Positions 1 to 64,000 of a DNA stretch of 64,000 nt are shown here, one piece after another; within the stretch, counting starts at the first letter, position 1; each line of letters starts with the position of its first letter. A program made the translations under genes and the position numbers. Below the pieces are notes generated by a model. The model made no database searches, was not told the origin of the DNA, and saw only the letters and a list, made by a program, of their open reading frames with translations. The stretch is from NCBI GenBank assembly GCA_021793645.1, contig JAJYSJ010000004.1:124001-188000 (forward strand). Reading direction: 5' to 3'. The stretch comes from Bacillota bacterium (GTDB lineage Bacteria; Bacillota; Sulfobacillia; JAJZYS01; JAJYTV01).

Positions 1-1
1 G

Positions 2-160
2 CTGGAGTCCTTCGCGCGTTCGCATGGATACGCTTTCGAAGATCCGGCGTACAGCCTGCATTTCCTAGAGGGGGACTTCCTGCCCGGACCGCGGCTCACG
101 GCGCGCGGCGTCGTCGATGCGAAGAGCGGCCGCGTCATCTACCCGTCCATCCAGCGCTAG
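2..160 (+). CDS. C-terminal fragment of an unidentified protein
   Basis: An open frame enters from the left window edge and ends at TAG 158-160, giving 52 residues that finish with YPSIQR. The codon choice (G/C at third positions) matches the neighbouring genes, so I take it as the tail of a real gene whose body lies outside the window. I do not recognise the family. It could also be a chance frame, because nothing upstream can be checked. Confidence 0.45.
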   Translation: MESFARSHGYAFEDPAYSLHFLEGDFLPGPRLTARGVVDAKSGRVIYPSIQR

Positions 161-301
161 ACTTCGGACGGGCGCACGCAGGGCGCCTTGCACCGCAAAT
201 TCAGCCCGCGCGACCCTGGCGTCGTAGCCGGGAGCAGGGGTACGATGGGGACGAGCAACTTGCGACGGCGGGCTGAACCCGCGTCGGGAGGAGGTTCTGG
301 G

Positions 302-709
302 ATGCGGATCCTCTTTGCGACCGATGCGTCCGACGGTGCGCTCTCAGCTGCGCGCTACGTGGCGAAGGTGTTTCCCCTGGATGCGGAGATCACCCTGGTA
401 AACGTCTTGCGCAACCCCGTCGAATACTTTCCGGATGCTGCTGTGGCCTACAATCCCGATATCTGGCGCCAAGAGGGTATGAAGTTCTCGCAGGGCGTCT
501 TCCAGACGACGCGCGAAGCCCTTGGCGGGCGCGCCGTAAAGGAAATCTTCCGTGAGGGCGTCCCGCACCAGGTCCTTCTCGACATGTCGCGCGACTACGA
601 TCTCGTGGTGGTGGGCAAGCGCCGCAAGCCAAGCCTTTCGCGTCTTGTGCTTGGTTCGGTGAGCCAGTCACTCGCACACAACCTCCAGGTGCCGCTGCTG
701 ATCGTCTAA
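302..709 (+). CDS. Universal stress protein (UspA family)
   Basis: The 135-residue product is one Usp domain, the usual family size. It opens with the strand and loop ILFATDASDGA, where the aspartate typical of nucleotide-binding Usp proteins sits, and ends with VVVGKRRKPSLSRLVLGSV. In ATP-binding members the last motif is G-x2-G-x9-G-S; here G105 and G118-S119 are present but the middle glycine is Arg108, so ATP binding is uncertain. ATG 302 is chosen because GGGAGGAGG lies just upstream; an in-frame ATG further 5' lacks this site and would add an unrelated tail. The gene appears monocistronic and is followed by a strong hairpin. Confidence 0.9.
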   Translation: MRILFATDASDGALSAARYVAKVFPLDAEITLVNVLRNPVEYFPDAAVAYNPDIWRQEGMKFSQGVFQTTREALGGRAVKEIFREGVPHQVLLDMSRDYDLVVVGKRRKPSLSRLVLGSVSQSLAHNLQVPLLIV

Positions 710-720
710 AGTCACCGCCT

Positions 721-760
721 GAGCGCCGCGTGCCGGGGATGATCCCGGCAGGCGGCGCTC
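721..760. terminator. Bidirectional terminator-like hairpin
   Basis: GAGCGCCGC and GTGCCGGG pair with CCCGGCA and GGCGGCGCTC around a GATGAT loop. It sits between the convergent stress-protein and MFS genes. There is no T-run, so it may work as a 3'-end stabiliser rather than a classical intrinsic terminator. Confidence 0.6.
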
Positions 761-775
761 CATGCTGTCCTTCAC

Positions 776-2020
776 TCAGGCTGGCGGTGCCGCTCCCTGC
801 GCCTGGGCATGCGGACGCAGCAGAATGACCAGGGGTGTCGCGGCCAAAGCCATGGCTCCGCAGACGAGCACCATGCCCTGGAGACCGATCCCCGCTGCAA
901 GAGCCGTACCAAGAGCGGGGCCGGCGAACCAGGCGATCTGCTGCGGCAGCAAGGACAGGTTCATTACGGCCGCTCGCCGATCTTCCGGTGCGGCCTCGGC
1001 CAAAAGCGCCATGAGATTTGCGCTCACGCCGCCGCGGAAGAAGCCTTGCGCGAGCTGCCCGAGGGAGAGCAGTGCAAGCGTGGGGACGGCCTGCAGAACG
1101 AAGAAGACGCCGTTGCCCAATAGGCTGATGAAGAGTGTGCGTCGGGAGCCGAGTTGATCGCCAAGCCACCCGAGGACGGGCGTGCCGATGGCCATGGCGA
1201 TGCCTCCGAGCGTCAGTACGAGGCCGATCAGGTAGGCGGGAGGTCCCATGAGCAGCGCTGGCACTCCCCTTCGGGCAACGGCGTGGATCCACAGCGGCAT
1301 GAAGGGCTGGACGGCAGTGACCCCGAGGGCGAAGAGCAGGTAGATGATGAAGAGACTGCGCACAGCGGGCAACTGCAGGACGTCGCGCAGCGACTGGAGC
1401 GCGAGGCTGCTCATCGTGGACGTGCTGCGCGTGCGCGGTGCTTCATGCAGGAACGTGAGGAGCAGGAGGGCGCTCAAGGCGCTAAGGCCCGCATCCAGGT
1501 AAAACAGCGCACGCAGGCCGAGCCCTGAGGCGACGATGCCCCCCAGCAGCGGCCCAGCCGCAATGCCGATCGCCGGCCCGGAACTGACCCACGCGATCGC
1601 CAGGCCCATGTGCTTCGGCGGCGTCACTTCCGATTGCAGCGCCATCATCACACCGGTGTTGCCAAGGACGAACCCACTGAGGAAGCGGGCGAAGGCGAGC
1701 ATATAGGGGGAGTGCGCGCTGCCTGCGATTGCGATCAAGACGACCTCGATGATTGCACTGCGCAAGATGATCGGTTTGCGCCCCCACCGCTCTGCGAGCG
1801 CTCCCCAGAGCGGAAGCAGCGGCAGGCCGACCACGCTGCCCAGCACGCCGAGCACGCCGGTCCAAGCCGTGATCGACACCGTGGGCACGCCGATCTGGCG
1901 CAAAAAGAGCGGTGTAAACGCTTGGAAGTGGCCGAAAGCGAGGGATTCCGCGAATCCCGTGAACAAGAAAAGGGCCGCAGTGAACCGCCAGTCCGTGACC
2001 GTGGGGTGCCTGCGAATCAT
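776..2020 (-). CDS. MFS multidrug-type efflux transporter
   Basis: The 414-residue hydrophobic protein has about 12 predicted membrane segments in two halves. After the second segment it has the MFS motif A-like loop GALAERWGRKP, and a second copy (GWLGDQLGSRRT) opens the C-terminal half. This fits proton-coupled drug exporters of the major facilitator superfamily; the substrate cannot be told. ATG 2020 begins MIRRHPTVTDWRF just before the first helix; longer in-frame extensions are basic, low-quality sequence. It is divergent from the aconitase gene and ends near a shared hairpin. Confidence 0.85.
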   Translation of the reverse strand: MIRRHPTVTDWRFTAALFLFTGFAESLAFGHFQAFTPLFLRQIGVPTVSITAWTGVLGVLGSVVGLPLLPLWGALAERWGRKPIILRSAIIEVVLIAIAGSAHSPYMLAFARFLSGFVLGNTGVMMALQSEVTPPKHMGLAIAWVSSGPAIGIAAGPLLGGIVASGLGLRALFYLDAGLSALSALLLLTFLHEAPRTRSTSTMSSLALQSLRDVLQLPAVRSLFIIYLLFALGVTAVQPFMPLWIHAVARRGVPALLMGPPAYLIGLVLTLGGIAMAIGTPVLGWLGDQLGSRRTLFISLLGNGVFFVLQAVPTLALLSLGQLAQGFFRGGVSANLMALLAEAAPEDRRAAVMNLSLLPQQIAWFAGPALGTALAAGIGLQGMVLVCGAMALAATPLVILLRPHAQAQGAAPPA

Positions 2021-2325
2021 CGCGTACGTCCTTTGCCGCGGGGCGAGTCTGCAGCGCGGCGTGAGGTGTGCAGGCGGCTCATCTCCAACACAAGTGCAGA
2101 TGTTCCCCCATACGATGCGGCGCGCCGGGGCACCTGCCTTGCCTAAAGATCCGCCGGTTTGCGGCCGAAGACGCGGTTTTGCGCGGCGCTGGTACGCAAT
2201 CCTTGGACCGGCATTCTGTTTCGGCATGGGGAGCGGCAGAAATCGAGACAAACAGAATGTACAATAGGGATGGTTCTTCGGGCTGTCGTGCGCTTCGCGG
2301 CACCCGTTATGGGAGGGATAAGAAC
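2021..2325. promoter_or_regulatory. Divergent intergenic region between MFS and aconitase genes
   Basis: About 305 bases separate the two divergent starts. A TACAAT hexamer at 2260-2265 is a plausible -10 for the aconitase transcript, but no good -35 is seen at the right distance. GGGAGGGAT at 2311-2319 is the aconitase SD. No riboswitch or conserved gene was recognised in the rest. Confidence 0.4.
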
Positions 2326-4635
2326 ATGGGAATGATCGAATCCACGCCGGAGTTCGTCGCAGGGATCTACGATCGGCTGGAGGCGAATCTCAAGGTCGTT
2401 CGCGCACGCCTCGGCAACCGGCCGATGAGTCTTGCGGAGAAGATCCTTCTGGGGCACCTGCATGACCCACAGCAGCAGGACCTCACGCCCGGAAAGAGCT
2501 ACCTTCAACTGCACCCGGATCGCATCGCGATGCAGGACGCGACAGCGCAGATGGCGCTTTTGCAGTTCGCGCACGCTGGACGCAGCCAGTCCGCAGTTCC
2601 CGCAACCGTACACTGCGACCACCTGATTACTGCGCGCGTGGGCGCAGCGCCCGACACGGAGAGCGCCGTCGTCTCGAACCGCGAGGTCTACGACTTTTTG
2701 CGGTCCGCATCACAAAAGTATGGCCTCGGTTTCTGGGAACCAGGCTCCGGCATCATCCACCAGGTGGTGCTCGAGAACTACGCCTTTCCAGGCGGTCTGA
2801 TGATCGGCACCGACTCGCACACCCCGAACGCCGGCGGCCTTGGCATGCTGGCAGTAGGCGTCGGCGGCGCGGACGCCGTCGACGTGATGGCGGGGCTGCC
2901 CTGGGAGGTGCTCTATCCGAAGCGCATCGGCGTCAAGCTGACCGGGACGATGAGCGGCTGGACGTCTCCCAAGGACGTCATCTTGGCCGTTCTCGGCAAA
3001 CTGACCGTCAAGGGCGGCACGAACAAGATCGTCGAGTACTTCGGCCCGGGCGCCCGCACGATCAGCTGCACCGGCAAGGCGACGATCACCAACATGGGCG
3101 CCGAGCTCGGCGCGACGACCTCCGTCTTCCCCTTCGACGATCGGATGGCGACGTACCTCCGTGCGACCAGCCGCAGCGAGCAGGCGGAACTGGCCGAGAA
3201 GCACGCCGCGCTGCTGCGGGCAGACGCCGAGGTGGAGCAGAGCCCCGAAAAGTACTTCGACGAACTGATCGAGATTGACCTCGCCACGCTGCGTCCGAAT
3301 GTGACGGGCCCGCACACGCCGGACCTCGTCCGTACGACGGCCGCGCTGCGCGCAGAGGGCGAGAAGGGCACCTACCCGGTGAAGCTCTCCGCAGCCCTGA
3401 TCGGTTCGTGCACGAACTCCTCGTACGAGGACCTGACGCGCGCCGCAGACATCGCTCGCCAGGCGAGCGCGCACGGCATGAAGATGCCGATCCCCTTCCT
3501 GGTCACCCCGGGATCCGAGCAGGTGCGCCAGACTGTCGAGCGCGACGGGCTACTGGACGTGTTCGCCAAGATCGGCGGCAACGTACTCGCGAACGCCTGC
3601 GGCCCTTGCATCGGACAGTGGCAGCGCGACGAGGTCATGCACGTCGATGGCGGTCAGGGTACGGCGAAGGGTACGGAGAAGCCGCGCAACTCGATCATTA
3701 CTTCGTATAACCGCAACTTCCCCGCCCGCAACGACGCGAACCCGAACACGTTTGCGTTCATCTCCAGCCCGGAAGTGGTGGTCGCGTACGGCCTGGCCGG
3801 GCGCATCGATTTCGACCCCACGACGGACGAATTGGAAGCACCAGACGGTTCGAAGTTCCGCCTCGAGCCGCCGAAGCAGGCTCTGGACATCCCCGCCGAA
3901 GGCTTTGTGCGCAGCCGCAAGGGATACGTCGCACCGGCCGAGGACGCGTCGAAGGTGCAGCTCGACGTCTCGCCCGAATCAGAGCGACTGCAGCTGCTGG
4001 AGCCGTTTGCCGCGTGGAACGGCAAGGACTACCTGGACCTGCCGCTGCTCTTCAAGGCAAAGGGCAAGTGCACGACGGACCACATCTCGCCGGCCGGTCC
4101 GTGGCTGCGCTTCCGTGGTCACTTGGACCACATCAGCGACAACATGTTCCTTGGCGCCAACAACGCATTCTGTGAGAAGGCCGGGTTTGGCAGCTCTCAG
4201 CTAACGGGCAAAGAGGAACAGCTTTCGAAAATAGCGCGCGATTACAAGGAACACGGCCTGCGCTGGGTCGTCGTCGCCGATGAAAACTACGGCGAGGGCT
4301 CCAGCCGCGAGCATGCCGCCATGTCGCCGCGCTACCTCGGCGGCGCCGCAGTGATCGCCCGCAGTTTCGCGCGAATTCACGAGTCGAACCTGAAGAAGCA
4401 GGGCATCCTCCCGCTGACATTCGCCAATCCCTCAGACTGGGAAAAGGTGCGCCAAGGCGACCGGGTGAGTATCCTCGAGCTTGCGGAACTTGCCCCGGGC
4501 AAGGCGGTGCAGGCTGTCTTCAAGCACGAGGACGGCACACAGGATCGAGTGGAACTGCGGCACAGCCTGAGCGAGGAGCAGATCGGCTGGTTCAGGGCAG
4601 GCTCCGCGCTGAACCTGATCGCGATGTCCGCCTGA
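2326..4635 (+). CDS. acn: Aconitate hydratase, mitochondrial-type
   Basis: The 769-residue enzyme interconverts citrate and isocitrate through cis-aconitate in the TCA cycle, using a [4Fe-4S] cluster. Cluster cysteines are visible as C362 in IGSCTNSS and C425/C428 in NACGPCIGQW. The N-terminal part has GTDSHTPNAGG and the swivel domain has CTTDHISPAGPW and the GEGSSREHA loop. Its length and the NACGPCIGQW signature match the mitochondrial/AcnA-mito branch rather than the ~900-residue AcnA usual in Bacillus. ATG 2326 follows GGGAGGGAT by 6 bases; the in-frame open region upstream has no similar site. A terminator follows directly. Confidence 0.95.
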   Translation: MGMIESTPEFVAGIYDRLEANLKVVRARLGNRPMSLAEKILLGHLHDPQQQDLTPGKSYLQLHPDRIAMQDATAQMALLQFAHAGRSQSAVPATVHCDHLITARVGAAPDTESAVVSNREVYDFLRSASQKYGLGFWEPGSGIIHQVVLENYAFPGGLMIGTDSHTPNAGGLGMLAVGVGGADAVDVMAGLPWEVLYPKRIGVKLTGTMSGWTSPKDVILAVLGKLTVKGGTNKIVEYFGPGARTISCTGKATITNMGAELGATTSVFPFDDRMATYLRATSRSEQAELAEKHAALLRADAEVEQSPEKYFDELIEIDLATLRPNVTGPHTPDLVRTTAALRAEGEKGTYPVKLSAALIGSCTNSSYEDLTRAADIARQASAHGMKMPIPFLVTPGSEQVRQTVERDGLLDVFAKIGGNVLANACGPCIGQWQRDEVMHVDGGQGTAKGTEKPRNSIITSYNRNFPARNDANPNTFAFISSPEVVVAYGLAGRIDFDPTTDELEAPDGSKFRLEPPKQALDIPAEGFVRSRKGYVAPAEDASKVQLDVSPESERLQLLEPFAAWNGKDYLDLPLLFKAKGKCTTDHISPAGPWLRFRGHLDHISDNMFLGANNAFCEKAGFGSSQLTGKEEQLSKIARDYKEHGLRWVVVADENYGEGSSREHAAMSPRYLGGAAVIARSFARIHESNLKKQGILPLTFANPSDWEKVRQGDRVSILELAELAPGKAVQAVFKHEDGTQDRVELRHSLSEEQIGWFRAGSALNLIAMSA

Positions 4636-4644
4636 CAACCGGCG

Positions 4645-4680
4645 AAGGCGCCCTGCCCATACTGGACGGGGCGCCTTTCT
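4645..4680 (+). terminator. Terminator of the aconitase gene
   Basis: AAGGCGCCC pairs with GGGGCGCCTT around a 13-base loop, followed by TTTCT. It begins ten bases after the stop codon of the aconitase gene. Confidence 0.75.
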
Positions 4681-4732
4681 GATGTGACGACACAATCTGT
4701 GCGCAACGATATGATGAAGGCATGCACTGTCT

Positions 4733-5491
4733 ATGCTTGATGAAAGAGCTGGGTTCGTGAGCAGCCTGCCTGCGCGTGCGCACTCGCCCCGCCCAAGCGG
4801 CTGGCGCCTGCTGCTGACAGTGCTCGTAGCCTACGTCGCCGCACAGTTGGCGGCCGGGATCACTCTCTACGCCCTCGTGGGCTTTCCAATCACGGCAAGT
4901 GGGCTGCAGGCCAGCTTGGCTGCGATGCAGTCCGGCCGAAACGTCGCCGTCTCCTCTGCGATCGGCGAAGTCGCGATGCCGCTCGTCGCATGGCTTTTCC
5001 TGCGCTCGCGGATGCGCGCCCGAGACGTTCGGCTGAGCATCCCGCACTGGCGGGATCTCGGGTTTGGCATCTTGCTGCTATTTCTGACGATCGCGCTGTC
5101 CGCCGTCTTCGGTGCGCTGCTGCACACCGGCGACATTCGCTCCCAGGTAGGGGTGGCGAGCCGCCTGCACGCCCTGTGGTGGGAGGTGCCGGTGATCGCG
5201 ATCGCGGCCGGGGTCGCAGAAGAGGTGCTGTTTCGCGGCTACCTCCTCGAGGGTCTGCGGCGCATCTGGCCGAAGCACACCTGGGCCGCTGTTGCGATCA
5301 CGAGCATCGCCTTCGGCTTTGCGCACCTCAGTTGGGGCCTCTCGGATCTGCAGTTCCTCTTCTACGTCGCGCTCGGCGCACTCTTCGCTGTGTTCGTGCT
5401 GTGGAGAAGGAGCTTGTGGCCGGCGATCTTCGCGCACGTTGCCTGGGACGCGCTCGCGTTTCTCCTGCTCTACGTGAAGGCAGGGGGCTAG
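4733..5491 (+). CDS. CPBP-family intramembrane metalloprotease (CAAX/Abi)
   Basis: This 252-residue polytopic membrane protein carries the CPBP signature: EE163-164 with R168 in AEEVLFRGY, H198 in FGFAHLS and H235 in HVAWD, all within predicted helices as in Rce1-type proteases. In bacteria such proteins process prenylated or small peptides or give bacteriocin immunity; the substrate here is unknown. The start is uncertain: ATG 4733 and GTG 4757 are both possible and neither has a strong SD. It stands alone between the aconitase terminator and an HxlR gene. Confidence 0.85.
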   Translation: MLDERAGFVSSLPARAHSPRPSGWRLLLTVLVAYVAAQLAAGITLYALVGFPITASGLQASLAAMQSGRNVAVSSAIGEVAMPLVAWLFLRSRMRARDVRLSIPHWRDLGFGILLLFLTIALSAVFGALLHTGDIRSQVGVASRLHALWWEVPVIAIAAGVAEEVLFRGYLLEGLRRIWPKHTWAAVAITSIAFGFAHLSWGLSDLQFLFYVALGALFAVFVLWRRSLWPAIFAHVAWDALAFLLLYVKAGG

Positions 5492-5500
5492 ACGCAAGGA

Positions 5501-5530
5501 GCGCACCGACGGGGAAGCCCGCAGGTGCGC
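5501..5530. terminator. Hairpin between convergent CPBP and HxlR genes
   Basis: GCGCACC pairs with GGTGCGC, with a short inner GGG/CCC pairing. There is no T-run. It lies between two converging genes, where a shared terminator is expected. Confidence 0.4.
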
Positions 5531-5551
5531 CGGCTGGGAAAAAGCGAGCGA

Positions 5552-5914
5552 TTAGAGCGAATCCGAAGTGGCATGCTGTTGATCGCACACAGCGCCGCGA
5601 TCCGCGGCGGGCCGCAGGTACTGTGTGGCCCAGGAATCAATCGCGTTCAGAACCTGCTGCAAAGACTGCCCTGCCGCAGTAAGCCGATAGAGCGTACGCG
5701 GCGGCATGACCGACTGGACTTCCTTGTCGACGACGCCGATCTCCACGAGGCGGTCAAGGCGCTGTGCCAACGTGGCAGGGTTGCAGCCGCCGACCGAGCG
5801 TGAGAGCTCATTGAAGCCGCGCGGGCCCTCGAGAAGGCTCCGCACGATGTGCAGCACCCACTTTTCCTGGAGGAACTGAATCGCTTCGTGTACGGGGCAG
5901 AACTCATTGTCCAT
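5552..5914 (-). CDS. HxlR-family winged-helix regulator
   Basis: The 120-residue protein has the HxlR layout: a cysteine near the N terminus (C6 in EFCPVHEAI), then KWVLHIVRSLLEGPRGFNELSRSV leading into the helix-turn-helix with ATLAQRLDRLVEIGVV and a wing containing RTLYRLTAAG. Family members often sense thiol-reactive or electrophilic compounds through this cysteine. ATG 5914 is preceded by GGAGGT at ideal distance; a start six codons upstream would overlap that site. It is divergent from the YceI gene and probably controls it from the shared promoter region. Confidence 0.9.
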   Translation of the reverse strand: MDNEFCPVHEAIQFLQEKWVLHIVRSLLEGPRGFNELSRSVGGCNPATLAQRLDRLVEIGVVDKEVQSVMPPRTLYRLTAAGQSLQQVLNAIDSWATQYLRPAADRGAVCDQQHATSDSL

Positions 5915-5939
5915 GTGAGTACCTCCACACACATAGTAC

Positions 5940-5969
5940 TTGACATTTCGAAGCGATTCAAGTTACGAT
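5940..5969 (+). promoter_or_regulatory. Sigma-A-type promoter of the YceI gene
   Basis: TTGACA at 5940-5945 and TACGAT at 5964-5969 are separated by 18 bases. It lies in the HxlR/YceI divergent region and overlaps the palindromic TAGTACT at its 5' edge, a possible HxlR operator half-site (inference). Confidence 0.6.
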
Positions 5970-6007
5970 GCGGCCGTGACCGCAAAAGAGCGAAGGGGGT
6001 TTCCTGG

Positions 6008-6529
6008 TTGGAGTGGATGATTGATACCTCTCACACGAGTGCGAACTTTTCCGTCAGACACATGGCCATCACGACCGTGCGCGGCCAGTTCGAGAAGATT
6101 TCCGGCAAGGTTGAGGTGGATGGCGGCAAGCTGATGGGAGCTGAGGTAGACATCGACGTTTCTAGCGTCAACACCCATGAGGAGAACCGCGACAACCACT
6201 TGAAGTCTGCGGACTTCTTCGATGTCGAAAACCATCCGCACATGCACTTCAGCATGACCAACGCGGAGCAGGTGCGGGGCGATGACTACCGTTTGACCGG
6301 AAACCTGACGATCCGCGGCATCACCAAACCGGTGACGCTGAACGCGACGATAAGCGAGCCGTTCACCGACCCCTGGGGCAACGAGCGCCTTGGGGTCACA
6401 CTCGAGGGCAAGGTCGACCGCAACGAATGGAACCTGAAGTGGAACCAAGTGCTGGAGGCCGGCCGTCTGCTCGTGGGCAACGACGTCAAGATCGAAGTGG
6501 ACGCGCAGGCTTTCCACCCGAAGGGCTAA
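6008..6529 (+). CDS. YceI-family periplasmic/lipid-binding-like protein
   Basis: The 173-residue product is one YceI domain: WMIDTSHTSANFSVRHM at the start, then VRGQFEKISG, the SVNTHEENRDNHLKSADFF block and GNLTIRGITKPV. YceI proteins form a lipocalin-like barrel that binds isoprenoid-type ligands. There is no signal peptide, so it is probably cytoplasmic. TTG 6008 is chosen because AAGGGGG lies eight bases upstream and because the family begins with the W-x-I-D strand, which ATG 6017 would cut. It is divergent from an HxlR gene, a known type of pairing for stress-induced YceI genes. Confidence 0.88.
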   Translation: MEWMIDTSHTSANFSVRHMAITTVRGQFEKISGKVEVDGGKLMGAEVDIDVSSVNTHEENRDNHLKSADFFDVENHPHMHFSMTNAEQVRGDDYRLTGNLTIRGITKPVTLNATISEPFTDPWGNERLGVTLEGKVDRNEWNLKWNQVLEAGRLLVGNDVKIEVDAQAFHPKG

Positions 6530-6550
6530 ATCCCCTTCTCATTCCGCCAG

Positions 6551-6584
6551 AGGCCGGAAGCCCCATCGGGCTTCCGGCCCCTTT
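6551..6584. terminator. Terminator after the YceI gene
   Basis: GGCCGGAAGCCC pairs perfectly with its complement (GGGCTTCCGGCC) around a CAT-C loop and is followed by CCTTT. It lies 22 bases after the stop codon. Confidence 0.75.
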
Positions 6585-6594
6585 GGCGTCGTTC

Positions 6595-6622
6595 GGGCTG
6601 CGCGCCAAACGGCGCGCAGCCC
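6595..6622 (-). terminator. Hairpin at the 3' end of leuS
   Basis: GGGCTGCGCGCC and GGCGCGCAGCCC form a 12-bp stem with a four-base loop directly after the leuS stop codon. No T-run follows on the leuS strand. Confidence 0.5.
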
Positions 6623-9049
6623 CTACTTTGTGACGATATTCAGCAGCCGGTTTGGAACGAACACGTAGCGCGCCGCGTCCGGCGAGGCCACGTGGCGAGA
6701 GACCGCTTCGCTCTCCATGGCCGCCTGCCGCACGAAGTCCTCTGGAGCACCAGCCGGTACCTGCACGCGGTCGCGCAGCTTGCCGTCCACCTGCACGACG
6801 ATCGTCGCGATGTCTTCCCGGCAGAGGTCCGGGTCGTAGCGCGGCCAGGGTGCCTTGTGCACGGAGCCCTTTTCCCCGAGCCCTTCCCAGAGTTCCTCCG
6901 CGATGTGCGGAGCGAGAGGTGCCAATAGGAGAACCATCGTCTTCAGGTCTTCTCTTGCCACCTGCGGCTCGCGCTGCAGGAAGTTGAGCTGTTCCATCAG
7001 CGCCGCGAGCACAGTGTTGTACTTGAGCACCTCGATGTCTTCCGTCACACGCCGAATCAACCGATGGCGACGGCGGACGACGGGGTCCTTCGCCTCCGCC
7101 GCAGCGGAGCTCCCATTCTCGCGCACCAGGTGATAAAGGCGGTGCAGAAAGCGGTGCACACCTTCGATGCCATGGTCGGAGAAGTCGCCGCCTTCCTCGT
7201 AGGGTCCGGTGAACATCAGGTAGGCGCGCAGCGTGTCGGCGCCGTAGCGGTCGAAGAACTCGTCCGGGTTCACGACATTTCCGCGGCTCTTCGACATCTT
7301 CGCACCGTTGCGGGTGATGATGCCGTGCGCACGGAAGTGCTCGAACGGCTCCTCGAAGGAGAGGAAGCCGAGGTCGTGCAGCGCCATGCAGAGGAAGCGG
7401 GTGTACAGAAGGTGCAGCACGGCGTGCTCCTTGCCGCCGATGTACATCTCCACCGGCAGCCACTTCTGGGTACGCACGGGGTCGAAGGCGTGGTCCTTGT
7501 CCCCACTGGATGGATAGCGCAGGAAGTACCACGCGGAATCGAGGAAGTTATCGGAGACGTCCGTCTCACGGCGGGCGGGGCCGCCGCACTGCGGGCAGGT
7601 CGTCTCGACGAACTCAGGGATCGCCGCGAGGGGCGATTCGCCTGTTCCCTTCGGGACGAAGTCAACGACATCGGGCAGCCGTACCGGAAGCTGGTTCTCG
7701 GGCACTGGCTGGAGGCCGCAGCGGTCGCAGTAGACCATCGGTATCGGCGGACCCCAGTAGCGCTGGCGCGAGATCAGCCAGTTGCGCAGGTGGTAGGTCC
7801 TGCGGCGCGTTCCGATGCCGAGCGCCTCGGCGCGGGCAATGATCGCTTGCTTCGCCTGCTCGCTCGGCAGACCACTGAACTCTTCGGAGTGCACCGCGGT
7901 GCCATACTCCGTATACGCCTCCGCAAGCTCCGGCAGGTCGCTGCCCTGGAAGCCAGCCGGTGCAACGACGCGCAGAATCGGCAAACCGTGTCGCGCAGCG
8001 AACGCGAAGTCGCGCTCGTCGTGCCCCGGCACCGCCATGATCGCACCGGTGCCGTAGCCCCACAGTACGTACTCGGCCACCCAAACTGGGACGGGCTGAT
8101 CCGTAAAAGGATTCTTGGCGTATCCGCCGGTGAAGACGCCAGACTTGTCGCCGGCGGCACTGCGCTCCTCTGCCTTGCGGTCGAGGGCCGCACGGACGTA
8201 GGCATGAACCTCTGCACGGCGTTCTGGAGGCGTCAGCTGTGCGACGAGCGGATGCTCGGGCGCCAGCACGAGGAAGGTAGCGCCGTACACGGTGTCCGGC
8301 CGCGTGGTGAAGACTGCGATCGACTCTGCAGGCTCCTCGGCGAGCGGGAAGCGCAGTTCAGCTCCATCGCTGCGCCCGATCCAGTTGCGTTGCGCGGTCT
8401 TGATCACATCGGACCAGTCGAGGTGGTCCAGGTTGTCGAGCAGCCGATCGGCGTAGCGAGTGATGTCGAAGAACCACTGCTCCAGTTCGCGCTGGGTGAC
8501 CTCGGTGTCGCAGCGTTCGCAGCGACCTGAGATCACCTGCTCGTTTGCGAGCACCGTCTTGCACGAGGGACACCAGTTGACCGGCGCCTTCTGCCGGTGC
8601 GCGAGCCCGCCCTTGTAGAGCTGCAGGAAGATCCATTGCGTCCAACGATAGTAGTCGGGGTCCGTCGTCTCCACGGCGTGGGACCATGCAAAGCGACCGC
8701 CCAGGCGGCGGAGCTGTTCGCGGAAGTGGAGGACATTCTGGGCGATCAGCGTCTTCGGATGGATGCCCCGCTTGATGGCGAAGTTCTCGCTGTGGATGCC
8801 GAACGCGTCGAACCCCATGGGTTCGAAGACGTCGTGACCGCGCATCGCCATGAAGCGACCGTGGATGTCGGCGCCGGTAAAGGCGTAGACGTTTCCGACG
8901 TGCAGTCCCTCGGCAGAGGGATAGGGGAACATCATCAGGTTGTAATAGGGGTCGGTGGCCTTGTCGAGGTCAAACTCATAGAGCCCGGTCTCCTGCCAGC
9001 GCTCTTGCCACTTGCGTTCGACCTTGGTCGGATCGTACTTCTGGTCCAT
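6623..9049 (-). CDS. leuS: Leucyl-tRNA synthetase
   Basis: The 808-residue class I synthetase charges tRNA-Leu. The HIGH-type motif appears as HVGN in FPYPSAEGLHVGN and the KMSKS loop as AKMSKSRGNVVNP around residue 584. The editing domain lies between them, with the GTGAIMAVPGHDERD block typical of bacterial LeuRS, and two zinc-type CxxC pairs occur in the inserted domain (CPSC, CERC). ATG 9049 starts MDQKYDPTKVERKWQ and follows GGAGGAG; a longer in-frame extension would run into the T-box leader. It is a single-gene transcription unit under T-box control. Confidence 0.97.
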   Translation of the reverse strand: MDQKYDPTKVERKWQERWQETGLYEFDLDKATDPYYNLMMFPYPSAEGLHVGNVYAFTGADIHGRFMAMRGHDVFEPMGFDAFGIHSENFAIKRGIHPKTLIAQNVLHFREQLRRLGGRFAWSHAVETTDPDYYRWTQWIFLQLYKGGLAHRQKAPVNWCPSCKTVLANEQVISGRCERCDTEVTQRELEQWFFDITRYADRLLDNLDHLDWSDVIKTAQRNWIGRSDGAELRFPLAEEPAESIAVFTTRPDTVYGATFLVLAPEHPLVAQLTPPERRAEVHAYVRAALDRKAEERSAAGDKSGVFTGGYAKNPFTDQPVPVWVAEYVLWGYGTGAIMAVPGHDERDFAFAARHGLPILRVVAPAGFQGSDLPELAEAYTEYGTAVHSEEFSGLPSEQAKQAIIARAEALGIGTRRRTYHLRNWLISRQRYWGPPIPMVYCDRCGLQPVPENQLPVRLPDVVDFVPKGTGESPLAAIPEFVETTCPQCGGPARRETDVSDNFLDSAWYFLRYPSSGDKDHAFDPVRTQKWLPVEMYIGGKEHAVLHLLYTRFLCMALHDLGFLSFEEPFEHFRAHGIITRNGAKMSKSRGNVVNPDEFFDRYGADTLRAYLMFTGPYEEGGDFSDHGIEGVHRFLHRLYHLVRENGSSAAAEAKDPVVRRRHRLIRRVTEDIEVLKYNTVLAALMEQLNFLQREPQVAREDLKTMVLLLAPLAPHIAEELWEGLGEKGSVHKAPWPRYDPDLCREDIATIVVQVDGKLRDRVQVPAGAPEDFVRQAAMESEAVSRHVASPDAARYVFVPNRLLNIVTK

Positions 9050-9305
9050 CGAACTCCTCCTCAGAACGTCGCACGCCTTCCGCCTCGTCAGAGGCGAAAG
9101 GCGCACTTCCGCGGTACCACTCTGCTGCGGGCGCACGCCGCCCGCGCTCTTCCCCGCTCACGGAGGGCCGCCGCCTGCGCCTACTACATTCGGGCAGGGA
9201 CTCTGGAGGGAGTAGGGAGCGCCTGGGCGACCGCTTTGCACCAACCGCGGCTCGCTTTGCACCCAGGAACGCGCCCGCTCTCCGTCATCGCCGCATATCG
9301 ACGCC
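9050..9305 (-). ncRNA. T-box leader (leucine) upstream of leuS
   Basis: On the minus strand the leader contains GAGTGGTACCGCGG at 9109-9122, matching the invariant T-box antiterminator bulge. Farther 5' it has the stem I features GGTTGGTGCAAAGC and a long pairing between the GCGCTCCC and GGGAGTAGGG regions. It is followed by a 13-bp hairpin at 9073-9104 and then the leuS SD. T-boxes bind uncharged tRNA and switch between antiterminator and terminator folds. A CTC specifier would fit leucine, but I could not place the specifier loop with certainty. No U-tract follows the hairpin. Confidence 0.8.
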
Positions 9306-9346
9306 ATTTTATGCCGTCGGCTGGGACATGGTCAAGGAACGGGGCT

Positions 9347-10522
9347 CTAGCCGAGAGCGTTCAGTCCGGTGATGTCCCGACCGACGATCAGGGTATGGAT
9401 CTCGTAGGTGCCCTCGTAGGTGTCGACGGTCTCCAGGTTCGCGGAGTGGCGCATTGCCTTGTATTCCACCGTAATGCCGTTGCCGCCGAGGACTTCCCGC
9501 CCCATTCGGGCGACCTCGAGGGCGGCGCGCACGTTGTCGCGCTTCGCGAGCGAGACCTGGGCGTAGGTGTAGGTGCCCTCCTGCTTGAGCTGCGCCAATC
9601 GCAGCGCGACCAGCTGAGAGCGGGAAATCAGCGAGAGCATGTCGACGAGGCGCTCTTGCATTAGCTGCGTCTGGGCTATCGGGCGCTGGAAGGCGATGCG
9701 GTCCTTCGCGTAGGCGAGTGCCTCGTTGAAGCAGTCCATCGCCGCCCCGACGGCACCGCAGGCGATGCCGAACCGCGCCTGCGTGAGGCAGGAGAGCGGT
9801 GCCCCGAGGCTCTTTGCTTCCGGCAGGCGCATCTCCTCACCGATCTCCACATCCTCGAGGATGATGTCGCCGGTTACCGATGCGCGCATGGAGATCTTGG
9901 TCTCGATCTTTGGCGTGGACATCCCTGGCGTGCCGTTTGGAACGATGAAGCCGCGGATACGCTCTTCCTCATCACGGGCCCAGACGATCGCGATATCCGC
10001 GATCGGGGAGTTGGTGATCCAGCGCTTGGCGCCGTTCAAGACCCAGCCGCTGCTTGTGCGCCGTGCCCGCGTGCGCATCGTGCCGGGGTCTGATCCGGCG
10101 TCGGGCTCGGTGAGGCCGAAGCACCCGATCACTTCACCGCGAGCCATGCGGGGCAGCCAATGCAGGCGCTGTTCCTCGGAGCCGTAGCGGTAGATGGCGT
10201 GCATCGCGAGGCCGCTCTGCACAGACGCGAAGGAGCGTAGACCCGAGTCGCCGCGCTCAAGTTCCTGCATGATCATGCCGTAGGCGATTTGCGAGATGCC
10301 GGCGCCGCCGTACTTCTCCGGCAGAGTCGGCCCGTAGATGCCGAGTTGCGCCATCTTGGCGATCAGGTCGCGCGGAAAGACGCCCTTCAACCAGTTCTCG
10401 CCGATCGTCGGCATCACTTCGGCTTCGACGAAATCGTGCACCATCGTTCGGATCGAACGCTCATCCTCGCTGAGCAGTGCGTCGACCTCGAAGTAGTCGG
10501 GTCCAAGCTGTGAAAGAGACAC
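9347..10522 (-). CDS. Acyl-CoA dehydrogenase, glutaryl-CoA dehydrogenase-like
   Basis: The 391-residue flavoprotein has the acyl-CoA dehydrogenase folds in order. It resembles glutaryl-CoA dehydrogenase most closely: RSFASVQSGLAMHAI (with the arginine that binds the distal carboxylate), CFGLTEPDAGSDP in the FAD-contact region, and E370 in DTYEGTYEIH as catalytic base. Glutaryl-CoA dehydrogenase makes crotonyl-CoA in lysine and tryptophan breakdown. No partner pathway genes flank it, so the substrate is an inference. GTG 10522 follows a GGAAGTGAG site. It is divergent from an IclR regulator that may control it. Confidence 0.85.
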   Translation of the reverse strand: MSLSQLGPDYFEVDALLSEDERSIRTMVHDFVEAEVMPTIGENWLKGVFPRDLIAKMAQLGIYGPTLPEKYGGAGISQIAYGMIMQELERGDSGLRSFASVQSGLAMHAIYRYGSEEQRLHWLPRMARGEVIGCFGLTEPDAGSDPGTMRTRARRTSSGWVLNGAKRWITNSPIADIAIVWARDEEERIRGFIVPNGTPGMSTPKIETKISMRASVTGDIILEDVEIGEEMRLPEAKSLGAPLSCLTQARFGIACGAVGAAMDCFNEALAYAKDRIAFQRPIAQTQLMQERLVDMLSLISRSQLVALRLAQLKQEGTYTYAQVSLAKRDNVRAALEVARMGREVLGGNGITVEYKAMRHSANLETVDTYEGTYEIHTLIVGRDITGLNALG

Positions 10523-10651
10523 GGGCTCACTTCCATTCCCTAACGACTAGCCTAGTTGTACCACAGGGAGATATGAAGAGTCCATGAAGTAGGCCTGTCT
10601 GCTTGCCATGGACACATAGCATATCGCACAATGAAACGCGGAGGGGATCAA

Positions 10652-11404
10652 ATGGACGCACCTCTGCGCAGCGTTCAACGCGCGATGCAACTCCTCGAAG
10701 CGCTCGGCAGGGCGCAAGAGCCCCGACCTCTGCATGCGCTGAGCGACGAGCTTGGCCTCGGCAAGGCGACCGTGCGCCGGTTCCTGCTGACCTTGCAGGG
10801 GCTGGGCTACGTCGTGCGCGATGCGCGCGGAGCGTACAGGCTGTCAGGACGCATCGAAGAGATCGCACGTCTCCAGCAGCCAAGTGCCGACGATGGAGTG
10901 CGACTTGCCCTGCGGGAGCTGTCGCAGGAGGCGCAGGTAGCCGCTAGCATCTCCCGCCTTGAGGGTTCGGACGTGGTCTATCTCTACCGCGAACCTCCCG
11001 GCGTCGTCGCTGGCGTCGCACTGGGAGAGGGCGCGCGCCTGCCGGCCCACGCGACCGCGATCGGAAAGGTCCTTCTGGCTCACCGGCCGGCTGCGGAGAT
11101 GTTGGAGCGCTACCCGGACGGCGTGCTGCCGGCCTACACGGAGCGAACGATCACGGAGCTGCCGCTTCTGCTTGGTGCCTTGCAGGAGATCCGCCGCCAG
11201 GGCTGGGCGCTCTCCGACGGCGAGATGGAGGCAGGCCTGTGCGCAGCCGCCGTCCCTGTCTACGGGACGGATGGCAGGCTGTTGTGCGCTTTAAACGCCT
11301 CGGCGTCCGGCGGCAGCCGGGCGCGCGAGGCGTTCGTGACAGATATCGTGCCCGCGCTGCTGAAGTACGCGAAGCGGTTTGGGGAACTGATGGCCGAAGG
11401 CTAG
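10652..11404 (+). CDS. IclR-family transcriptional regulator
   Basis: The 250-residue protein has an N-terminal winged HTH (RSVQRAMQLLEALG to GKATVRRFLLTLQGLGYV) and a C-terminal IclR effector domain with LPAHATAIGKVLLAH and GEMEAGLCAAAVPVY. Such proteins sense small organic acids or acyl compounds. ATG 10652 is preceded by GGAGGGG at six bases, better than the upstream ATG 10631. It is divergent from the acyl-CoA dehydrogenase gene, which suggests local control, and its end overlaps the convergent DUF1670-like gene by four bases. Confidence 0.9.
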   Translation: MDAPLRSVQRAMQLLEALGRAQEPRPLHALSDELGLGKATVRRFLLTLQGLGYVVRDARGAYRLSGRIEEIARLQQPSADDGVRLALRELSQEAQVAASISRLEGSDVVYLYREPPGVVAGVALGEGARLPAHATAIGKVLLAHRPAAEMLERYPDGVLPAYTERTITELPLLLGALQEIRRQGWALSDGEMEAGLCAAAVPVYGTDGRLLCALNASASGGSRAREAFVTDIVPALLKYAKRFGELMAEG

Positions 11405-12666
11405 TCGCCCGCAGCCGTCACGCCTTGAACGCGGACCATGCGGCGCACTGCGGTGGGACGCGCGCCGATGTTCCAGACGCGGCCGCGCGTTGGCACGAAG
11501 CTGCCCTCGTGCGCGGCGATCTTCCGGCGGATGGCTGCAGTGTGCATGCCCATCAGCAGGCCGAGGTCCGGCAGTGAGAGCAGGGCGGACTGGTTCCATG
11601 CCTCGTTGGTGAAGCGCCGAATCCGACCGAACTTCAGTTCGAAGACGCGGCGCCGAGAGGCGCCGCGATAGCCGGCGAGCGCATCCTCCTGCGTGAAGAA
11701 TTGCAGGCGCACAGGGACGATGCGGGCGGACCGCATTCGCGCTCCGGCGCCTTCTTCGGCGGCCATCGCATAGAAGAGCAATTCGCCCTCGCCCAGGCTG
11801 CGCAGTCCAAGTTCCTCGACGGTCGCGCCCAGCCACTCGAGGTATCGCTGGCCCTGCGCCGGCGAAAAGGCGCGGTTGTCCGCAGGATCCCGGTGTGCGC
11901 CGAACGCATCGCGCATCAGTTCCTGCATCAGGCCTGCCATGTGGTCGCCCTGCTGTGCGTAGCGCGCGAGCGCCTGCAGCTGTTCCGTCTCCACGAGCGA
12001 GAACCCCATGACCGGTCCGGCCGCTAGCGGATGGATCGCTGCCTGGGCGAAACGCCGCAGGATACGGCGCCACGCTCCCTCCGAGATGCCGAGCAGTGCA
12101 CGCTCCGAATCCACGCTGCCCTGCTCCAGGTACCGGCGGACCAGCCAGGGTTCTAGTGCCAGGTGCTGTGCGTTTGGCTGGGGACCGCCCACGTGCGGCA
12201 GCCAGATGCCCATTTCACGGACCGGCTTGAGCCGGTGTTCCAGTGCGGTCGGGGTCAGATTGGCCCAGGCCGCAAGCTCGGTCAGGGACGCATAGCCGCC
12301 CTGGCGATAGATCTCGTAGATCCAGCGCGTCAGGCGCCTCCTCTGCATGACTGCGAGGCCGTACTCCTGCCAGACCTCCGCATCCTCGTCAACGTCGACG
12401 GCCGTGATCTGGCAGATGCGCCGGCGCAGCGGCGCATAGCGCCGCGAGGAGGTCGCGGGCACAGACATGCGCACGCACCCCGGCAGGGTGATCCCTTGCA
12501 CCAGGCCCATCCAGGCGAGGCTCTCCTCCGCAATCTCTTCCGCAGCCCGCGCCGCTTGACCGAACTGCTTGCGCAGTTCCCGTACGAGCAGCGCCCTAGC
12601 GCTCTTCGGGCGTACCCATTGCGTGGCATGCTGCACCTTGTTCCGATCGCCGCCGATGTTCTCCAC
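11401..12666 (-). CDS. DUF1670-like protein of unknown function
   Basis: This 421-residue protein is soluble and basic. It contains a helical segment like a helix-turn-helix (SLTELAAWANLTPTALEHRL, about residues 126-145), a second one near SLPDLGLLMGMHTAAIRRKI, and ends VWNIGARPTAVRRM. From memory this resembles the DUF1670 family of Firmicutes, often near mobile or replication-related genes, but I cannot confirm it by search. The GTG start at 12666 follows GGAGGTGCGG. The two HTH-like segments suggest DNA binding; the role is unknown. Confidence 0.6.
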   Translation of the reverse strand: MENIGGDRNKVQHATQWVRPKSARALLVRELRKQFGQAARAAEEIAEESLAWMGLVQGITLPGCVRMSVPATSSRRYAPLRRRICQITAVDVDEDAEVWQEYGLAVMQRRRLTRWIYEIYRQGGYASLTELAAWANLTPTALEHRLKPVREMGIWLPHVGGPQPNAQHLALEPWLVRRYLEQGSVDSERALLGISEGAWRRILRRFAQAAIHPLAAGPVMGFSLVETEQLQALARYAQQGDHMAGLMQELMRDAFGAHRDPADNRAFSPAQGQRYLEWLGATVEELGLRSLGEGELLFYAMAAEEGAGARMRSARIVPVRLQFFTQEDALAGYRGASRRRVFELKFGRIRRFTNEAWNQSALLSLPDLGLLMGMHTAAIRRKIAAHEGSFVPTRGRVWNIGARPTAVRRMVRVQGVTAAGD

Positions 12667-12909
12667 TTACCGCACCTCCAAGGGACCTCAAGCGCGTTAC
12701 ATCCAGCAGGCGCAATGTGAACCAGATCACAAGGCATAGATCAAGTGTCCGGCTCGCATCTGCGCCAGCAGAGGAAATGTGCCTACATTCACAAGATACC
12801 ACCAAGCACTGACGTTTGACAGGTGCAAAGGCGCGGATATCGGTTAAAGTTAGGGAAATCACCCAATGAGGGCGCAGGCCTGTTCGAGGATTTAGCGGAG
12901 GTGTCTTGC

Positions 12910-13092
12910 TTGCAGGATCGGCACTGCTGCGCCACGTGCCTCCACATCGAAGCCCAGCGCAGGAAGGACGGAAGCGTCATCTTCCGCTGCAGCAGGCTTG
13001 GCTACGAGACGAGACCCGGGTGGAGATTCGACTGCTGGCAGGAACGCCCAGAGCGCCAGCCCATGCGACGCGACCCAGCCGGGGACGCTTGA
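12910..13092 (+). CDS. Small cysteine-rich protein, zinc-ribbon-like
   Basis: A TTG at 12910 follows GGAGGTG by six bases and opens a 60-residue protein. It contains CCATCLH, FRCSRLGYET and FDCW, spaced C-C-x2-C-x17-C-x14-C, which looks like a small metal-binding fold. I recall similar short proteins with a CSRLG-x-x-T-x-P ending in Firmicutes but know no function. Starts further upstream (GTG 12823 or 12901) lack a usable SD. A TTGACA at 12816-12821 could be its -35, with no good -10. It ends before a strong bidirectional terminator. Confidence 0.6.
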   Translation: MQDRHCCATCLHIEAQRRKDGSVIFRCSRLGYETRPGWRFDCWQERPERQPMRRDPAGDA

Positions 13093-13112
13093 GGCGGTGC
13101 GGCCGGCAAAGC

Positions 13113-13147
13113 GCAGGCGGGGAGGCCTCAGGGCCTCCCCGCCTGCG
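13113..13147. terminator. Bidirectional terminator
   Basis: GCAGGCGGGGAGGCC pairs over its full length with GGGCCTCCCCGCCTGC around TCA. It lies between the convergent small Cys-rich gene and the NCS1 permease gene. Confidence 0.7.
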
Positions 13148-13157
13148 GACGATCTTG

Positions 13158-14540
13158 TCAGGCGCTCATGCTGCGTGACACACTGGCTCGGCTTCGTGCC
13201 GTCCAGAGGTAGATGCCGCCGGCGAAAATGAGACCGAAGATCCAGGAGATGTCGGCACCGCCCATCGCCTTGGCGAACGGTCCCTCGTAGAGGGAAGAAT
13301 CGATGAACGGAATCTCGACGAGCACGCCGATCACGAACGCGAGGAGGGCAAGCCAGTTGGCCTTACCGTACCCGGCGGGCCGTAGGAATGCTTCGGGGTC
13401 GTACTGCCCACGGCGCACGAGGTAGAAGTCGGTGAGGTTGATGGCCGTCCAGGGGACGGCGAAGTAGGTCAGGAAGACGATGAAGTTGTTCAGGCTCGAG
13501 TTGAAGTTTCCTTCAGCGATGATCGCGACGATGATGCCGACGACGGCGAACAGTGCGATCATCGTCAGGCGGCGGCCTGTGGAAGGCCTGCCCTTGGTGA
13601 ACGTACCGAAGACCGTGTCGGTCGTCAGCATGCCGCCGTAGACATTCAGCACGTTGGCCGCGACGATGCCGAGCAAGATGATGATCATCATCAGCCAGCC
13701 AAGTCCGCCAGCGATGCTGTTGATCATGTCGGGCGTCGACAGCTTCGAACTGATTTCTGTCAGGACGGCGCCGATGATCATCATCCAGACCGACGCGATG
13801 ACCGTTCCCCAGAACGTCATGTTGAAGGTGGAGCTTACGCCTGCCTCCTTCGGCAGGTAACGGGAGTAGTCGGAGACGTATGGGGCGTAGGTGATCTGCC
13901 AGGTGACGGCGAGCGTCACGCCGGCGACGAAGTCCGCGAGGCTGAACCCGCTGAAGCCCCAGACGCTGTGCGGCACCTGTCCGCTCACTGCGACCGCCAC
14001 CGTAAACACGACGAAGGCAACGAGGAAGACCAGCGATACATAGCGCTGATAGGCGTGGATCAGGTCGTAGCCGAAGACTGCCATCAGTGCGGTGACGATG
14101 CCGAGCAGCACGATGCCGATCGTTACGGACCCCGTGCTCGCGTGCATGCCCACGAGACTCGTGAGCGACTGCCCGCCCAGAACGGAACTGAGCGCGAAGA
14201 AGCCGAGGTACATGATCACAGCGAGCGCCAGTGGAAGCAGCGCGCCGTAGTAGCCGAACTGGGCACGCGACTGGATCATCTGCGGGACGCCGATGATCGG
14301 CCCCTGTGCGCTGTGGTACGCCATGAACACCGCACCGATCAGGTTGCCGAGGATGATGGCAATGATGGACCAGACAAGCGGCAGCCCGATAAAGACGTAG
14401 ACGGCCCCGAGCGCGATGGTGGTTACCTGCATGTTGGCGGAGAACCATAGCGTGAAAAGATCCCTCGGATTTCCGTGTCGTTCGGAGAGGGGAATCGGCT
14501 CAACGGAGTGGGTCTCGGTCTTCCAAACCGACAACTGCAC
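13158..14540 (-). CDS. NCS1-family nucleobase/cation symporter (cytosine/purine permease)
   Basis: The 460-residue protein has about 12 membrane segments. It carries NCS1 hallmarks: RDLFTLWFSANMQVTT before the first helix, then GPIIGVPQMIQSRAQFGYYG, and DYSRYLPKE in the middle loop. The family imports purines, cytosine, allantoin or related rings with H+ or Na+. GTG 14540 is preceded by AAGGAGGCTTG, which excludes longer starts. The leader (14541-14754) contains a CGCCCGC/GCGGGCG hairpin near 14619-14637, but no known riboswitch was recognised. Confidence 0.85.
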   Translation of the reverse strand: MQLSVWKTETHSVEPIPLSERHGNPRDLFTLWFSANMQVTTIALGAVYVFIGLPLVWSIIAIILGNLIGAVFMAYHSAQGPIIGVPQMIQSRAQFGYYGALLPLALAVIMYLGFFALSSVLGGQSLTSLVGMHASTGSVTIGIVLLGIVTALMAVFGYDLIHAYQRYVSLVFLVAFVVFTVAVAVSGQVPHSVWGFSGFSLADFVAGVTLAVTWQITYAPYVSDYSRYLPKEAGVSSTFNMTFWGTVIASVWMMIIGAVLTEISSKLSTPDMINSIAGGLGWLMMIIILLGIVAANVLNVYGGMLTTDTVFGTFTKGRPSTGRRLTMIALFAVVGIIVAIIAEGNFNSSLNNFIVFLTYFAVPWTAINLTDFYLVRRGQYDPEAFLRPAGYGKANWLALLAFVIGVLVEIPFIDSSLYEGPFAKAMGGADISWIFGLIFAGGIYLWTARSRASVSRSMSA

Positions 14541-14705
14541 CAAGCCTCCTTCTTCAAAGAAAGAACCGGCATCAGACTTGGACGACGCTGCGGACCTTGC
14601 GATTCTCCTTCCCTGCGCCCGCACTTTCGCGGGCGAATGTGATATGTCGGTTCGCTGCCGCAGAGGCCGATCCTCTATGGGGGGCCACTTGGACGCAGAA
14701 TGTAA

Positions 14706-14721
14706 ATACCCTTAAGGGTAT
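14706..14721. promoter_or_regulatory. CsoR/CstR-like operator over the -10 of the DUF2892 gene
   Basis: ATACCCTTAAGGGTAT is a perfect 16-bp palindrome. Its right edge overlaps TATAAT at 14719-14724, the probable -10. CsoR-family repressors bind pseudo-palindromes of this shape, and a CsoR-family gene lies at 32936. Repressor binding here would block the promoter (inference). No good -35 was found. Confidence 0.65.
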
Positions 14722-14754
14722 AATGAAGACATCCTTTGGACGGGGGGGACATCC

Positions 14755-14958
14755 ATGCAGCCGAACGTCGGCTCCGTAGATCGCTGGATCCGCATCCTTC
14801 TTGGCGTGGTCTTCGCAGTGCTGGCTCTGCTGGGCGTAGGTGGCGTCGCAGGCATCATTATTTTCGCGATCCTTGCCATTGCCGCACTCGCTACCGGCAT
14901 TACACAGCGCTGCTCGCTGTACGCACCGTTTCACATCAACACTCGCCCGAAGCTCTGA
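14755..14958 (+). CDS. DUF2892 (YgaP-type) small membrane protein
   Basis: The 67-residue protein begins QPNVGSVDRWIRILLGV and has two adjacent membrane helices, ending with RCSLYAPFHINT. This is the DUF2892 layout, found as the membrane anchor of YgaP rhodaneses and as stand-alone proteins near sulfur-transfer genes. The single Cys lies in the conserved C-terminal loop. The SD is the G-rich GGGGGGGA. The palindromic operator at 14706 and a terminator shared with the convergent disulfide oxidoreductase suggest a role in sulfane-sulfur or thiol stress (inference). Confidence 0.82.
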   Translation: MQPNVGSVDRWIRILLGVVFAVLALLGVGGVAGIIIFAILAIAALATGITQRCSLYAPFHINTRPKL

Positions 14959-14963
14959 ACGAC

Positions 14964-15006
14964 AAAGAGAAGCCCCGCCGGAATCCATCCGGCGGGGCCT
15001 CTCTTT
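14964..15006. terminator. Bidirectional intrinsic terminator
   Basis: AAAGAGAAGCCCCGCCGG pairs with CCGGCGGGGCCTCTCTTT around AATCCAT. A-rich and T-rich flanks make it functional on both strands for the converging DUF2892 and disulfide oxidoreductase genes. Confidence 0.85.
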
Positions 15007-15012
15007 GCGTTC

Positions 15013-15648
15013 TCAGTCGCCTTGCACGGCCGCCTTGATCGCGTTCACCAGGTGTTCTTCGGGCACGGCGCCTTCGACGGAACTAACGCCGTCGTTGATG
15101 ACTGTCTTGGGCACGCCGCGCACGCGGTGCTTGCGCGTCAGGTCCATGAACTCGTTCGCGTCGACCATGTCGGCGATGACGTGCGGGCTGTACATCGCCA
15201 TCTGATGTGCCAGGCGTACCGCCCGGGGGCAGTACGGTCAGGTGGGGGTCGTGAAGACCTGCAGATGCACGTCCTCGGTGAGGCTCTCCAGGTAACGCTT
15301 CGTCGCGTCGGAAAGCTCGATGTGGTCTTGCGAAAGGTCCAGGATGTCCTGGATCAGGACCCCGAACTCATGGCCAGCTGGCGCACCGACGAAGCGGGCG
15401 CGGGAATAGCCTTGCGGCCCACCCAGTGCGATCGCCGGCAGGAGGTCTGCACTGAGGCCGAACTCCCCTGCCTGCGCAGCCGATGCGCGGCGGTAGCGTA
15501 CGGAGTCGCTAAGTTCCACGATCTCCTGGAGCAGCGTATGCAGCTCCGACTCGCCGCCGTCGTCGACCAGCACCATCTCGATCGGTTCCTTGAGCCCCCC
15601 GAACATCTCCTGTACCTGCTGTGCAACGTTCTTCGGCAAAATAGGCAA
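15013..15648 (-). CDS. Protein disulfide oxidoreductase (glutaredoxin-like), candidate selenoprotein with UPYC active site
   Basis: Read through one in-frame TGA (15238-15240), this gene encodes 211 residues in two thioredoxin folds, the layout and length of archaeal/bacterial PDO proteins. The N-terminal fold has no CxxC. The C-terminal fold reads VFTTPT-(TGA)-PYCPRAVRLAHQ, where PDO homologues have TPTCPYCPLAVRMAHK, so TGA replaces exactly the nucleophilic cysteine (residue 137) and Cys140 remains. The cis-proline is present in RGVPKTVINDG. A stem-loop starts right after the TGA. I infer selenocysteine insertion; a nonsense mutation or sequencing error is the alternative. TTG 15648 follows AAAGGTGA. 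A promoter with an embedded operator lies upstream. Confidence 0.8.
15210..15236 (-). promoter_or_regulatory. Candidate bacterial SECIS stem-loop after the TGA codon
   Basis: Two alternative folds begin within the first bases after the TGA. One is a 9-bp stem, CGTACTGCC with GGCGGTACG, at 15215-15236. The other is CCGGGCG with CGCCTGG closing a GTA loop at 15210-15226. The second puts its apical loop 18 bases from the TGA and starts the loop with G, as described for bacterial SECIS elements. The fold was judged by eye, without energy calculation. Confidence 0.5.
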
Positions 15649-15744
15649 CGCGTCTCACCTTTCATCCCCGGGCGCGGCGCGGTTCTCGCGATGCACCCCA
15701 AAGTTCCCAGCGCGGCACGGCGCGGGGCGCGTGCCGACGCCCAG

Positions 15745-15778
15745 ATACTAGTATAGGTATACGGCGCACCTAGTGCAA
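15745..15778 (-). promoter_or_regulatory. Promoter with CsoR/CstR-like operator for the disulfide oxidoreductase gene
   Basis: On the minus strand TTGCAC (15773-15778) and TATACT (15750-15755) are 17 bases apart, a good sigma-A promoter. The -10 lies inside ATACCTATACTAGTAT (15745-15760), which has the same ATAC-N8-GTAT frame as the palindrome before the DUF2892 gene. A repressor bound there would occlude the -10. Confidence 0.65.
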
Positions 15779-15870
15779 GAAGCCGAAAGTAGCCTGCCGC
15801 ACAGGGGCTGTCCGCATTCCGGAAAAGCTTCGCAGCCCAGCCTTTAGCTGAGCTGCGCGGTGCGCAAAGG

Positions 15871-16461
15871 TTACTGGTTGGTGCCGAACTCGTCGACGAC
15901 CTTTCCGCCGGACTCCACGAAGTTTGCGACGGCAGCGTGCGGCGCGTGCAGGCTGGGTGGCAGGCTGAGCACCGAGACGACCGTGTAGTCTCCTATCGGG
16001 ACCGCGATGCCGCCTTTCTTCAGTTGTGCGCTCGTCTCATGGCGTACACGAAACCCAATGACCGGCAGCGGCACTGTACCGACCTTCGCCGCTGCGAGTG
16101 GGTGCAAGGCGGTGGAGCTGCTTTTCAGTCCGAAGTCTGATGCATGGGCGGCGATGTCCGCGATGTCCTTGTAGACGTGCAGCGCATGTGCAGAACTCCG
16201 GCCGGAGACGACCCAGGTCGGCTTCTTGCCCCTGGCGGCGATGGCGAAGAGATATGCTGGTGCTCCGAGGCCGCTGCGCTCTGCAGACGGCAAATAGCCC
16301 TCCAGCGAATCTGCTGCGATGGGATACGAGAGGACCTTGGTCCCATGGGCGACGGTCTGCAGTGCAATGTTTTCGGCTGTGCTCGGACCACTCGGTGATC
16401 CGCAGCCGGCCAGGAGCAGTGCAGTGATGGCGGCAAGTGGCAGGCTACGGTGCAAACGCAA
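15871..16461 (-). CDS. Putative lipoprotein of unknown function
   Basis: The 196-residue product starts with a short basic N terminus, a hydrophobic core and the lipobox LLLAGC, so it is predicted to be lipidated and anchored outside the membrane. The mature part has no family I recognise. It contains two repeated-looking segments, SSAHALHVYKDIADIAAH and KSSSTALHPLAAAKVG, which may be chance. TTG 16461 is chosen because AAGGAGG lies ten bases upstream. It is divergent from a DNA methyltransferase gene. Confidence 0.65.
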   Translation of the reverse strand: MRLHRSLPLAAITALLLAGCGSPSGPSTAENIALQTVAHGTKVLSYPIAADSLEGYLPSAERSGLGAPAYLFAIAARGKKPTWVVSGRSSAHALHVYKDIADIAAHASDFGLKSSSTALHPLAAAKVGTVPLPVIGFRVRHETSAQLKKGGIAVPIGDYTVVSVLSLPPSLHAPHAAVANFVESGGKVVDEFGTNQ

Positions 16462-16608
16462 AGCGAACCGGCCTCCTTGGGACTTCTTTCGACTTGGCCC
16501 ATTCGATTCAGTGGGCCTGCTTCCCTTTTGGCTCACCGAGCAGATGCTGGCAGGAGAAGGCCGCAGCCGGCTGGAACGATCGAGACACATCTTTGTGGAG
16601 GCGACACC

Positions 16609-17463
16609 TTGCTTCGTGCCATCTACCTGGCGGACAACCTTCCATTGCTCAAGTCGCTCGAAAGCGCCTCAGTGGATCTCATCTACGTCGACCCGCCGTT
16701 CAACACCGGCCGCGTGCAGCGGCACACGCGCCTCGTGACGCGGCGAGTGGAGAGCGGTGATCGGACGGGCTTTCAGGGGCATCGCTACGCAACAGAGCGG
16801 ATCGGAGAGCAGTCCTTCCCGGACAGCCACGACGACTACCTGGGATTCCTCAAACCACGGCTGCGCGAGGCGCATCGGGTACTGTCGGATACCGGCACCC
16901 TCTACTTCCACATCGATTACCGCGAGGTGCACTACTGCAAGGTGCTGCTGGACGAGATCTTCGGCCGCGCAAGCTTTCTCAACGAAGTGATCTGGGCGTA
17001 CGACTACGGAGCGCGCACCAGCCGCCGATGGCCACCCAAGCACGACAATATCCTCGTCTACGTCAAGAACCCGCAGCACTACACCTTCAATGCGGATGCC
17101 GTCGACCGCATCCCCTACATGGCGCCGGGTCTCGTGAGTCCCGAGAAGGCGGCGCGCGGCAAGCTGCCCACGGATACATGGTGGCACACGATCGTGCCAA
17201 CCAGCGGCAAGGAGCGCACCGGCTACCCGACCCAGAAGCCTCTTGGCATCCTGCGGCGCATCGTGCTTGCATCCTCGAACCCCGGCGACCTCGTGCTGGA
17301 TTTCTTCGCGGGCAGCGGTACCACGGGAGCCGCATGCCTCGAACTGGGGCGAAGCTTCATCCTCGTGGACCAGAGTCCGCAGGCGCTTGGGGTCATGGCG
17401 AAGCGGTTTGCCGAGGCCGAGGGCATCGCTTGGTACGGCTACGATCCGGCAGTCGCTCGTTGA
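16609..17463 (+). CDS. Orphan DNA methyltransferase, beta-class (N6-adenine or N4-cytosine)
   Basis: The 284-residue protein has the amino-methyltransferase motifs in beta-class order: motif IV DLIYVDPPFNTG (residues 23-34) first, then target recognition, then the AdoMet-binding motif I DFFAGSGTTGAA near residues 231-242. The DPPF catalytic loop fits exocyclic-amino methylation (N6-A or N4-C). TTG 16609 follows GGAGGCGACACC. No restriction endonuclease or specificity gene is adjacent, so it is either a solitary regulatory methylase or a remnant of a lost restriction system. Confidence 0.88.
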   Translation: MLRAIYLADNLPLLKSLESASVDLIYVDPPFNTGRVQRHTRLVTRRVESGDRTGFQGHRYATERIGEQSFPDSHDDYLGFLKPRLREAHRVLSDTGTLYFHIDYREVHYCKVLLDEIFGRASFLNEVIWAYDYGARTSRRWPPKHDNILVYVKNPQHYTFNADAVDRIPYMAPGLVSPEKAARGKLPTDTWWHTIVPTSGKERTGYPTQKPLGILRRIVLASSNPGDLVLDFFAGSGTTGAACLELGRSFILVDQSPQALGVMAKRFAEAEGIAWYGYDPAVAR

Positions 17464-17527
17464 GGGATCGGCACGCTACACGAAAGCGCGAGCGCTGCCA
17501 AGAAGCCGGGCTTAGGGGAGAGCCGCC

Positions 17528-18784
17528 TCAGGCGACTTTCTTCACCTTCCAAACCAGGATGGAACCCAACAGGAAAAGCACGAACGTGATTGCGAACATC
17601 AGCCGGTAGCCGGCACTGTACCCAAAGTGCGGAATCACCAGGGAAGCGATCGACAGTCCGAGGATCGCGGAGAGGATCTGCGGCACGGTCGTTGAGAGCC
17701 CCCAGATCCCCATGTCCTTCGCCGCCATCTTGCCCGGGAGGGTGTCGACGACCAGCGCGTAGTCGGTCGAAAGATACGTGCCGTATCCGATCCCGAAGAG
17801 CAGCGCGGCGACGAAGATGCCGCTGAGCGAGTGCATGAAGACGAAGAGCAGCGAACATGCGCCCATCAGGACGCCGGCGATCGATACCAGGATCTTGCGC
17901 TTGCCAAGTCGGTCGGAGATGTAGCCTGCGAGAAGTACGGAGAGCAGCGCCGTCACAGTGAGCATCGCAAGGATGAGGAAGATGTCCTGGTTTGGGTTCG
18001 CGATGTGCATGACGAAGCGCAGGTAGTAGCTTAGAAAATACTCCAGCACATAGAGCCCCATCATCACGAGAAACCGCGTGGCGAAGACCCACCAGAAGTC
18101 CCGGTACTCTCGCCCGACGATCCAGAAGCCGCGCAGGAAGGCGCCCAGCCGGAACGGCTCCACACCGGGCGGCGCGGGTTCCCGCACGAAGAAGAAGGTA
18201 ATGGCGACACCCAAGAGCAGCAGGACCGCGGTCGCAAACCAGTAGCCCATGCCGGCCAGAGCCAGTGCCAGTCCCGCACCGACGAGGACCGCAGCATTGT
18301 TCCAGATGCCCATGAAGCCCGATGCCAGCCCTCGCTGTTCCGGTGGAACGAGATCCGGAATGAGTCCTGCGTATGCGGAACCGGTCACGTTGTTGAAGAT
18401 CTGCACGCCGACGAACCCAATCACGAAGGCGGTGAAGTTCGTGGCGAAGCCCATGATGAGAAAGAAGATGACGTTCCCGATGACGCCGACGATCATCTGG
18501 GGACGACGGCGCCCCACGCGCGTTCGCCAGCGGTCGGAGATCGCGCCGAAGATCGGAGCGGCGAGCACCGCCGCTGCGTCGCCGATGAACTGCGCCATCG
18601 AAAGATGAGATGTGGAGGCTCCCATACCGACGAGAGAGATGACCTTCGCTGGCATGACGATCAGCAGGAGCCCGGTCCAAAGGACGTTGTTGGGAAACCA
18701 GTAGAAGGTGAGAGCGAGCTGGTTCCCGACGCTGAGGCGCCGTCTGCCTGGCCAGCCGAGGTAGGGACTGTCTTGTGAGATCAA
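17528..18784 (-). CDS. MFS transporter
   Basis: The 418-residue protein has about 12 membrane segments. Between segments 2 and 3 it has GAISDRWRTRVGRRRP, an MFS motif A variant with a long basic loop, and GYISDRLGKRK appears in the second half. The arrangement recalls GPH/sugar-type or Bacillus YxiO-like transporters, but the substrate is unknown. TTG 18784 is chosen because a GGGGGGAAGACG site precedes it; the upstream in-frame ATG has poorer context. It follows the glycosyltransferase gene in the same direction, separated by a hairpin. Confidence 0.75.
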   Translation of the reverse strand: MISQDSPYLGWPGRRRLSVGNQLALTFYWFPNNVLWTGLLLIVMPAKVISLVGMGASTSHLSMAQFIGDAAAVLAAPIFGAISDRWRTRVGRRRPQMIVGVIGNVIFFLIMGFATNFTAFVIGFVGVQIFNNVTGSAYAGLIPDLVPPEQRGLASGFMGIWNNAAVLVGAGLALALAGMGYWFATAVLLLLGVAITFFFVREPAPPGVEPFRLGAFLRGFWIVGREYRDFWWVFATRFLVMMGLYVLEYFLSYYLRFVMHIANPNQDIFLILAMLTVTALLSVLLAGYISDRLGKRKILVSIAGVLMGACSLLFVFMHSLSGIFVAALLFGIGYGTYLSTDYALVVDTLPGKMAAKDMGIWGLSTTVPQILSAILGLSIASLVIPHFGYSAGYRLMFAITFVLFLLGSILVWKVKKVA

Positions 18785-18867
18785 CGTCTTCCCCCCTGTC
18801 CATCTGGCAAGGGGAATTGGCCCCAGTGGCGCCAATCCCTGCACAGCGCGCCAAAGGGCCCCTAGGG

Positions 18868-18885
18868 AGGGCAGGGCCGCCCTGC
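18868..18885 (-). terminator. Short hairpin after the glycosyltransferase gene
   Basis: GGCAGGG and CCCTGCC pair around a CCG core immediately after the stop codon. No T-run, so only moderate support. Confidence 0.35.
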
Positions 18886-20349
18886 CTATGCACGCACTGC
18901 GTCTACATCGTCAGGAATGTCGCGCCAGATCGGGTGAGTCGGTGCATAGCGCTCCTTGAGCCCAGACCTGCCGATCTTCCCTTCTGCGAAGCCCACAAGG
19001 TCGAGCACGTAGGCGCGCGCCGATTCTGCGGCTTCGCTGCCGGCAGCCGCAACGGCCAAGGCGGCGCCTTGCGTGTCGCCAAGGCGTAGAAAGGCGACTG
19101 CCTTGGCGAGATAGTGGTCGGCTGGCAAATCGGGATGCTGTTCTTCTGCAATGGCGAACGCCTGCAGGGCGAGGTCATAGCGTGCCGCGCGAAAGAGTGC
19201 GGCGCCCACTGCCAAGGGATCCGGGGGACGCTCGGCGAGCAGTTCGTCGATGCCGCCGCCAGCGACGAGGATGCAATCTACGAGCGCCTGGACCGCTGGC
19301 ATAAAGGTGGGTGCGTCCAGCGTGGCGGAGCGCAGCAGGACGAGCGCTTCGTCGTAGCGCGCCTGACGGCACAGCAGATGTCCGAGCGCCGCCGCGGCGG
19401 CTGCGCCGCCGAACAGGGGATCGACGCCATCATAGGGTGGAGACTTGGCTGGCCCCAGGCGAAGACAGTGGCGTAGTGCAGCCTCCGCGCCGTCTGAGTC
19501 ACCTGCGGCATCCATGGTAATGCCTCGCAGGAAGTAGAGGTCGGTGTAGTCGGGGAAGCTCGGCAGGCCCTTTGAGATCACCTGGAGCGCTTCTTCGAAA
19601 CGCTCCAGGCGGTAGAGGTTCTGGGCCTCGACCTTATACAGACGACTCTGCCATGGCTGGGGATGGCCTGTGATCTCACGAGAACGCCGAAACTGCAAGA
19701 TGCCAGCCTCAGGATCCCCAGCAGCCGTATACTCGACGCCAAGATTGAACGCAGCGAAAGGGTCCAAAGGGTTTGCGGCCACTTCTGCACGTGCGAGTTC
19801 GAGGTTGCGTTGTCGCTTCCGCTTGCGCTCCACGACGTCAGGCGCGTAGCCAAGGTGTCGCAGGGAGAAGGGCGCCGTGACGATCCGCCTGCCCTTGGCG
19901 ACGGCCAGTAGGCTGGGCAGCACCTGCTCATGCAGGCGCCGCTCGAATCGGACGCCTGGCAGACGACGGAATACCCGCAGCGTACTGTGCAGGTCAATCC
20001 GCCCGTCACCGATCTCGTTGCGGATCGGCACTTCCATTCCAACGGCGGTTGTCTTCGCCAGGAGGCGGCGCAAGCGCTGGGGGTCGCCTTCGAACCGTTC
20101 GTCGGCATCCATCACGAGGACCCACCGGCCCTTTGCGGCGCTCAGTCCGACGTTTCGCGCGGCTGCAAAGTCGTTGTTCCATTGTGCGCAGAGAACGTGC
20201 GCGCCGAACCCCTCGGCGATTGCGACACTGCGGTCGCTGGAGCCCGTGTCGACAATGATGATCTCGTCGACGGCCTCCTGTGCAGAGGCCAAGCAGCCGG
20301 GCAGTTGCTCTTCCTCGTCCCGGACGATCATGACCAGCGAAAGAAGCAT
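18886..20349 (-). CDS. Family 2 glycosyltransferase with C-terminal TPR repeats
   Basis: Residues 1 to about 220 form a GT2 domain: LSLVMIVRDEEEQLPGCL at the start, EIIIVDTGSSDRS for nucleotide-sugar contact, then VLVMDADERF as the metal-binding DxD-type motif. The rest (to 487) is a series of TPR-like helices, for example NPLDPFAAFNLGVEYTAAG and FPDYTDLYFLRGITMDAAGD. Proteins of this build (SunS/TPR-glycosyltransferase type) glycosylate peptides or surface proteins in Firmicutes. ATG 20349 has GGGAGG upstream, inside a hairpin. It sits behind a secreted CAP-domain gene. Confidence 0.85.
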   Translation of the reverse strand: MLLSLVMIVRDEEEQLPGCLASAQEAVDEIIIVDTGSSDRSVAIAEGFGAHVLCAQWNNDFAAARNVGLSAAKGRWVLVMDADERFEGDPQRLRRLLAKTTAVGMEVPIRNEIGDGRIDLHSTLRVFRRLPGVRFERRLHEQVLPSLLAVAKGRRIVTAPFSLRHLGYAPDVVERKRKRQRNLELARAEVAANPLDPFAAFNLGVEYTAAGDPEAGILQFRRSREITGHPQPWQSRLYKVEAQNLYRLERFEEALQVISKGLPSFPDYTDLYFLRGITMDAAGDSDGAEAALRHCLRLGPAKSPPYDGVDPLFGGAAAAAALGHLLCRQARYDEALVLLRSATLDAPTFMPAVQALVDCILVAGGGIDELLAERPPDPLAVGAALFRAARYDLALQAFAIAEEQHPDLPADHYLAKAVAFLRLGDTQGAALAVAAAGSEAAESARAYVLDLVGFAEGKIGRSGLKERYAPTHPIWRDIPDDVDAVRA

Positions 20350-20356
20350 AGAGATG

Positions 20357-20391
20357 GCCTCCCGCCCATCGCTATGCGACGGGGGGAGGCC
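20357..20391 (-). promoter_or_regulatory. Hairpin embedding the SD of the glycosyltransferase gene
   Basis: GGCCTCCCGCCC pairs with GGGGGGAGGCC. On the minus strand the 3' arm contains the SD sequence GGGAGG of the downstream glycosyltransferase gene, while the 5' arm directly follows the CAP gene stop. It may act as terminator, as translational brake, or both. Confidence 0.45.
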
Positions 20392-20402
20392 GGGGTGCAA
20401 GG

Positions 20403-21281
20403 CTAGTAGCTCGGACCTGTGAACATTTCGTCGATCAGCACACCGTTGTAGACCGGAACGATCGCGATGCCGGTCTGCGTAAACGCTGTGTTGAGGATGT
20501 TCTGGCGGTGAAGGGGGCTGGCCATCAGCATCGCAAAGGCGCGGCTGACGCTTGCGGCCTCCGCAAGGTTTTCCGGCCCCATCGAGTAGGCGCGGAAGCC
20601 TGCCGCTTCCTCCTGGTCGATGGGCCAACCGAGGCGCGGCGAATAGTGGTCGAAGTAGTTATAGGTCACGAGGTCCTTCGCCTTCGCCTGCGCGAGAGAG
20701 TTGAGAACCGAGTTGTCGGTGAGGGGGCCCGCACCGTTCTGGGCCCGCGCCTGGTTCACCATGGCGAGGAACTGAGACACGAGGCTCGCCTCGTCCGAAG
20801 GCGGATTTCCGGTCAGGCCGGATGACGGTCCGACAACCGTGATCGGCGACGTCGTGGTTGAAGGTGGCGTCCCGCCGACCGCGTTCCAGTAGATGATCGG
20901 CGATGTGCCGTACGATCCACTTGCCTGGGTGCCGGTGGACGAGGACGCAGGCGTCGACGACGGTGTTGGCGTTTGGGGTGTGACCCAAACGATCGCGCTC
21001 GTCCCGCCGAAGTAGGACACGCTCCCTTCGGAAACAGCCCCACCCTGCGACTGCGGTGTTGTCCCGGTGTTGGACTGTCCGGTGGTGGACCCGGACGAAG
21101 GCGGAGTGGGAGGAGTGCTGGGCGGTGCGGACGGTGTGGTGTCGGTGTAGGGCTGCACAGTTGTGCCTACATACCCGAACATGCTGACGCTACCCGCTGA
21201 GAAGTACGCACTGGTCGGAACAGCTGGCAGCAGGAGCCCAGTCGCGAGGAGCGCAGATCCGATGAGTCGCATCCGGAACAA
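20403..21281 (-). CDS. Secreted CAP-domain (SCP/PR-1) protein
   Basis: The 292-residue precursor has a signal peptide (MRLIGSALLATGLLL then VPTSA), a long Ser/Thr/Pro-rich linker, and a C-terminal CAP domain from about residue 170. The domain has LVSQFLAMVNQARAQNG, YNYFDHYSP, GPENLAEA and SPLHRQNILN, the usual CAP blocks with both histidines. Bacillus homologues (YkwD-like) are spore or cell-surface proteins of unclear activity. TTG 21281 is favoured because GGAGGT lies seven bases upstream; ATG 21272 would be too far. It precedes the glycosyltransferase gene in the same direction. Confidence 0.85.
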   Translation of the reverse strand: MFRMRLIGSALLATGLLLPAVPTSAYFSAGSVSMFGYVGTTVQPYTDTTPSAPPSTPPTPPSSGSTTGQSNTGTTPQSQGGAVSEGSVSYFGGTSAIVWVTPQTPTPSSTPASSSTGTQASGSYGTSPIIYWNAVGGTPPSTTTSPITVVGPSSGLTGNPPSDEASLVSQFLAMVNQARAQNGAGPLTDNSVLNSLAQAKAKDLVTYNYFDHYSPRLGWPIDQEEAAGFRAYSMGPENLAEAASVSRAFAMLMASPLHRQNILNTAFTQTGIAIVPVYNGVLIDEMFTGPSY

Positions 21282-21376
21282 AACCCCACCTCCGTACACA
21301 GGCCACTGTACAGGCCGGCGGGGAGGGGGGCAACCGGCGAAAGCGCGTCGCAGCGGTGCTTTGGGGCATTCCTGCG

Positions 21377-22237
21377 TCAGGTGCGCCGCGCCAATGCCGA
21401 AACCGCCAACTTATTGCGTCGTGGGAGCGGTTCCTTTTCAACTGCCGGAGGATATGGCTCCAATGCTGCGGGATTTCCGTAGATGCGCGTCGGGAGGAAG
21501 TCATGGGCAAGAGCGGATCTTAGGTGCTCGAACGACCAGCGATCATGGCGCCAGACAGCCCACCTGCCGGTGCCGCACAATGCCACCGGTCCGCCCGGCC
21601 CGTTGCGCAAGGCGAGCGGGAGCGCGGGGTCGAGGAAGAGTGGGGCAAGCGCGACGAAGCGCAGCATGCCTCCATCACAGAGAACGTTCCACAGGTGCAG
21701 CCGGGTTGCACCGAACCTGGCCGGTTCACGCAGCGCCAGGAGCGCGGGCGAACCCTCGAGCAGCGCTCCCTCCGCCGCCGGGCCGCGGAAGAGTTCCAGC
21801 ACCCGGACGGCGCCCTCCTCCTCGTTCCAACCGATCAGCCAGGCCGCGTTTGCGAGCATGAGCAGCGCGAGGTGAGGCAGCGATCCGCCGCCGCCCAGCG
21901 CCGCGAGTCCCTGCGGACGCGCCGGCAGCGAAACGCTCGTGCAGGAGCGCTCGCCTTCGAGCAAAAGGCGCTGTCCCCCTTGAACCGCTGCGAGAAGATG
22001 GGGATCCGCCGAGAGTGCATCGATCGACTCCCACAGCCGCTGCGAGTGCCGCGTGCCGACCTGCCAGAGACAGCCGTCCGCACAAAGCGCGAGGAGGCGC
22101 TCACCCGGCCCAACGCCAAGCGCGAGCGCGGGCAGGTCTGACCGGGTGACGCGTCCGGCCGCGGCGACGCGGATTCCCTGCGCGTCGACGAGTGCGCTGA
22201 GACCGCGCGCGGGGAGAAAAACTTGGCGCACCGCCAC
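21377..22237 (-). CDS. Hypothetical protein, possibly beta-propeller-like
   Basis: The 286-residue product has no motif I recognise. It consists of alternating short hydrophobic strands and loops with repeated patterns such as LLALCADGCLWQVG and VALCGTGRWAVWRHDRW, spaced like blades of a propeller. It has no signal peptide. GTG 22237 follows AAGGGGTGA. It is divergent from the Cys-rich protein gene, with only 67 bases between, so the two may share regulation. Confidence 0.5.
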   Translation of the reverse strand: MAVRQVFLPARGLSALVDAQGIRVAAAGRVTRSDLPALALGVGPGERLLALCADGCLWQVGTRHSQRLWESIDALSADPHLLAAVQGGQRLLLEGERSCTSVSLPARPQGLAALGGGGSLPHLALLMLANAAWLIGWNEEEGAVRVLELFRGPAAEGALLEGSPALLALREPARFGATRLHLWNVLCDGGMLRFVALAPLFLDPALPLALRNGPGGPVALCGTGRWAVWRHDRWSFEHLRSALAHDFLPTRIYGNPAALEPYPPAVEKEPLPRRNKLAVSALARRT

Positions 22238-22304
22238 GTGACAATCACCCCTTCTGAGCGGTTGACATAGTAAAGACTGAACCATTCTAGAGGAGGTACA
22301 TGGG

Positions 22305-22892
22305 ATGTCGGTCGTACCGGGTTTGTGTCCAGGGGGTGTATGCCCGCCCTTCACCGAGATCGACTGTATCCACGTCGACAAGGTGTATGACTACTGTTTC
22401 GAAGCCGACACCATCCAGCCCCAGATCTGCGCGACTATCGAGTGCAGTGGCACGGTCACCAGCGCCACATGCACCGTGTCGACCGTCTCTTGCACGTGGC
22501 TGCAGAACCTACCGAGCGCTACCGCGGGGTTCGCCATCTCCACGTTCCTGATCAGTGGAACGGTTGACATGACATTGCAGTGCTCGGGTTCGACGAAGGA
22601 AAGCCACCAGCCGTTTAGCCTGACGAAGTCGATTCTGCTCTGCGCCCCGGACGGCACGACCCAGACCTGCGAAGTGCTGAGCGCGATCTGCACGCCGCCC
22701 ATTGTGGTGCCCGATGGAGACGGGAAGAAGCGCGTCTGCACGACGGTCGGAGTCTGTGCGACGTTCCAGTCCGAGGCTAACGTGAAGATCATGGTGCCGT
22801 CGTACGGGTTCTGCGCCCCGGCGCCATGCGAGGTCAGTCCGCTGATCCTGCCCTGCCCGCCATCCAGCCTGTTCCCACCGCAGTGCACGTAA
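22305..22892 (+). CDS. Cysteine-rich protein, candidate spore-surface component
   Basis: This 195-residue protein contains 18 cysteines, about one in eleven residues, spread over its whole length, and has no signal peptide. The segment CIHVDKVYDYC resembles the I-x-V-x-K-V-Y-D motif of spore coat and exosporium-associated proteins in spore-formers. Dense cysteines with no export signal fit a coat protein that is cross-linked in the mother cell (inference). ATG 22305 follows AGAGGAGGT. A TTGACA occurs at 22262-22267 but the -10 is poor, so a sporulation sigma factor may be used. A clear terminator follows. Confidence 0.65.
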   Translation: MSVVPGLCPGGVCPPFTEIDCIHVDKVYDYCFEADTIQPQICATIECSGTVTSATCTVSTVSCTWLQNLPSATAGFAISTFLISGTVDMTLQCSGSTKESHQPFSLTKSILLCAPDGTTQTCEVLSAICTPPIVVPDGDGKKRVCTTVGVCATFQSEANVKIMVPSYGFCAPAPCEVSPLILPCPPSSLFPPQCT

Positions 22893-22909
22893 GAAGCGCA
22901 CATAAGAAG

Positions 22910-22938
22910 GGAGCCCGGAACGCCGGGCTCCTTTCGTT
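22910..22938 (+). terminator. Intrinsic terminator of the Cys-rich protein gene
   Basis: GGAGCCCGG pairs with CCGGGCTCC around AACG and is followed by TTTCGTTT. Confidence 0.8.
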
Positions 22939-23194
22939 TGGTTCTAGGCAAGGAGATCCGCTGCGAGAGGGGCCCGACGAAACTCGGCCACGCCCGGTCA
23001 CTAGGATGGCTGCCGCAGAAGGAGGGAGGGAGCGCTCCAGAGATGTCGGGACGGAGCGCCCGCTCGTCTAGGGCGCACAGAGGCGACATGGAGGAGATCG
23101 GTGGGCGCTCCTCTGCTCCCGGCCTAGGCGGTGGCACCGGCATCGAACCGTGTTCTTCGGGTCACCTGCCGACGGCAGGTGCGAGTTTCTTCAT
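22939..23194. other. Intergenic region without a recognised gene
   Basis: The longest frame here lacks an SD and has unlikely composition. A perfect inverted repeat, CACCTGCCG-A-CGGCAGGTG at 23163-23181, lies just past the end of the minus-strand Glu/Pro-rich gene and may stop its transcript. Nothing else was identified. Confidence 0.4.
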
Positions 23195-23953
23195 TCAGGG
23201 GAACGTATTGAAGTTTGTCGGTTGGGCAGGCCAGTGCTGCAGTGCGGCCGGAGCGGCCGTCGCGGCAGGCACCAGGCGCAACGTGCCGTCTGCGCCAAAC
23301 TGTGGCAGGGATCCGACCGGAACGTTCGACGGAACCGCATCCTGCGGGTTGGGCCGGAACTGCACGCCTGACCGAAGGTGCGGCGGAAGCATCATGGCCG
23401 CCTGGGCAGCGGGGACTCGCATCGCGGTAGCATGGATAATGGGCACAGGCGCGGCCTGCGGCGGCTCCGGGGGGTGTGAGGGGAGTGTGGTTGCCACAAG
23501 AACATCCTCCTCATGCATGGTTGGTTCAGCAGCAGCCCCTGCTGCAGTCGGTCCGTCTGGGGGAGCGTCTGTCCATGCGGCCTCTACCGCAGCGGCGGGG
23601 TTAGGCTCCTCCGCTGCCGCGCTGCCGGGCATCTGAGCTTCAGCGACCGAGATCATGTCGTCGGACTCCTCCTCCGCCACAACAAAGGACGGCTCCACCT
23701 CGATTATTACGGAAGCGGGCTCCTCCTGCGCGACAGCGGGCTCCTCCAGCGCGACAGTGGGCTCCTCCTGCGCGACAGCGGAAGAGCGCTGGTCGGCTTC
23801 TCCCATGAGCGACGGCTCATAGGACGGTGCCGGCGCGTCCCAAGTGGACACGGGCGCAGAGGCAGTCACGCCTTGCCCTGTCGCGAGTTGTCGGGTCTCC
23901 TGTTCCAGCTTCGTCGACCACTGGCGCAATACGGCGGCAAGCCACAACCGCAT
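23195..23953 (-). CDS. Glu/Pro/Ala-rich low-complexity protein with heptapeptide repeats
   Basis: The 252-residue protein starts MRLWLAAVLRQWSTKLEQE and then becomes disordered-looking, rich in A, E, P and V. Residues around 60-80 contain three tandem seven-residue units of the type AVAQEEP. The C-terminal third is hydrophobic and Pro/Ala-rich (for example MMLPPHLRSGVQFRP). ATG 23953 follows AGGGGGGATCTC. No domain is recognised; such sequences occur in surface or spore-associated structural proteins. Codon use follows the genome, so it is probably translated. Confidence 0.55.
   Translation of the reverse strand: MRLWLAAVLRQWSTKLEQETRQLATGQGVTASAPVSTWDAPAPSYEPSLMGEADQRSSAVAQEEPTVALEEPAVAQEEPASVIIEVEPSFVVAEEESDDMISVAEAQMPGSAAAEEPNPAAAVEAAWTDAPPDGPTAAGAAAEPTMHEEDVLVATTLPSHPPEPPQAAPVPIIHATAMRVPAAQAAMMLPPHLRSGVQFRPNPQDAVPSNVPVGSLPQFGADGTLRLVPAATAAPAALQHWPAQPTNFNTFP
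23717..23779 (-). repeat. Three tandem 21-bp coding repeats
   Basis: Three 21-bp units of the form GGGCTCCTCC-x-GCGCGACAGC lie head to tail at 23717, 23738 and 23759. They encode the repeated AVAQEEP/TVALEEP heptapeptide of the surrounding gene. Such in-frame repeats can change copy number by slippage. Confidence 0.75.
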
Positions 23954-24099
23954 GAGATCCCCCCTGAAGCCCACAAGGTATCTTCATGCTATGTCGACCT
24001 GCAACTAAGGTTCCTACTAGTACTTGACACAAACGCGGGGCTGCCCGCCGGGCGGCTTACGCCACCTCTTTGCGACAGCCCCTAGTGACGCGTGATGGT

Positions 24100-24981
24100 T
24101 CAGTACGATGCAAGACGTAGGATCAGGATGTCCTCGACGCGCTCGCCGCCGGATCCGAGATACAGTAGGACGGCGGAGGGATCCTTCTGCGGTGGCGCCG
24201 TCGTATGCATGTGCACGCGCTGGCTGCCTTGTAGGTGCAGCTGCTGCAGCGCGGTGAGCAGCAGGTGGCGGCCTATGCCCTGGCCGCGATCAGCGGGGCG
24301 AACAAGCACCCCGAACGTAGAGAAGTCACCAGGCACGGTTTCGGGGTTCCCGTAACTCGTGAAGCCCATCAGCACTCCTTGCGCGCTGCGTGCCGCGTAG
24401 AAGCGCTCGCCGCGCGGCGATTCGAAGAGACGCGCGAAATTCCGCCGCGCCGCGACGTCGCCGCCCCAGCGCTCGAACAGCCAATCCCACGTACCGCGGT
24501 ACGCCTCGACGGCCAGCCGGGCGTACTCGTCGGGGTCTGGAACCTCTTCCATGACGCGCACTCCGTCAGGCGGTTCGCCTGGCGCTGGCGAGGGTAACTG
24601 CCAAACGATGTGAACCACGCGACGATAGCCATCGAGGCCGAGTTCCGCCAGTGGAGCGATCAGCGGTGCATCGGACGGCGTCGCCGCCTCCACCGTATGG
24701 GCGCCGCGTCCCTGCGCTATGCGAATGAGTTCCGACGCGAGCGGCCGCACTGCGTTCGGATCCCCGCACAGGTCGGTGAGCAGGGCGTGGCCGGACAGGC
24801 TCGAGTAGCAGAGCCTCATCGCTGCTTCGATCGTGCCGCCGCGCTCGGCAAGCCAGGTTTCCGACGAAGGATAAACAAAGAGATCGGCTTCGGTCAGTTT
24901 GCGCGGAGGGTCGAGGATGACGCCGAACGCCGCGAGCGCATCGTTGTCGGTTGGCTGCGCGGGGCGCAGGACGTATGGCAA
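24100..24981 (-). CDS. GNAT-family N-acetyltransferase
   Basis: The 293-residue protein ends with a typical GNAT domain: STFGVLVRPADRGQGIGRHLLLTAL holds the acetyl-CoA loop R/Q-x-x-G-x-G/A, followed by VHMHTTAPPQKDPSAVLLYLGSGG. The N-terminal half looks like a degenerate second GNAT fold, as in other two-domain members. Substrate unknown. TTG 24981 is preceded by AAGGAGG, which rules out longer forms. It is divergent from the deacetylase-GH4-kinase operon. Confidence 0.8.
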   Translation of the reverse strand: MPYVLRPAQPTDNDALAAFGVILDPPRKLTEADLFVYPSSETWLAERGGTIEAAMRLCYSSLSGHALLTDLCGDPNAVRPLASELIRIAQGRGAHTVEAATPSDAPLIAPLAELGLDGYRRVVHIVWQLPSPAPGEPPDGVRVMEEVPDPDEYARLAVEAYRGTWDWLFERWGGDVAARRNFARLFESPRGERFYAARSAQGVLMGFTSYGNPETVPGDFSTFGVLVRPADRGQGIGRHLLLTALQQLHLQGSQRVHMHTTAPPQKDPSAVLLYLGSGGERVEDILILRLASY

Positions 24982-25127
24982 GAACGAACCTCCTTCTGGC
25001 CGGGTAGAGGGTAAGTTCGCCGTCGGCGCCGCGGCTCCTTGGAGCAGGCCCGAATGGAAGTCGTATGCCGCAGGAACCACTCGTGCACTGTCGAAGGCGA
25101 TGAGCGGAATCGCATGGAGGAATGCAC

Positions 25128-25850
25128 ATGCCAGAGTTCATCCCACGACCCGACCTGCTCTTTGCGAAGCGCGTACTCGCGGTGCAGCCACATCCGGATG
25201 ACAACGAGATCGGTGCGGGTGCGACGATCGCGCGCCTTGCAGCGCAGGGGGCGGAGATCCGCTACGTGACTGTGACGGACGGCAGCATGGGAACGTCCGA
25301 CCTGAGTACTGCGCCTGCCAAACTCGCAGAGCGCCGTAGGGGCGAAGCGGACCGGGCAGCTGCCATTCTTGGCGTCACGCAGAGCATCCACCTCGGGTTT
25401 CGGGATCTCCTTGACAGTCCGCTTTTGGGCCTGCGTGAGCGGCTCCTGCAGCAGATCGCGGAGTATCGTCCGGACTTCGTCCTGACCTGCGACCCGTGGC
25501 TCCCCTACGAGGCGCATCCGGACCACCGAAACGTCGGACTCGCAGTCAGCGAGGCGGTGTCTTTCATGGGCTTCCCACATGTGCCCGGTGCTCCAAAGCA
25601 GGCCCCGCCCCAGCCGATGGTCGCTTTTTACGGGACTGCGCGGCCGAACGTGCGCATCCCTGCGGGCCCGTATTGGGACAGCAAGTGGCGGGCGATCGGG
25701 GCACACGAGACGCAATTTGCGGAGCACTTCCTGCCGGTGATGCGTGCGTTCTTCGAGGCGCAGGCAGGTGGCGGAGACGGTTTCCATGAAGCGTTCAAGG
25801 TGCTTCATCCAATCTACCTGCACTTCAATCCGGGAGCAGTGGACGCATGA
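25128..25850 (+). CDS. PIG-L/LmbE-family zinc-dependent deacetylase
   Basis: The 240-residue enzyme has the PIG-L zinc site: VQPHPDDNEIGAGATIARL (H22, D25) near the start and HPDHRNVG near residues 124-131. Family members remove the acetyl group from GlcNAc-containing molecules, as in mycothiol, bacillithiol and GPI synthesis. ATG 25128 is seven bases after GGAGG. It is the first gene of a tight operon; its stop overlaps the ATG of the GH4 glycosidase. The context suggests that an N-acetylated disaccharide or its phosphate is the substrate (inference). Confidence 0.9.
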   Translation: MPEFIPRPDLLFAKRVLAVQPHPDDNEIGAGATIARLAAQGAEIRYVTVTDGSMGTSDLSTAPAKLAERRRGEADRAAAILGVTQSIHLGFRDLLDSPLLGLRERLLQQIAEYRPDFVLTCDPWLPYEAHPDHRNVGLAVSEAVSFMGFPHVPGAPKQAPPQPMVAFYGTARPNVRIPAGPYWDSKWRAIGAHETQFAEHFLPVMRAFFEAQAGGGDGFHEAFKVLHPIYLHFNPGAVDA

Positions 25851-27136
25851 AGATTGCAGTAATCGGGGCAGGGAGCTCATACACGCCGGAGCTCATCGAG
25901 GGTGTTCTGAAGGCGCCCCTGCCGATCGAAGAGGTGTGGCTCGTGGACCTGCCGGAGGGGCGGGAACGGGTGGAGACGATTGCAGGGCTTTCTGTCCGCA
26001 TGGCACGCAAGGCCGGGCGAAATGTACGCTTCGTGACGACAGAGAATCGCCCCGAGGCAATCGAGGGCGCGGCTTTTGTCCTGAACCAGTTTCGGGTGGG
26101 CCTTCTGCGCATGCGCGAGCTCGACGAACGGCTTCCACTGCGGCATGGCGTCGTGGGCCAGGAGACGACCGGACCGGGTGGATTCGCGAACGCCATGCGT
26201 ACGATCCCGGTCGTGCGTGAGATTGCGGAGGAGGTGGAGCGCCGTGCGCCCAGCGCGTGGCTGCTGAACTTCACGAACCCAGCCGGGCTCGTGACCCAGG
26301 CGCTCTTGGACCTTGGTCACCACCGTGCCGTAGGGCTTTGCAACATCCCGCGCATCACGGAGCGCATGGTCGCGGCCGGGGCTGGGGTGCCGCAGGAGGC
26401 AGTGCGCATCACCGTATTCGGGCTCAACCACCTGACGGGGACGCGCATCTCGATCGGTGGCGAGGACGTGACGGAGCAGGTGCTGAGAATGGGTGCAGCG
26501 GAGGCGGAACTGCGCAAGGCAGCTCCTGAAGCGAAGCCCCCAGGGGATTTTTTCCCCTCGCTCGGCTTCTTCCCCAACCCCTACCTCAACTACTTCTTCT
26601 TTCCGCGTGCTACGTACCGCCATGCACTGGAGGCCGCCCTGTCGCCAGAGGGCACGCGCGCACAGCGCGTACAGGCGATCGAGGCAGCGCTCTTCGCGCG
26701 CTATCGCCAGGAGGATTTGGACGAGAAGCCCCCGGAACTGCAGCAGCGCGGCGGCGCCTTCTACTCGGAGGTGGCCATCGACGCGATGGTCGCGCTCTCG
26801 GGCGATGTGCCGCGCAGCCTCGTGCTGAACGTGGAGAACAACGGCGCGATCCCAGAGCTGCCGGCCCATGCCGTCGTCGAACGCAATGCGCTGGTCGACC
26901 GCACGGGCATCCGCCCCGTCCCGTGCGAGGAACCGATGCCGCATCTCCTGGATGCTGTGGTGCAGGCGGTCAAGGAGTACGAATTCCTCACCGTGCAGGC
27001 GGCGCTCGAGGGTTCGCGCAAGAAGGCGCGCGAAGCCCTGCTCGCCCATCCCCTGGTACCAGGAGCGGAGGCCGCGCAGGGCCTGCTCGACGACCTCGCC
27101 GCCGCGAACGCGGAATTCTGGCCGACCCTGCGATGA
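25847..27136 (+). CDS. Glycoside hydrolase family 4, 6-phospho-beta-glucosidase-like
   Basis: The 429-residue protein is a GH4 enzyme, which needs NAD+ and Mn2+ and cleaves by redox elimination. Visible are the Rossmann start KIAVIGAGSSYTPELIEG, LNFTNPAGLVTQALL, the metal-site GLCNIP cysteine and the GLNHLTG histidine, in the order of LicH/CelF/ChbF-type enzymes. It overlaps the deacetylase gene by four bases (ATGA) and the kinase gene by four more. No PTS genes are near, so phosphorylation may come from the adjacent kinase or the sugar may be unphosphorylated. Confidence 0.92.
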   Translation: MKIAVIGAGSSYTPELIEGVLKAPLPIEEVWLVDLPEGRERVETIAGLSVRMARKAGRNVRFVTTENRPEAIEGAAFVLNQFRVGLLRMRELDERLPLRHGVVGQETTGPGGFANAMRTIPVVREIAEEVERRAPSAWLLNFTNPAGLVTQALLDLGHHRAVGLCNIPRITERMVAAGAGVPQEAVRITVFGLNHLTGTRISIGGEDVTEQVLRMGAAEAELRKAAPEAKPPGDFFPSLGFFPNPYLNYFFFPRATYRHALEAALSPEGTRAQRVQAIEAALFARYRQEDLDEKPPELQQRGGAFYSEVAIDAMVALSGDVPRSLVLNVENNGAIPELPAHAVVERNALVDRTGIRPVPCEEPMPHLLDAVVQAVKEYEFLTVQAALEGSRKKAREALLAHPLVPGAEAAQGLLDDLAAANAEFWPTLR

Positions 27137-28068
27137 AGGTCTACGTCGGCGTCGACGGGGGCGGCACCTACACCAGGGCGCTTGCCTTTCGCGAGGACGG
27201 AGCGCCGTTCAAGGAGGCGCGCTCTGGGCCCTCCAACTGGCAAGCGGTCGGACTCGAGACTGCCGTCCGGATGGTGCAGGAAGCGGTGCAGGAGGCGGCT
27301 GGCCTCCAGCCGGCCGGCGTCGGTGCCTGTCTTGCGGGGGTCGACCTGCCCGAGGATGAGGAGCGCCTCGCGATCCCGCTGCGGGAGGCCCTCGGCTGCG
27401 ACGTGCGCGTCGATAATGACATCATCGCTGCAGTCCATGCGGCGCCCGGTGATCCCTGCGGGGTGGTCTCGAGCGGCACGGGGGCGGCCGTCGCGCTGCG
27501 CCAAGGCAGCACGGTGGCGCGCCTTCTCGCACTCAATGACTACACAGGACCGATCGGGGGAGCTGGCGATATTGTGACGCAGGCGCTCCGCGCCGCCATC
27601 CTGGCAGCCCAGGGCGCTGCACCGGCGACGGTGCTGTCGGAAGAGATCCCTCGCGCATTCGGCCTCAAGGACTACGTGGCCTTGGCGCGTGCCACCGAGT
27701 CGCGAGAAATGCCGGCCTGGCAGGTCGCGCTGATCGTCGCGCCGCTCTGCGCGCAGGCTGCTGCGACAGGAGATGCTGTGGCCGCTGCGATCCTCGCAGC
27801 ACAGGGGAGGGCGCTCGGGCAGACGAGCGGCCGCTTCTTCACGGCCCGCGGCTTGCCGCAAGATGCCTCGATCGCACTGCACGGCAGCCTCCTGCGGGGC
27901 GGCCCGCCCATGTATCGGTCAGCCTTCGAGGAAGGACTCAGGGAGCATCTTCGGAACGCGAGGACGGCTGCGGATGGGCTATCCGCAGTCCTGGGCGCGG
28001 CGCTCTACGCTGCAAGCTGCTTCGGGGTGCCTGCGGAGCCTCTGCGCGCTATGACTCGGGAGCATTGA
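27133..28068 (+). CDS. BadF/BadG-type sugar kinase (N-acetylglucosamine kinase-like)
   Basis: The 311-residue protein belongs to the ASKHA ATPases. It opens with VYVGVDGGGTYTRALAF (phosphate loop 1), has RVDNDIIAAVHAAPG and VVSSGTGAAVAL (phosphate 2) and a late ALHGSLLRGGP (adenosine loop). This is the layout of GlcNAc/glucosamine kinases in the BadF group. It is translationally coupled to the GH4 gene through an ATGA overlap. Its likely job is to phosphorylate the amino sugar released by the other two enzymes (inference). Confidence 0.88.
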   Translation: MKVYVGVDGGGTYTRALAFREDGAPFKEARSGPSNWQAVGLETAVRMVQEAVQEAAGLQPAGVGACLAGVDLPEDEERLAIPLREALGCDVRVDNDIIAAVHAAPGDPCGVVSSGTGAAVALRQGSTVARLLALNDYTGPIGGAGDIVTQALRAAILAAQGAAPATVLSEEIPRAFGLKDYVALARATESREMPAWQVALIVAPLCAQAAATGDAVAAAILAAQGRALGQTSGRFFTARGLPQDASIALHGSLLRGGPPMYRSAFEEGLREHLRNARTAADGLSAVLGAALYAASCFGVPAEPLRAMTREH

Positions 28069-28207
28069 TCATGTAGCGCACCGCCGGGTAGCGGGTGCCG
28101 TCCTGCGCCGTAAGGGAAGGGATAGTGGTGTCAGCCCTCCACCCGCTGCGCAGCTGCATCGACTGCGGCGAACCCCCGGAGCCGCAGCCTTGGCGTTGCA
28201 GGCAGCA

Positions 28208-28816
28208 CTACGATCGGCCGCGGCGCTGCAGGGCGTAGATCGCAAGCTGCGTGCGGTCCGAGAGCGACAGCTTTTGCAGAAGGTTCGAGATGTGGGCCTT
28301 GACTGTGCGGACTGTGATCGCAAGGCGAGAGGCGATATCCGCGTTCGTCAGCCCCTCCGCAACGAGGTGCAGGACCTCCTGCTCGCGCGCGCTGAGGGCG
28401 TCCGGCCCTGGATCGCGCAGGGCCTGCAGCGCAACTGGGTCCAGCACCTGCTGCCCACGCGCCACCGATCGGATCGCCTGGATGACCCCGTCTGCGGACG
28501 CGGTCTTCAAAAGGTAGCCGTCTACGCCGGCAGAGAGTGCCGGCTGCACGAGGTCTCCCTCGGCATAACTCGTCAGGAGGAGGACGCGGGTCGCGGGCGA
28601 GGCGGCCTTGATCGCCTGGGTGGTGGCGACGCCGTCCATGCCCGGCATGATCAGGTCGACGAGTGCTACATCGGGCTTCAGGCTGCGGCAAAGGGGCACT
28701 GCTTCCTCACCGGAGGCCGCCTCCCCTACCACCTGCACTTCGGCTGTCGTCCCGAGCAGCGCGGCAAGGCCCTGGCGCACCACGGCATGATCGTCAACCA
28801 GCACGATGCGCAACAC
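28208..28816 (-). CDS. liaR: LiaR-like NarL/LuxR-family response regulator
   Basis: The 202-residue regulator has a receiver domain with VDDHAVVRQG and the phospho-acceptor D54 in VALVDLIMPGMDG, then a LuxR-type HTH (LSAREQEVLHLVAEGLTNADIASRL). GTG 28816 follows AAGGAGG. It is the last gene of the liaF-liaS-liaR unit, five bases after liaS. LiaR activates envelope-stress genes in Bacillus when the membrane is damaged by bacitracin-type agents. The function is assigned from gene order and domain type. Confidence 0.9.
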   Translation of the reverse strand: MLRIVLVDDHAVVRQGLAALLGTTAEVQVVGEAASGEEAVPLCRSLKPDVALVDLIMPGMDGVATTQAIKAASPATRVLLLTSYAEGDLVQPALSAGVDGYLLKTASADGVIQAIRSVARGQQVLDPVALQALRDPGPDALSAREQEVLHLVAEGLTNADIASRLAITVRTVKAHISNLLQKLSLSDRTQLAIYALQRRGRS

Positions 28817-28820
28817 GGGA

Positions 28821-29864
28821 TCAATCCTCCTTCACGGGGAGCGGCAGGTTGCGCAGGCGCACCTGGACGCTGCATCCCTTCGACGGGGCGCTTTGCACCG
28901 CAAGATGTGCACCGATCTCCGCAGCGCGCTCACGCATGTTTCGCAGTCCGAAGTGTGCTGTGATGTCCTGCGGGTCGAAGCCGGAGCCATCGTCTTCGAC
29001 GTTGAGGGTGCACGCGGTGCCCTGCGACACGAGCCGTACCGTCAAGCGCTTCGGCTGTCCATGGCGTAATGCGTTTGACACAGCCTCCTGGGCGATGCGG
29101 AAGAGTGCGTCTTCGATGCCCGGCGGCAGGTCGACGGCGCCTAGCAGTTCCAGGCGCGCATCGATCCCGTTGCGTTCGCGGGCTTCCGCGAGCAACCCTT
29201 CCAGTGCGAGCGAGAGGCTCTGCTCGCCAAGCTCCACAGGGCGCAATGCGCGGATCAGGCTGCGCATGGTCGCCTGTGCCCGGCGCGCCCCGTCCTCGGC
29301 GGCCTGCAGCGCCCGCCGCGTGTCCTCGCGCTCTGGCGGCAACTGGGCCCGCGCGGCCCCCACCATCATGGCGAGAGCAAAGAGCTCCTGACTGACTGTG
29401 TCGTGCAGTTCGCGGGCAAGGCGCTGGCGTTCCTCCAGCGCTGCGACTTGCCCCGCGCGGGCCGCAAGCTGGGAACGCTCTTCGGCCAGCCGCCGTAGCG
29501 CATCGACCTGCTGGCCGATTGCTTCGGCCATCTCGTTCAGCTGCCGCATCAGGTAGCGCAGTTCCCCTGGTCCCTCGCCGTCAAGCCGCGCTTCAAACCT
29601 ACCGCGAGCCAAGAGTGCGGCATAGAGCGTCGTCTCGCGCAGGTCGCGCTTCAGCGGCCGGCCAAGGACGTAGCCCGTTGCGCCGCCGACGACGGCGCCA
29701 AAGCCGGCGGCGGCAAAGGTGAGGTAGGCGGGGGGGTGCAAAAGGAACGCCGTCGCGATGGCCGTGACTGCGCCAATCATCAAACCGTAGCCCGCGAGCT
29801 GCCAGTCCAGACCGGTCAACTGCGCCCTGGAGGGCGGACGGGACGCTGTCGCCTTCTGCACCAT
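28821..29864 (-). CDS. liaS: LiaS-like sensor histidine kinase
   Basis: The 347-residue kinase has two N-terminal membrane helices (about 25-45 and 48-70) with almost no extracellular loop, as in intramembrane-sensing kinases. A HAMP-like linker, the HisKA_3 box with H154 in RLARELHDTVSQELF and an HATPase_c domain (NALRHG, DDGSGF, GLRNMRERAAEIG) follow. It lies between liaF and liaR with gaps of two and four bases. LiaS normally gets its signal through LiaF. Confidence 0.9.
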   Translation of the reverse strand: MVQKATASRPPSRAQLTGLDWQLAGYGLMIGAVTAIATAFLLHPPAYLTFAAAGFGAVVGGATGYVLGRPLKRDLRETTLYAALLARGRFEARLDGEGPGELRYLMRQLNEMAEAIGQQVDALRRLAEERSQLAARAGQVAALEERQRLARELHDTVSQELFALAMMVGAARAQLPPEREDTRRALQAAEDGARRAQATMRSLIRALRPVELGEQSLSLALEGLLAEARERNGIDARLELLGAVDLPPGIEDALFRIAQEAVSNALRHGQPKRLTVRLVSQGTACTLNVEDDGSGFDPQDITAHFGLRNMRERAAEIGAHLAVQSAPSKGCSVQVRLRNLPLPVKED

Positions 29865-29866
29865 GG

Positions 29867-30598
29867 CTAGAATTGCTGGACGGTGATGTCGCCGACCATC
29901 AGGTGGGCGTGCACCTTGACCTTGCGGGCGGCTTCCGCATAGTTCGGCGACTCATAGTGTATGTGCCGCCCAATTCCGTCCTCGCGGCGGCCAAAGATAT
30001 TCAGGTCTCCGACCGAGACGTCCGCGTCGACAGTGATCGCGATGTCCTGCGGCACCAAGATGGTAATGTCGCCGATCAGGGCGCTCACGTCGTACGGGGT
30101 CTCTCCCTCCGGGAGCTGCTCCTGTGAAAGGTCGAGGCGGATATCGCCGATCAGATGGCCCTCGTTGCGCAGGTGATGCCGTTGGAAGATGTCGTCGCCC
30201 TCGAAGGTGATCGAGACGTCGCCGGCACCGAAGCGCTTGCGCCACCCGCTCGAACTATAGAAGCCCGGCCCGCGCAGCACCTCGAAGCCTAGTCCCAGCA
30301 GCACGACTGCCCAGAAGATGGTCCAGCCGTCGATGTGTGCGACATGCAGGTTGCTGACCAGCAACACACCGAACAGCACCGTGATGATTAAGTTGCTGAA
30401 GGTACCGCGGCCTCCGCGGAACAGGCCGATGATCAGTTCGACGAGTCCCCATGCCGCGAATGGCGCGGGCCACCAAGTGTCGATCAGCTGACCGACGGGA
30501 AGGTTGTTCAGGCCGAGACCGTGCAGGGCCAGCAAAACGCCCCATGCCAGCAGCAGTAGTCCTCCCAGCAACCGAAGACTGTAGTTCTGAATGCGCAC
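29867..30598 (-). CDS. liaF: LiaF-like negative regulator of the Lia system
   Basis: The 243-residue protein has about four membrane helices in its first 110 residues and a C-terminal beta-rich domain with GDISILVP-type strands (LIGDITILVPQDIAITVD, HLMVGDITVQQF) of the LiaF/YvqF C-terminal family. GTG 30598 follows GGAGAGGG. In Bacillus, LiaF keeps LiaS inactive without stress. The operon order liaF-liaS-liaR matches that system. Confidence 0.9.
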   Translation of the reverse strand: MRIQNYSLRLLGGLLLLAWGVLLALHGLGLNNLPVGQLIDTWWPAPFAAWGLVELIIGLFRGGRGTFSNLIITVLFGVLLVSNLHVAHIDGWTIFWAVVLLGLGFEVLRGPGFYSSSGWRKRFGAGDVSITFEGDDIFQRHHLRNEGHLIGDIRLDLSQEQLPEGETPYDVSALIGDITILVPQDIAITVDADVSVGDLNIFGRREDGIGRHIHYESPNYAEAARKVKVHAHLMVGDITVQQF

Positions 30599-30647
30599 GT
30601 CAGACCCTCTCCTGCCCTGCCCGATCTGCACCCCGATGCGCACTGGC

Positions 30648-30833
30648 CTAGGCATGACCGATGCGCCTAACCGGCATCATAGCACGCAGACTTTCGAGCT
30701 TGGCCGCCTCCCGCCAGAGCACGGGGCTCTCGCCGATGCCTTCTTCAGGGCGTCCGCGCTCGAATTCACGGTAGGCCGCAGGGAGCGGCATAGGCTGCGG
30801 CGTCTGCAGCAGGTGTTGCATGTAGTGGTACAT
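30648..30833 (-). CDS. Small hypothetical protein upstream of liaF
   Basis: A 61-residue frame starts at ATG 30833, seven bases after a good GGAGG, with MYHYMQHLLQTPQPM and ends VRRIGHA. It has no membrane segment or motif. Its position 49 bases before liaF in the same direction makes it a possible first gene of the lia unit. The SD is the main support. Confidence 0.45.
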   Translation of the reverse strand: MYHYMQHLLQTPQPMPLPAAYREFERGRPEEGIGESPVLWREAAKLESLRAMMPVRRIGHA

Positions 30834-30941
30834 CCTCAGTCCTCCCGTTACGTTCGCGGGGACATTCGCTGTCCTCGGCAAGAGCGTAACGCGAAGAGAT
30901 TGCGGGGGGATTGCCCCCTGGGACAACGTCGCGGTCGTACT

Positions 30942-31589
30942 TCAGGACAGTCCTGCGATCAGCGGCGGCAGCTGCCGCATGTCCCGGAGCACCGCTGCGG
31001 CACCTGCGTCGTCCAGCGCCGCCGTGCGGTCTCCCGCGTGATCGATGCCGATCGCATACAGGCCCCCCGCGCGTGCCGCCTGCATGTCCCACGGCCCATC
31101 GCCAACGTAGGCGGCGCGTTGCGCCGGGACGCCGAGGCGCGCTAGAGCGCGTTGCAGCACGTCGGGCGCGGGTTTTGCCGGGAAGCCGTCTGTGCCCTGC
31201 ACAACGTTGAAGTGCGCGTCGAGACCAACAGCGGCGATCACCTGCAGCGCCTGCAAGGAGCGCTTCGTCGTCGCAACGCCCAGGGCCAGTGGTGCGAGCG
31301 CCAAAAGCGCCTCCTGCACACCGGGAAAGATCCGGGTGCGCTCCGTCATGTGTGCGCCGTACTGCCGCCGATAGGCGCTTGACAGCTGCTCCACCCGGTC
31401 ATCCGGCAAGTCTCCGTACAGCGCGCGGAACATCAGCGCAAGCGGGAGCCCCATGAGTGAGCGCAGGGCAGAGGCGGGGGGTGCCGGGAGATCCATCTCG
31501 CGCGCCACTGCAGCGAACGCGGCGAAGATGTCGTCGTGCGAATCGATCAACGTTCCGTCGAGGTCGAATAGTACCGCCTGCAAGGCCAA
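30942..31589 (-). CDS. HAD-family phosphatase (phosphoglycolate phosphatase-like)
   Basis: The 215-residue protein has HAD motif I (VLFDLDGTLIDSHDD, nucleophile D9), motif II threonine in GVATTKRSL, motif III lysine in FPAKPAPDVL and motif IV YVGDGPWDMQAA. The helical cap between motifs I and II fits subfamily IA enzymes such as Gph or PpaX. TTG 31589 is preceded by GGAG. It follows the LigB-like gene by 13 bases, so the two are probably cotranscribed. Confidence 0.88.
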   Translation of the reverse strand: MALQAVLFDLDGTLIDSHDDIFAAFAAVAREMDLPAPPASALRSLMGLPLALMFRALYGDLPDDRVEQLSSAYRRQYGAHMTERTRIFPGVQEALLALAPLALGVATTKRSLQALQVIAAVGLDAHFNVVQGTDGFPAKPAPDVLQRALARLGVPAQRAAYVGDGPWDMQAARAGGLYAIGIDHAGDRTAALDDAGAAAVLRDMRQLPPLIAGLS

Positions 31590-31602
31590 GCCGACTCCAC
31601 TC

Positions 31603-32412
31603 CTATATGACCGCGTATCCAGCCCCGAGCATGCCGAAATAGGAAGGCCGTGCATACGCGATGTGCCTCGGCTCGCAGTGCGCTCCCAGCACACCTTCCA
31701 GGATGGCGAGCTGCCAAGGGGCATCCGCCTTGGCAGCTTCGAGCACCTGCTGCGGCAGCGCAGTCAGGCGGGCAAGGTCGCCTGCCGCCACTGCCTCCTG
31801 CACCTTCGCGTCGTAGAACGCGGCCGCTGGATCGTACCCGTAGGGACCGTCCGCATCATGGGCATGGGCCAGGTCCGCACTGGCGATCAGCGCGAAGCGG
31901 CGATCTCCGAGCGCGGGGCCGAGCACACCGCCGAACCGCCGCAGCGGTTCGAAGCCCAGATCCCTCGGCGGACCGAGCAGTACGACGGGTGGCGGTGCAC
32001 CATCCGGTGCAATGAAGGACAGGGGTACGAGGCTTCCCCAGTCCAGCGGCAGGCAGGAGAGTTCGCTCTCCTCGGATGTCGCGTAGCCGCACAGTGCGGG
32101 AGCCAAACCGCTCTGCGCCGCTGCCGCAGCGACCGCGCGGTTCGCGCTGCGCTCAATGCGGGCGCGCAGCCGCAGTTCGCCGAGCGGCCCCGCGAGGCTG
32201 CCTTCGACATAGGTGCTGTCCGCGATGGCGAGATGGGCGGGAATGCGCAGGTGATGCGGTGAGCAGATCACCACGAGCTCTGGCGCCGCGGCGCGAATGT
32301 CCCGGCCGATCTCCTCCAGCGCAAGCCGGAGAGCGGAGAGGGAGACGAGGGGAGGATGAATGCGGAGCAGTTCGTCGCCGTGGGGCATGATTGCAGCGTA
32401 GACGAGGGACAT
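31603..32412 (-). CDS. LigB/MEMO-like class III extradiol dioxygenase-family protein
   Basis: The 269-residue protein shows the class III extradiol dioxygenase B-subunit/MEMO fold: AIMPHGDELL near the N terminus, LVVICSPHHLRIP, and IASADLAHAHDADGPYGYDP. The histidines of PHG and SPHH are candidate metal ligands. Members include ring-cleavage enzymes and AmmeMemoRadiSam protein B. With no aromatic pathway genes nearby I do not assign a substrate. ATG 32412 precedes MSLVYAAIMPHG; the SD is weak. It is divergent from the DUF302 gene. Confidence 0.7.
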   Translation of the reverse strand: MSLVYAAIMPHGDELLRIHPPLVSLSALRLALEEIGRDIRAAAPELVVICSPHHLRIPAHLAIADSTYVEGSLAGPLGELRLRARIERSANRAVAAAAAQSGLAPALCGYATSEESELSCLPLDWGSLVPLSFIAPDGAPPPVVLLGPPRDLGFEPLRRFGGVLGPALGDRRFALIASADLAHAHDADGPYGYDPAAAFYDAKVQEAVAAGDLARLTALPQQVLEAAKADAPWQLAILEGVLGAHCEPRHIAYARPSYFGMLGAGYAVI

Positions 32413-32466
32413 GACATCACCGATCCCTTTACTTCCGCCTCGGGCCCGTCGCTCCTGCCCGTGACC

Positions 32467-32510
32467 TTGACGCTGGCACCTTGGGCCGACTAGCATACAG
32501 TCAGGGGTAT
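32467..32510 (+). promoter_or_regulatory. Promoter and CsoR/CstR-like operator of the DUF302-CsoR operon
   Basis: TTGACG (32467-32472) and TAGCAT (32491-32496) are 18 bases apart. ATACAGTCAGGGGTAT at 32495-32510 has the ATAC-N8-GTAT frame and shares 12 of 16 positions with the palindrome before the DUF2892 gene. It overlaps the -10 edge and likely start site, which suggests autoregulation by the CsoR-family product. Confidence 0.6.
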
Positions 32511-32568
32511 ATGGGCTCTACAAGAGCAGGAAAGAACGAAACAAGACATATTTCAGGGGGAGTTCCCA

Positions 32569-32964
32569 GTGTCGTTCGCGTATCACAAGGAAACCGGAAA
32601 GGCTCCTGCAGAGGCAACGGCCGCGCTTGAGGCGGCGCTCCAATCGAAGCGCTTCAGCGTGCTTTGGCATCTCGACATGTCCGAAACGCTTGAGGGGAAG
32701 GGCTTTCCTGGCCACGACGAAACGCACATCTTCGAGGTGTGCAACGCTGCGCGCGCCGATGAAGCCCTGCACATGGCACCGGACATTGCCTACCTCTTGC
32801 CGTGCAAGATGCTTGTGCGCGCAACGGACGGGGGAAGCGAGATCGGCCTGCTGCTGCCGTCGGCGCTGATCGGAATGACCGGTGCGGTGCCGCCCGAACA
32901 GTCTGCGTTCGCGGCATCCGTAGAGGAGGATCTGCGTGCCGTCGTTGACGAAGCCGCCCGGTGA
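32569..32964 (+). CDS. DUF302 protein
   Basis: The 131-residue protein matches DUF302: HIFEVCNAARADEALHMAP and YLLPCKMLVRATDGGSEIG are the conserved blocks with the two family cysteines. DUF302 proteins are small, often next to sulfur-oxidation, rhodanese or CsoR/CstR genes; the activity is unknown. GTG 32569 follows GGGGGAG. It overlaps the CsoR-family gene by 29 bases, so the two are translated together. Confidence 0.82.
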   Translation: MSFAYHKETGKAPAEATAALEAALQSKRFSVLWHLDMSETLEGKGFPGHDETHIFEVCNAARADEALHMAPDIAYLLPCKMLVRATDGGSEIGLLLPSALIGMTGAVPPEQSAFAASVEEDLRAVVDEAAR

Positions 32965-33229
32965 AGGGCAGCATCTTGATCCGATCCAACGCAAGGCGCT
33001 CGTCGCTCGCATGCGCCGCATTCAAGGACAGGCGCGGGCGGTAGAGCGGATGATCACTGAGGAGGACACCTGCGAGCGCGTCTTGCATCAGATCGCCGCG
33101 ATGCGCGGCGCCCTGAGTCGAGTCGGTGCAGAACTGGTGGCCTGTCAGGTTGCGCAGCAGATTGGCGGCATGCCGGAGTCGGACGCTCGCAAAACGCTCT
33201 CGTACTGGATGACTCGGATCGGGCTCTAA
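32936..33229 (+). CDS. CsoR/CstR-family repressor (DUF156) with atypical cysteine spacing
   Basis: The 97-residue all-helical protein has the family start RKALVARMRRIQGQARAVERMI and the sensing Cys46 in EEDTCERVLHQIAAMRGAL. Copper sensors then have His at +25 and Cys at +29, and CstR persulfide sensors have Cys at +29. Here the next cysteine is Cys70, +24, and the copper His/Cys are absent (Gln). So it is not a typical copper CsoR; a dithiol or persulfide sensor is more likely (inference). GTG 32936 follows GGAGG by six bases. Confidence 0.9.
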   Translation: MPSLTKPPGEGQHLDPIQRKALVARMRRIQGQARAVERMITEEDTCERVLHQIAAMRGALSRVGAELVACQVAQQIGGMPESDARKTLSYWMTRIGL

Positions 33230-33256
33230 GGGCGGGGCGCACAGCGCCCCGCCCTC
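33229..33256. terminator. Bidirectional terminator
   Basis: AGGGCGGGGCGC pairs with GCGCCCCGCCCT around ACA at the end of the CsoR-family gene, facing the converging FAD oxidoreductase gene. Confidence 0.7.
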
Positions 33257-33289
33257 TACCCGCTCAGCCGGGCTACGGTCTTTTGGCTG

Positions 33290-34465
33290 CTAGACGATGG
33301 CGTCCTCGCGGTACTCGCGGCCCTCGGCGAAGCGCCGAAGCTCGAGTCCTGAGGCGTCAATCGTCCGGTACGCTCCATGGCCGATGCGCTCGGCGAGCGC
33401 CAGACCTGCTGCGGGCCCTTGCATCATGCCGTGCCCCGAGAAGCCCGCGATGACGAAGAAGTGGTCTAGATCCGGGTGCGGACCGATGATCGCATTGTCG
33501 TCCGGGGTGACTTCATAGAGACCTGCCCAGCCGCTCTCCAACCGCGCGTTCTCCATCTCAGGCACGCGGCTTGCGAGGTCTGGCCAGATCGCGTCGATGA
33601 ACAAGTTGCGGTTCCAGTCCCAGACGAAGGCCTGCGCGTCGTTCGCGAACGACTTGCCGACCAGCACCCGGCCGCCCGTTTCGGGGCGGAAGTAGAAACC
33701 GCTCGGGTCGATCGTCAGCGGGTAGCGGTCAAAGGCCTGAGACGGGGGGACGATCTGGTAGACTTGCCGGCTGTGCGGCACCACGGGCACGTCGACTCCG
33801 GCCATGCGCCCAACCTCTCCTGCCCATGCTCCTGCCGCGTCGACGACGGCGAGCCGGGCCTGGACGCGCCAGCCAGCGCTGCGCACCGCAACCGCGCGTC
33901 CCGCCTCCACCTCGATCGCCTCGGCGCGCTCCCCGATGAACTGGGCTCCCAGCGCCTGCGCCTTTTGGCTGAACCCGCGCATCACCTGGTACGGGTCGAG
34001 AAAGCCATCGCGCACTCCGAAGATGCCACCCACAAGGTCGCCTGTCTCAAGCTCAGGGAAGCGGTCCTTCAGTCGGTCGCGGTCGAGTCTCTCGAGCGCC
34101 ACGCCTTCGCTCTCCTGAAAGTCTGCGCGCTGCAGGAGGGACGCTTCGTTGGCAGCGTCCAGAAGGAATAGGTAGCCGTTTCGCCGGAAGCCGACGTCCG
34201 GCCCCAGACCGTCACCCGTACCCATAAGTTCGGAGAAACGCTCGTAGAACCGGACGCTGTAGGCTGCAAGGGCGATGTTCACCGAAGACGAAAAGAGGTG
34301 GCGGATTCCGCCGGCGGAGAGCCCAGTCGAAGAGTGCAGGTGCACAGGGTCCTGTTCGAAGAGCGCGACGCTCTCGCAGAGCCCCTGCGACAGCAGATGG
34401 TAGGCAACCGACGGCCCCATCACGCCTCCACCGATGATCGCGACGTCCACGCTGCGCTGGTCCAG
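33290..34465 (-). CDS. FAD-dependent amino-acid oxidase-type oxidoreductase (DAO/sarcosine oxidase beta-like)
   Basis: The product (about 391 residues) has the Rossmann dinucleotide site VDVAIIGGGVMGPSVAYHLL, the DAO-family SAGGIRHLFSSS block, and the C-terminal FAD contact IAGFSGHGMMQGPAAG. It resembles sarcosine oxidase beta and dimethylglycine/proline oxidases; the substrate is not identifiable. The start is ambiguous: GTG 34450 has no SD at a usual distance, whereas CTG 34465 is six bases after GGGAGGG. I use the CTG. A long inverted repeat separates it from the iron permease gene upstream. Confidence 0.8.
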   Translation of the reverse strand: MDQRSVDVAIIGGGVMGPSVAYHLLSQGLCESVALFEQDPVHLHSSTGLSAGGIRHLFSSSVNIALAAYSVRFYERFSELMGTGDGLGPDVGFRRNGYLFLLDAANEASLLQRADFQESEGVALERLDRDRLKDRFPELETGDLVGGIFGVRDGFLDPYQVMRGFSQKAQALGAQFIGERAEAIEVEAGRAVAVRSAGWRVQARLAVVDAAGAWAGEVGRMAGVDVPVVPHSRQVYQIVPPSQAFDRYPLTIDPSGFYFRPETGGRVLVGKSFANDAQAFVWDWNRNLFIDAIWPDLASRVPEMENARLESGWAGLYEVTPDDNAIIGPHPDLDHFFVIAGFSGHGMMQGPAAGLALAERIGHGAYRTIDASGLELRRFAEGREYREDAIV

Positions 34466-34563
34466 GTTGATCCCTCCCGACTGCCTTCTGGCGTAACACG
34501 TCCTTCGCGGAAAGTAAACCGGAGCCGACGTGTGAAATGAATGGAAGTACCGCGCAAAACGAC

Positions 34564-34618
34564 CGCGCAAACGCAAGAGGACCCCGGGTCAGTCCCGAGG
34601 TCCTCTTGCGTTTGCGCG
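34564..34618 (-). terminator. Long inverted repeat after the FTR1 gene
   Basis: A nearly perfect 24-bp stem (arms at 34564-34588 and 34594-34618; CGCGCAAACGCAAGAGGACC and its complement) starts five bases after the iron permease stop codon. Its loop is only a few bases. It is likely a strong terminator, or processed as a 3' end, without a T-run. Confidence 0.7.
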
Positions 34619-34623
34619 CTTTG

Positions 34624-35445
34624 CTATGCGTGCGCCGAACCCGCACGGCGCCCAATGCGTAGGTATGCCGCTACAGCGCTGACGAGGAACACGAGGTAGG
34701 CCGAGACCTGAAGAAGCGACGGCGACTCAGCGTAGCCGAGTAGACTGTGCAGGATGTCTCCGAGCGCACTCGACTCGGAGAGCAGCCGCCCGCTGTGCCA
34801 GACTGCCGTCTGCCAGAACGCGAGCCACCCGATCGACTGGAACGATTCCACCGCGTCAGCCAAAAGACCAGCGCCGAACAGCAGCAAGAGCACGCCCAGT
34901 ATGTTGAAGAAGAGCCCTAGCGGAGCTCGCCGGCCAAGGCGGTAGATCCAGAAGCTGACGCCAAGGCCTGCGGCGATTCCGAGCAAAGCACCGAGCAGCA
35001 GCGGCACGGGCTGCGATCGCAGTGCGATCGCGAGCATGAAAAAGGCCGTTTCCAGGCCTTCCCGGCCGACCGTGATGCCGGCGAGGAGCGCCATCGTCAG
35101 CACGGAGGAACTGGAGAGCGCTGCGGCGACCTTCGCCTCCAGTTCGTGCCGGATGCTCCGGCTCTGCTCCTTCATCCAGAAGCTCATGTAGGTCAGCATC
35201 GCGGTTGCCACGAGGTAGGTGGAGCCTTCGAGGATCGCCTGCACGCGCGAACCGTCGTACTGGTGGATCACGTGGAAGCTGAGGGCAGCGACAGCGGCGG
35301 CCACAATGAGCGCGCTGCCGACGCCCAGCCAGACGGAGCCGGTCTGGTCGCTGCGCCCGATGCGGTGCAGATATGCAAGGATGATGCCGACGATCAAGCT
35401 GGCCTCAAGCGCCTCGCGGAAGAAGATGACGAACGCTGGCAGCAC
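34624..35445 (-). CDS. FTR1-family high-affinity iron permease (EfeU-like)
   Basis: The 273-residue protein has seven predicted membrane helices and two R-E-x-x-E iron motifs: FFREALEASLIVG in helix 1 and VGREGLETAFFML in helix 4. FTR1/EfeU permeases import iron, usually with EfeO and the peroxidase EfeB; neither partner lies nearby. GTG 35445 follows GGGGGACTCACC. No Fur box was clearly seen upstream. It ends in a long inverted repeat. Confidence 0.9.
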   Translation of the reverse strand: MLPAFVIFFREALEASLIVGIILAYLHRIGRSDQTGSVWLGVGSALIVAAAVAALSFHVIHQYDGSRVQAILEGSTYLVATAMLTYMSFWMKEQSRSIRHELEAKVAAALSSSSVLTMALLAGITVGREGLETAFFMLAIALRSQPVPLLLGALLGIAAGLGVSFWIYRLGRRAPLGLFFNILGVLLLLFGAGLLADAVESFQSIGWLAFWQTAVWHSGRLLSESSALGDILHSLLGYAESPSLLQVSAYLVFLVSAVAAYLRIGRRAGSAHA

Positions 35446-35533
35446 GGTGAGTCCCCCGTAAGAAACATGACTAAATGAATCAACATTACAAAGGTATCCG
35501 AGGCCGTATGGGCCGTCAAGTGGCGCCTTGTCT

Positions 35534-35600
35534 TCCTACCATATTGCATAGAGGAGTTCTGCGGCGACTGGCGAAACCTTGGCTGGTCCACCATGGTAGG
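35534..35600. promoter_or_regulatory. Putative GntR operator region upstream of the bkd operon
   Basis: CCTACCAT at 35535-35542 and ACCATGGTAGG at 35590-35600 form an inverted pair about 50 bases apart, the second containing the palindrome ACCATGGT. The same ACCATGGTA occurs in the livK leader at 44526-44534. FadR/GntR-type regulators bind short palindromes like this, so autoregulation is likely (inference). Confidence 0.45.
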
Positions 35601-35616
35601 CCGGTAGGGGGCGAAA

Positions 35617-36330
35617 ATTGTAAAGAGGACGGTTGAGCAGCCAGCGTACCGACGGGTCGCGGAGCGTTTGCAAGAAATGATGACAAGCGGTGAATTGCAG
35701 CCTGGTGACCAGCTGCTTCCGGAGCGCAAGCTCGCTGAAGCGTTTGCGGCCAGCCGGACGGCGGTACGAGAGGCGTTGGCCGCGCTTTCAGGAGCGGGCG
35801 TGATCAAACTCACGAGGCAGGGGGCAATCGTGCGGCGCCGCGATCTCCAAGAGATCTCCGGCGCGTTCGGAGATCTCCTGCTGCAGCAGCGTTCCGACGT
35901 TCTGGAACTGCTCGAGGCGCGCGAAATCATCGAGTCTCAGGCTGCGGAACTCGCGGCTGAGCGCAGAGAGATCTCGGACCTGCAGCGCCTCTGGCTGCAC
36001 GCACAAGAAGTTGAACAGGCGATCCGCGCCCGTGCCGACGCGACCGACCCTGACACGAACTTTCATTCTGCGCTCGTGGCGAGCGCCCACAATCAGATCC
36101 TCTCGCAGGTGTTCGAGGTGCTGGAGGGCGCGATGCGGACCCTCTACCAGGCCACGCGGCGCGTCATGCTGCTGGACGAGGCGATGGCGGACGACTTCCT
36201 CACCGAGCACTCGGGGATCATCGAGGCCCTGCGCGAGCAGGACGCCGCCAAGGCGCAAGCAATCGTGCACAGCCACATCCACCGAGCGCTCGCGTTCACC
36301 AGAGAGGGACTGGAGGAACAAGATGGCTAG
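35617..36330 (+). CDS. GntR-family (FadR subfamily) transcriptional regulator
   Basis: The protein has the GntR winged HTH (AYRRVAERLQEMMTSGELQPG, then PERKLAEAFAASRTAVREAL) and an FCD-type helical effector domain with ESQAAELAAERR, DTNFHSALVASAHN and HSGIIEALREQD. A canonical start appears only at TTG 35668, which would cut the first helix of the HTH. The frame is open to ATT 35617, preceded by a GGGGG tract at about six bases, giving 237 residues with the normal N terminus. I use ATT as start. The stop overlaps the E1-alpha gene, so it heads the bkd operon. Confidence 0.85.
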   Translation: MVKRTVEQPAYRRVAERLQEMMTSGELQPGDQLLPERKLAEAFAASRTAVREALAALSGAGVIKLTRQGAIVRRRDLQEISGAFGDLLLQQRSDVLELLEAREIIESQAAELAAERREISDLQRLWLHAQEVEQAIRARADATDPDTNFHSALVASAHNQILSQVFEVLEGAMRTLYQATRRVMLLDEAMADDFLTEHSGIIEALREQDAAKAQAIVHSHIHRALAFTREGLEEQDG

Positions 36331-37444
36331 ACGTGGAGGCGATGGCTTGCAGGGAAACTTCCTTCGCCCACCGCAGGCGGAGTTCCCGGTCATACGGCTC
36401 GTTGCCGAAGACGGAACGCGCGTGGCCCGGGCCGAGACGGAACCCGACCGAGCGACGCTGCTCGAGCTGTTCCGTTGGATGGTCTTCGGCCGCGTCTTTG
36501 ACCAGCGCATGATCAATCTTCAGCGACAGGGCCGTATCGGGACCATTGGGACGATTCGGGGCCAGGAGGCGAGCGCTGCCGGCCTGGCGCTCGCGATGCG
36601 GCGCAGCGATTGGCTCGTTGGCTCGTATCGCGAACTGCTCGCATACATCGCGCACGGTGTGCCGATCGAAGCCGTGATCAGCCTCTACCGCGGGGGTGTC
36701 CCGGGCCCGTTCCCCGAGGATGTTGCAGCGATGCCCATCCAGATTGTCATCGGCACCCAGATGCCGCACGCCGCGGGTATCGCGCTGGGCGCGAAGCTGC
36801 GCGGCGCAGACGACGTCGTCGTCGGGTGCTGCGGCGACGGTGCGACGTCGGAGGGCGACTTCCATGAGGGGCTGAACTTCGCCGGTGTCCACAAGGTGCC
36901 AGCGGTCTTCTTCGTACAGAACAACGGCTGGGCGATCAGTGTTCCGCGTGCGCGCCAGACGGCAAGCGAGACGATCGCCCAGAAGGCCTGGGCCTACGGC
37001 ATGCCAGGCGCCCTCGTCGACGGGAACGACGCGGTCGCTGTGTACGCCGTCGTCAAGGAGGCGATCGAACGTGCTCGCGCGGGGGAGGGCCCGTCGCTGA
37101 TCGAAGCGCTGACATACCGCGTCGGTCCGCACACCACTTCCGACGACCCGCGGCGCTATCGCACGGACGACGAGGTAGAGCTGCACGAGAAGGACGACCC
37201 GATCGCCCGGCTGCGCCGCTTCCTAGAGACGGAAGGCATCTACGAGGAGGGCTTGCAAGAGCTGCTCGAAGAGGAGGCCCGCAGCGTCATGTCCCAGGCG
37301 ATCGAACGAGCGGAAGCCGTGCCGGACGTGACGCCGGAGGACGTCTTCGACCTTACCTGGGCTGCGCCCACCGAGGCAGTGCGGCGCGATCGCGAACGCA
37401 CCCTTCGCGAGCTGCGTGAAGTCGGGGAGGTGGGTAAGGAGTGA
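36323..37444 (+). CDS. bkdAA: 2-oxo acid dehydrogenase E1 alpha subunit (branched-chain type)
   Basis: The 373-residue subunit carries the thiamine diphosphate motif GDG-x26-NN in GCCGDGATSEGDFHEGLNF and FFVQNNGWA. E1 alpha and beta together decarboxylate a 2-oxo acid and acylate the E2 lipoyl group. Sequence alone does not separate pyruvate from branched-chain substrates, but the leucine dehydrogenase and Liv importer in the same region favour branched-chain 2-oxo acids. ATG 36323 follows GGAGGAACA and lies inside the GntR gene end; the stop overlaps the E1-beta GTG. Confidence 0.88.
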   Translation: MARRGGDGLQGNFLRPPQAEFPVIRLVAEDGTRVARAETEPDRATLLELFRWMVFGRVFDQRMINLQRQGRIGTIGTIRGQEASAAGLALAMRRSDWLVGSYRELLAYIAHGVPIEAVISLYRGGVPGPFPEDVAAMPIQIVIGTQMPHAAGIALGAKLRGADDVVVGCCGDGATSEGDFHEGLNFAGVHKVPAVFFVQNNGWAISVPRARQTASETIAQKAWAYGMPGALVDGNDAVAVYAVVKEAIERARAGEGPSLIEALTYRVGPHTTSDDPRRYRTDDEVELHEKDDPIARLRRFLETEGIYEEGLQELLEEEARSVMSQAIERAEAVPDVTPEDVFDLTWAAPTEAVRRDRERTLRELREVGEVGKE

Positions 37445-38415
37445 AGGCCAACATCGTCGAGGCGATCCAGGATGCGATGCGCATCGCCCTCGCCCGCGAC
37501 AAGGACGTCGTGGTGCTCGGTGAGGACGTCGGGAAGAACGGCGGGGTATTCCGGGCGACCGATGGTCTGCAGGCGGAGTTCGGCGAGTCCCGCGTCTTCG
37601 ACACGCCGCTTGCGGAGTCAAGCATCGCCGGTGTGGGCGTGGGTCTCGCGGCCTACGGCCTGCGACCGATCTGCGAGGTGCAGTTCGGCGGCTTCCTCTA
37701 TATCAGCTTGAACCAGATCGCATCCCAGGCGGCCAGGTTGCGGCTGCGCACGAGTGGACGCCTTCAGGCCGGCATGGTGATCCGCGCGCCCTATGGTGGA
37801 AACGTTCGCACACCGGATTTGCATTCGGACAGCCTGGAAGCGCTCTTCGCGCATACGCCCGGAGTGAAGGTGGCGATGCCGAGCACACCCTACAACGCGA
37901 AGGGCATGCTGCTTGCAGCGATCGACGATCCGGATCCGGTCGTGTTTCTGGAACCGATGCGCATCTATCGGGGACTGCGTGCGGAGATCCCTGACGGGCA
38001 CTACACGGTGCCGCTGGGAGAGGCCAGGATCGCGCGTGAAGGGCAGGATGTCACGGTAGTGGCGTATGGGGCGGAAACGCAGACTGCCCTCGAGGCGGCG
38101 GAGCTGCTTGCATCTGACGGGATCTTTTGTGAGGTCGTTGATCTCCAGACCATCTCGCCTCTCGACGCGCAGACGATCCTCGCGTCCGTCGCAAAGACTG
38201 GGCGCGCCGTCGTCGTCCATGAGGCGGTACGCCAAGCAGGCATGGGCGCAGAGATTGCGGCGCTCATTCAGGAGCAGGCGTTCTACTCCCTAGCTGCTCC
38301 AGTGCAGCGCGTGACCGGCTGGAATACGCCGTTCCCGTTCGTCCAGGCCGAGCATCTCTACGTGCCGGGAGCCGCCCACATCGCGCAGGCGGTGCGGCGC
38401 GCGCTCCGGGACTAA
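37441..38415 (+). CDS. bkdAB: 2-oxo acid dehydrogenase E1 beta subunit
   Basis: The 324-residue protein has the transketolase pyrimidine-binding domain (VVLGEDVGKNGGVFRAT, FDTPLAESSIAGVGVG, EVQFGGF) and a C-terminal transketolase domain (VTVVAYGAETQTALEAAE, EVVDLQTISPLD, VVVHEAV). It forms the alpha2beta2 E1 with the preceding gene. GTG 37441 overlaps the E1-alpha stop by four bases, indicating coupled translation. Confidence 0.9.
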   Translation: MKANIVEAIQDAMRIALARDKDVVVLGEDVGKNGGVFRATDGLQAEFGESRVFDTPLAESSIAGVGVGLAAYGLRPICEVQFGGFLYISLNQIASQAARLRLRTSGRLQAGMVIRAPYGGNVRTPDLHSDSLEALFAHTPGVKVAMPSTPYNAKGMLLAAIDDPDPVVFLEPMRIYRGLRAEIPDGHYTVPLGEARIAREGQDVTVVAYGAETQTALEAAELLASDGIFCEVVDLQTISPLDAQTILASVAKTGRAVVVHEAVRQAGMGAEIAALIQEQAFYSLAAPVQRVTGWNTPFPFVQAEHLYVPGAAHIAQAVRRALRD

Positions 38416-38427
38416 CAGGAGGCGCCT

Positions 38428-39666
38428 ATGGAATTCCGTCTCGCCGATATCGGCGAAGGCATGCAGGAAGCGGAAGTTCTGCGCTGGATGGTGCAGGACG
38501 GCGACGCGGTCCAGGAGGACCAGCCGCTCATCGAGATCCAGACCGACAAGGTAACGGTGGAACTCCCTTCGCCGTGGCGCGGGCGCGTGGTGCGGCGCTT
38601 TGTGCAGGAGGGCGACATGGTGACGGTCGGGGCGGCGCTCCTGGAGATCGCGACCGATGGCGAGCAGGAGCAGCGGCAACCGGCGATGTCAGCCCAATCC
38701 GCGTCGCAGCCTGCGGACCGAGCACCGGCTGACGGCTCGACGCAGTCCATTGCCGCAGCAGCGCCAGACTTGGGGCATAGGGTCCTTGCCGCCCCCGCCA
38801 CCCGCAAACGGGCACTGGAACTTGGCATCGACCTGCGCGACGTACCGGGTACCGGCCCTGCCGGGCGCGTGACGCCGCAGGACCTCGCTTCATACGCTGC
38901 TGGCGCACGGCCGGTGTTGACCCCGCCGCCTGCCACTCCCAAATTGCATCCAAAGGACCCCGAGGATGAGCGCAGACCATTGCGCGGACTGCGCCGGGTA
39001 ATCGCCAAGAACATGGCGACCGCTCACCGTGAGATTCCGCAGGCGGCACACCTCGACGACTGCGACATCACTGGACTCTCCGCGCTGCGTGCGCGCTGGA
39101 ATGCGCTCCTGGTGCAGAACGGGGAGGATCGCCTGACCTACCTTCCGTTTGCGGTGAAGGCCGCCTGTGCCGCGCTGAGGCTGCACCCCGACCTTGCGGC
39201 GCACTTCGACGGCGAGCGAGAGGAAATCGTGCTGTCCCGTCGGTTGCACATCGGCATTGCCACAGATGCCCCGGACGGTCTGTTGGTACCGGTGGTGCAC
39301 GACGCGGACCGCCTGCCTCTGCGCGAGCTTGCGAAGGAAGTGCGACGCCTCGCCCAGGCGGCGCGCGACCGGTCGCTGCAGCAGGCGGACACCGAAGGCG
39401 GCGCCTTCACGATCACCAACCATGGCTCGATCGGCGGCCTCTACGGCCTTCCGATCATCCGCTACCCCGAGGTAGCCATCCTGGGCCTTGGCCGCATCCG
39501 GGACGAACCCGTCGTGCGCAACGGGAACATCGTCGTGCGCACGATTCTGCACTTCAGCATCGCTTTCGACCACCGGGCGCTGGACGGCGGGGAGATTGCG
39601 CGCTTCGCGCAGGACTTCCGCCGCTTCCTGGAGGACCCGGACCAACTGCTGATGGAGATGGCCTGA
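38428..39666 (+). CDS. bkdB: 2-oxo acid dehydrogenase E2, dihydrolipoyl acyltransferase
   Basis: The 412-residue core enzyme has one lipoyl domain with K41 in EIQTDKVTVELPSP, an Ala/Pro linker, an E1/E3-binding domain (APATRKRALELGIDLRDVPG) around residues 120-155, and a C-terminal catalytic domain ending with the H-x3-DG motif in FDHRALDGG. It transfers the acyl group to CoA. ATG 38428 follows AGGAGGCGCC. It lies 12 bases after E1 beta and is followed by E3 with one base between. Confidence 0.92.
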   Translation: MEFRLADIGEGMQEAEVLRWMVQDGDAVQEDQPLIEIQTDKVTVELPSPWRGRVVRRFVQEGDMVTVGAALLEIATDGEQEQRQPAMSAQSASQPADRAPADGSTQSIAAAAPDLGHRVLAAPATRKRALELGIDLRDVPGTGPAGRVTPQDLASYAAGARPVLTPPPATPKLHPKDPEDERRPLRGLRRVIAKNMATAHREIPQAAHLDDCDITGLSALRARWNALLVQNGEDRLTYLPFAVKAACAALRLHPDLAAHFDGEREEIVLSRRLHIGIATDAPDGLLVPVVHDADRLPLRELAKEVRRLAQAARDRSLQQADTEGGAFTITNHGSIGGLYGLPIIRYPEVAILGLGRIRDEPVVRNGNIVVRTILHFSIAFDHRALDGGEIARFAQDFRRFLEDPDQLLMEMA

Positions 39667-39667
39667 G

Positions 39668-41083
39668 ATGGTCGTGGGAGAGATCGTCAACCAAACGGAA
39701 CTCCTGGTGATCGGGGCCGGACCGGGCGGGTACGTAGCCGCGCTGCGGGCGGCGCAGGTCGGCCTCGACGTGACGCTCGTTGAGGCGGAGGAGCTCGGCG
39801 GGATCTGTCTGCAGCAGGGCTGCATCCCGTCGAAGGCATGGATTGCTGCGGCCGACGACTACGAGCGCGCCAAAGGCCTCGGTAACCTGGGCTTGCCGCT
39901 GCAGCCAGGGCCGGTGGACCTCGCGCAGCTGCGCGCCTTCAAAGATCGCGTCGTCTCGCAACTGACAAATGGCGTAGCTCAGCTCCTCTCGGGGCGCGAC
40001 GTACACGTTGTAAAGGGGCGCGCGGCGTTCATCAGCCCCAAGGTGGCGACGGTGGAGGGACCGGAGGGACGACAGCTCTACCGCTTCGGACAGGCTATCT
40101 TGGCCACTGGGTCTCACGCCCGCAGGCTGTCCGCCTTGCCGGCCGACGGGGAGCGCATCCTACTGCCCCGACACCTCCTCGCAATGGAGACGCTGCCGAA
40201 GACACTCACCGTGGTCGGGGGCGGGTATATCGGCATCGAGCTCGGGACCGCGGCGGCGAAGCTCGGTTCGCAGGTCACGATCCTCGAGTACGCGGATCGC
40301 CTGCTGGGACAGGTGGACCCGGACCTCGTGCGCGTCGTCGAGCGGCGACTCAAGGAACTCGGCGTCGCGGTGCGCAAGGGAGTCGAGGTGCAGACGGGTG
40401 AAGCGCGGCAGGACGGCGTCGCAATCCGCTTCGCACCGAGCGGCGGCGGTGCATCGGAGGAGATTGTGTCCGAAAGGGTGCTCGTCTCCGTAGGGCGCGA
40501 TGCGAACCTTGCCGATCTCGGTCTGGCCGAGGCAGGCATCCCAACCGATGGTCCGTTCCTGCACGTGGACGAGCGCATGCGCACCAACATCCCGCACATC
40601 TTCGCCGTCGGCGACGTGACTGGCAACCCGATGCTGGCGCACCGTGCGAGCCATCAGGGTTACGTGGCGGCCGAGGTGGCCGCCGGGAAGACCGCTGCGT
40701 TCCTGGCGCAGGCGATTCCCGCAGTCGTCTTCTCGGATCCGGAGCTGGCCACGGTCGGCCTTTCGGAGGAGGAGGCGACGATGCAGGGCTACAGCGTCCG
40801 CACGGCCCAGTTCCCGATGCGGGCCCTGGGGCGTGCGCTTGCGGGACGCACGTCCCAGGGCGTCGCGAAGCTCGTCGCGGAGCAGGAGAGCGGTGTGCTC
40901 CTCGGCGCCGGCATCTGTGCGGCCCACGCGTCGGAATTGATCGCCGAGATGACGCTAGCGATCGAGATGGGCGCGACGCTGGAGGACCTCGCCGCAACGA
41001 TCCACAGCCATCCGACATACGCTGAGGCCTGGCATGAAGCGGCGCTGCTCGGCCTCGGAAACCCGCTCCACGTTCTGAAGTAG
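39668..41083 (+). CDS. lpd: Dihydrolipoyl dehydrogenase (E3)
   Basis: The 471-residue flavoprotein reoxidises the E2 lipoyl group with NAD+. It has the FAD site LLVIGAGPGGYVAAL, the redox disulfide C47/C52 in GGICLQQGCIPSK, the NAD site TVVGGGYIGIELG, and the C-terminal active-site histidine region HSHPTYAEAWHEAAL. The typical CLN-x-GC spacing is kept though residues between are LQQ. ATG 39668 is one base after the E2 stop. It completes the dehydrogenase complex encoded here. Confidence 0.95.
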   Translation: MVVGEIVNQTELLVIGAGPGGYVAALRAAQVGLDVTLVEAEELGGICLQQGCIPSKAWIAAADDYERAKGLGNLGLPLQPGPVDLAQLRAFKDRVVSQLTNGVAQLLSGRDVHVVKGRAAFISPKVATVEGPEGRQLYRFGQAILATGSHARRLSALPADGERILLPRHLLAMETLPKTLTVVGGGYIGIELGTAAAKLGSQVTILEYADRLLGQVDPDLVRVVERRLKELGVAVRKGVEVQTGEARQDGVAIRFAPSGGGASEEIVSERVLVSVGRDANLADLGLAEAGIPTDGPFLHVDERMRTNIPHIFAVGDVTGNPMLAHRASHQGYVAAEVAAGKTAAFLAQAIPAVVFSDPELATVGLSEEEATMQGYSVRTAQFPMRALGRALAGRTSQGVAKLVAEQESGVLLGAGICAAHASELIAEMTLAIEMGATLEDLAATIHSHPTYAEAWHEAALLGLGNPLHVLK

Positions 41084-41094
41084 GGGGTCATCAT

Positions 41095-42531
41095 TTGGGC
41101 CTGAGGACACCGGACGAGTACCGCGAGAGCCTGCGCGACGGACGCCGCGTCATGTTCCGCGGCGAGTGGGTGGCGGACGTCACGCAGCACCCCGTGCTGC
41201 GCAAGGCGATCGACCACGCTGCGATCGACTATGCACTCGCGGAGGACCCCGCGTATCGGGACCTGTGCACGGCAGAGGAAGACGGCGAACAGATCAGCCG
41301 GTTCTACAAGGTGCCGAAGACGCCGGAAGACCTCCTCCTGCGCATGCGCGCCATCGAGGCGGCGACAAGCGAGGGACGGACCGTCGTGACCCTGATCCAT
41401 GAGATCGGTACGGATGCGCTCTTCGCCCTGCTGCGGGTCGCGCATGCATGCGACGCGGCGCGCGGAACAGCGTACCTGCCCCGGGTGAAGGCACTGCTGC
41501 AGCGCGCGCGTTCCCAGGATTGGGCACTCGCAGTCGCGCAGACCGATACGAAGGGAGACCGCGGGAAACCCCCTTCGGAGCAGGAGGATCCCGACCAGTA
41601 CCTGCGCATCGTCGAGCGCCGTTCCGACGGCATCGTCGTGCGTGGAGCAAAAGTCCACACGTCTGTCTCCATCAATGCGAATGCCTTGATCGTCCTGCCG
41701 ACCCGTGCGCTGCGGCCGGGCGAGGAGGATTACGCCGTCAGCTTCTGGCTGCCGCTCGACACCGAGGGGCTGCACCTGATCGCAAGTCCGTACCTCTCAT
41801 CGCACCGGAGCGAAATCGAGCACCCCCTGAGCGCCAGCCACAAGATGGTCGAGACGTTCACCTGGTTCGATGACGTCTTCGTGCCCTACGACCAGGTGTT
41901 CCAGGCGGGAGAGGTCGAGTATGCCGGACCGCTCGCACTGGGGTTCGTCGATTTCCACCGCTTTACGGCCGTCTCGTACAAGCTGCCGCTCCTCGACCTT
42001 CTGGTAGGCTCCGCGAGCCTGATCGCCGAGTTGAACGGGATCGGGCGCGCAGGGCACGTACGCGATAAGCTCGCTCAGCTTGCGATGTACGCGTCCACAG
42101 TCCGCAAGCTGCTGGAGGCGTCGGCGCTCACGGGACGCCTCGAGGACCCGGGCATCTTCGTGCCCGATACCCTCACGGTCAATACCGCCAAGTACCACTT
42201 TGCCCACGGTTTCCACGAGGCATTGCGAGATGTCCAGGACATTGCGGGCGGACTCCTCGTGACGGCTCCAGCGTGGGACGACATGCAGCACGAGACGGTG
42301 GGGCCTGCTCTCAGAAAGTATCTGCTGGGCGCTCAGGGCACCGCCGAGGAGCGCCTTCGCGTCCTCTACATGATCACGGACCTCGCCGTCTCCGACCTCG
42401 CCGGCTACCATGCCGTGCTGGCGGTGCATGCGGAGGGGTCGCTCGAGGCGGAGAAGCTGGCCGCAAGCCGCCACTTCGACTTCCGCGCGGCGCAAAAGCT
42501 CGCACGAAAGATGGCGGGCATCGCCGAGTAG
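41095..42531 (+). CDS. HpaB-family flavoprotein (4-hydroxyphenylacetate 3-hydroxylase-like)
   Basis: The 478-residue protein matches the HpaB/4-hydroxybutyryl-CoA dehydratase superfamily: LRTPDEYRESLRDGRRVMFRG at the start, the IRVVERRSDGIVVRGAK-type beta domain region (residues about 170-185) and the WFDDVFVPYDQVF segment. It lacks the C-x3-C and later Cys that bind the [4Fe-4S] cluster of the dehydratase, so a FADH2-dependent hydroxylase is more likely. No flavin reductase (HpaC) gene is adjacent. TTG 41095 follows GGGGGTCATCAT. Its place between E3 and leucine dehydrogenase suggests a role in the same pathway, not known. Confidence 0.8.
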   Translation: MGLRTPDEYRESLRDGRRVMFRGEWVADVTQHPVLRKAIDHAAIDYALAEDPAYRDLCTAEEDGEQISRFYKVPKTPEDLLLRMRAIEAATSEGRTVVTLIHEIGTDALFALLRVAHACDAARGTAYLPRVKALLQRARSQDWALAVAQTDTKGDRGKPPSEQEDPDQYLRIVERRSDGIVVRGAKVHTSVSINANALIVLPTRALRPGEEDYAVSFWLPLDTEGLHLIASPYLSSHRSEIEHPLSASHKMVETFTWFDDVFVPYDQVFQAGEVEYAGPLALGFVDFHRFTAVSYKLPLLDLLVGSASLIAELNGIGRAGHVRDKLAQLAMYASTVRKLLEASALTGRLEDPGIFVPDTLTVNTAKYHFAHGFHEALRDVQDIAGGLLVTAPAWDDMQHETVGPALRKYLLGAQGTAEERLRVLYMITDLAVSDLAGYHAVLAVHAEGSLEAEKLAASRHFDFRAAQKLARKMAGIAE

Positions 42532-42560
42532 GCTTGCACCACTCCACGGGAGGGATTTCA

Positions 42561-43661
42561 TTGGAAAGCACCATCTTCGAGTACATGGGCAAGTACGATT
42601 ACGAGAACGTCTTCCTCTGCCAGGACCGGTCTGTCGGGCTCCGCGCCGTCATCGCGATCCACGATACGACCCTGGGCCCGGCCACGGGCGGCTGCCGCAT
42701 GTGGACTTACGCGAGCGAGGGCGCAGCGATCGAGGACGCGATGCGCCTGGCGAAGGGGATGACCTACAAGTACGCAGCGGCGGGGGTCAACCTCGGCGGG
42801 GGCAAGGTCGTCGTGATGGGCGACCCGCGCACCGAGAAGACCGAAGCTCTCTTCCGCAGCCTCGGCCGCTTCATCAACCGCCTGGGCGGCATCTACATCA
42901 CGGGCGAGGACGTCGGAACGACGCTGCGCGAGATGGAGTACATGCGCATGGAGACGCCCTACGTGATCACGCTTCCCGCTTCTTGGGGCGGCGCCGGGCC
43001 GATCTCGCCCGCGACTGCGCTCGGGGTGGTCGAGGCTATGCAGGCCGCGCTCGAGCAGGCGTACGGCAGCGACACGCTCGCAGGGCGCACTGTCGCGGTG
43101 CAGGGACTCGGGATGGTCGGCTACGAGGCGGTGCGCATTCTGCGCGAGGCGGGGGCCACCGTCTATGCGGGGGATATCGACGCAGCGAAGGTGCGCCGCG
43201 TGGTCGAGGAGTACGGCGCGATTCCGGTGGAGGACCCGAACCGCATGCATGCGCTCGATGTGGATGTGTACTGCCCGTGCGCGCTCGGCGCGACGATCAA
43301 CGACCAGACGATCGAGGAACTGCGTTGCAAGGTGGTGGCAGGGTCCGCCAACAACCAGCTGCACGAGGAGCGCCACGGCGATCGCCTGCAGGAGAAGGGA
43401 ATCTGGTACGCGCCGGATTACGTTGCGAACGCGGGCGGCACGATCTACGACACCGATCGGCTGCTTCCGGGCGGCATGAACCACGAGCGCGCCATGGAGA
43501 ACGTGCGGCGGATCCGCGAGACGACGCGCGAGGTGCTGCGCATCGCGCGCACGGAGGGGATTCCGACATACCGCGCAGCAGACCGCTATGCCGAACGGCG
43601 CATTGCCCAGGTGGCCAAGGCAAAGGCGCTGCGCGCTGCATCCGACGTGCAGATGCGGTAA
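42561..43661 (+). CDS. ldh/bcd-like: Leucine dehydrogenase (Glu/Leu/Phe/Val dehydrogenase family)
   Basis: The 366-residue enzyme deaminates branched-chain amino acids with NAD+ to the 2-oxo acids used by the upstream complex. It shows GPATGGCRMW, the catalytic lysines K70 and K82 in MTYKYAAAGVNLGGGKVV, the nucleotide-binding GRTVAVQGLGMVG and VVAGSANNQL, all typical of LeuDH. TTG 42561 follows GGGAGGG. Its neighbours make valine, leucine or isoleucine the likely substrate; phenylalanine is the main alternative. Confidence 0.92.
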   Translation: MESTIFEYMGKYDYENVFLCQDRSVGLRAVIAIHDTTLGPATGGCRMWTYASEGAAIEDAMRLAKGMTYKYAAAGVNLGGGKVVVMGDPRTEKTEALFRSLGRFINRLGGIYITGEDVGTTLREMEYMRMETPYVITLPASWGGAGPISPATALGVVEAMQAALEQAYGSDTLAGRTVAVQGLGMVGYEAVRILREAGATVYAGDIDAAKVRRVVEEYGAIPVEDPNRMHALDVDVYCPCALGATINDQTIEELRCKVVAGSANNQLHEERHGDRLQEKGIWYAPDYVANAGGTIYDTDRLLPGGMNHERAMENVRRIRETTREVLRIARTEGIPTYRAADRYAERRIAQVAKAKALRAASDVQMR

Positions 43662-43683
43662 GCGCGAGGAAGGGGGCAGGACG

Positions 43684-44448
43684 ATGCAGCGACTGACAGA
43701 TCGGGTTGCGGTGGTGACGGGGTCCAGTACTGGCATCGGGCGGGCGATCGCTGAGCGCTTCGGCCGCGAGGGAGCGAAGGTCGTAATCAACTCGCGCGAG
43801 TTGCGCCGCGCGCAGGAGGCGGTGGACGCGCTGCGCGCGGAAGGCATCTCCGCCATCGCCGTCGAGGGCGACATCTCCCGCCCCGAGGACTCCGAGCGTC
43901 TCGCCCAAGCGGCCGTGACGGAATTCGGCGGGCTCGACATCTGGGTCAACAACGCGGGCATCAACGCGATCGCGCCATCGCTTGAGCTCGACTACCGTGA
44001 CTTCCTGCGCGTCATCGAGGTGAATCTCGCCGGCTGCTTTGCGGGATCGCAGGCAGCGGGCAGGGTGATGGTGCCGCAGGGACACGGCGTCATTTTGCAG
44101 ATCGGTTCGATCTTTGGCGAAGTCGGCATGCCGATGCGCGCCGCGTACTGCTCCGCAAAGCACGGCCTGCTCGGGCTCACGAAGGTTCTCTCCAACGAGT
44201 GGGCGCGCAGCGGGGTGCGGGTCGTCTGTCTGGACCCCGCCTACATCCGCACCGACCTCGACGTGCAGGATCAGGCGACAGGCAGCTACGACGACGCTGA
44301 TGTCGAGCGGCGCACCCCGATGGGGCGCTACGGCACCCTTGATGAGGTGGCTGGCGTTGCGCTGTTCTTGTGCTCCGACGACGCCGGTTACGTGACCGGC
44401 AGCCGCGTCACTGTCGACGGCGGCTGGATGGGGTACGGCGGATGGTAA
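43684..44448 (+). CDS. Short-chain dehydrogenase/reductase
   Basis: The 254-residue SDR has TGSSTGIGRAIAERFG (cofactor glycine motif, starting near residue 12), NNAGINA, the catalytic serine in QIGSIFGE and the Tyr/Lys pair in AAYCSAKHG. The C terminus GYVTGSRVTVDGGWMGYGGW is standard. It resembles glucose 1-dehydrogenase/3-oxoacyl reductase-like enzymes; the substrate is unknown. It lies 22 bases after leucine dehydrogenase and closes this operon before the livK leader. Confidence 0.88.
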   Translation: MQRLTDRVAVVTGSSTGIGRAIAERFGREGAKVVINSRELRRAQEAVDALRAEGISAIAVEGDISRPEDSERLAQAAVTEFGGLDIWVNNAGINAIAPSLELDYRDFLRVIEVNLAGCFAGSQAAGRVMVPQGHGVILQIGSIFGEVGMPMRAAYCSAKHGLLGLTKVLSNEWARSGVRVVCLDPAYIRTDLDVQDQATGSYDDADVERRTPMGRYGTLDEVAGVALFLCSDDAGYVTGSRVTVDGGWMGYGGW

Positions 44449-44708
44449 CAGAATCGCAATATACCATCGTGGCTTTAGGAGGAGAAATTGCGCTCTGCGA
44501 GAAACCAGTAGGCGTCATTAAGTCGACCATGGTATGCCAACGTAGCCAGAGCCGGCGAAGCACGGTTGCCTGACCCGCGTTGGCCCTCTCGTCCAGGGAG
44601 GTGGTAGCGCTTCGCAGCTGATCGCGGCTGCATGCCCGGCAAGCCGGGCGGATCGGTAATGTTCCACTTCGGCGTCATCTCGCATTCATCGAAGGGGGTT
44701 TACGGTAC
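44449..44708 (+). promoter_or_regulatory. livK leader with GntR-like operator motifs
   Basis: This 260-base region is less GC-rich at its 5' end. ATACCATCGTGG (44461-44472) and ACCATGGTA (44526-44534) resemble the motifs before the GntR gene at 35617. Further on CCCGGC-AAG-CCGGG (about 44636-44650) forms a hairpin. A GGTGGTAGCGC stretch near 44600 faintly recalls a T-box but lacks the rest. No known riboswitch was recognised. A promoter probably lies here but no clear -35/-10 pair was found. Confidence 0.45.
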
Positions 44709-45881
44709 TTGCAGAAGAAACGCTTCGCAGCCATGATCGCAGCCGCCGCGACGGCATCGATGCTATTGGCCGCTTGCGGCTCCGCAACCACGTCGAGCGG
44801 CAGCCAGCCAATCCAGATCGGCGTTCCGGTGCCGCTTTCCGGCCCGTACGCCAGCGCCGGCCAGGACATTGTCGACGGCGCGAAGCTGGCCGCGGCGAAG
44901 ATCAACAGCAGCGGCGGCGTGCTTGGCCGCAAGATCGAGATCGTGCCGCAGGACGACGCGTGCGACCCGCAGACCGGCGCGCAGGCGGCGCAGAAGCTGC
45001 TTTCCGACGGCGTCGTCGCTGTGGCTGGCGGCTACTGCTCGAGCGCGTCCCTCCCCGAGCTCAATGTGTTCCACTCCAACGGCGACATCCCGTTCGTGCT
45101 GGACGCCTCGACGAGCCCGTCGCTCACCGAGCAGGGGTACAACGACGTCTTCCGCACGATCGGGCGTGACGACGAGCAGGGCCCGTTCGCGGCGAACTTC
45201 ATTGCGAACTACCTGCACGCCAAGACGGTCGTCGTGATGGACGACAACACGACCTACGCGCACGGCCTCGCGATGAACACAATCTCCGCGCTGGCGAAGG
45301 ACGGCATCAAGGCGATCCACCAGGTGATCACTCCAAACCAGAGCGACTACACCTCGGAACTGACGCACATCGCGTCGCTGCACCCGGACGTCCTCTACTA
45401 CACCGGGTACTTCACCGAGGCGGGCCTGCTGCTGAAGCAAGCGCGCTCGCTCAACCTCAAGTTCACGATCATGGGCGGCGACGCCACCAACGACCCGACC
45501 GTCATCAAGACGGCTGGAGCGGCAGCGAATGGCTTCATCATCACGACGGCGCCGCTCGCGCAGTTCCTCGGCACGGCCAAGAGCTACGTGTCGGCGTACC
45601 AGTCGAAGTTCGGCAGCGCGCCCGGCCCCTACTCTGTATACGAGTACGACGCCGTGATGGTCCTCGCCAAGGCGATCCAGAGCGCTGGCTCGACCGACGC
45701 GAAGAAGATCAACGCGGCGCTGCACAAGGTCAAGGACTACCACGGCGTCACCGGCACCTTCAGCTTCAATAAGATCGGTGACCGCACGCCGGCCGTGTAC
45801 ATCACCCTGAAGATCGTGAACCAGCAGTTCACCGCCTACAAGGAGCTCAATAGCTCCGGCCAGTGGGTGAACGTGCCGTAA
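44709..45881 (+). CDS. livK: Branched-chain amino-acid ABC transporter, substrate-binding lipoprotein
   Basis: The 390-residue precursor has a basic start, hydrophobic core and lipobox LLAAC (C23), so it is anchored at the outer face of the membrane. The mature part is a type I periplasmic-binding fold: IQIGVPVPLSGPYASAGQDI, then GGYCSSASLP and FRTIGRDDEQGP, as in LivK-family proteins. TTG 44709 follows AAGGGGG. The permease and ATPase genes follow after a strong hairpin, which would keep livK transcript in excess. Confidence 0.9.
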   Translation: MQKKRFAAMIAAAATASMLLAACGSATTSSGSQPIQIGVPVPLSGPYASAGQDIVDGAKLAAAKINSSGGVLGRKIEIVPQDDACDPQTGAQAAQKLLSDGVVAVAGGYCSSASLPELNVFHSNGDIPFVLDASTSPSLTEQGYNDVFRTIGRDDEQGPFAANFIANYLHAKTVVVMDDNTTYAHGLAMNTISALAKDGIKAIHQVITPNQSDYTSELTHIASLHPDVLYYTGYFTEAGLLLKQARSLNLKFTIMGGDATNDPTVIKTAGAAANGFIITTAPLAQFLGTAKSYVSAYQSKFGSAPGPYSVYEYDAVMVLAKAIQSAGSTDAKKINAALHKVKDYHGVTGTFSFNKIGDRTPAVYITLKIVNQQFTAYKELNSSGQWVNVP

Positions 45882-45903
45882 GGAGTCCCTGCTCTCCGGC
45901 CCC

Positions 45904-45949
45904 GGAACGCCGCGCGGCGGCGGCAGCTCGCCGCCGCCGCGTGCGTTCC
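45904..45949 (+). terminator. Intercistronic hairpin between livK and livH
   Basis: GGAACGC and CGCGGCGGCGGC pair with GCCGCCGCCGCG and GCGTTCC in a stem of about 19 bp. Without a T-run it is likely a partial terminator or a 3' stabiliser of livK mRNA, common behind binding-protein genes. Confidence 0.6.
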
Positions 45950-45987
45950 GCAGCGTCGCGAGCCGCACTCTAAGGGGGAACAACGCC

Positions 45988-46890
45988 ACGAGCACCTTTC
46001 TGCAATACCTCGTCAACGGGCTGACGATCGGATCGTTCTATGCGCTGGTCGCGCTTGGCTACACGATGATCTACGGGATCATCCGCCTGATCAACTTCGC
46101 CCACGGCGACCTCTTTATGGTCGGTGCCTTCATCGGCTGGACGGTGCTCGGCGCCCTCGCAGGCATGCACGCACCGGTGGCACTGGTCCTGATAGTGGCG
46201 CTCGTCCTGGCGATGGCCGCCGTCGGCCTGCTCGCCGTAGGCATCGACCGCGTCGCATACCAGCCGCTGCTCCGTGCGTCGCGCCTATCGATCCTGATCA
46301 CCGCGCTCGGCGTCTCGCTCGCCCTCGAGAACGGGGCGATGATCATCTTCGGCGCCGGGTTCGACACATACCCCACAAACCTTTTGCCGACTGCCTCGTT
46401 CCTGCTCGGCGGAGCGACCGTCACGTGGATTCAGGTCGGCATGTTCGCGCTTAGCCTCCTCTTGATGGCGGGACTGTACGCCTTCGTCCAGTTCACGCCT
46501 GTCGGCACCGCGATGCGGGCACTGTCGTTCGACCAGGACGCCGCGCGCCTCATGGGGGTGAACGTCGAGGGCGTGATCATGATCACGTTCCTGCTCGGTG
46601 GCGGCCTGGCGGCAGCCTCCGGCGTGATGATGGGACTCTACTACACGCAGATCAACTTTCTGATGGGCTTTTTGATGGGCCTGCGGGCCTTCACGGCAGC
46701 CGTGCTCGGCGGGATCGGCAACATCCCGGGCGCGATGGTCGGCGGCCTTCTCATCGGCGTACTGCAGGCGTTCGCCGCCGGCTACATCTCCTCGCAGTGG
46801 CAGGACGTGATCGTGTTCGCGGTTCTGATCCTGGTGCTTGTCTTCAAGCCCACGGGCATCTTCGGCGAGCGCGTCGTCGAGAGGATGTGA
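45988..46890 (+). CDS. livH: Branched-chain amino-acid ABC transporter permease LivH
   Basis: The protein is a LivH permease with about eight membrane helices: STFLQYLVNGLTIGSFYALV as helix 1, YTMIYGIIRLINFAHGDLFM, and the conserved GLRAFTAAVLGGIGNIPGAM near the C terminus. The first ATG in frame (46066) would delete helix 1 and there is no ATG, GTG or TTG upstream. ACG 45988 lies eight bases after AAGGGGGA and gives the expected N terminus, about 300 residues in all. I take ACG as start; a base error in an ATG is the alternative. Confidence 0.88.
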   Translation, partial: TSTFLQYLVNGLTIGSFYALVALGYTMIYGIIRLINFAHGDLFMVGAFIGWTVLGALAGMHAPVALVLIVALVLAMAAVGLLAVGIDRVAYQPLLRASRLSILITALGVSLALENGAMIIFGAGFDTYPTNLLPTASFLLGGATVTWIQVGMFALSLLLMAGLYAFVQFTPVGTAMRALSFDQDAARLMGVNVEGVIMITFLLGGGLAAASGVMMGLYYTQINFLMGFLMGLRAFTAAVLGGIGNIPGAMVGGLLIGVLQAFAAGYISSQWQDVIVFAVLILVLVFKPTGIFGERVVERM

Positions 46891-46894
46891 CGGC

Positions 46895-48712
46895 GTGATC
46901 AAGCGCGCGGAACTCCTTTCTCCCGCCGTCAACCGCTTCGGGCCACTCGCCGCCCTCGTTCTGGCCCTGCTCGTTCCGTTCATGGCCAACCTCTACTGGC
47001 TGGACGTCGCCATCGGCATCCTGACCTTCGGGATGCTCGGCCTGGGTCTCAACCTCGTCGTCGGCTACGCCGGCCTGCTAGACCTCGGATACGCCGCCTT
47101 CTATGCGATCGGAGCGTACACGACGGCAATCCTGACGACGCTCGGCCACCTCTCCTTCTGGGAGACGCTGCCGTTCGCCATTGCCTTTTCGGCGCTCGCA
47201 GGCGTGATCATCGGCTACCCGACGCTGCGCCTGCGCAGCGACTACCTGGCCATCGTCACGCTCGGATTCGGCGAGATCGTCCGCATCACGGCGACGAACC
47301 TCAACATCACGGGCGGACCGAACGGCATCTACGGCATCCCGGCGCCTTCCATCTTCGGCTATCACCTCTTCAGCGACATGTCGCAGTACTACCTCGCCTT
47401 GGTATTCCTGCTCGCGATTCTCTTCTTCACGCACCATCTGGCGCATTCGCGCATGGGTCGAGCCTGGCTGAGCCTGCGCGAAGACGAGTCGGCGTCCGAG
47501 GCAGTGGGCGTCCCCTCGGTGCGTGTGAAGCTCTGGGCCTACGTCTTCGGTGCAATCTTCGGCGGTCTCGCCGGGGCGTTCTTCGCGGCGCGCCTCACGG
47601 CGATCTCGCCGGACAGCTTCACCTACACCCAATCGGTGAACATCCTGATCGTCGTCGTGCTGGGCGGCATGGCCAGCTTCCCCGGAGTGCTCTTGGGGGC
47701 GGCGGTCGTCGTTGGCCTTCCAGAACTGCTGCGGTTCATGTCGCTCTGGCGCCTGTTCGTCTTCTCGATCGGCCTGATCGCGCTGATGCTGCTGCGTCCG
47801 CAAGGCCTGTGGCCCGCAGCGGCGCGGACGCGTGAGCCCTTCCGCGCGCTCGGGCCGCCGGGGGACGACGAAGCGCCCAAGATCTCGCGGGCCAGCGGCG
47901 CCGTGGCAGGTGAGCCCGCTCTGCTCGTCGAGGGGCTGAGACGCCGCTTCGGCGGCGTCGTGGCCGTCGACGACGTCTCATTCCGGGTGGAGCGCGGCCA
48001 GGTCGTCAGCATCATCGGACCGAACGGCGCCGGCAAGACGACCGTCTTCAACTGCATCACCGGCGTGACAAAACCCGATGCCGGGAGCGTTGCGCTCGGC
48101 GGCCGGCCCCTGCGGGGCATGCCCCCGCACGATGTCGTGGCGACGGGACTCGCGCGCACATTCCAAGGCATTCGCCTGTTCAAGGGCATGCCGGTGTACG
48201 AGAACGTGCTGGTCGGCATGTACCCGCGGCAGCGGGCAACTATTCTCGGGTCCCTCCTGCACACCCGCGGTCAGCGCGAGGAGGAGCGCGAGAGCCTGCG
48301 GCGCACGCGCAGTTGGCTGCGCTTCGTCGGACTCGAAGGGGTTGCGGGCGTCAAGGCCTCCGAGCTCGCCTACGGCGACCAGCGCCGCCTCGAGATCGCC
48401 CGCGCGCTCGCCGCGGAGCCTGACGTGCTGCTGCTCGACGAGCCGGCGGCCGGCATGAATCCGAGCGAGAAGCGGGACCTGATGGGCCTCGTGCGGCGCA
48501 TCCAGGGCCTTGGTGTGACGGTCGTGCTGATCGACCACGACATGAGCCTCGTCATGGGCGTCTCCGACCGCGTCGTGGTGATCGACCGCGGCCGCAAGAT
48601 CGCCGAAGGCGCGCCGCAGGAGATCCAGCGAAACCAGCACGTGATCGACGCATACCTCGGCAGCGAAGAAGGCGCCGAGGACGACGAGGCGGTGAACAGA
48701 TGGCCCTCCTAG
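46895..48712 (+). CDS. livMG: Fused LivM permease and LivG ATPase
   Basis: The 605-residue polypeptide joins two ABC importer parts. Residues 1 to about 315 are a LivM permease (GLNLVVGYAGLLDLGYAAFYAIGA, GGMASFPGVLLGAAVV). After a hydrophilic linker (to about 350), the rest is a LivG ATPase with Walker A GPNGAGKTT, signature-like ELAYGDQRRLEIARAL, Walker B LLLDEPAAGMNP and switch His in LIDHDMSLVM. GTG 46895 is four bases after the LivH stop. The fusion forces equal amounts of permease and ATPase. Confidence 0.92.
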   Translation: MIKRAELLSPAVNRFGPLAALVLALLVPFMANLYWLDVAIGILTFGMLGLGLNLVVGYAGLLDLGYAAFYAIGAYTTAILTTLGHLSFWETLPFAIAFSALAGVIIGYPTLRLRSDYLAIVTLGFGEIVRITATNLNITGGPNGIYGIPAPSIFGYHLFSDMSQYYLALVFLLAILFFTHHLAHSRMGRAWLSLREDESASEAVGVPSVRVKLWAYVFGAIFGGLAGAFFAARLTAISPDSFTYTQSVNILIVVVLGGMASFPGVLLGAAVVVGLPELLRFMSLWRLFVFSIGLIALMLLRPQGLWPAAARTREPFRALGPPGDDEAPKISRASGAVAGEPALLVEGLRRRFGGVVAVDDVSFRVERGQVVSIIGPNGAGKTTVFNCITGVTKPDAGSVALGGRPLRGMPPHDVVATGLARTFQGIRLFKGMPVYENVLVGMYPRQRATILGSLLHTRGQREEERESLRRTRSWLRFVGLEGVAGVKASELAYGDQRRLEIARALAAEPDVLLLDEPAAGMNPSEKRDLMGLVRRIQGLGVTVVLIDHDMSLVMGVSDRVVVIDRGRKIAEGAPQEIQRNQHVIDAYLGSEEGAEDDEAVNRWPS

Positions 48713-49455
48713 AGATCCAGGACCTGCATACGTTCTACGGCAACATCGAAGCCCTGAAGGGGATTTCGCTTGCGGTGGAGGAGGGGGAGATCGTCGCGCT
48801 GCTCGGCTCGAACGGAGCCGGCAAGACGACAACCCTGCGGACCATCTCCGGTCTCGAACGTGCGCGCAGCGGCAGTGTGAAGCTGGCGGGGCGCGAACTC
48901 ACCCGCACGCGCGCGCACGACATCGTGGCGTTCGGTCTCTCGCATGTTCCGGAGGGACGCCGGATCTTCTCCAACCTGACGATCGAAGAGAACCTGAACC
49001 TTGGCGCCTACCTCTTTCGCAGGCAGATGAAGATCCTCAAGGGACGGCGGGACACGGTCTATGAGATCTTCCCGCGGCTTCTGGAACGCAGGACGCAGCT
49101 CGCAGGGACGCTCTCCGGCGGCGAGCAGCAGATGCTGGCGATCGGCCGGGCGATGATGGTCGAGCCGAGGGTGCTGGCCCTCGACGAGCCATCGATGGGT
49201 CTGGCGCCGATCCTCGTGCGTCAGATCTTCGCGATTATCGAAGAGATCCGCCGGCGCGGCACCGCGATTCTGCTGGTCGAACAGAACGCGCGCCAGGCGC
49301 TGCGCCTCGCAGACCGCGGCTACGTGCTGGAGACTGGACGCATCGTGCTGCAAGACAAGGCGGACGCGCTGGCCAAAGACCCGCGGGTTCGCGCCGCGTA
49401 TCTCGGCGGCGAACCTGAAGTCGAAGAAGCGCAGGATCCCCAGACCAAGAACTAG
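48700..49455 (+). CDS. livF: Branched-chain amino-acid ABC transporter ATPase LivF
   Basis: The 251-residue ATPase has Walker A LLGSNGAGKTTTL, signature LSGGEQQMLAIGRA, Walker B VLALDEPSMGLAP and the switch region LLVEQNARQAL, with HTFYGNIEALKGISL as the LivF-type start. It overlaps the fused LivMG gene by 13 bases and pairs with its LivG half. It is the last transporter component. Confidence 0.93.
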   Translation: MALLEIQDLHTFYGNIEALKGISLAVEEGEIVALLGSNGAGKTTTLRTISGLERARSGSVKLAGRELTRTRAHDIVAFGLSHVPEGRRIFSNLTIEENLNLGAYLFRRQMKILKGRRDTVYEIFPRLLERRTQLAGTLSGGEQQMLAIGRAMMVEPRVLALDEPSMGLAPILVRQIFAIIEEIRRRGTAILLVEQNARQALRLADRGYVLETGRIVLQDKADALAKDPRVRAAYLGGEPEVEEAQDPQTKN

Positions 49456-49466
49456 GAGAGATCCCT

Positions 49467-50438
49467 ATGGGCAATTTCAAGGCCGAGGCAGCATCGCTGC
49501 CCGTCCTCTACGGTGACACCCCGACCCTCTTCGGCAAGCCCTTCGTGCGCCCGGAGGATCTGCGCGGGCGAGCGGACGTTGCGATCTCCGGCGTCCCGTG
49601 GGAGGGGACGGTTACCTGGGGAACATGGTCGGGATGCGAACTCGCGCCGCGTACGATCCGGCAAGCTTCTGCGCGCTACACCGGATTTCTGCCGGAGTAC
49701 GGCGTGGACGCCTTCGACCACCTCCGCCTCGCCGACTGCGGCGACGTGGTGATCGACATGCAGGACCGCAAACGCAGCTTTGCGGCGATCGAGCAGCGCA
49801 TCGGACAGATCGTCGAGGCGGGGGTGTTCCCCGCTACCTATGGGGGAGACCACGCGATCTCCTTTCCGATCATCAAGGCGATCACCGAGCGTCGCCAAGG
49901 CAAGCTGGGCATCGTGCACTTCGATGCCCACTACGACAACAAAGACGAGTATGACGGTGACCGCTATGCCCGTTGCTGCCCCTTCCGCCGGGTAGCCGAG
50001 CTTCCGGGAGTCAGAAGCCGCAGCATGGTGCATCTCGGCATCCGCGGGCCACGGAATATGAAAGAGCAGCAGGCGTACGCCGAATCGATCGGCGCCACGA
50101 CGCTCAGCATCAATGCCGTCCGCGAGCGCGGTATTGACGCAGTGGTGGAGGAGGCCCACCGCATCGCCAGCGTAGGGACCGACGGCGTGTACGTCACCGT
50201 CTGCAGCGACGTGCTCGACGCTGCGTTCAACCCCGGAGGACCTACAGACGCGAACGGGCTCACGACCTACGAACTCTACCGGGGGCTGCACTACCTCGGC
50301 CAGCAGGAGAACGTGATCGGCTTCGACCTTGTCGAGATCTATCCGCCCGCCGATCCAGGCGGCGTCTCTTCGCACATGGCTGTGTGGGCGCTGCTGCACC
50401 TCTTGGTGGGCATGGCGGAACGCAGGGCAAGCCGCTGA
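49467..50438 (+). CDS. Agmatinase/ureohydrolase-family protein with altered metal site
   Basis: The 323-residue protein belongs to the arginase fold: GVPWEGTVTWGTWSGCELAP, metal ligands in YGGDHAIS and IVHFDAHYDN. The third metal motif, normally S-x-D-x-D-x-x-D-P, reads VTVCSDVLDAAFNPG, so the first of the paired Asp ligands is Cys. The family removes urea from agmatine, guanidinobutyrate or guanidine; which one cannot be said. ATG 49467 follows AGGAGAG. It follows livF by 11 bases and may act on what the Liv importer brings in. Confidence 0.8.
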   Translation: MGNFKAEAASLPVLYGDTPTLFGKPFVRPEDLRGRADVAISGVPWEGTVTWGTWSGCELAPRTIRQASARYTGFLPEYGVDAFDHLRLADCGDVVIDMQDRKRSFAAIEQRIGQIVEAGVFPATYGGDHAISFPIIKAITERRQGKLGIVHFDAHYDNKDEYDGDRYARCCPFRRVAELPGVRSRSMVHLGIRGPRNMKEQQAYAESIGATTLSINAVRERGIDAVVEEAHRIASVGTDGVYVTVCSDVLDAAFNPGGPTDANGLTTYELYRGLHYLGQQENVIGFDLVEIYPPADPGGVSSHMAVWALLHLLVGMAERRASR

Positions 50439-51349
50439 TGAGATACCTGGGCGCCGAGGCCCTGCGCGCGGCACTGCCGCCTTCTCTCGCGCGCCGCGCG
50501 ATTGAAGGCGCCTTCGCCGCGATCGCGGAGGGGGCGCTCGAGGGACCGGTGCGCACGTCCTTCGCTGTGGCGGAAGGATCGTCGCTGCTGATGCCCGCGG
50601 TGTCGCGAGCGCACCTTGGCCTCAAGGTGCTGCACTTGCGCTCTCAGAACCCGGCGCACGGTCTGCCGGCCATTGTCGGGGAGTTCTTCCTTTATCTCCG
50701 TGCGACGGGAGAACTCCTGGCAGTACTCGATGGGGTGGAGCTGACTGGCCTTCGCACCGCGGCGCTCGCCGGCCATGCGACGGCGCTGCTCGCGCCCAGC
50801 GGCGCACGGGAGGGTGCGATCATCGGCGCGGGACAGCAGGGCTACTACCAGGCGAGGGCGCTGTGCGAGGCTGCCCCGATCCAGCGCCTACGCATCTGGA
50901 ACCGTACGCCTGGGCGTGCCGCGGCGCTCGCGCACAGACTGCGCCAGGAGCTCCCTGCGGTGGAGATCAGCATTGCGAGGGACCCGGCGGCGGCGGTCGC
51001 AGACGCACAGGCCGTGACGCTCGCGACCGCATCGGATCGCCCGCTGCTCCGGCTCGCCGACGTCCCGGAGGAGATCCATTTGAATGCGATGGGCGCCTAC
51101 CGACCGGATATGGCGGAACTCGCGCCTGACCTCCTCGCTGGCGCGACGCAGCTTTTGGTGGACGACGTCCAGGGCGCCCTCGCGGAGGCGGGGGATCTCC
51201 TGCAGGCCGCTGCGGCAGGCAAGGTGTCATTGGACGCGCTGCGTACCCCGTGGCATGCATCGCAGCCGCGCAGCGGCATCACCGTGTTCAAGAGCGTCGG
51301 CGCGGCCGTCTTCGACCTGGCCGTTGCCGAGGCAGCGCTCGGGCAGTAA
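50438..51349 (+). CDS. Ornithine cyclodeaminase/mu-crystallin-family protein
   Basis: The 303-residue protein has the family Rossmann segment EGAIIGAGQQGYYQARAL around residues 127-145, TGLRTAALAGHATALLA before it, and HLNAMGAYRPDMAEL after. Members convert ornithine to proline or act as amino-acid or ketimine dehydrogenases. The ornithine cyclodeaminase-specific residues cannot be judged here. ATG 50438 overlaps the stop of the ureohydrolase gene by one base, so both probably serve one guanidino/amino-acid pathway. Confidence 0.87.
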   Translation: MRYLGAEALRAALPPSLARRAIEGAFAAIAEGALEGPVRTSFAVAEGSSLLMPAVSRAHLGLKVLHLRSQNPAHGLPAIVGEFFLYLRATGELLAVLDGVELTGLRTAALAGHATALLAPSGAREGAIIGAGQQGYYQARALCEAAPIQRLRIWNRTPGRAAALAHRLRQELPAVEISIARDPAAAVADAQAVTLATASDRPLLRLADVPEEIHLNAMGAYRPDMAELAPDLLAGATQLLVDDVQGALAEAGDLLQAAAAGKVSLDALRTPWHASQPRSGITVFKSVGAAVFDLAVAEAALGQ

Positions 51350-51382
51350 GATCGCAGAAAGACACACGGGAGGTGACGGGCG

Positions 51383-52380
51383 GTGCAGCGCGAGCCGAAG
51401 CCCTACTGGCGAGAAGTTCCGCAAGACGTGCGAGACGCGATCCGTGCTCTGCTTGGCGCGCCAGTCCGGCGCGCCGTTCGCGTCTTTGGGGGCTTCGGCC
51501 CGAGCGCGACCTCCGCCTATTCCTAGAGGACGGACGCACCGTCTTCGCCAAGGGCGCGGGCGTGCGGGCGACGGAGCACCACTGGCACGTGCTGCCCATG
51601 GAAGAGCGCGCCTACCGCGACGTGGCTGCTATCCGGCCCTGGGCGCCGCAGTTCTATGGCGCAGTGCGCAGTGAAGGCTGGCACCTCCTGCTGCTCGAAG
51701 ACCTGAAAGGTGCGACGTGGGTGCCGCCCTGGGCGCCGGAGCTCGCGGAGATCGCGGTGGACCAGATTGCGGCGATGCACGCGGCGGGCATGGCAGACCC
51801 TGGGGCTGTAGAGGACATGGAGGCGGACGCCTTCACCGAAAATTGGCTGCGGGTCGCTCCGGGCGGAGAGGATCGCGACCACTTTCTCGCGCTCTTCAGC
51901 AATTCGGCTGACGCACGAGGCTGGCTCGATGGCGCGCTGTCTTCGCTGATGGCGCACGAGGGACAGCTGATGCGCCGAGATCAGCCGTTCGGAATCATCC
52001 ATTGCGACATCCGGTCGGATAATCTCGCCTTCCGTGGCCAAGACCTCGTACTGTTCGATTGGGCCGATGTGCGGCATGGGCCGCTGGCGTTCGACATTGC
52101 AGCGTTCTTGCCCAGTCTCGAGAGCCAGGGCGGGCCCACTGCAGCGTCCATGGCGGAACGGTACGCCGCGGCGCTGCGGCGCACGGGGATTGAACTGCCC
52201 ACATGGGCACTGCCGGTAGCGGCTAGCGCCGTTGCAGGCTACTTCGCGTCGCGCGCCGGGCGGCCAGGCGTTGCGGCGCTGCCGCGCCTGCGCGACATCC
52301 AGCGTAGCCAGGTGCGGGCAGCGCTCCCGTGGGCGGCGGCACAGCTCAAGCTTCCCGTGCCGCCGCCCCCCTTGGCTTAG
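51383..52380 (+). pseudogene. APH-family (aminoglycoside/choline kinase-like) gene with a frameshift
   Basis: GTG 51383, after GGGAGGTGA, opens a frame PYWREVPQDVRDAIRALLGA to VFGGFGPSATSAYS that stops at TAG 51524-51526. The protein continues without loss in the next frame as LFLEDGRTVFAKGAG, with IIHCDIRSDNLAF (catalytic Asp) and VLFDWADVRHG (metal Asp) of APH kinases. One missing base near 51515-51525 explains it; a T added to TATTCC restores TAT-TTC. It may be a real mutation, a sequencing error or, less likely, programmed shifting. It lies 33 bases after the cyclodeaminase gene. Confidence 0.75.
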
Positions 52381-52398
52381 TGGCGCGCGGCCGGCATG

Positions 52399-52668
52399 TC
52401 AGTGCGTCGCGTGGGCCGACATGCCGAACAGCACGATGGCCACCACGATGAACAGGAATGCGGCGACACCGACGTAAAGCGTTCCGCCGGCCTTGCGATC
52501 CTGGAAGCGACCGACACCGGTGGCAAGGAACATGGCGGCCAGCGACAGCTCGGCCCAGCCCATGAAGCGGAACCTCTCCTGGATCGGAACGAACAGGAAT
52601 TCGACAACAATCAGTGCGACGGTGGTTATCGCGAAGACCCGGGTCGCAACTTTGGCGATGCGGTTCAG
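52399..52668 (-). CDS. Small three-helix membrane protein
   Basis: The minus strand has an open frame of 89 codons encoding three clear membrane helices: VFAITTVALIVVEFLFVP, AELSLAAMFLATGVG and LYVGVAAFLFIVVAIVLFG. There is no ATG, GTG or TTG before the first helix; CTG 52668 (N-R-I-A-K follows) lies nine bases after GGGAGG. The hydrophobic pattern and positive-inside ends make chance unlikely. Family unknown. It follows the anti-sigma gene in the same direction, about 150 bases downstream. Confidence 0.6.
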   Translation of the reverse strand: MNRIAKVATRVFAITTVALIVVEFLFVPIQERFRFMGWAELSLAAMFLATGVGRFQDRKAGGTLYVGVAAFLFIVVAIVLFGMSAHATH

Positions 52669-52778
52669 TGCGCGTCACCTCCCTGTACGATCGGCGGAAG
52701 CGGTCTCCGCTCATTGGAGAGGTAGTTCCGGCGGATCGTCACTTCTCCTGCGCGCAGGTCTCGAACAGAAGAAGGACG

Positions 52779-52803
52779 CGGTCCCCTGTGTAGGGGGCCG
52801 CGC
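52779..52803 (-). terminator. Hairpin after the anti-sigma gene
   Basis: GCGGTCCCC and GGGGGCCGC pair around TGTGTA, 17 bases past the anti-sigma stop codon. No T-run. Confidence 0.4.
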
Positions 52804-52819
52804 CAGTGCAAGCTCTTCA

Positions 52820-53392
52820 TCAGGGCTGGATCGTTTGGATGGATGCGGCTACGATGCTGCCGTCCGCCTGCCTCACCCCGTGGACCACAACTGCGGATCC
52901 GACTGGGTACTGGGCGGTGGAGAAGCCGGCGGGGAGATCGACGCGTGTTCTGCCCCCGCCGTTGCGCACCGTGAGCCCTCTCTTGCCGCGCTCCACGACG
53001 TATCCATGGACCGTAATCAGCGTTGGGAGCTTGTGCATCGTACCGACCTGCACGCCGATGGCGAATGCGGTGACGCTGGCAGGCTGGCCGACGGGAACCT
53101 GGACGTCGCTCGTAAGGCGCGGGAACGTCGCGATGCCCAAGAAGACAGCTGCTGCGGCCGCTGCTGCATAGCGGACAGGCCGCTGGATGGAGCGCGCCCT
53201 GCCAAGCGACACGTCCGGCGCAGCCGCGGCGAAATGCGTACGCAGGTCCTCGCCGAGCAGCAGTGCGCTGTGCAGCTGCGCCCGGCACGACGCACAGGCC
53301 GTAAGGTGCGCTTCGAGTCGCTCGGCTAACTCCGGCGCCAGTTCACCGTCCGCGTAGCGGGATATCTCCAGTCCGGTGACGTGCCTTGCCAT
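52820..53392 (-). CDS. Zinc-finger anti-sigma factor
   Basis: The 190-residue protein has an N-terminal anti-sigma zinc domain: ISRYADGELAPELAERLEAHL then H29-x3-C33-x2-C36. One membrane helix follows at about 74-92, then an outer domain of beta type ending VVHGVRQADGSIVAAS. It should hold the ECF sigma factor until an envelope or redox signal arrives. ATG 53392 overlaps the sigma stop codon (TGATG), so the two proteins are translated together. Confidence 0.88.
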   Translation of the reverse strand: MARHVTGLEISRYADGELAPELAERLEAHLTACASCRAQLHSALLLGEDLRTHFAAAAPDVSLGRARSIQRPVRYAAAAAAAVFLGIATFPRLTSDVQVPVGQPASVTAFAIGVQVGTMHKLPTLITVHGYVVERGKRGLTVRNGGGRTRVDLPAGFSTAQYPVGSAVVVHGVRQADGSIVAASIQTIQP

Positions 53393-53961
53393 CAGACCTG
53401 CCTGCCCTTCCCTTGTTCCAGCGCTTTGCGCAGTCGCTCCTTGGCCCGGTAGAGCCACGTCGCGACGGTGCCTTCCGTTGTGCCCATCTCCAGGGCGATC
53501 TCCCGATAGGAGCAGTCCTGTGCGTAGCGCAACGCCAGCATGCGGCGATCGTGTTCCGAGAGCATTCCAAGCGCCTGCGAGATCTCCGCCTGACGCTCTT
53601 GGCGCAGGAGGCTGCCCTCGGGGCCTAGAGCCTCATCAGGGCCGTCGTGCAGCGCTTCGTCGAATGACACCTGGGGCAGGCGGCGGCGTTTGAAGCCGTC
53701 TCGCAGCTGGTTGACTGCAATCTGGCGCAGCCAGCCAAAGAAGCGCTCACCCTCCCGCAGATGGCCGATCGCCTCGAACGCCCTGGCCCAGGTCGTCTGT
53801 GCCAGTTCCTGCGCCGCTTCCGGGTCTGACGTCAGCGCTGTGCACAGCCGCAAAAGCTGCAGCTGATAGCGCTCGGCGAGTACGCCGAAGGCAGACGCGT
53901 CCTCGCGTTGGGCGCGGCTGACGAGTTCCCTGTCGCTCAGGTTGGCTAGGTCTTGGACCAA
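53392..53961 (-). CDS. ECF-type RNA polymerase sigma factor
   Basis: The 189-residue protein has sigma region 2 (DASAFGVLAERYQLQLLRLC, ELAQTTWARAFEAI, FFGWLRQIAVNQLRDGFKRR) and region 4 (ISQALGMLSEHDRRMLALRY, SYREIALEMGTTEGTVATWLYRAK). TTG 53961 starts LVQDLANLSDREL; GGAGGG is 12 bases upstream. An ECF-type promoter lies before it, so it probably activates itself. It is followed by its anti-sigma gene. Confidence 0.92.
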   Translation of the reverse strand: MVQDLANLSDRELVSRAQREDASAFGVLAERYQLQLLRLCTALTSDPEAAQELAQTTWARAFEAIGHLREGERFFGWLRQIAVNQLRDGFKRRRLPQVSFDEALHDGPDEALGPEGSLLRQERQAEISQALGMLSEHDRRMLALRYAQDCSYREIALEMGTTEGTVATWLYRAKERLRKALEQGKGRQV

Positions 53962-53996
53962 AACCCGCCTGTCCCTCCAAAGAACCGCTGCAACAA

Positions 53997-54026
53997 CTAA
54001 GACGATTGGAACGCCGAGTTGTTTCA
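53997..54026 (-). promoter_or_regulatory. ECF-type promoter of the sigma/anti-sigma operon
   Basis: On the minus strand TGAAAC (GAAAC at 54021-54025) and CGTC (54001-54004), followed by TTA, are separated by 16 bases. This is the classical ECF layout (GAAC-type -35, CGTC-type -10) and ends about 35-40 bases before the sigma start codon, which supports autoregulation. Confidence 0.7.
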
Positions 54027-54194
54027 GGGAAGTGTGGCAGCGCGTGGCAAGTTCTTCGCGCGGCCCGTGAAGAAATTCCTCCCGCGTCGAATCGATCCCT
54101 GCCGCAGGCGGCAGGATAGGCCAAGCCAGGACGCGAAGCGGAAGCAGATGCCGCGTGATGAGCACCCCGCGGCACAGTCTGGAGGTTTTTTGCA

Positions 54195-54944
54195 ATGCGC
54201 CTTTGGGTGCTGCCCGTCGCGGTCCTGGCTGGACTGCTTGGCGGTCTTCTGGGATTGGGCGGAGGCGTCGTGCTCGTGCCGGCGCTGTCGACGCTACTCG
54301 GTGTGCCGCTACCCGAAGCCGTCGGCACGAGCCTGATTGCAGTCTCCGCAACATCGATCTCCAGCAGCGTCGCCTATATTCGCCAAGGGCTCACGGATGT
54401 GGAACTCGCCATCTCCCTCGTCGCCTGGACCAGCATCGGCGCCATCGTCGGGGGTATGATCGGGCTGCGGGCGGGAGCCCCCTTAATCGCCGCCGTGTTC
54501 CTGCTGCTTGCGCTGTACACCTCGTTCGTTCTCCTAAAGCGCCACGTTCTTCGCCCCAAGGTGCAAGAGACTGCGGCGAAGCCGCCGCGGCCCGGCATCG
54601 CGTACCCGTTGATGCTGGTCTCCGGCGCCCTCTCAGGGCTGCTCGGCATCGGAGGCGGCCCGGTGAACGTTCCTGTGATGAACATCCTGCTCGCGCTGCC
54701 CATGAAGCGCGCCGTTGCGACGAGCAGCTTCATGGTCGGTGTGACGGCAGCGACAGGCGGCATCCTCTACCTGCGCGCCGGACGGATTGATCCGCTTGTC
54801 GCCGGGTTCGCCGTCATCGGCGTTGCGGTCGGCGCCCAGATCGCTGGATTAGTGCAAAAGCGCATCTCGACACGGCTCCTCGCACTGCTGTTCGCCGTCG
54901 TGCTGGTTGCCGTCGGGGTGCAGATGGCGGTGAAGCATCTATGA
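54195..54944 (+). CDS. TSUP-family transporter (TauE/SafE)
   Basis: The 249-residue protein has eight predicted membrane helices in two related halves, each opening with a glycine motif: GLLGGLLGLGGGVVLVPAL and GALSGLLGIGGGPVNVPVM. TauE/SafE proteins export sulfonates, sulfite, thiosulfate or other organic anions. ATG 54195 follows GGAGG. It overlaps the DUF1634 gene by four bases. It is divergent from the ECF sigma gene. Confidence 0.9.
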   Translation: MRLWVLPVAVLAGLLGGLLGLGGGVVLVPALSTLLGVPLPEAVGTSLIAVSATSISSSVAYIRQGLTDVELAISLVAWTSIGAIVGGMIGLRAGAPLIAAVFLLLALYTSFVLLKRHVLRPKVQETAAKPPRPGIAYPLMLVSGALSGLLGIGGGPVNVPVMNILLALPMKRAVATSSFMVGVTAATGGILYLRAGRIDPLVAGFAVIGVAVGAQIAGLVQKRISTRLLALLFAVVLVAVGVQMAVKHL

Positions 54945-55294
54945 GTTCGCCGACGGTTCGCGCCGCCAACACGCCGGCGCGCGCTGCGCTGTGGATGGAG
55001 GCGCTCTTGGGAAGCGCAGGCTTAGCATTTGTGCTCGTCGGCATGGTGAAGGGACTCTCTTCCCCGGCGCAGGCACTCCCGCATGGCGCGGGCGCACTCG
55101 CCCTCGCGGCCCTGCACGGATCGAGCGTCGGCCTGATGGGCGTCGGACTGTGGCTCCTCGCGCTGGGGCCGGTGGCCGCCATCGCGGCCGGCGCTTTGTG
55201 GGCGATCCGGGCGCGGCATCTGCGCACCGCCCTGCTGGCCCTGGTCACGCTGGCCGCGATCGCGCTGGCCGCTTTCGTGCTGTCGGCGGGCTAG
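54941..55294 (+). CDS. DUF1634 membrane protein
   Basis: The 117-residue protein has three membrane helices (around 18-36, 64-88 and 96-114) and matches the DUF1634 proteins that commonly follow TauE/SafE transporters. ATG 54941 overlaps the transporter stop by four bases. It probably forms part of the export complex (inference). Its end overlaps the convergent spore-protein gene by four bases. Confidence 0.8.
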   Translation: MSSPTVRAANTPARAALWMEALLGSAGLAFVLVGMVKGLSSPAQALPHGAGALALAALHGSSVGLMGVGLWLLALGPVAAIAAGALWAIRARHLRTALLALVTLAAIALAAFVLSAG

Positions 55295-55515
55295 TCCGCC
55301 GTTCCGTCCTCCGCCGCATCGTCCGCGAGCGCCTGCTCGCCGCGCTGTACCAGGCGCTTGACCATGTTGCCGCCGACCTTGCCCAACTGGCGGGCCGTGA
55401 GGTCGCCGTTGTCTCCGTCCTCCTCGAGAGGCACGTCGACGTCGTCTGCTACTTCCAGCTTCAGGTCTTCCATCGCCTCTTCGCGCTGGCTTGCGTCCGA
55501 TTCGCGATCCGGCAT
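55291..55515 (-). CDS. ssp-like: Alpha/beta-type small acid-soluble spore protein (SASP)
   Basis: The 74-residue acidic protein has the SASP core: an AMEDLKLEVADDVDV segment (normally L-D-x-M-K-x-E-I-A) followed by GDLTARQLGKVGGNMVKRLV and GEQAL. These proteins coat spore DNA and protect it from UV and heat. The acidic linker EEDGDNG is unusual; homologues have a short neutral one. ATG 55515 follows AAGGGGG at nine bases. Its presence shows that the organism forms endospores. Confidence 0.82.
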   Translation of the reverse strand: MPDRESDASQREEAMEDLKLEVADDVDVPLEEDGDNGDLTARQLGKVGGNMVKRLVQRGEQALADDAAEDGTAD

Positions 55516-55620
55516 CCTGCGACACCCCCTTCATCGTGAGTCTGCCCACTCTGCTCGATTCGATCAGCACAGGTTTTTGCAGTCGCTAAAATGAGTCAGA
55601 CAGCGTATAATGCTTCTGCT

Positions 55621-55696
55621 GGCCCCATGGTCTAGAGGCCTAGGACACCACTCTTTCAAGGTGGGAACACGGGTTCGAATCCCGTTGGGGCCACCA
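55621..55696 (+). tRNA. trnE: tRNA-Glu (anticodon TTC)
   Basis: The 76-base gene folds into a full cloverleaf: GGCCCCA/TGGGGCC acceptor stem, anticodon loop CTTTCAA closed by CCACT/GGTGG, T-arm ACGGGTTCGAATCCCGT and an encoded CCA end. The anticodon TTC reads glutamate. A TATAAT at 55606-55611 lies just upstream; the -35 is weak. A terminator follows. Confidence 0.97.
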
Positions 55697-55707
55697 TCTT
55701 CTGCGAA

Positions 55708-55740
55708 GACGCAGGCGGGACTGCCGCCTGCGTCGTTTTT
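55708..55740 (+). terminator. Intrinsic terminator of tRNA-Glu
   Basis: GACGCAGGCGG pairs with CCGCCTGCGTC around GACTG and is followed by GTTTTT. Confidence 0.9.
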
Positions 55741-55762
55741 CATGTTCTGGGTTCAACTGTTC

Positions 55763-55804
55763 TTGACACATGAATTCTTCTAAGGGGATTCTTAATTAGC
55801 TAAG
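55763..55804 (+). promoter_or_regulatory. Promoter and operator of the MarR-MacAB operon
   Basis: TTGACA at 55763-55768 is followed at 18 bases by GATTCT (weak -10). CTTAATTAGCTAAG at 55791-55804 is an imperfect palindrome of the kind bound by MarR-type repressors and would cover the start site, so autoregulation is likely. Confidence 0.5.
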
Positions 55805-55836
55805 TTACCATCTAAACGACACGAGGAGGGTCTTCC

Positions 55837-56298
55837 TTGGCGGACCGCCCGCAGCCCGACGACGTGGTCTCCGACCTCTTTGCGCTGTTCGGCATCATGC
55901 GCCGGGTGATGCGCAGCGGCGGGATTGCAGATCTCGGGCCGAGCCACCACATGGTCCTGATGCGCCTGCGTGAGGATGCGCACAAAGGCCACGGCACGCC
56001 GCGCGGCCCCTCCCGCATCACCGAATTGGCGCAGTTCCTGCACCTTACGCCGGCGGCGATCACCCAACTTGTCACCGAACTGGAGAGTCGGGGACTCGTC
56101 GCCCGCGAGCGCAACGCGAAGGATCGGCGCGCCGTGGTCGTGCGGCTGACGGGCTTCGGGGTCGAGGCCCTTCAGGAATTGCGCGTGCGCCGTCTTGCGG
56201 TTGCGGAGCAGATGCTCAAAGGCATCCCGCTGGAGGACCGCAAAGAACTTGCCCGGATTCTTCACCGCATCGCGGAGTCCAACCCTACCGTGGAATAG
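55837..56298 (+). CDS. MarR-family transcriptional regulator
   Basis: The 153-residue protein has the MarR winged HTH: RITELAQFLHLTPAAITQLVTELESRGLV and the wing ERNAKDRRAVVVRLTGFG, flanked by dimerisation helices. TTG 55837 follows GAGGAGGG. It precedes the efflux genes by 27 bases and probably represses them until a drug or phenolic ligand binds. A palindrome overlaps the promoter. Confidence 0.92.
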   Translation: MADRPQPDDVVSDLFALFGIMRRVMRSGGIADLGPSHHMVLMRLREDAHKGHGTPRGPSRITELAQFLHLTPAAITQLVTELESRGLVARERNAKDRRAVVVRLTGFGVEALQELRVRRLAVAEQMLKGIPLEDRKELARILHRIAESNPTVE

Positions 56299-56325
56299 TG
56301 CGGTTAGGCTGAGAGGAAGTGTATT

Positions 56326-58188
56326 GTGCGCCGCTACGTTACGGTCACAGTGGTCATCGTCGCATTGTTGCTGGTGGGTTTCGTCGGTGTGCGTCTCTTG
56401 CGCGCGGGGCGTGGAGCAAGCGCGCCGCAGTTTGCCTACGCGACCGCATCGTATGGCAACCTGTTCGTCAACGTAACCGGCAATGGAACGGTGCAGGCTG
56501 CAACCTCGCTGAACGTCCAGGCGAGCCAAAACGGCACGATCACGTCCGTTCCGGTCCAGGTCGGTCAGCAGGTGGCCAAGGGACAGGTGCTCGCGACGGT
56601 CAACGACAGCGGCGCACTGGAGACTCAAGTGCTGTCGGCGAAGGCGCAACTGGCCTCCGATGAGGCGTCGTTGAGTTCCCTCGTATCGCCGACGCCCCCG
56701 ACTGCGGCGCAGATTTCTGCGCAGAAGGAGAGAGTGCAGGCGGACACAGAGCGCGTTGCATCGGACCAGGAGGATATCCAGGGGCTGAACGTGCAGGCGC
56801 CTTTCAACGGGGACATCTCACAGCTGAACGTCTCGGACGGCCAATCTGTTGGGCAAGGAGCCGCACTCTTTCAGATCGTGAACCCCCAGGACGTAACCGT
56901 GACCGCAAACTTCCCATCCATCAACCTGCAAAACGCCTTTGTCGGCGAGGGCGCGCAGGTGACAGTGGCTGGCATCGGCACGATTGGCGGAACTGTGGCC
57001 AGCATCGGCGTCGTCTCGAGCGGACAAGGCAAGCAGGGCGCCCTCTATCCGGTTACCTTCGATCTGCAGTCGCCACCAGGCGGTCTCCGGTCCGGCATGC
57101 CCGCGACAGTGAGCATACCGAACGCGTACACCTACGCCCAGGGAGCGATCTCGTTCGGCCAGACCGAAGATGTCACGGCGCAGGCGTCCGCTACGGTGCA
57201 GTCGGTTTCCGCTGACGTGGGGAGCAGCGTCAAGCAAGGCGAGACGATCATCACCCTCTCCGCACCGGCGCTCTCGACGCAGCTCGCATCGGACGAATCG
57301 CAGCTCTCGACCGACCAGAACACACTGAACCAACTGGAGCACCCGACGCCGCCGGCTGCCGGCCAGGTGGCATCGCTCAAGGCCCGGATCGCCGTCGACC
57401 AGGAGAACGTTGCCAACGCCGAGCAGGCAGTCTCCGAACTGAATGTCACGAGCCCGATCGCAGGAATCATTACTGCCGTGAACGCGCAGGTCGGCGACAA
57501 CTCCAAGACGGGTGGCAGTTCTTCGTCATCCTCGTCCGCCTCGGTGTCCACGGCGCTCTTCGCTGTGGAGAATCCAAGCACGCTCCAGGTTCTGGTGCCG
57601 ATTGACGAACTCTCGATTGCCCAGGTCAAGGTCGGCCAGCGGGCCATCGTGACAGCAAACGCACTTCCAGGCCAGGTATTTGCGGGAACGGTGTCCGAGA
57701 TCGCTCCCGCCGGTGTGAACAGCCAGGGCGTAGCGAACTTCAATGTCACGATCAGCATCACAAGACCCGGAAAGCTGCTGGCAGGCATGTCGGCCAGCGT
57801 GTCGATCCTGGTGGCGCAGGTTCAGCATGCGCTGCTCATCCCGGTCGAGGCTGTCAGTGGCTACGGCTCGAACGCCACCGTCCGGGTTCGCACGGGCAGC
57901 GGAGTCGTCACCAGGCGCATCTCACTCGGCCTCTCCAATGACGTCAGCGCCCAGGTCCTTTCCGGCCTCTCGTCGGGTCAGGTCGTCGTGACGGCACAGG
58001 TCGCGTCCAGCACGACAACAACAGGAACCGGCTTCGGCGGCGGCGGCGGCTTCGGCCGCAGGCTCTCGGGCGGTGGCGGCGGACAGGGCGGTGGCGGACA
58101 GGGCGGTGGCGGACAGGGCGGTGGCGGACAGGGCGGTGGCGGTAGCGGCGGCGGCGGTAGCGGCGGCGGCGGACAGGGTGGCAACTAA
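56326..58188 (+). CDS. MacA/HlyD-type periplasmic adaptor with duplicated core and Gly-rich tail
   Basis: The 620-residue protein has one N-terminal membrane helix, then two HlyD-type modules in series. The first runs about 45-275 (VQASQNGTITSVPVQVGQQV, ending PATVSIPNA) and the second about 285-565 (SATVQSVSADVGSSVKQGE to VSILVAQVQHALLIPVEAV). Each has lipoyl halves around a short Gln/Ser-rich helical hairpin. The C-terminal 40 residues are GGGGQ/GGGGS repeats. Usual MacA proteins have one module and about 370-400 residues. GTG 56326. It joins the ATPase and permease that follow. Confidence 0.85.
   Translation: MRRYVTVTVVIVALLLVGFVGVRLLRAGRGASAPQFAYATASYGNLFVNVTGNGTVQAATSLNVQASQNGTITSVPVQVGQQVAKGQVLATVNDSGALETQVLSAKAQLASDEASLSSLVSPTPPTAAQISAQKERVQADTERVASDQEDIQGLNVQAPFNGDISQLNVSDGQSVGQGAALFQIVNPQDVTVTANFPSINLQNAFVGEGAQVTVAGIGTIGGTVASIGVVSSGQGKQGALYPVTFDLQSPPGGLRSGMPATVSIPNAYTYAQGAISFGQTEDVTAQASATVQSVSADVGSSVKQGETIITLSAPALSTQLASDESQLSTDQNTLNQLEHPTPPAAGQVASLKARIAVDQENVANAEQAVSELNVTSPIAGIITAVNAQVGDNSKTGGSSSSSSSASVSTALFAVENPSTLQVLVPIDELSIAQVKVGQRAIVTANALPGQVFAGTVSEIAPAGVNSQGVANFNVTISITRPGKLLAGMSASVSILVAQVQHALLIPVEAVSGYGSNATVRVRTGSGVVTRRISLGLSNDVSAQVLSGLSSGQVVVTAQVASSTTTTGTGFGGGGGFGRRLSGGGGGQGGGGQGGGGQGGGGQGGGGSGGGGSGGGGQGGN
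58069..58183 (+). repeat. 15-bp tandem repeats encoding a glycine-rich tail
   Basis: Four near-identical 15-bp units GGCGGTGGCGGACAG followed by GGCGGTGGCGGTAGC-type variants encode GGGGQ and GGGGS. It is a low-complexity tract inside the adaptor gene and could vary in copy number. Confidence 0.8.
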
Positions 58189-58189
58189 G

Positions 58190-58915
58190 ATGGCCGACGT
58201 CATCCGCGTCGAGCAGTTGCAGAGGGTGTACCACCTGGGCGCTGTGGATGTCCCCGCCCTGAGGGGCATCGACTTCGCCATACCACAAGGACAGATGGTT
58301 GCGATCATGGGGCCTTCCGGCTCCGGCAAATCGACGCTTCTGAACCTCCTGGGGTGCCTCGACCGCCCCTCCGGCGGCAAGTACCTGCTGGCTGGCGAGG
58401 ATGTCGGCCTCAAGACGGACGACGAACTGGCGGAGGTGCGCAACGCGCGCATCGGCTTCGTCTTCCAGAACTACAACCTACTGCCGCAACTGACAGCGCT
58501 TGAAAACGTGGAACTGCCCCTCGTGTACCGTGGCCTTTCCGCCTCGAACCGCCGGCGCAAGGCGGAAGCGGCGCTGGCATCCGTCGGCCTGGGGGATCGC
58601 AAGCACCACCGGCCGCTGGAACTCTCCGGCGGCCAGCAGCAGCGCGTTGGCGTCGCCCGCGCCCTCGCCGGCGAACCCGACGTGATTCTCGCGGACGAGC
58701 CTACGGGGAACCTCGACTCGACCTCCGGCCAGGAGGTGCTGCGCCTGTTCTTGGACCTGCACCGCGCGGGCAGCACAATCGTCATCGTCACGCACGACGA
58801 CGAGGTCGCGCTCTACACGGAACGGACAATCCACCTGCGAGACGGGATCGTCGTATCGGATGGCCCCATACCGTCAGAGCAGCGGCGCGGGCTTGACGAG
58901 AGGGGGGCTTCCTGA
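58190..58915 (+). CDS. MacB-type ABC transporter ATP-binding protein
   Basis: The 241-residue ATPase has Walker [12 protein letters not shown], the LolD/MacB-type [23 protein letters not shown] region, signature [15 protein letters not shown], Walker [14 protein letters not shown] and switch His in VTHDD. It starts one base after the adaptor stop, and its stop overlaps the permease ATG. It powers mechanotransmission-type efflux with the permease. Confidence 0.94.
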
Positions 58916-60081
58916 TGCTGAGAGAAAGCCTGCGCATGGCATGGCGCAGTCTCGTCGCCGGGAAGTTGCGGGCATTTCTGACGATGCTAGGCATCATCAT
59001 CGGCGTCGGTGCGGTCATCGCGCTGATCTCGATCGGTCAAGCGGCCACAAGCTCGGTAACATCACAGGTGCAGGCGCTGGGCTCGAACCTCATCACCGTC
59101 ACGCCGATCCGCAGCTCGGGTGCTGTTCTGTATCCGCAGGACGCCCAGTGGTTGAAGCAGGTCGTGCCGCAGATTTCGCAAGACGCCCCGCTGCTCACCG
59201 GCAGCGTGACAGCGCTCTACGGGAGCAAGACCTACACCACCACGGTGATGGGTACGACCCCGCCGTCCCTGAAGATCCAAGGGCGGACCCTTGCGGAAGG
59301 GCGCTACCTGGTCCCCTCGGACATCACCTTCCGGCGCCGTGTCGCGGTAATCGGGCAGACGGTGGTGCAGAACCTCTTCCCAGGGCAGAATCCGCTCGGC
59401 CAAACCATTGAAGCAAACGGAACGCCGCTGGTCGTCGTTGGCGTACTGAAGGCGTCAGGAGGCGCGTTTGGGGCGAACCAGGATGACGTGATCCTCACTC
59501 CCGTGACGACCGCCGAGGAGATCGTCAATACGACCCAGATCTCAGCGATCATCGCCGAAGCGAGGTCGTCTTCGGTGGCTCCGCTAGCGGTTGCGCAGAT
59601 CGAGGCCGTGATGAACCACCGCTTCCAGAATCAGAACGCCGCAAACGTGCTCTCGCAGGACCAGATCCTCTCCACCCTGTCGACGATCACGAGCACGCTG
59701 ACGCTGATGCTGGGAGGAATCGCGGGCATCTCCCTCTTGGTCGGCGGCATCGGGATCATGAACATCATGCTTGTGACCGTCACCGAGCGGACGCGGGAGA
59801 TCGGACTGCGCAAGGCGATCGGAGCGAAGCGCAGCGCGATCCTGCTGCAGTTCCTGGTCGAATCGAGCATTCTCAGCCTGATCGGCGGTGCGATCGGCGC
59901 GCTGCTCGGAAGCGGAGGCGCGTCGATTCTCAGCCATGCGCTAGGCTGGCAATCGGGCGTGAACGGGCCAGCCGTCATCCTGGCGCTCGTCTTTTCACTC
60001 GCGGTCGGCATGGTGTTCGGGATCTGGCCGGCGATGCGGGCGAGCCGCTTGGATCCGATCGAAGCCCTACGTCAAGGTTAG
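58915..60081 (+). CDS. MacB-type ABC transporter permease
   Basis: The 388-residue permease has the MacB/FtsX layout: one N-terminal helix ([21 protein letters not shown]), a large outer domain with the MacB-PCD fold (about 45-260), then three C-terminal helices with [21 protein letters not shown] between the first two. ATG 58915 overlaps the ATPase stop. With the adaptor and ATPase it forms a tripartite-like exporter for peptides or drugs. Its stop overlaps the end of a minus-strand pseudogene. Confidence 0.93.
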
Positions 60082-60217
60082 GCAGAGAAGCGGTCCAAGC
60101 GGAAGAGCGACAGGTCAAAGGGACTCCTGCCATCGAGCGCGAGGCCAGCGAGGATCTCACCCATCACGGACGCGAACTTGTAGCCGTGTCCAGAGAAGCC
60201 CCCTGCGATCGCCACCC
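60078..60217 (-). pseudogene. C-terminal fragment of a split N-methyl-amino-acid oxidase gene
   Basis: The minus strand reads [20 protein letters not shown] and on to LDRFSA before stop TAA 60078-60080. This is the C-terminal FAD contact of sarcosine/N-methyl-tryptophan oxidases. The preceding part of the protein is at 63265-64000. Joining the two at the shared 8-bp repeat restores the frame, so the gene was cut by inserted DNA. Confidence 0.85.
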
Positions 60218-60219
60218 AG

Positions 60220-60256
60220 AAATCCGCCGGGGGATTCAAAGGTCCGCCCGGCGGAT
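60220..60256. repeat. Strong hairpin near the left end of the insertion
   Basis: AATCCGCCGGG pairs with CCCGGCGGATT across a 14-base spacer, immediately inside the left direct repeat. It could be a terminator brought by the element or part of its end. Confidence 0.5.
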
Positions 60257-60389
60257 TCCTACAGAGCCTCCGTCGGTGTCCTCCTACTGTGCGCGACGAA
60301 CCGCGATGATGGCCCGATGGGTTGTCGCAACTCTTTGTCCCTCGGCCTCGTCGCCTTGGCTATGCCTAGCCGGTATGTCGAAGACAGAC

Positions 60390-60950
60390 CTATACAGGCG
60401 CATCAGCAGTCGGAGGGACTTTCCAACCTGCAACCAACTGCAACACTTCTGCCCTCGCCTCGGATCGATTGCCGGTAACAACGGCTTCAATACAGTAGTC
60501 GATGCTATAGCTCGTCGACGCACTGGTTCGTTCAATCGCCACCCAGTACTCATAGGTCGCATTGTCACTCTGTTCTGCCGCCGGGGGCGTGCGTTCATTC
60601 AGCGCAAACCAAGCCTGTCCATTCGGTGTGGAGATGAACTCCTGGCTTAAGATCTGAGAATGGTTCCCGACCACTGCCTGCTCGTAAGGATGACCAGGCG
60701 GAACTGCAGTCATCAGCAAGTGAACCTCGATATCCTTCCACCTGGTCCCCTTCGCCTCACTTGAGGTCGACAGTACCGTTCCATTCGGTAGGCGCAAACT
60801 TGAGGCGGCGAACTGTGGAATTGTAGCCGTCTTTAGGCTTGGAGCAGAAGCAGAACCGGTTGTCTGGTCGATGCTAGGGTGACTCGCCGTACCGCATGCA
60901 CCCAGCAGGAGGGTTGCAAGAACTGCTCCGATCACCATGTGCGGTTTTAT
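60390..60950 (-). CDS. Putative lipoprotein carried on the inserted element
   Basis: The product has lipobox LLLGAC followed by a Ser/Thr-rich linker and a mature domain with NATYEYWVAIERTSAS and YSIDYCIEAVVTG; no family recognised. ATG 60938 would start MVIGAVLATLLLGAC without a basic residue and too far (20 bases) from GGGAGG. ATA 60950, eight bases after GGGAGG, gives the normal basic start K-P-H before the hydrophobic core, 186 residues in total. I use ATA. It is probably a cargo gene of the insertion. Confidence 0.6.
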   Translation of the reverse strand: MKPHMVIGAVLATLLLGACGTASHPSIDQTTGSASAPSLKTATIPQFAASSLRLPNGTVLSTSSEAKGTRWKDIEVHLLMTAVPPGHPYEQAVVGNHSQILSQEFISTPNGQAWFALNERTPPAAEQSDNATYEYWVAIERTSASTSYSIDYCIEAVVTGNRSEARAEVLQLVAGWKVPPTADAPV

Positions 60951-61060
60951 GGCCGATTCCTCCCATACACAGCACACTAGCACAGCTCGTGCACTCGCCA
61001 TCGCACCCGCCGATCCCCGAAGATGCACACGCTCACCAGGGCCCATCTTCGCTTGGCTAG

Positions 61061-61279
61061 CTATTCGGCCGCCTCGTTGATCACATCGACGAGGCCGATC
61101 TCACGGCATAGTGCCCCTACCACGCCCAGGACCCCGGATCGGTAGCCCACGACGTCTTGCATGCCGCTACTCATCTGCACGGTGGACGGCAGATCCTTGC
61201 TCAGGTCCTGCTCAATCTGCCGCGTGTTGCCGCGACACCTGGTCTTACCTCTCCACGGCAGGTGGAGTATCCCCTGCAC
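61061..61279 (-). pseudogene. Possible N-terminal remnant of an IS1634/DUF4277-type transposase
   Basis: The last 30 residues, GVLGVVGALCREIGLVDVIN, resemble the DUF4277 segment that opens IS1634-family transposases (L-G-x-L-P-V-V-x-x-x-x-x-R-L-G-I-V-E-x-I-D). The frame stops after 72 codons with no catalytic domain. If correct, it is a short transposase relic. The surrounding 374 bases (60951-61324) hold nothing else I can identify. Confidence 0.35.
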
Positions 61280-61324
61280 AGAAGGATCCCTCTTCGCTAG
61301 GGGGGCCTGGTCGTAGAATCGCTC

Positions 61325-61735
61325 CTACCCAGGCTTGCGCGCTTCGGCGCCCGCTTTCTTGATGTCCTTGGTGTTCTCCGTGCATACCCACGTGCCGTCC
61401 GTCTTGGCCCGCGCAGCCAGCAGTGCGTCCGCAAACGAGATCCCGTGCTGCTCCCAAAGCGAGAGGGCCGAGATCAGCGTTTCCTTGTCGCCGACCGTCT
61501 CGATGCTCTCCCAGGCGAGGATGCGCTTGATGTAATTCGCCGCCGTCGTGGGCGTGTAGCCGAACCTGCTCGTCAGCGTGTAGGTCAGCTCGTGCACGAC
61601 GACGGGGTCGATTCGGCCCGTGGCGTTCCCAGTGGCCAGTCTGCCCAGGAGAACAGCGCACTCTGTGGAGTTGTTGTCTTGCGTCAGGGGGTGGATGAAG
61701 ACGTTAGTGTCGAGCCAGCCGGCGTCTTCCGCCAC
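61325..61735 (-). CDS. PIN-domain toxin (VapC-like ribonuclease)
   Basis: The 136-residue protein shows the PIN acidic residues: WLDTNVFIHPL near the N terminus, VVHELTYTL, ISFADALLAA and CTENTKD. PIN toxins cut RNA with a Mg2+/Mn2+ site. GTG 61735 is six bases after GGGAG and one base after the antitoxin stop, the usual antitoxin-toxin order. The pair lies on the inserted element, where it could stabilise it. Confidence 0.85.
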   Translation of the reverse strand: MAEDAGWLDTNVFIHPLTQDNNSTECAVLLGRLATGNATGRIDPVVVHELTYTLTSRFGYTPTTAANYIKRILAWESIETVGDKETLISALSLWEQHGISFADALLAARAKTDGTWVCTENTKDIKKAGAEARKPG

Positions 61736-61736
61736 C

Positions 61737-62030
61737 TCAGTCTCCCTCCGACGCGGCCGCGGCCACCTCGGCCAGGGTGGTTGGCGGCTCTCCGGGATAG
61801 ACCCTCTCCGCGATGGCCCGTCCCATCTCCTCCCGGATCTTCGCCATGTCGACCTCGACGTCAACCTTGGGGAAGTCGTCCAGAGACCATGTCGGGATAA
61901 CCTCGACGACGAACTGCCGCTCGCCGAGCTGCTGGAGCAACAGGGTGTAGCCAGGCTCGATGCCGAGCGCCTCGCGGAACTTCGCGGGGATCGTCACCTG
62001 GCCGCGGCCTTGCACCTTGACGAGTGCCAT
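61737..62030 (-). CDS. AbrB/MazE-type antitoxin
   Basis: The 97-residue protein begins with a swapped-hairpin DNA-binding domain, VKVQGRGQVTIPAKFREALGI and TLLLQQLGERQFVVEV, then a C-terminal acidic helix region (DVEVDMAKIREEMGRAI) suited to bind the toxin. ATG 62030 is seven bases after GGAGG. It precedes the PIN gene and probably represses the operon. Confidence 0.87.
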   Translation of the reverse strand: MALVKVQGRGQVTIPAKFREALGIEPGYTLLLQQLGERQFVVEVIPTWSLDDFPKVDVEVDMAKIREEMGRAIAERVYPGEPPTTLAEVAAAASEGD

Positions 62031-62525
62031 CGCTGCACCTCCAGTACCTCTCTGCTGCTTGTCCATCTTACAGCAAACCTCCTTCCTTGCGGTACCTCCA
62101 TTCTCGCCCCGCGGCGCTGCGCACAATGCAGAAGCCGGGCGACCAACCCCTGTCGGGTCGTGCCGCCCGGTGGTCCGATGTGCGGGATGCTGTGGCAACG
62201 TGTCGTCTATGGATCGACGGCCGGCCCGCAGGCCACGTACAGTGTCACCTGAGCCAGGCTTCCTCCAAGTAGCCGTCCGTTGATCACGGTCTTCCCACGG
62301 CTGTTCCTAGTCAGGGCAAGGAAGTTGGTCGTCAGGAGGCCGAGAGTCGTTAGATGGGCTCGCACTGTGTCTGACAGATAGAGTTCGGATACTTGGTGAA
62401 GCCACGCGAGAGCCTGCTCCAAAACTGCCAGGACCTCAATTGGTGCCTGTTCGCGCGGCTTTCCTGCGAACATTGCGCTAGCCGGTGAGAGCCACGCCAT
62501 CTTCCTTGGCTCGCACGCGGTCCTG
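62031..62525. other. Region between antitoxin and transposase without a clear gene
   Basis: About 495 bases. On the minus strand, 62207-62475 can be read as a protein-like stretch (EVLAVLEQALAWLHQVSELY, VRAHLTTLGLLTTNFLAL) with no start or SD, possibly a gene relic. On the plus strand the transposase frame extends leftwards from 62526 through HAIFLGSHAVLVALG but loses homology near 62490. The antitoxin promoter must lie at 62031-62150; no clear hexamers were seen. Confidence 0.4.
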
Positions 62526-63212
62526 GTGGCGCTCGGCGTGGACGACGAAGGCCGCGAACACGTTCTGGGGCTGCGGGAAGGGTCGACGGAGAACGGCGCC
62601 CTTTCGGTCGCATTGCTGGAGGATCTGGCGTCCCGCGGCCTGCATGCGCAGAAGGGGCTCCTGTTCGTCGTCGACGGATCCAAGGCGATCGCGGCCGCAG
62701 TGCAGCAGGTCTTCGGCGACCGGGCGCTCGTCCAGCGCTGCCAGGTGCACAAACGGAGAAACGTCGTGGAGCATCTCCCAAAGCGCGAGCAGGGCTGGGT
62801 CAGGTTGCGCTTGAGCACGGCCTGGGCGCAAAGCGATGCCGGACGCGCCAAGCACGATCTCGAGGCGCTCGCCAAGGAACTGGACGTCAAGTACCCAGGC
62901 GCCGCGGCCAGCCTGCGCGAGGGGCTCGACCAGACCCTTACCGTACAGAAGCTGGGTCTGCCAGCGCAGCTGCGCCGAGGACTGCTCACCACCAACGCCA
63001 TCGAGGCGCTCAACTCTCAGCTGCGCTCGACCGTTCGCCGCGTCTCACGCTTCACCACCGGCGACCAGGCCCTGCGTTGGGCTACCGTAGCCGCCCTTCG
63101 AGCAGAGGCACGGCTCTACCGCATGGCCGGCTACCGTCACCTGCCGCTGCTGGCTCGGGCCCTTGAGGTCTTCGTCAGCCGCCTCGACGAAGCTACAGCC
63201 CGTGCGAGCTAG
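62526..63212 (+). pseudogene. 5'-truncated IS256-family (Mutator) transposase
   Basis: The 228 residues match the C-terminal two thirds of IS256-type transposases: VALGVDDEGREHVLGLREGS, VVDGSKAIAAAVQQVFG with the second catalytic Asp, VQRCQVHKRRNVVEHLP, and TTNAIEALNSQLR with the Glu. Intact enzymes have about 400 residues. The N-terminal DNA-binding part and the first catalytic Asp are missing, so it is inactive. It lies at the right end of the insertion. Confidence 0.85.
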
Positions 63213-63264
63213 ATAATCCGCGAAATCGGGCGTCCCCAAGTTCTACTACATTCAGGACACCACC

Positions 63265-64000
63265 CGCCACCCTTGGCAGCGAGGGATGCATGCCGACAAG
63301 AAAGTGGCTGTCGGGGGTATTGGTAAACAGGCACGAGCGCAGGGACATCGTGGGGCCGTCCGCCGCAGGGAAGTATCGCCGGATTGCCTCCCTGAGCACT
63401 TCCTCGTCGCGCGGATGGATCTCCCGGTCGACGCGGTCTGGGTCCTGCACCTCTTCAAGGTGGTGATAGCGGCCGATCTTGAAGCCGGGTATGCCATAGA
63501 CGGGGAAGCCGTAGAACCTGCCGTCGTCGCCTTCCATGTTGAACACTGGGAAGCGCCCGAGAGCGAACTACTCCGGGCGCTTCGGCTGCGCCCAGAGCAG
63601 CACCTGGCGTTCCGGCTCCGCGAGGTCGCGAAGTTCCGGCAGCAGCTTGCCGAGCCACGGCCCCGCCGTCAGCACGAGGCGGCTTGCGCGGTATGCCGCG
63701 CGTTCGGTCTGCACGACGTAGTTGTCGCCGTCCGGCTGAAAACCCTGCACCGCCTCGCGCGCGTGTACGGATGCACCAAGCGTTTGAGCGGCAGCGACAC
63801 GGGAGCAGATTGCCTGCTCCGATAGCACGAAGCCGCCATCCGGCTGGTACACTGCCTGCATTTCGTCTGGCAGGCGGTAGCCGGGAAATTTTTCTTTGAG
63901 GGCCCGCGCAGTAAGCAGTTCATGCGGCAAGTGGTGTTCCGCGCATGAGCGAAGGGCACCCCGCAGCGTCTGGCTGTCAGGCGGCCAGGCATCGATGGAG
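63265..64000 (-). pseudogene. N-methyl-amino-acid oxidase (sarcosine/N-methyl-tryptophan oxidase-like), interrupted
   Basis: The minus strand enters from the right edge and encodes the middle of a SolA/MSOX-type flavoprotein: LKEKFPGYRLPDEMQAVYQP, LVLTAGPWLGKLLPEL, GFPVYGIPGFKIGRYHH and CLFTNTPDSHFLVGMHP. It stops being homologous at the 8-bp repeat 63265-63272; the last 45 residues are at 60078-60217. There is also an in-frame TAG at 63568-63570, in RPE-stop-FALGRFPVF, where homologues have a residue. So the gene carries two lesions and is inactive. The N terminus is outside the window. Confidence 0.85.

What the first reader, a model, noticed from the sequence alone, without database searches (positions are those of the whole stretch)
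32936..33229. CsoR-family repressor with a displaced second cysteine
Seen: Cys46 is at the usual place, but the positions for the copper His (+25) and Cys (+29) are Gln, and the only other cysteine is at +24 (Cys70). Known: CsoR needs Cys-His-Cys; CstR uses Cys at +29; FrmR and RcnR use His. So the sensing chemistry may differ from described groups.
Basis: partly seen in the sequence, partly recalled or inferred. Interest (0 to 1): 0.55.

Follow-up and report, generated by a model that had tools for sequence, protein, structure and literature searches.

The report
CsoR-family repressor with relocated second cysteine
A small bacterial gene switch has its second reactive cysteine at an unusual place, shared with many relatives and probably used to sense reactive sulfur rather than copper; in one relative that place looks encoded as selenocysteine.

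Summary
The 97-aa protein at 32936-33229 is a PF02583 (CsoR/RcnR/CstR) protein with Cys46, Gln at +25 and +29, and Cys70 at +24 in an ungapped helix. It is not unique: Cys70 is kept in 8 of 8 orthologues (window included), and of 209 distinct homologues gathered (a biased sample) 73 have Cys at +24 only, 133 at +29 only, 1 both, 2 neither. The +24 class lacks copper-sensor hallmarks (Tyr before the first Cys 0 of 73; copper-gene motifs beside 0 of 50) and resembles CstR-like relatives in operator spacing (ATAC-N8-GTAT) and in DUF302, rhodanese or thioredoxin neighbours (23 of 50). The gene overlaps a DUF302 gene, and an inverted repeat overlaps the operon promoter; it is present in 8 of 8 genomes with the operon. 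Best reading: an autoregulated thiol/reactive-sulfur repressor with a relocated partner cysteine; effector untested. Crude geometry puts Cys70 about 10 Å from Cys46', so a direct disulfide would need rearrangement. In one relative the +24 codon is an in-frame TGA in a genome with tRNA-Sec and SelA: a single candidate selenocysteine repressor. New variant of a known kind.

The parts
32467..32496 (+). promoter-like site TTGACG-N18-TAGCAT upstream of the DUF302-regulator operon
   Evidence: the only promoter-like hit in 32300-33350 (shuffles mean 0.1). In the 8 upstream stretches (window included) TAGCAT is present in 8 and TTGAC in 4 (the window's genus); the sister genus lacks TTGAC there
32493..32510 (+). 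operator candidate GCATAC-N8-GTAT, inverted repeat overlapping the -10 element
   Evidence: orthologue upstreams; before DUF302 in 8 of 8 genomes that carry the operon, window's own included; 1 match in the window, 0.01 expected
32569..32964 (+). DUF302-domain protein, 131 aa, GTG start, first gene of the operon; overlaps the regulator start by 29 nt
   Evidence: (PF03625, 55.6 bits, cut-off 23)
32936..33229 (+). CsoR/RcnR/CstR-family (PF02583) repressor, 97 aa, +24-Cys class
   Evidence: model (pLDDT 87, three helices); fold search
33071..33073 (+). Cys46 codon (position X of the family, start of helix 2)
   Evidence: invariant in alignments A1 and A2
33143..33145 (+). Cys70 codon (+24), the relocated second cysteine
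33146..33148 (+). Gln71 (+25), in place of the CsoR/RcnR/FrmR histidine
33158..33160 (+). Gln75 (+29; Glu in the sister genus), in place of the CsoR/CstR cysteine

Best explanation
The protein is an autoregulatory repressor of a two-gene DUF302-regulator operon. Reduced, it sits on the inverted repeat 32493-32510 across the -10 element and blocks transcription. Reactive sulfur (persulfide/polysulfide) or another thiol oxidant modifies Cys46, and Cys70 (+24) acts as the second, resolving thiol in place of the +29 cysteine of CstR-like relatives. The modification releases DNA and induces DUF302 (mostly a two-cysteine protein) and the regulator. Seen directly: predicted fold, both cysteines and their conservation, gene overlap, conserved operator-like repeat at the promoter. 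Inferred: repression, the effector, and the Cys46/Cys70 chemistry. Not supported by geometry in an unchanged dimer: a direct Cys46-Cys70' disulfide; a polysulfide bridge or a local rearrangement would be needed.
For: Either/or use of +24 and +29 Cys: 73 vs 133 of 209, 1 both, 2 neither. The +25 residue in the +24 class takes ten kinds (His 37, others 36), so no fixed Cys-His-Cys metal triad. Tyr before the first Cys: 65 of 88 CHC proteins, 0 of 73 +24-Cys, 0 of 45 other +29-Cys. Within 1.2 kb, +24-Cys (n=50): DUF302 12 (7 of them this orthologue group), thioredoxin-like 10, rhodanese 8, copper motifs 0; copper-type CHC with Tyr (n=65): HMA motif 35, DKTGT motif 30, rhodanese 1, thioredoxin-like 2, DUF302 0. 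At least one of the three sulfur/thiol markers: 23 of 50 against 3 of 65. Pfam confirms thioredoxin and rhodanese flanking a +24-Cys gene in L163. Operators: ATAC-N8-GTAT before 35 of 73 +24-Cys, 18 of 45 +29 non-His and 0 of 65 copper-type genes; N9 before 15 of 65 copper-type and 5 of 73 +24-Cys. Window-type operator in 8 of 8 genomes with the operon. DUF302 lies in sox clusters of sulfur oxidisers (PMC5037610, passages). A +29-Cys homologue, TTHA1953 (C39/C68), binds DNA less well on thiol oxidation and controls Sox (PMC10318464, abstract and passages). One homologue has an in-frame TGA exactly at +24 with tRNA-Sec and SelA in the genome, which fits a reactive chalcogen at +24.
Against: Ideal-helix dimer modelling puts the +24 sulfur 9.9 Å (8.3-11.5) from the first Cys of the partner, against about 3 Å for +29, which the sampling holds close by construction (crude, no real coordinates). 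No rhodanese, SQR or sulfur exporter was seen among the six window proteins annotated, only DUF302 of unknown function. 27 of 50 +24-Cys genes show none of the three markers. Thioredoxin-like neighbours and N8 operators are not specific to the dithiol classes: they also occur beside 18 of 23 and before 6 of 23 Cys-His-Cys proteins without the Tyr. The number of origins of +24 Cys is unresolved: 8 changes on the best 102-row tree, one clade not rejected (AU p 0.096), only 1 forced on the 175-row tree, so the either/or pattern may reflect few events. No assay of a +24-Cys member turned up in the papers searched.
Confidence: 0.6

Rival explanations
1. Metal or metalloid sensor: Cys46' and Cys70, with other ligands, bind a soft ion (Cu(I), Ag, Zn, Cd, As(III)) at a displaced site, and DUF302 is a metal-handling protein.
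For: The family holds several metal sensors (PMC5016687, passages); 37 of 73 +24-Cys proteins have His at +25; near relatives come from metagenome bins whose names suggest mine drainage (recalled, not tested).
Against: HMA or DKTGT motif beside 0 of 50 +24-Cys genes, against 35 and 30 of 65 copper-type genes (motifs only). The window protein and its orthologues have Gln at +25. The genome has two other PF02583 genes, both CHC with Tyr, so copper sensing is probably covered already.
Confidence: 0.17
2. Cys70 is structural or neutral, and Cys46 alone is the sensor (one-cysteine thiol switch).
For: Rough geometry keeps Cys70 away from Cys46'; FrmR senses formaldehyde through its single conserved cysteine and Pro2 (PMC5016687, abstract and passages).
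Against: Cys at +24 is kept in 8 of 8 orthologues and goes with absence of +29 Cys in 73 of 74 proteins that have a +24 Cys; Ala or Gly at +23 in 68 of 73; candidate Sec at the same position in one homologue.
Confidence: 0.13
3. FrmR-like formaldehyde sensor: Pro2 and Cys46 cross-linked by formaldehyde.
For: Pro2 is present in 8 of 8 orthologues; best PDB sequence match is FrmR; a convergent neighbour is an FAD enzyme with weak, under-cut-off matches to glycine and sarcosine oxidases.
Against: Pro2 to Cys46 is 44 residues (43 in L011) against 33 in FrmR, and most of residues 1-9 have pLDDT under 50. No His at +25. FrmR equivalog score 44 against a cut-off of 133. The operator precedes DUF302, not formaldehyde genes.
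Confidence: 0.05

Closest known systems
CstR (CsoR-like sulfurtransferase repressor; S. aureus, E. faecalis, S. pneumoniae 7mq1) and the CstR-like TTHA1953 and YrkD
   Same: PF02583 fold, first Cys at the start of helix 2, no His at +25, a second Cys in helix 2; ATAC-N8-GTAT type operator shared with the +29 non-His group of this survey; sulfur/thiol neighbours in part of the class
   Different: second Cys at +24 instead of +29 (7mq1, TTHA1953; E. faecalis CstR is numbered C31/C62, that is +31, in PMC9405070); the partner gene here is DUF302; effector not tested
CsoR (Cu(I) sensor; 2hh7, 4m1p, 4adz)
   Same: fold and family
   Different: no His +25, no Cys +29, no Tyr before the first Cys, no copper gene among the annotated neighbours, N8 not N9 operator spacing
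FrmR / RcnR / InrS
   Same: fold; FrmR is the nearest PDB sequence; Pro2 present
   Different: no His +25; extra Cys +24; longer N-terminus; far under the NCBIfam FrmR and RcnR cut-offs
Bacterial selenoproteins (Sec aligned with Cys of homologues)
   Same: for homologue L151 only: TGA at the conserved Cys, frame continues, tRNA-Sec and SelA in the genome
   Different: the words CsoR, repressor, metal-sensitive and DUF156 do not occur in the 2022 prokaryote selenoprotein review

Membership tests
PF02583 CsoR/RcnR/CstR superfamily | profile score over the curated cut-off | tested here: met
   69 bits vs 22.8
PF02583 CsoR/RcnR/CstR superfamily | three-helix fold with Cys at the start of helix 2 | tested here: met
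   helices 16-41, 46-76, 81-94; ranks 1-19 of the fold search are InrS, CsoR, FrmR and CstR chains, TMq 0.50-0.71, Foldseek prob 1.00, E 0.0024-0.21; none at E 0.001 or better
CsoR (copper) | Cys - His(+25) - Cys(+29) | tested here: not met
   Gln71, Gln75
CsoR (copper) | copper chaperone or ATPase gene nearby | tested here: not met
   annotated neighbours are LigB, DUF302, DAO, FTR1 and GntR/FCD
CstR (persulfide) | Cys pair first Cys / +29 | tested here: not met
   second Cys at +24
CstR (persulfide) | no His at +25 | tested here: met
   Gln71 in 8 of 8 orthologues
CstR (persulfide) | operator of the same type as +29 non-His relatives | tested here: met
   ATAC-N8-GTAT
CstR (persulfide) | controls sulfurtransferase or sulfide-oxidation genes | tested here: inconclusive
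   DUF302 only; rhodanese beside 8 of 50 +24-Cys genes
CstR (persulfide) | di-/polysulfide crosslink lowers DNA affinity | not testable with these tools
   -
FrmR | equivalog model | tested here: not met
   44.4 bits vs cut-off 133
FrmR | N-terminal Pro2 near the Cys | tested here: inconclusive
   Pro2 in 8 of 8, but 11 residues farther from the Cys and in a low-confidence part of the model
RcnR | equivalog model, His +25 and His +29 | tested here: not met
   42.1 bits vs 138; Gln71, Gln75

The most novel reading that the evidence does not exclude
The +24 position is a relocated chalcogen switch that defines an undescribed class of CsoR-family reactive-sulfur repressors, with a crosslink geometry different from CstR. 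In at least one bacterium (L151) the switch residue is selenocysteine, making a selenoprotein transcriptional repressor.
Probability: 0.4. Interest if true: 0.75.

Novelty: new variant of a known kind. Interest (0 to 1): 0.52.

Why it matters
The CsoR family is a standard case of one scaffold tuned to many effectors by a few side chains. A recurrent class with the partner thiol moved by five residues gives a test of how dithiol sensing tolerates geometry, warns against annotating these genes as copper repressors, and ties the uncharacterised DUF302 family to regulated sulfur or thiol stress. A selenocysteine member would be a notable test of the chemistry.

Tried and rejected
Copper, cobalt/nickel and formaldehyde readings were tested and ranked low (see rivals). 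"A one-off oddity" was rejected by the homologue survey. "Register shift puts Cys70 on the His position" was rejected: the helix alignment is ungapped. A plasmid search with a +24-Cys protein found 401 records, all under 60% identity and none informative on +24. Repeated independent switching between +24 and +29 is suggested by the best trees but not established. The first regular-expression counts missed or misplaced some ORFs; replace them. The split ORFs of the TGA gene (L151, L290, L331, one gene) were dropped from those counts. A quick length-only gene caller failed in GC-rich loci and was used only to find seed neighbours. Other +24-Cys neighbours sent to Pfam were neither rhodanese nor DUF302: CAP proteins (L050, L182), a DUF255 thioredoxin-like protein (L042), Fe-S proteins (L063, L155), and a weak DUF2680 (L169). 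Searches for more TGA cases found none beyond L151: the class of G134 (4 genomes) and of G182 (113), and, among listed rows of capped lists, 398 genomes of the phylum and 154 of the window's class. One TAG hit (G392) lies before the gene's start. The 12 sites other than the eight DUF302 operators were not followed. Copper markers were judged by motif only.

Fold energy after the TGA: four stretches were tried (z -0.85, -0.97, -1.47, -3.08); only the last is notable, it was picked among four, and the other stretches fold differently.

Full report
What is there. The window carries a 97-aa PF02583 protein at 32936-33229 (+) with a GTG start. Its only cysteines are Cys46 and Cys70. Cys70 is 24 residues after Cys46, and Gln71 and Gln75 fill +25 and +29. 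The match to FrmR is ungapped across residues 16-76, so the register is clear. Among the ten distinct solved family sequences, I saw the +24 residue in seven: Arg, Asp, Glu, Glu, Glu, Ile and Ser; none is Cys. A model from an alignment of 102 sequences has mean pLDDT 87, pTM 0.71 and helices 16-41, 46-76, 81-94. Its best PDB matches are InrS, CsoR, FrmR and CstR, with Foldseek probability 1.00 but E no better than 0.0024.

Operon and operator. The gene overlaps by 29 nt the end of a DUF302 gene (32569-32964; 55.6 bits). Upstream lies the only promoter-like site of the region, TTGACG-N18-TAGCAT at 32467-32496, and across its -10 element the inverted repeat GCATACAGTCAGGGGTAT at 32493-32510. In eight upstream stretches (window included) TAGCAT is in 8 and TTGAC in 4, all of the window's genus. 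The pattern GCATAC-N8-GTAT occurs once in the window (0.01 expected). Ten family genomes were searched: the eight that hold the operon (window's own included) each have one match upstream of DUF302; the other 12 of the 20 matches lie elsewhere and were not followed; the reversed control pattern gave 2. TAC/GTA inverted repeats are described for several CsoR-family operators (PMC10318464, one section read).

Not unique. Of 101 genomes searched (own included), 8 of the same genus and family hold an orthologue at 80% identity or more, and all 8 keep Cys46, Cys70, Gln71 and Pro2. Beyond them, many homologues share +24 Cys. Final count over all 363 fetched loci: 209 distinct sequences with a placed first Cys; 73 have Cys at +24 only, 88 are Cys-His-Cys, 45 have Cys at +29 without His, 1 has both (L184) and 2 neither (L189, L211). 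L189 looks like a +24-Cys protein with a three-residue gap. Three split ORFs of one TGA gene were dropped. The sample is mainly Bacillota, drawn largely with this protein and +24-Cys alignments as queries, so the proportions are not natural frequencies. FrmR has neither second Cys, so the either/or rule is a statement about this sample. Named members include Sulfobacillus thermotolerans Kr1 (L050).

What kind of sensor. In the +24 class, Tyr before the first Cys is absent (0 of 73; 65 of 88 in CHC), and +25 is His in 37 and nine other residues in 36. Neighbours within 1.2 kb, either strand (185 distinct sequences): +24-Cys (n=50) DUF302 12, thioredoxin-like 10, rhodanese 8, HMA motif 0, DKTGT motif 0; +29 non-His (n=44) thioredoxin-like 16, DUF302 5, rhodanese 5, HMA motif 1; CHC with Tyr (n=65) HMA 35, DKTGT 30, thioredoxin-like 2, rhodanese 1, DUF302 0; CHC without Tyr (n=23) thioredoxin-like 18, HMA 1. 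At least one of the three sulfur/thiol markers: 23 of 50, 22 of 44, 3 of 65 and 18 of 23; so 27 of 50 +24-Cys genes show none (43 of the 50 have full flanks). Seven of the 12 DUF302 cases are the window's own orthologue group; the others are L018, L102, L182, L313 and L314. L333 is a further +24-Cys gene and one search places a DUF302 gene next to it. Ten neighbour proteins were sent to Pfam: thioredoxin and rhodanese lie on the two sides of the +24-Cys gene in L163, DUF302 in L182 and rubrerythrin in L047; the others were CAP, Fe-S, DUF255 and DUF2680 proteins. The rhodanese, thioredoxin and DUF302 profiles were built from seeds in these loci, so sensitivity is limited. From the DUF302 side, of 56 best-scoring DUF302 loci (several overlap the set above), 6 have a PF02583 gene in the fetched stretch: 4 with +29 Cys and no His (L221, L244, L245, L257) and 2 with +24 Cys (L253, L267); none is copper-type; 16 of 56 have a rhodanese-like ORF. 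DUF302 carries two conserved cysteines in 52 of 67 distinct sequences (pattern match), and it sits in sox clusters of sulfur oxidisers (PMC5037610, passages including the abstract).

Operator spacing agrees. ATAC-N8-GTAT lies within about 260 nt upstream of 35 of 73 +24-Cys, 18 of 45 +29 non-His, 6 of 23 CHC without Tyr and 0 of 65 CHC with Tyr. N9 is found for 15 of 65 CHC-Tyr, 5 of 73 +24-Cys, 1 of 45 and 2 of 23; N14 for 8 of 73 +24-Cys and 4 of 65 CHC-Tyr. A control repeat (CATA-N-TATG) stays at 0-3 per class for each spacing from 4 to 14. The window orthologues are not in the list, because their operator lies before DUF302.

Mechanism. Best-supported: a CstR-like, thiol-switched autorepressor of the DUF302 operon. 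Precedents: CstR is a di-thiol repressor persulfidated on both cysteines in E. faecalis cells, there numbered C31 and C62, so the partner is not always at +29 (PMC9405070, passages); TTHA1953, whose cysteines are 29 apart, binds DNA less well when oxidised and controls Sox genes (PMC10318464, abstract and passages); YrkD senses sulfane sulfur (PMC9918477, passages). Weak point: an ideal-helix antiparallel dimer, sampled so that +25 and +29 sit by the first Cys, leaves +24 at a median 9.9 Å (8.3-11.5) sulfur to sulfur, against 3.0 Å for +29. So either the dimer differs, a longer polysulfide bridges the gap, or Cys70 works differently. I had no multimer prediction and no PDB coordinates.

Evolution. 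On a 102-row tree without the trait columns, +24 Cys needs 8 changes, 2 forced by well-supported branches; holding the class together is not rejected (AU p 0.096). A 175-row tree needs 7 and forces only 1, and the independent-pairs test had one supported pair, too few to test. The number of origins is open.

Selenocysteine lead. One homologue (L151; genome G134) has an in-frame TGA at exactly +24. Read as Sec, the protein runs on as ...AMKAVGUYYGKKMLEELASGGDGRVAMEDIIDILTRFS, like +24-Cys relatives to the C-terminus (compare L014). G134 has tRNA-Sec (73.2 bits, cut-off 47; anticodon UCA) and SelA (E 1e-158). This machinery is common here: tRNA-Sec over the cut-off in 13 of 14 and SelA in 13 of 14 genomes searched, the window's genome included. 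In one of four stretches folded, a hairpin forms whose AGGAA loop begins 22 nt after the TGA (z -3.08). Against: a single case, one substitution from Cys to stop, no second case (22 and 90 are capped lists), SelB not searched. The words CsoR, repressor, DUF156 and metal-sensitive do not occur in the 2022 prokaryote selenoprotein review (PMC9312934, term search) or the main text of the 2025 deep-Sep paper (PMC12013277).

Literature limits. Searches for CsoR/CstR/FrmR/RcnR, persulfide, DUF302 and selenoprotein terms listed no paper whose title or shown abstract describes a +24-Cys class; most were seen as listings only. The 2021 CstR family paper (10.1093/nar/gkab1040) is not held, so I cannot say the class is unreported there.

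Noticed in passing
L151:1489-1764 (+) (also L290, L331:4185-4460); TGA at L151:1666-1668: CsoR-family gene with in-frame TGA exactly at the +24 cysteine position in a genome with tRNA-Sec and SelA: candidate selenocysteine-containing repressor.
   Followed up: partly
L152:1222-1316 (+), L189:1533-1629 (+), L341:3138-3234 (-): tRNA-Cys (GCA) genes in the same fetched stretch as +24-Cys-type regulators in three genomes of one family (f110). Those of L189 and L152 score over the Rfam tRNA-Sec cut-off (53.7 and 51.4 bits vs 47), like the selC* tRNA-Cys described in PMC7609411 (passages); the third (L341) was seen by ARAGORN only.
   Followed up: partly
e.g. L045, L055, L081, L084, L089, L181, L190: A Cys-His-Cys subgroup without the Tyr of copper CsoR: 18 of 23 have a thioredoxin-like gene within 1.2 kb and 1 of 23 an HMA motif; possibly not copper sensors.
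   Followed up: no
L184:2961-3242 (-): The only protein of the 209 with Cys at both +24 and +29 (Tyr-Cys...Cys-His...Cys); a possible intermediate.
   Followed up: no
L214-L269: DUF302 genes have a rhodanese-like ORF in the same stretch in 16 of 56 loci; DUF302 keeps two cysteines in 52 of 67 distinct sequences.
   Followed up: partly
window 31603-32496 (-), 33290-34576 (-), 34624-35445 (-): Flanking genes: LigB-type dioxygenase, FAD-dependent DAO oxidoreductase (glycine/sarcosine-oxidase models match under cut-off), FTR1/EfeU iron permease.
   Followed up: no
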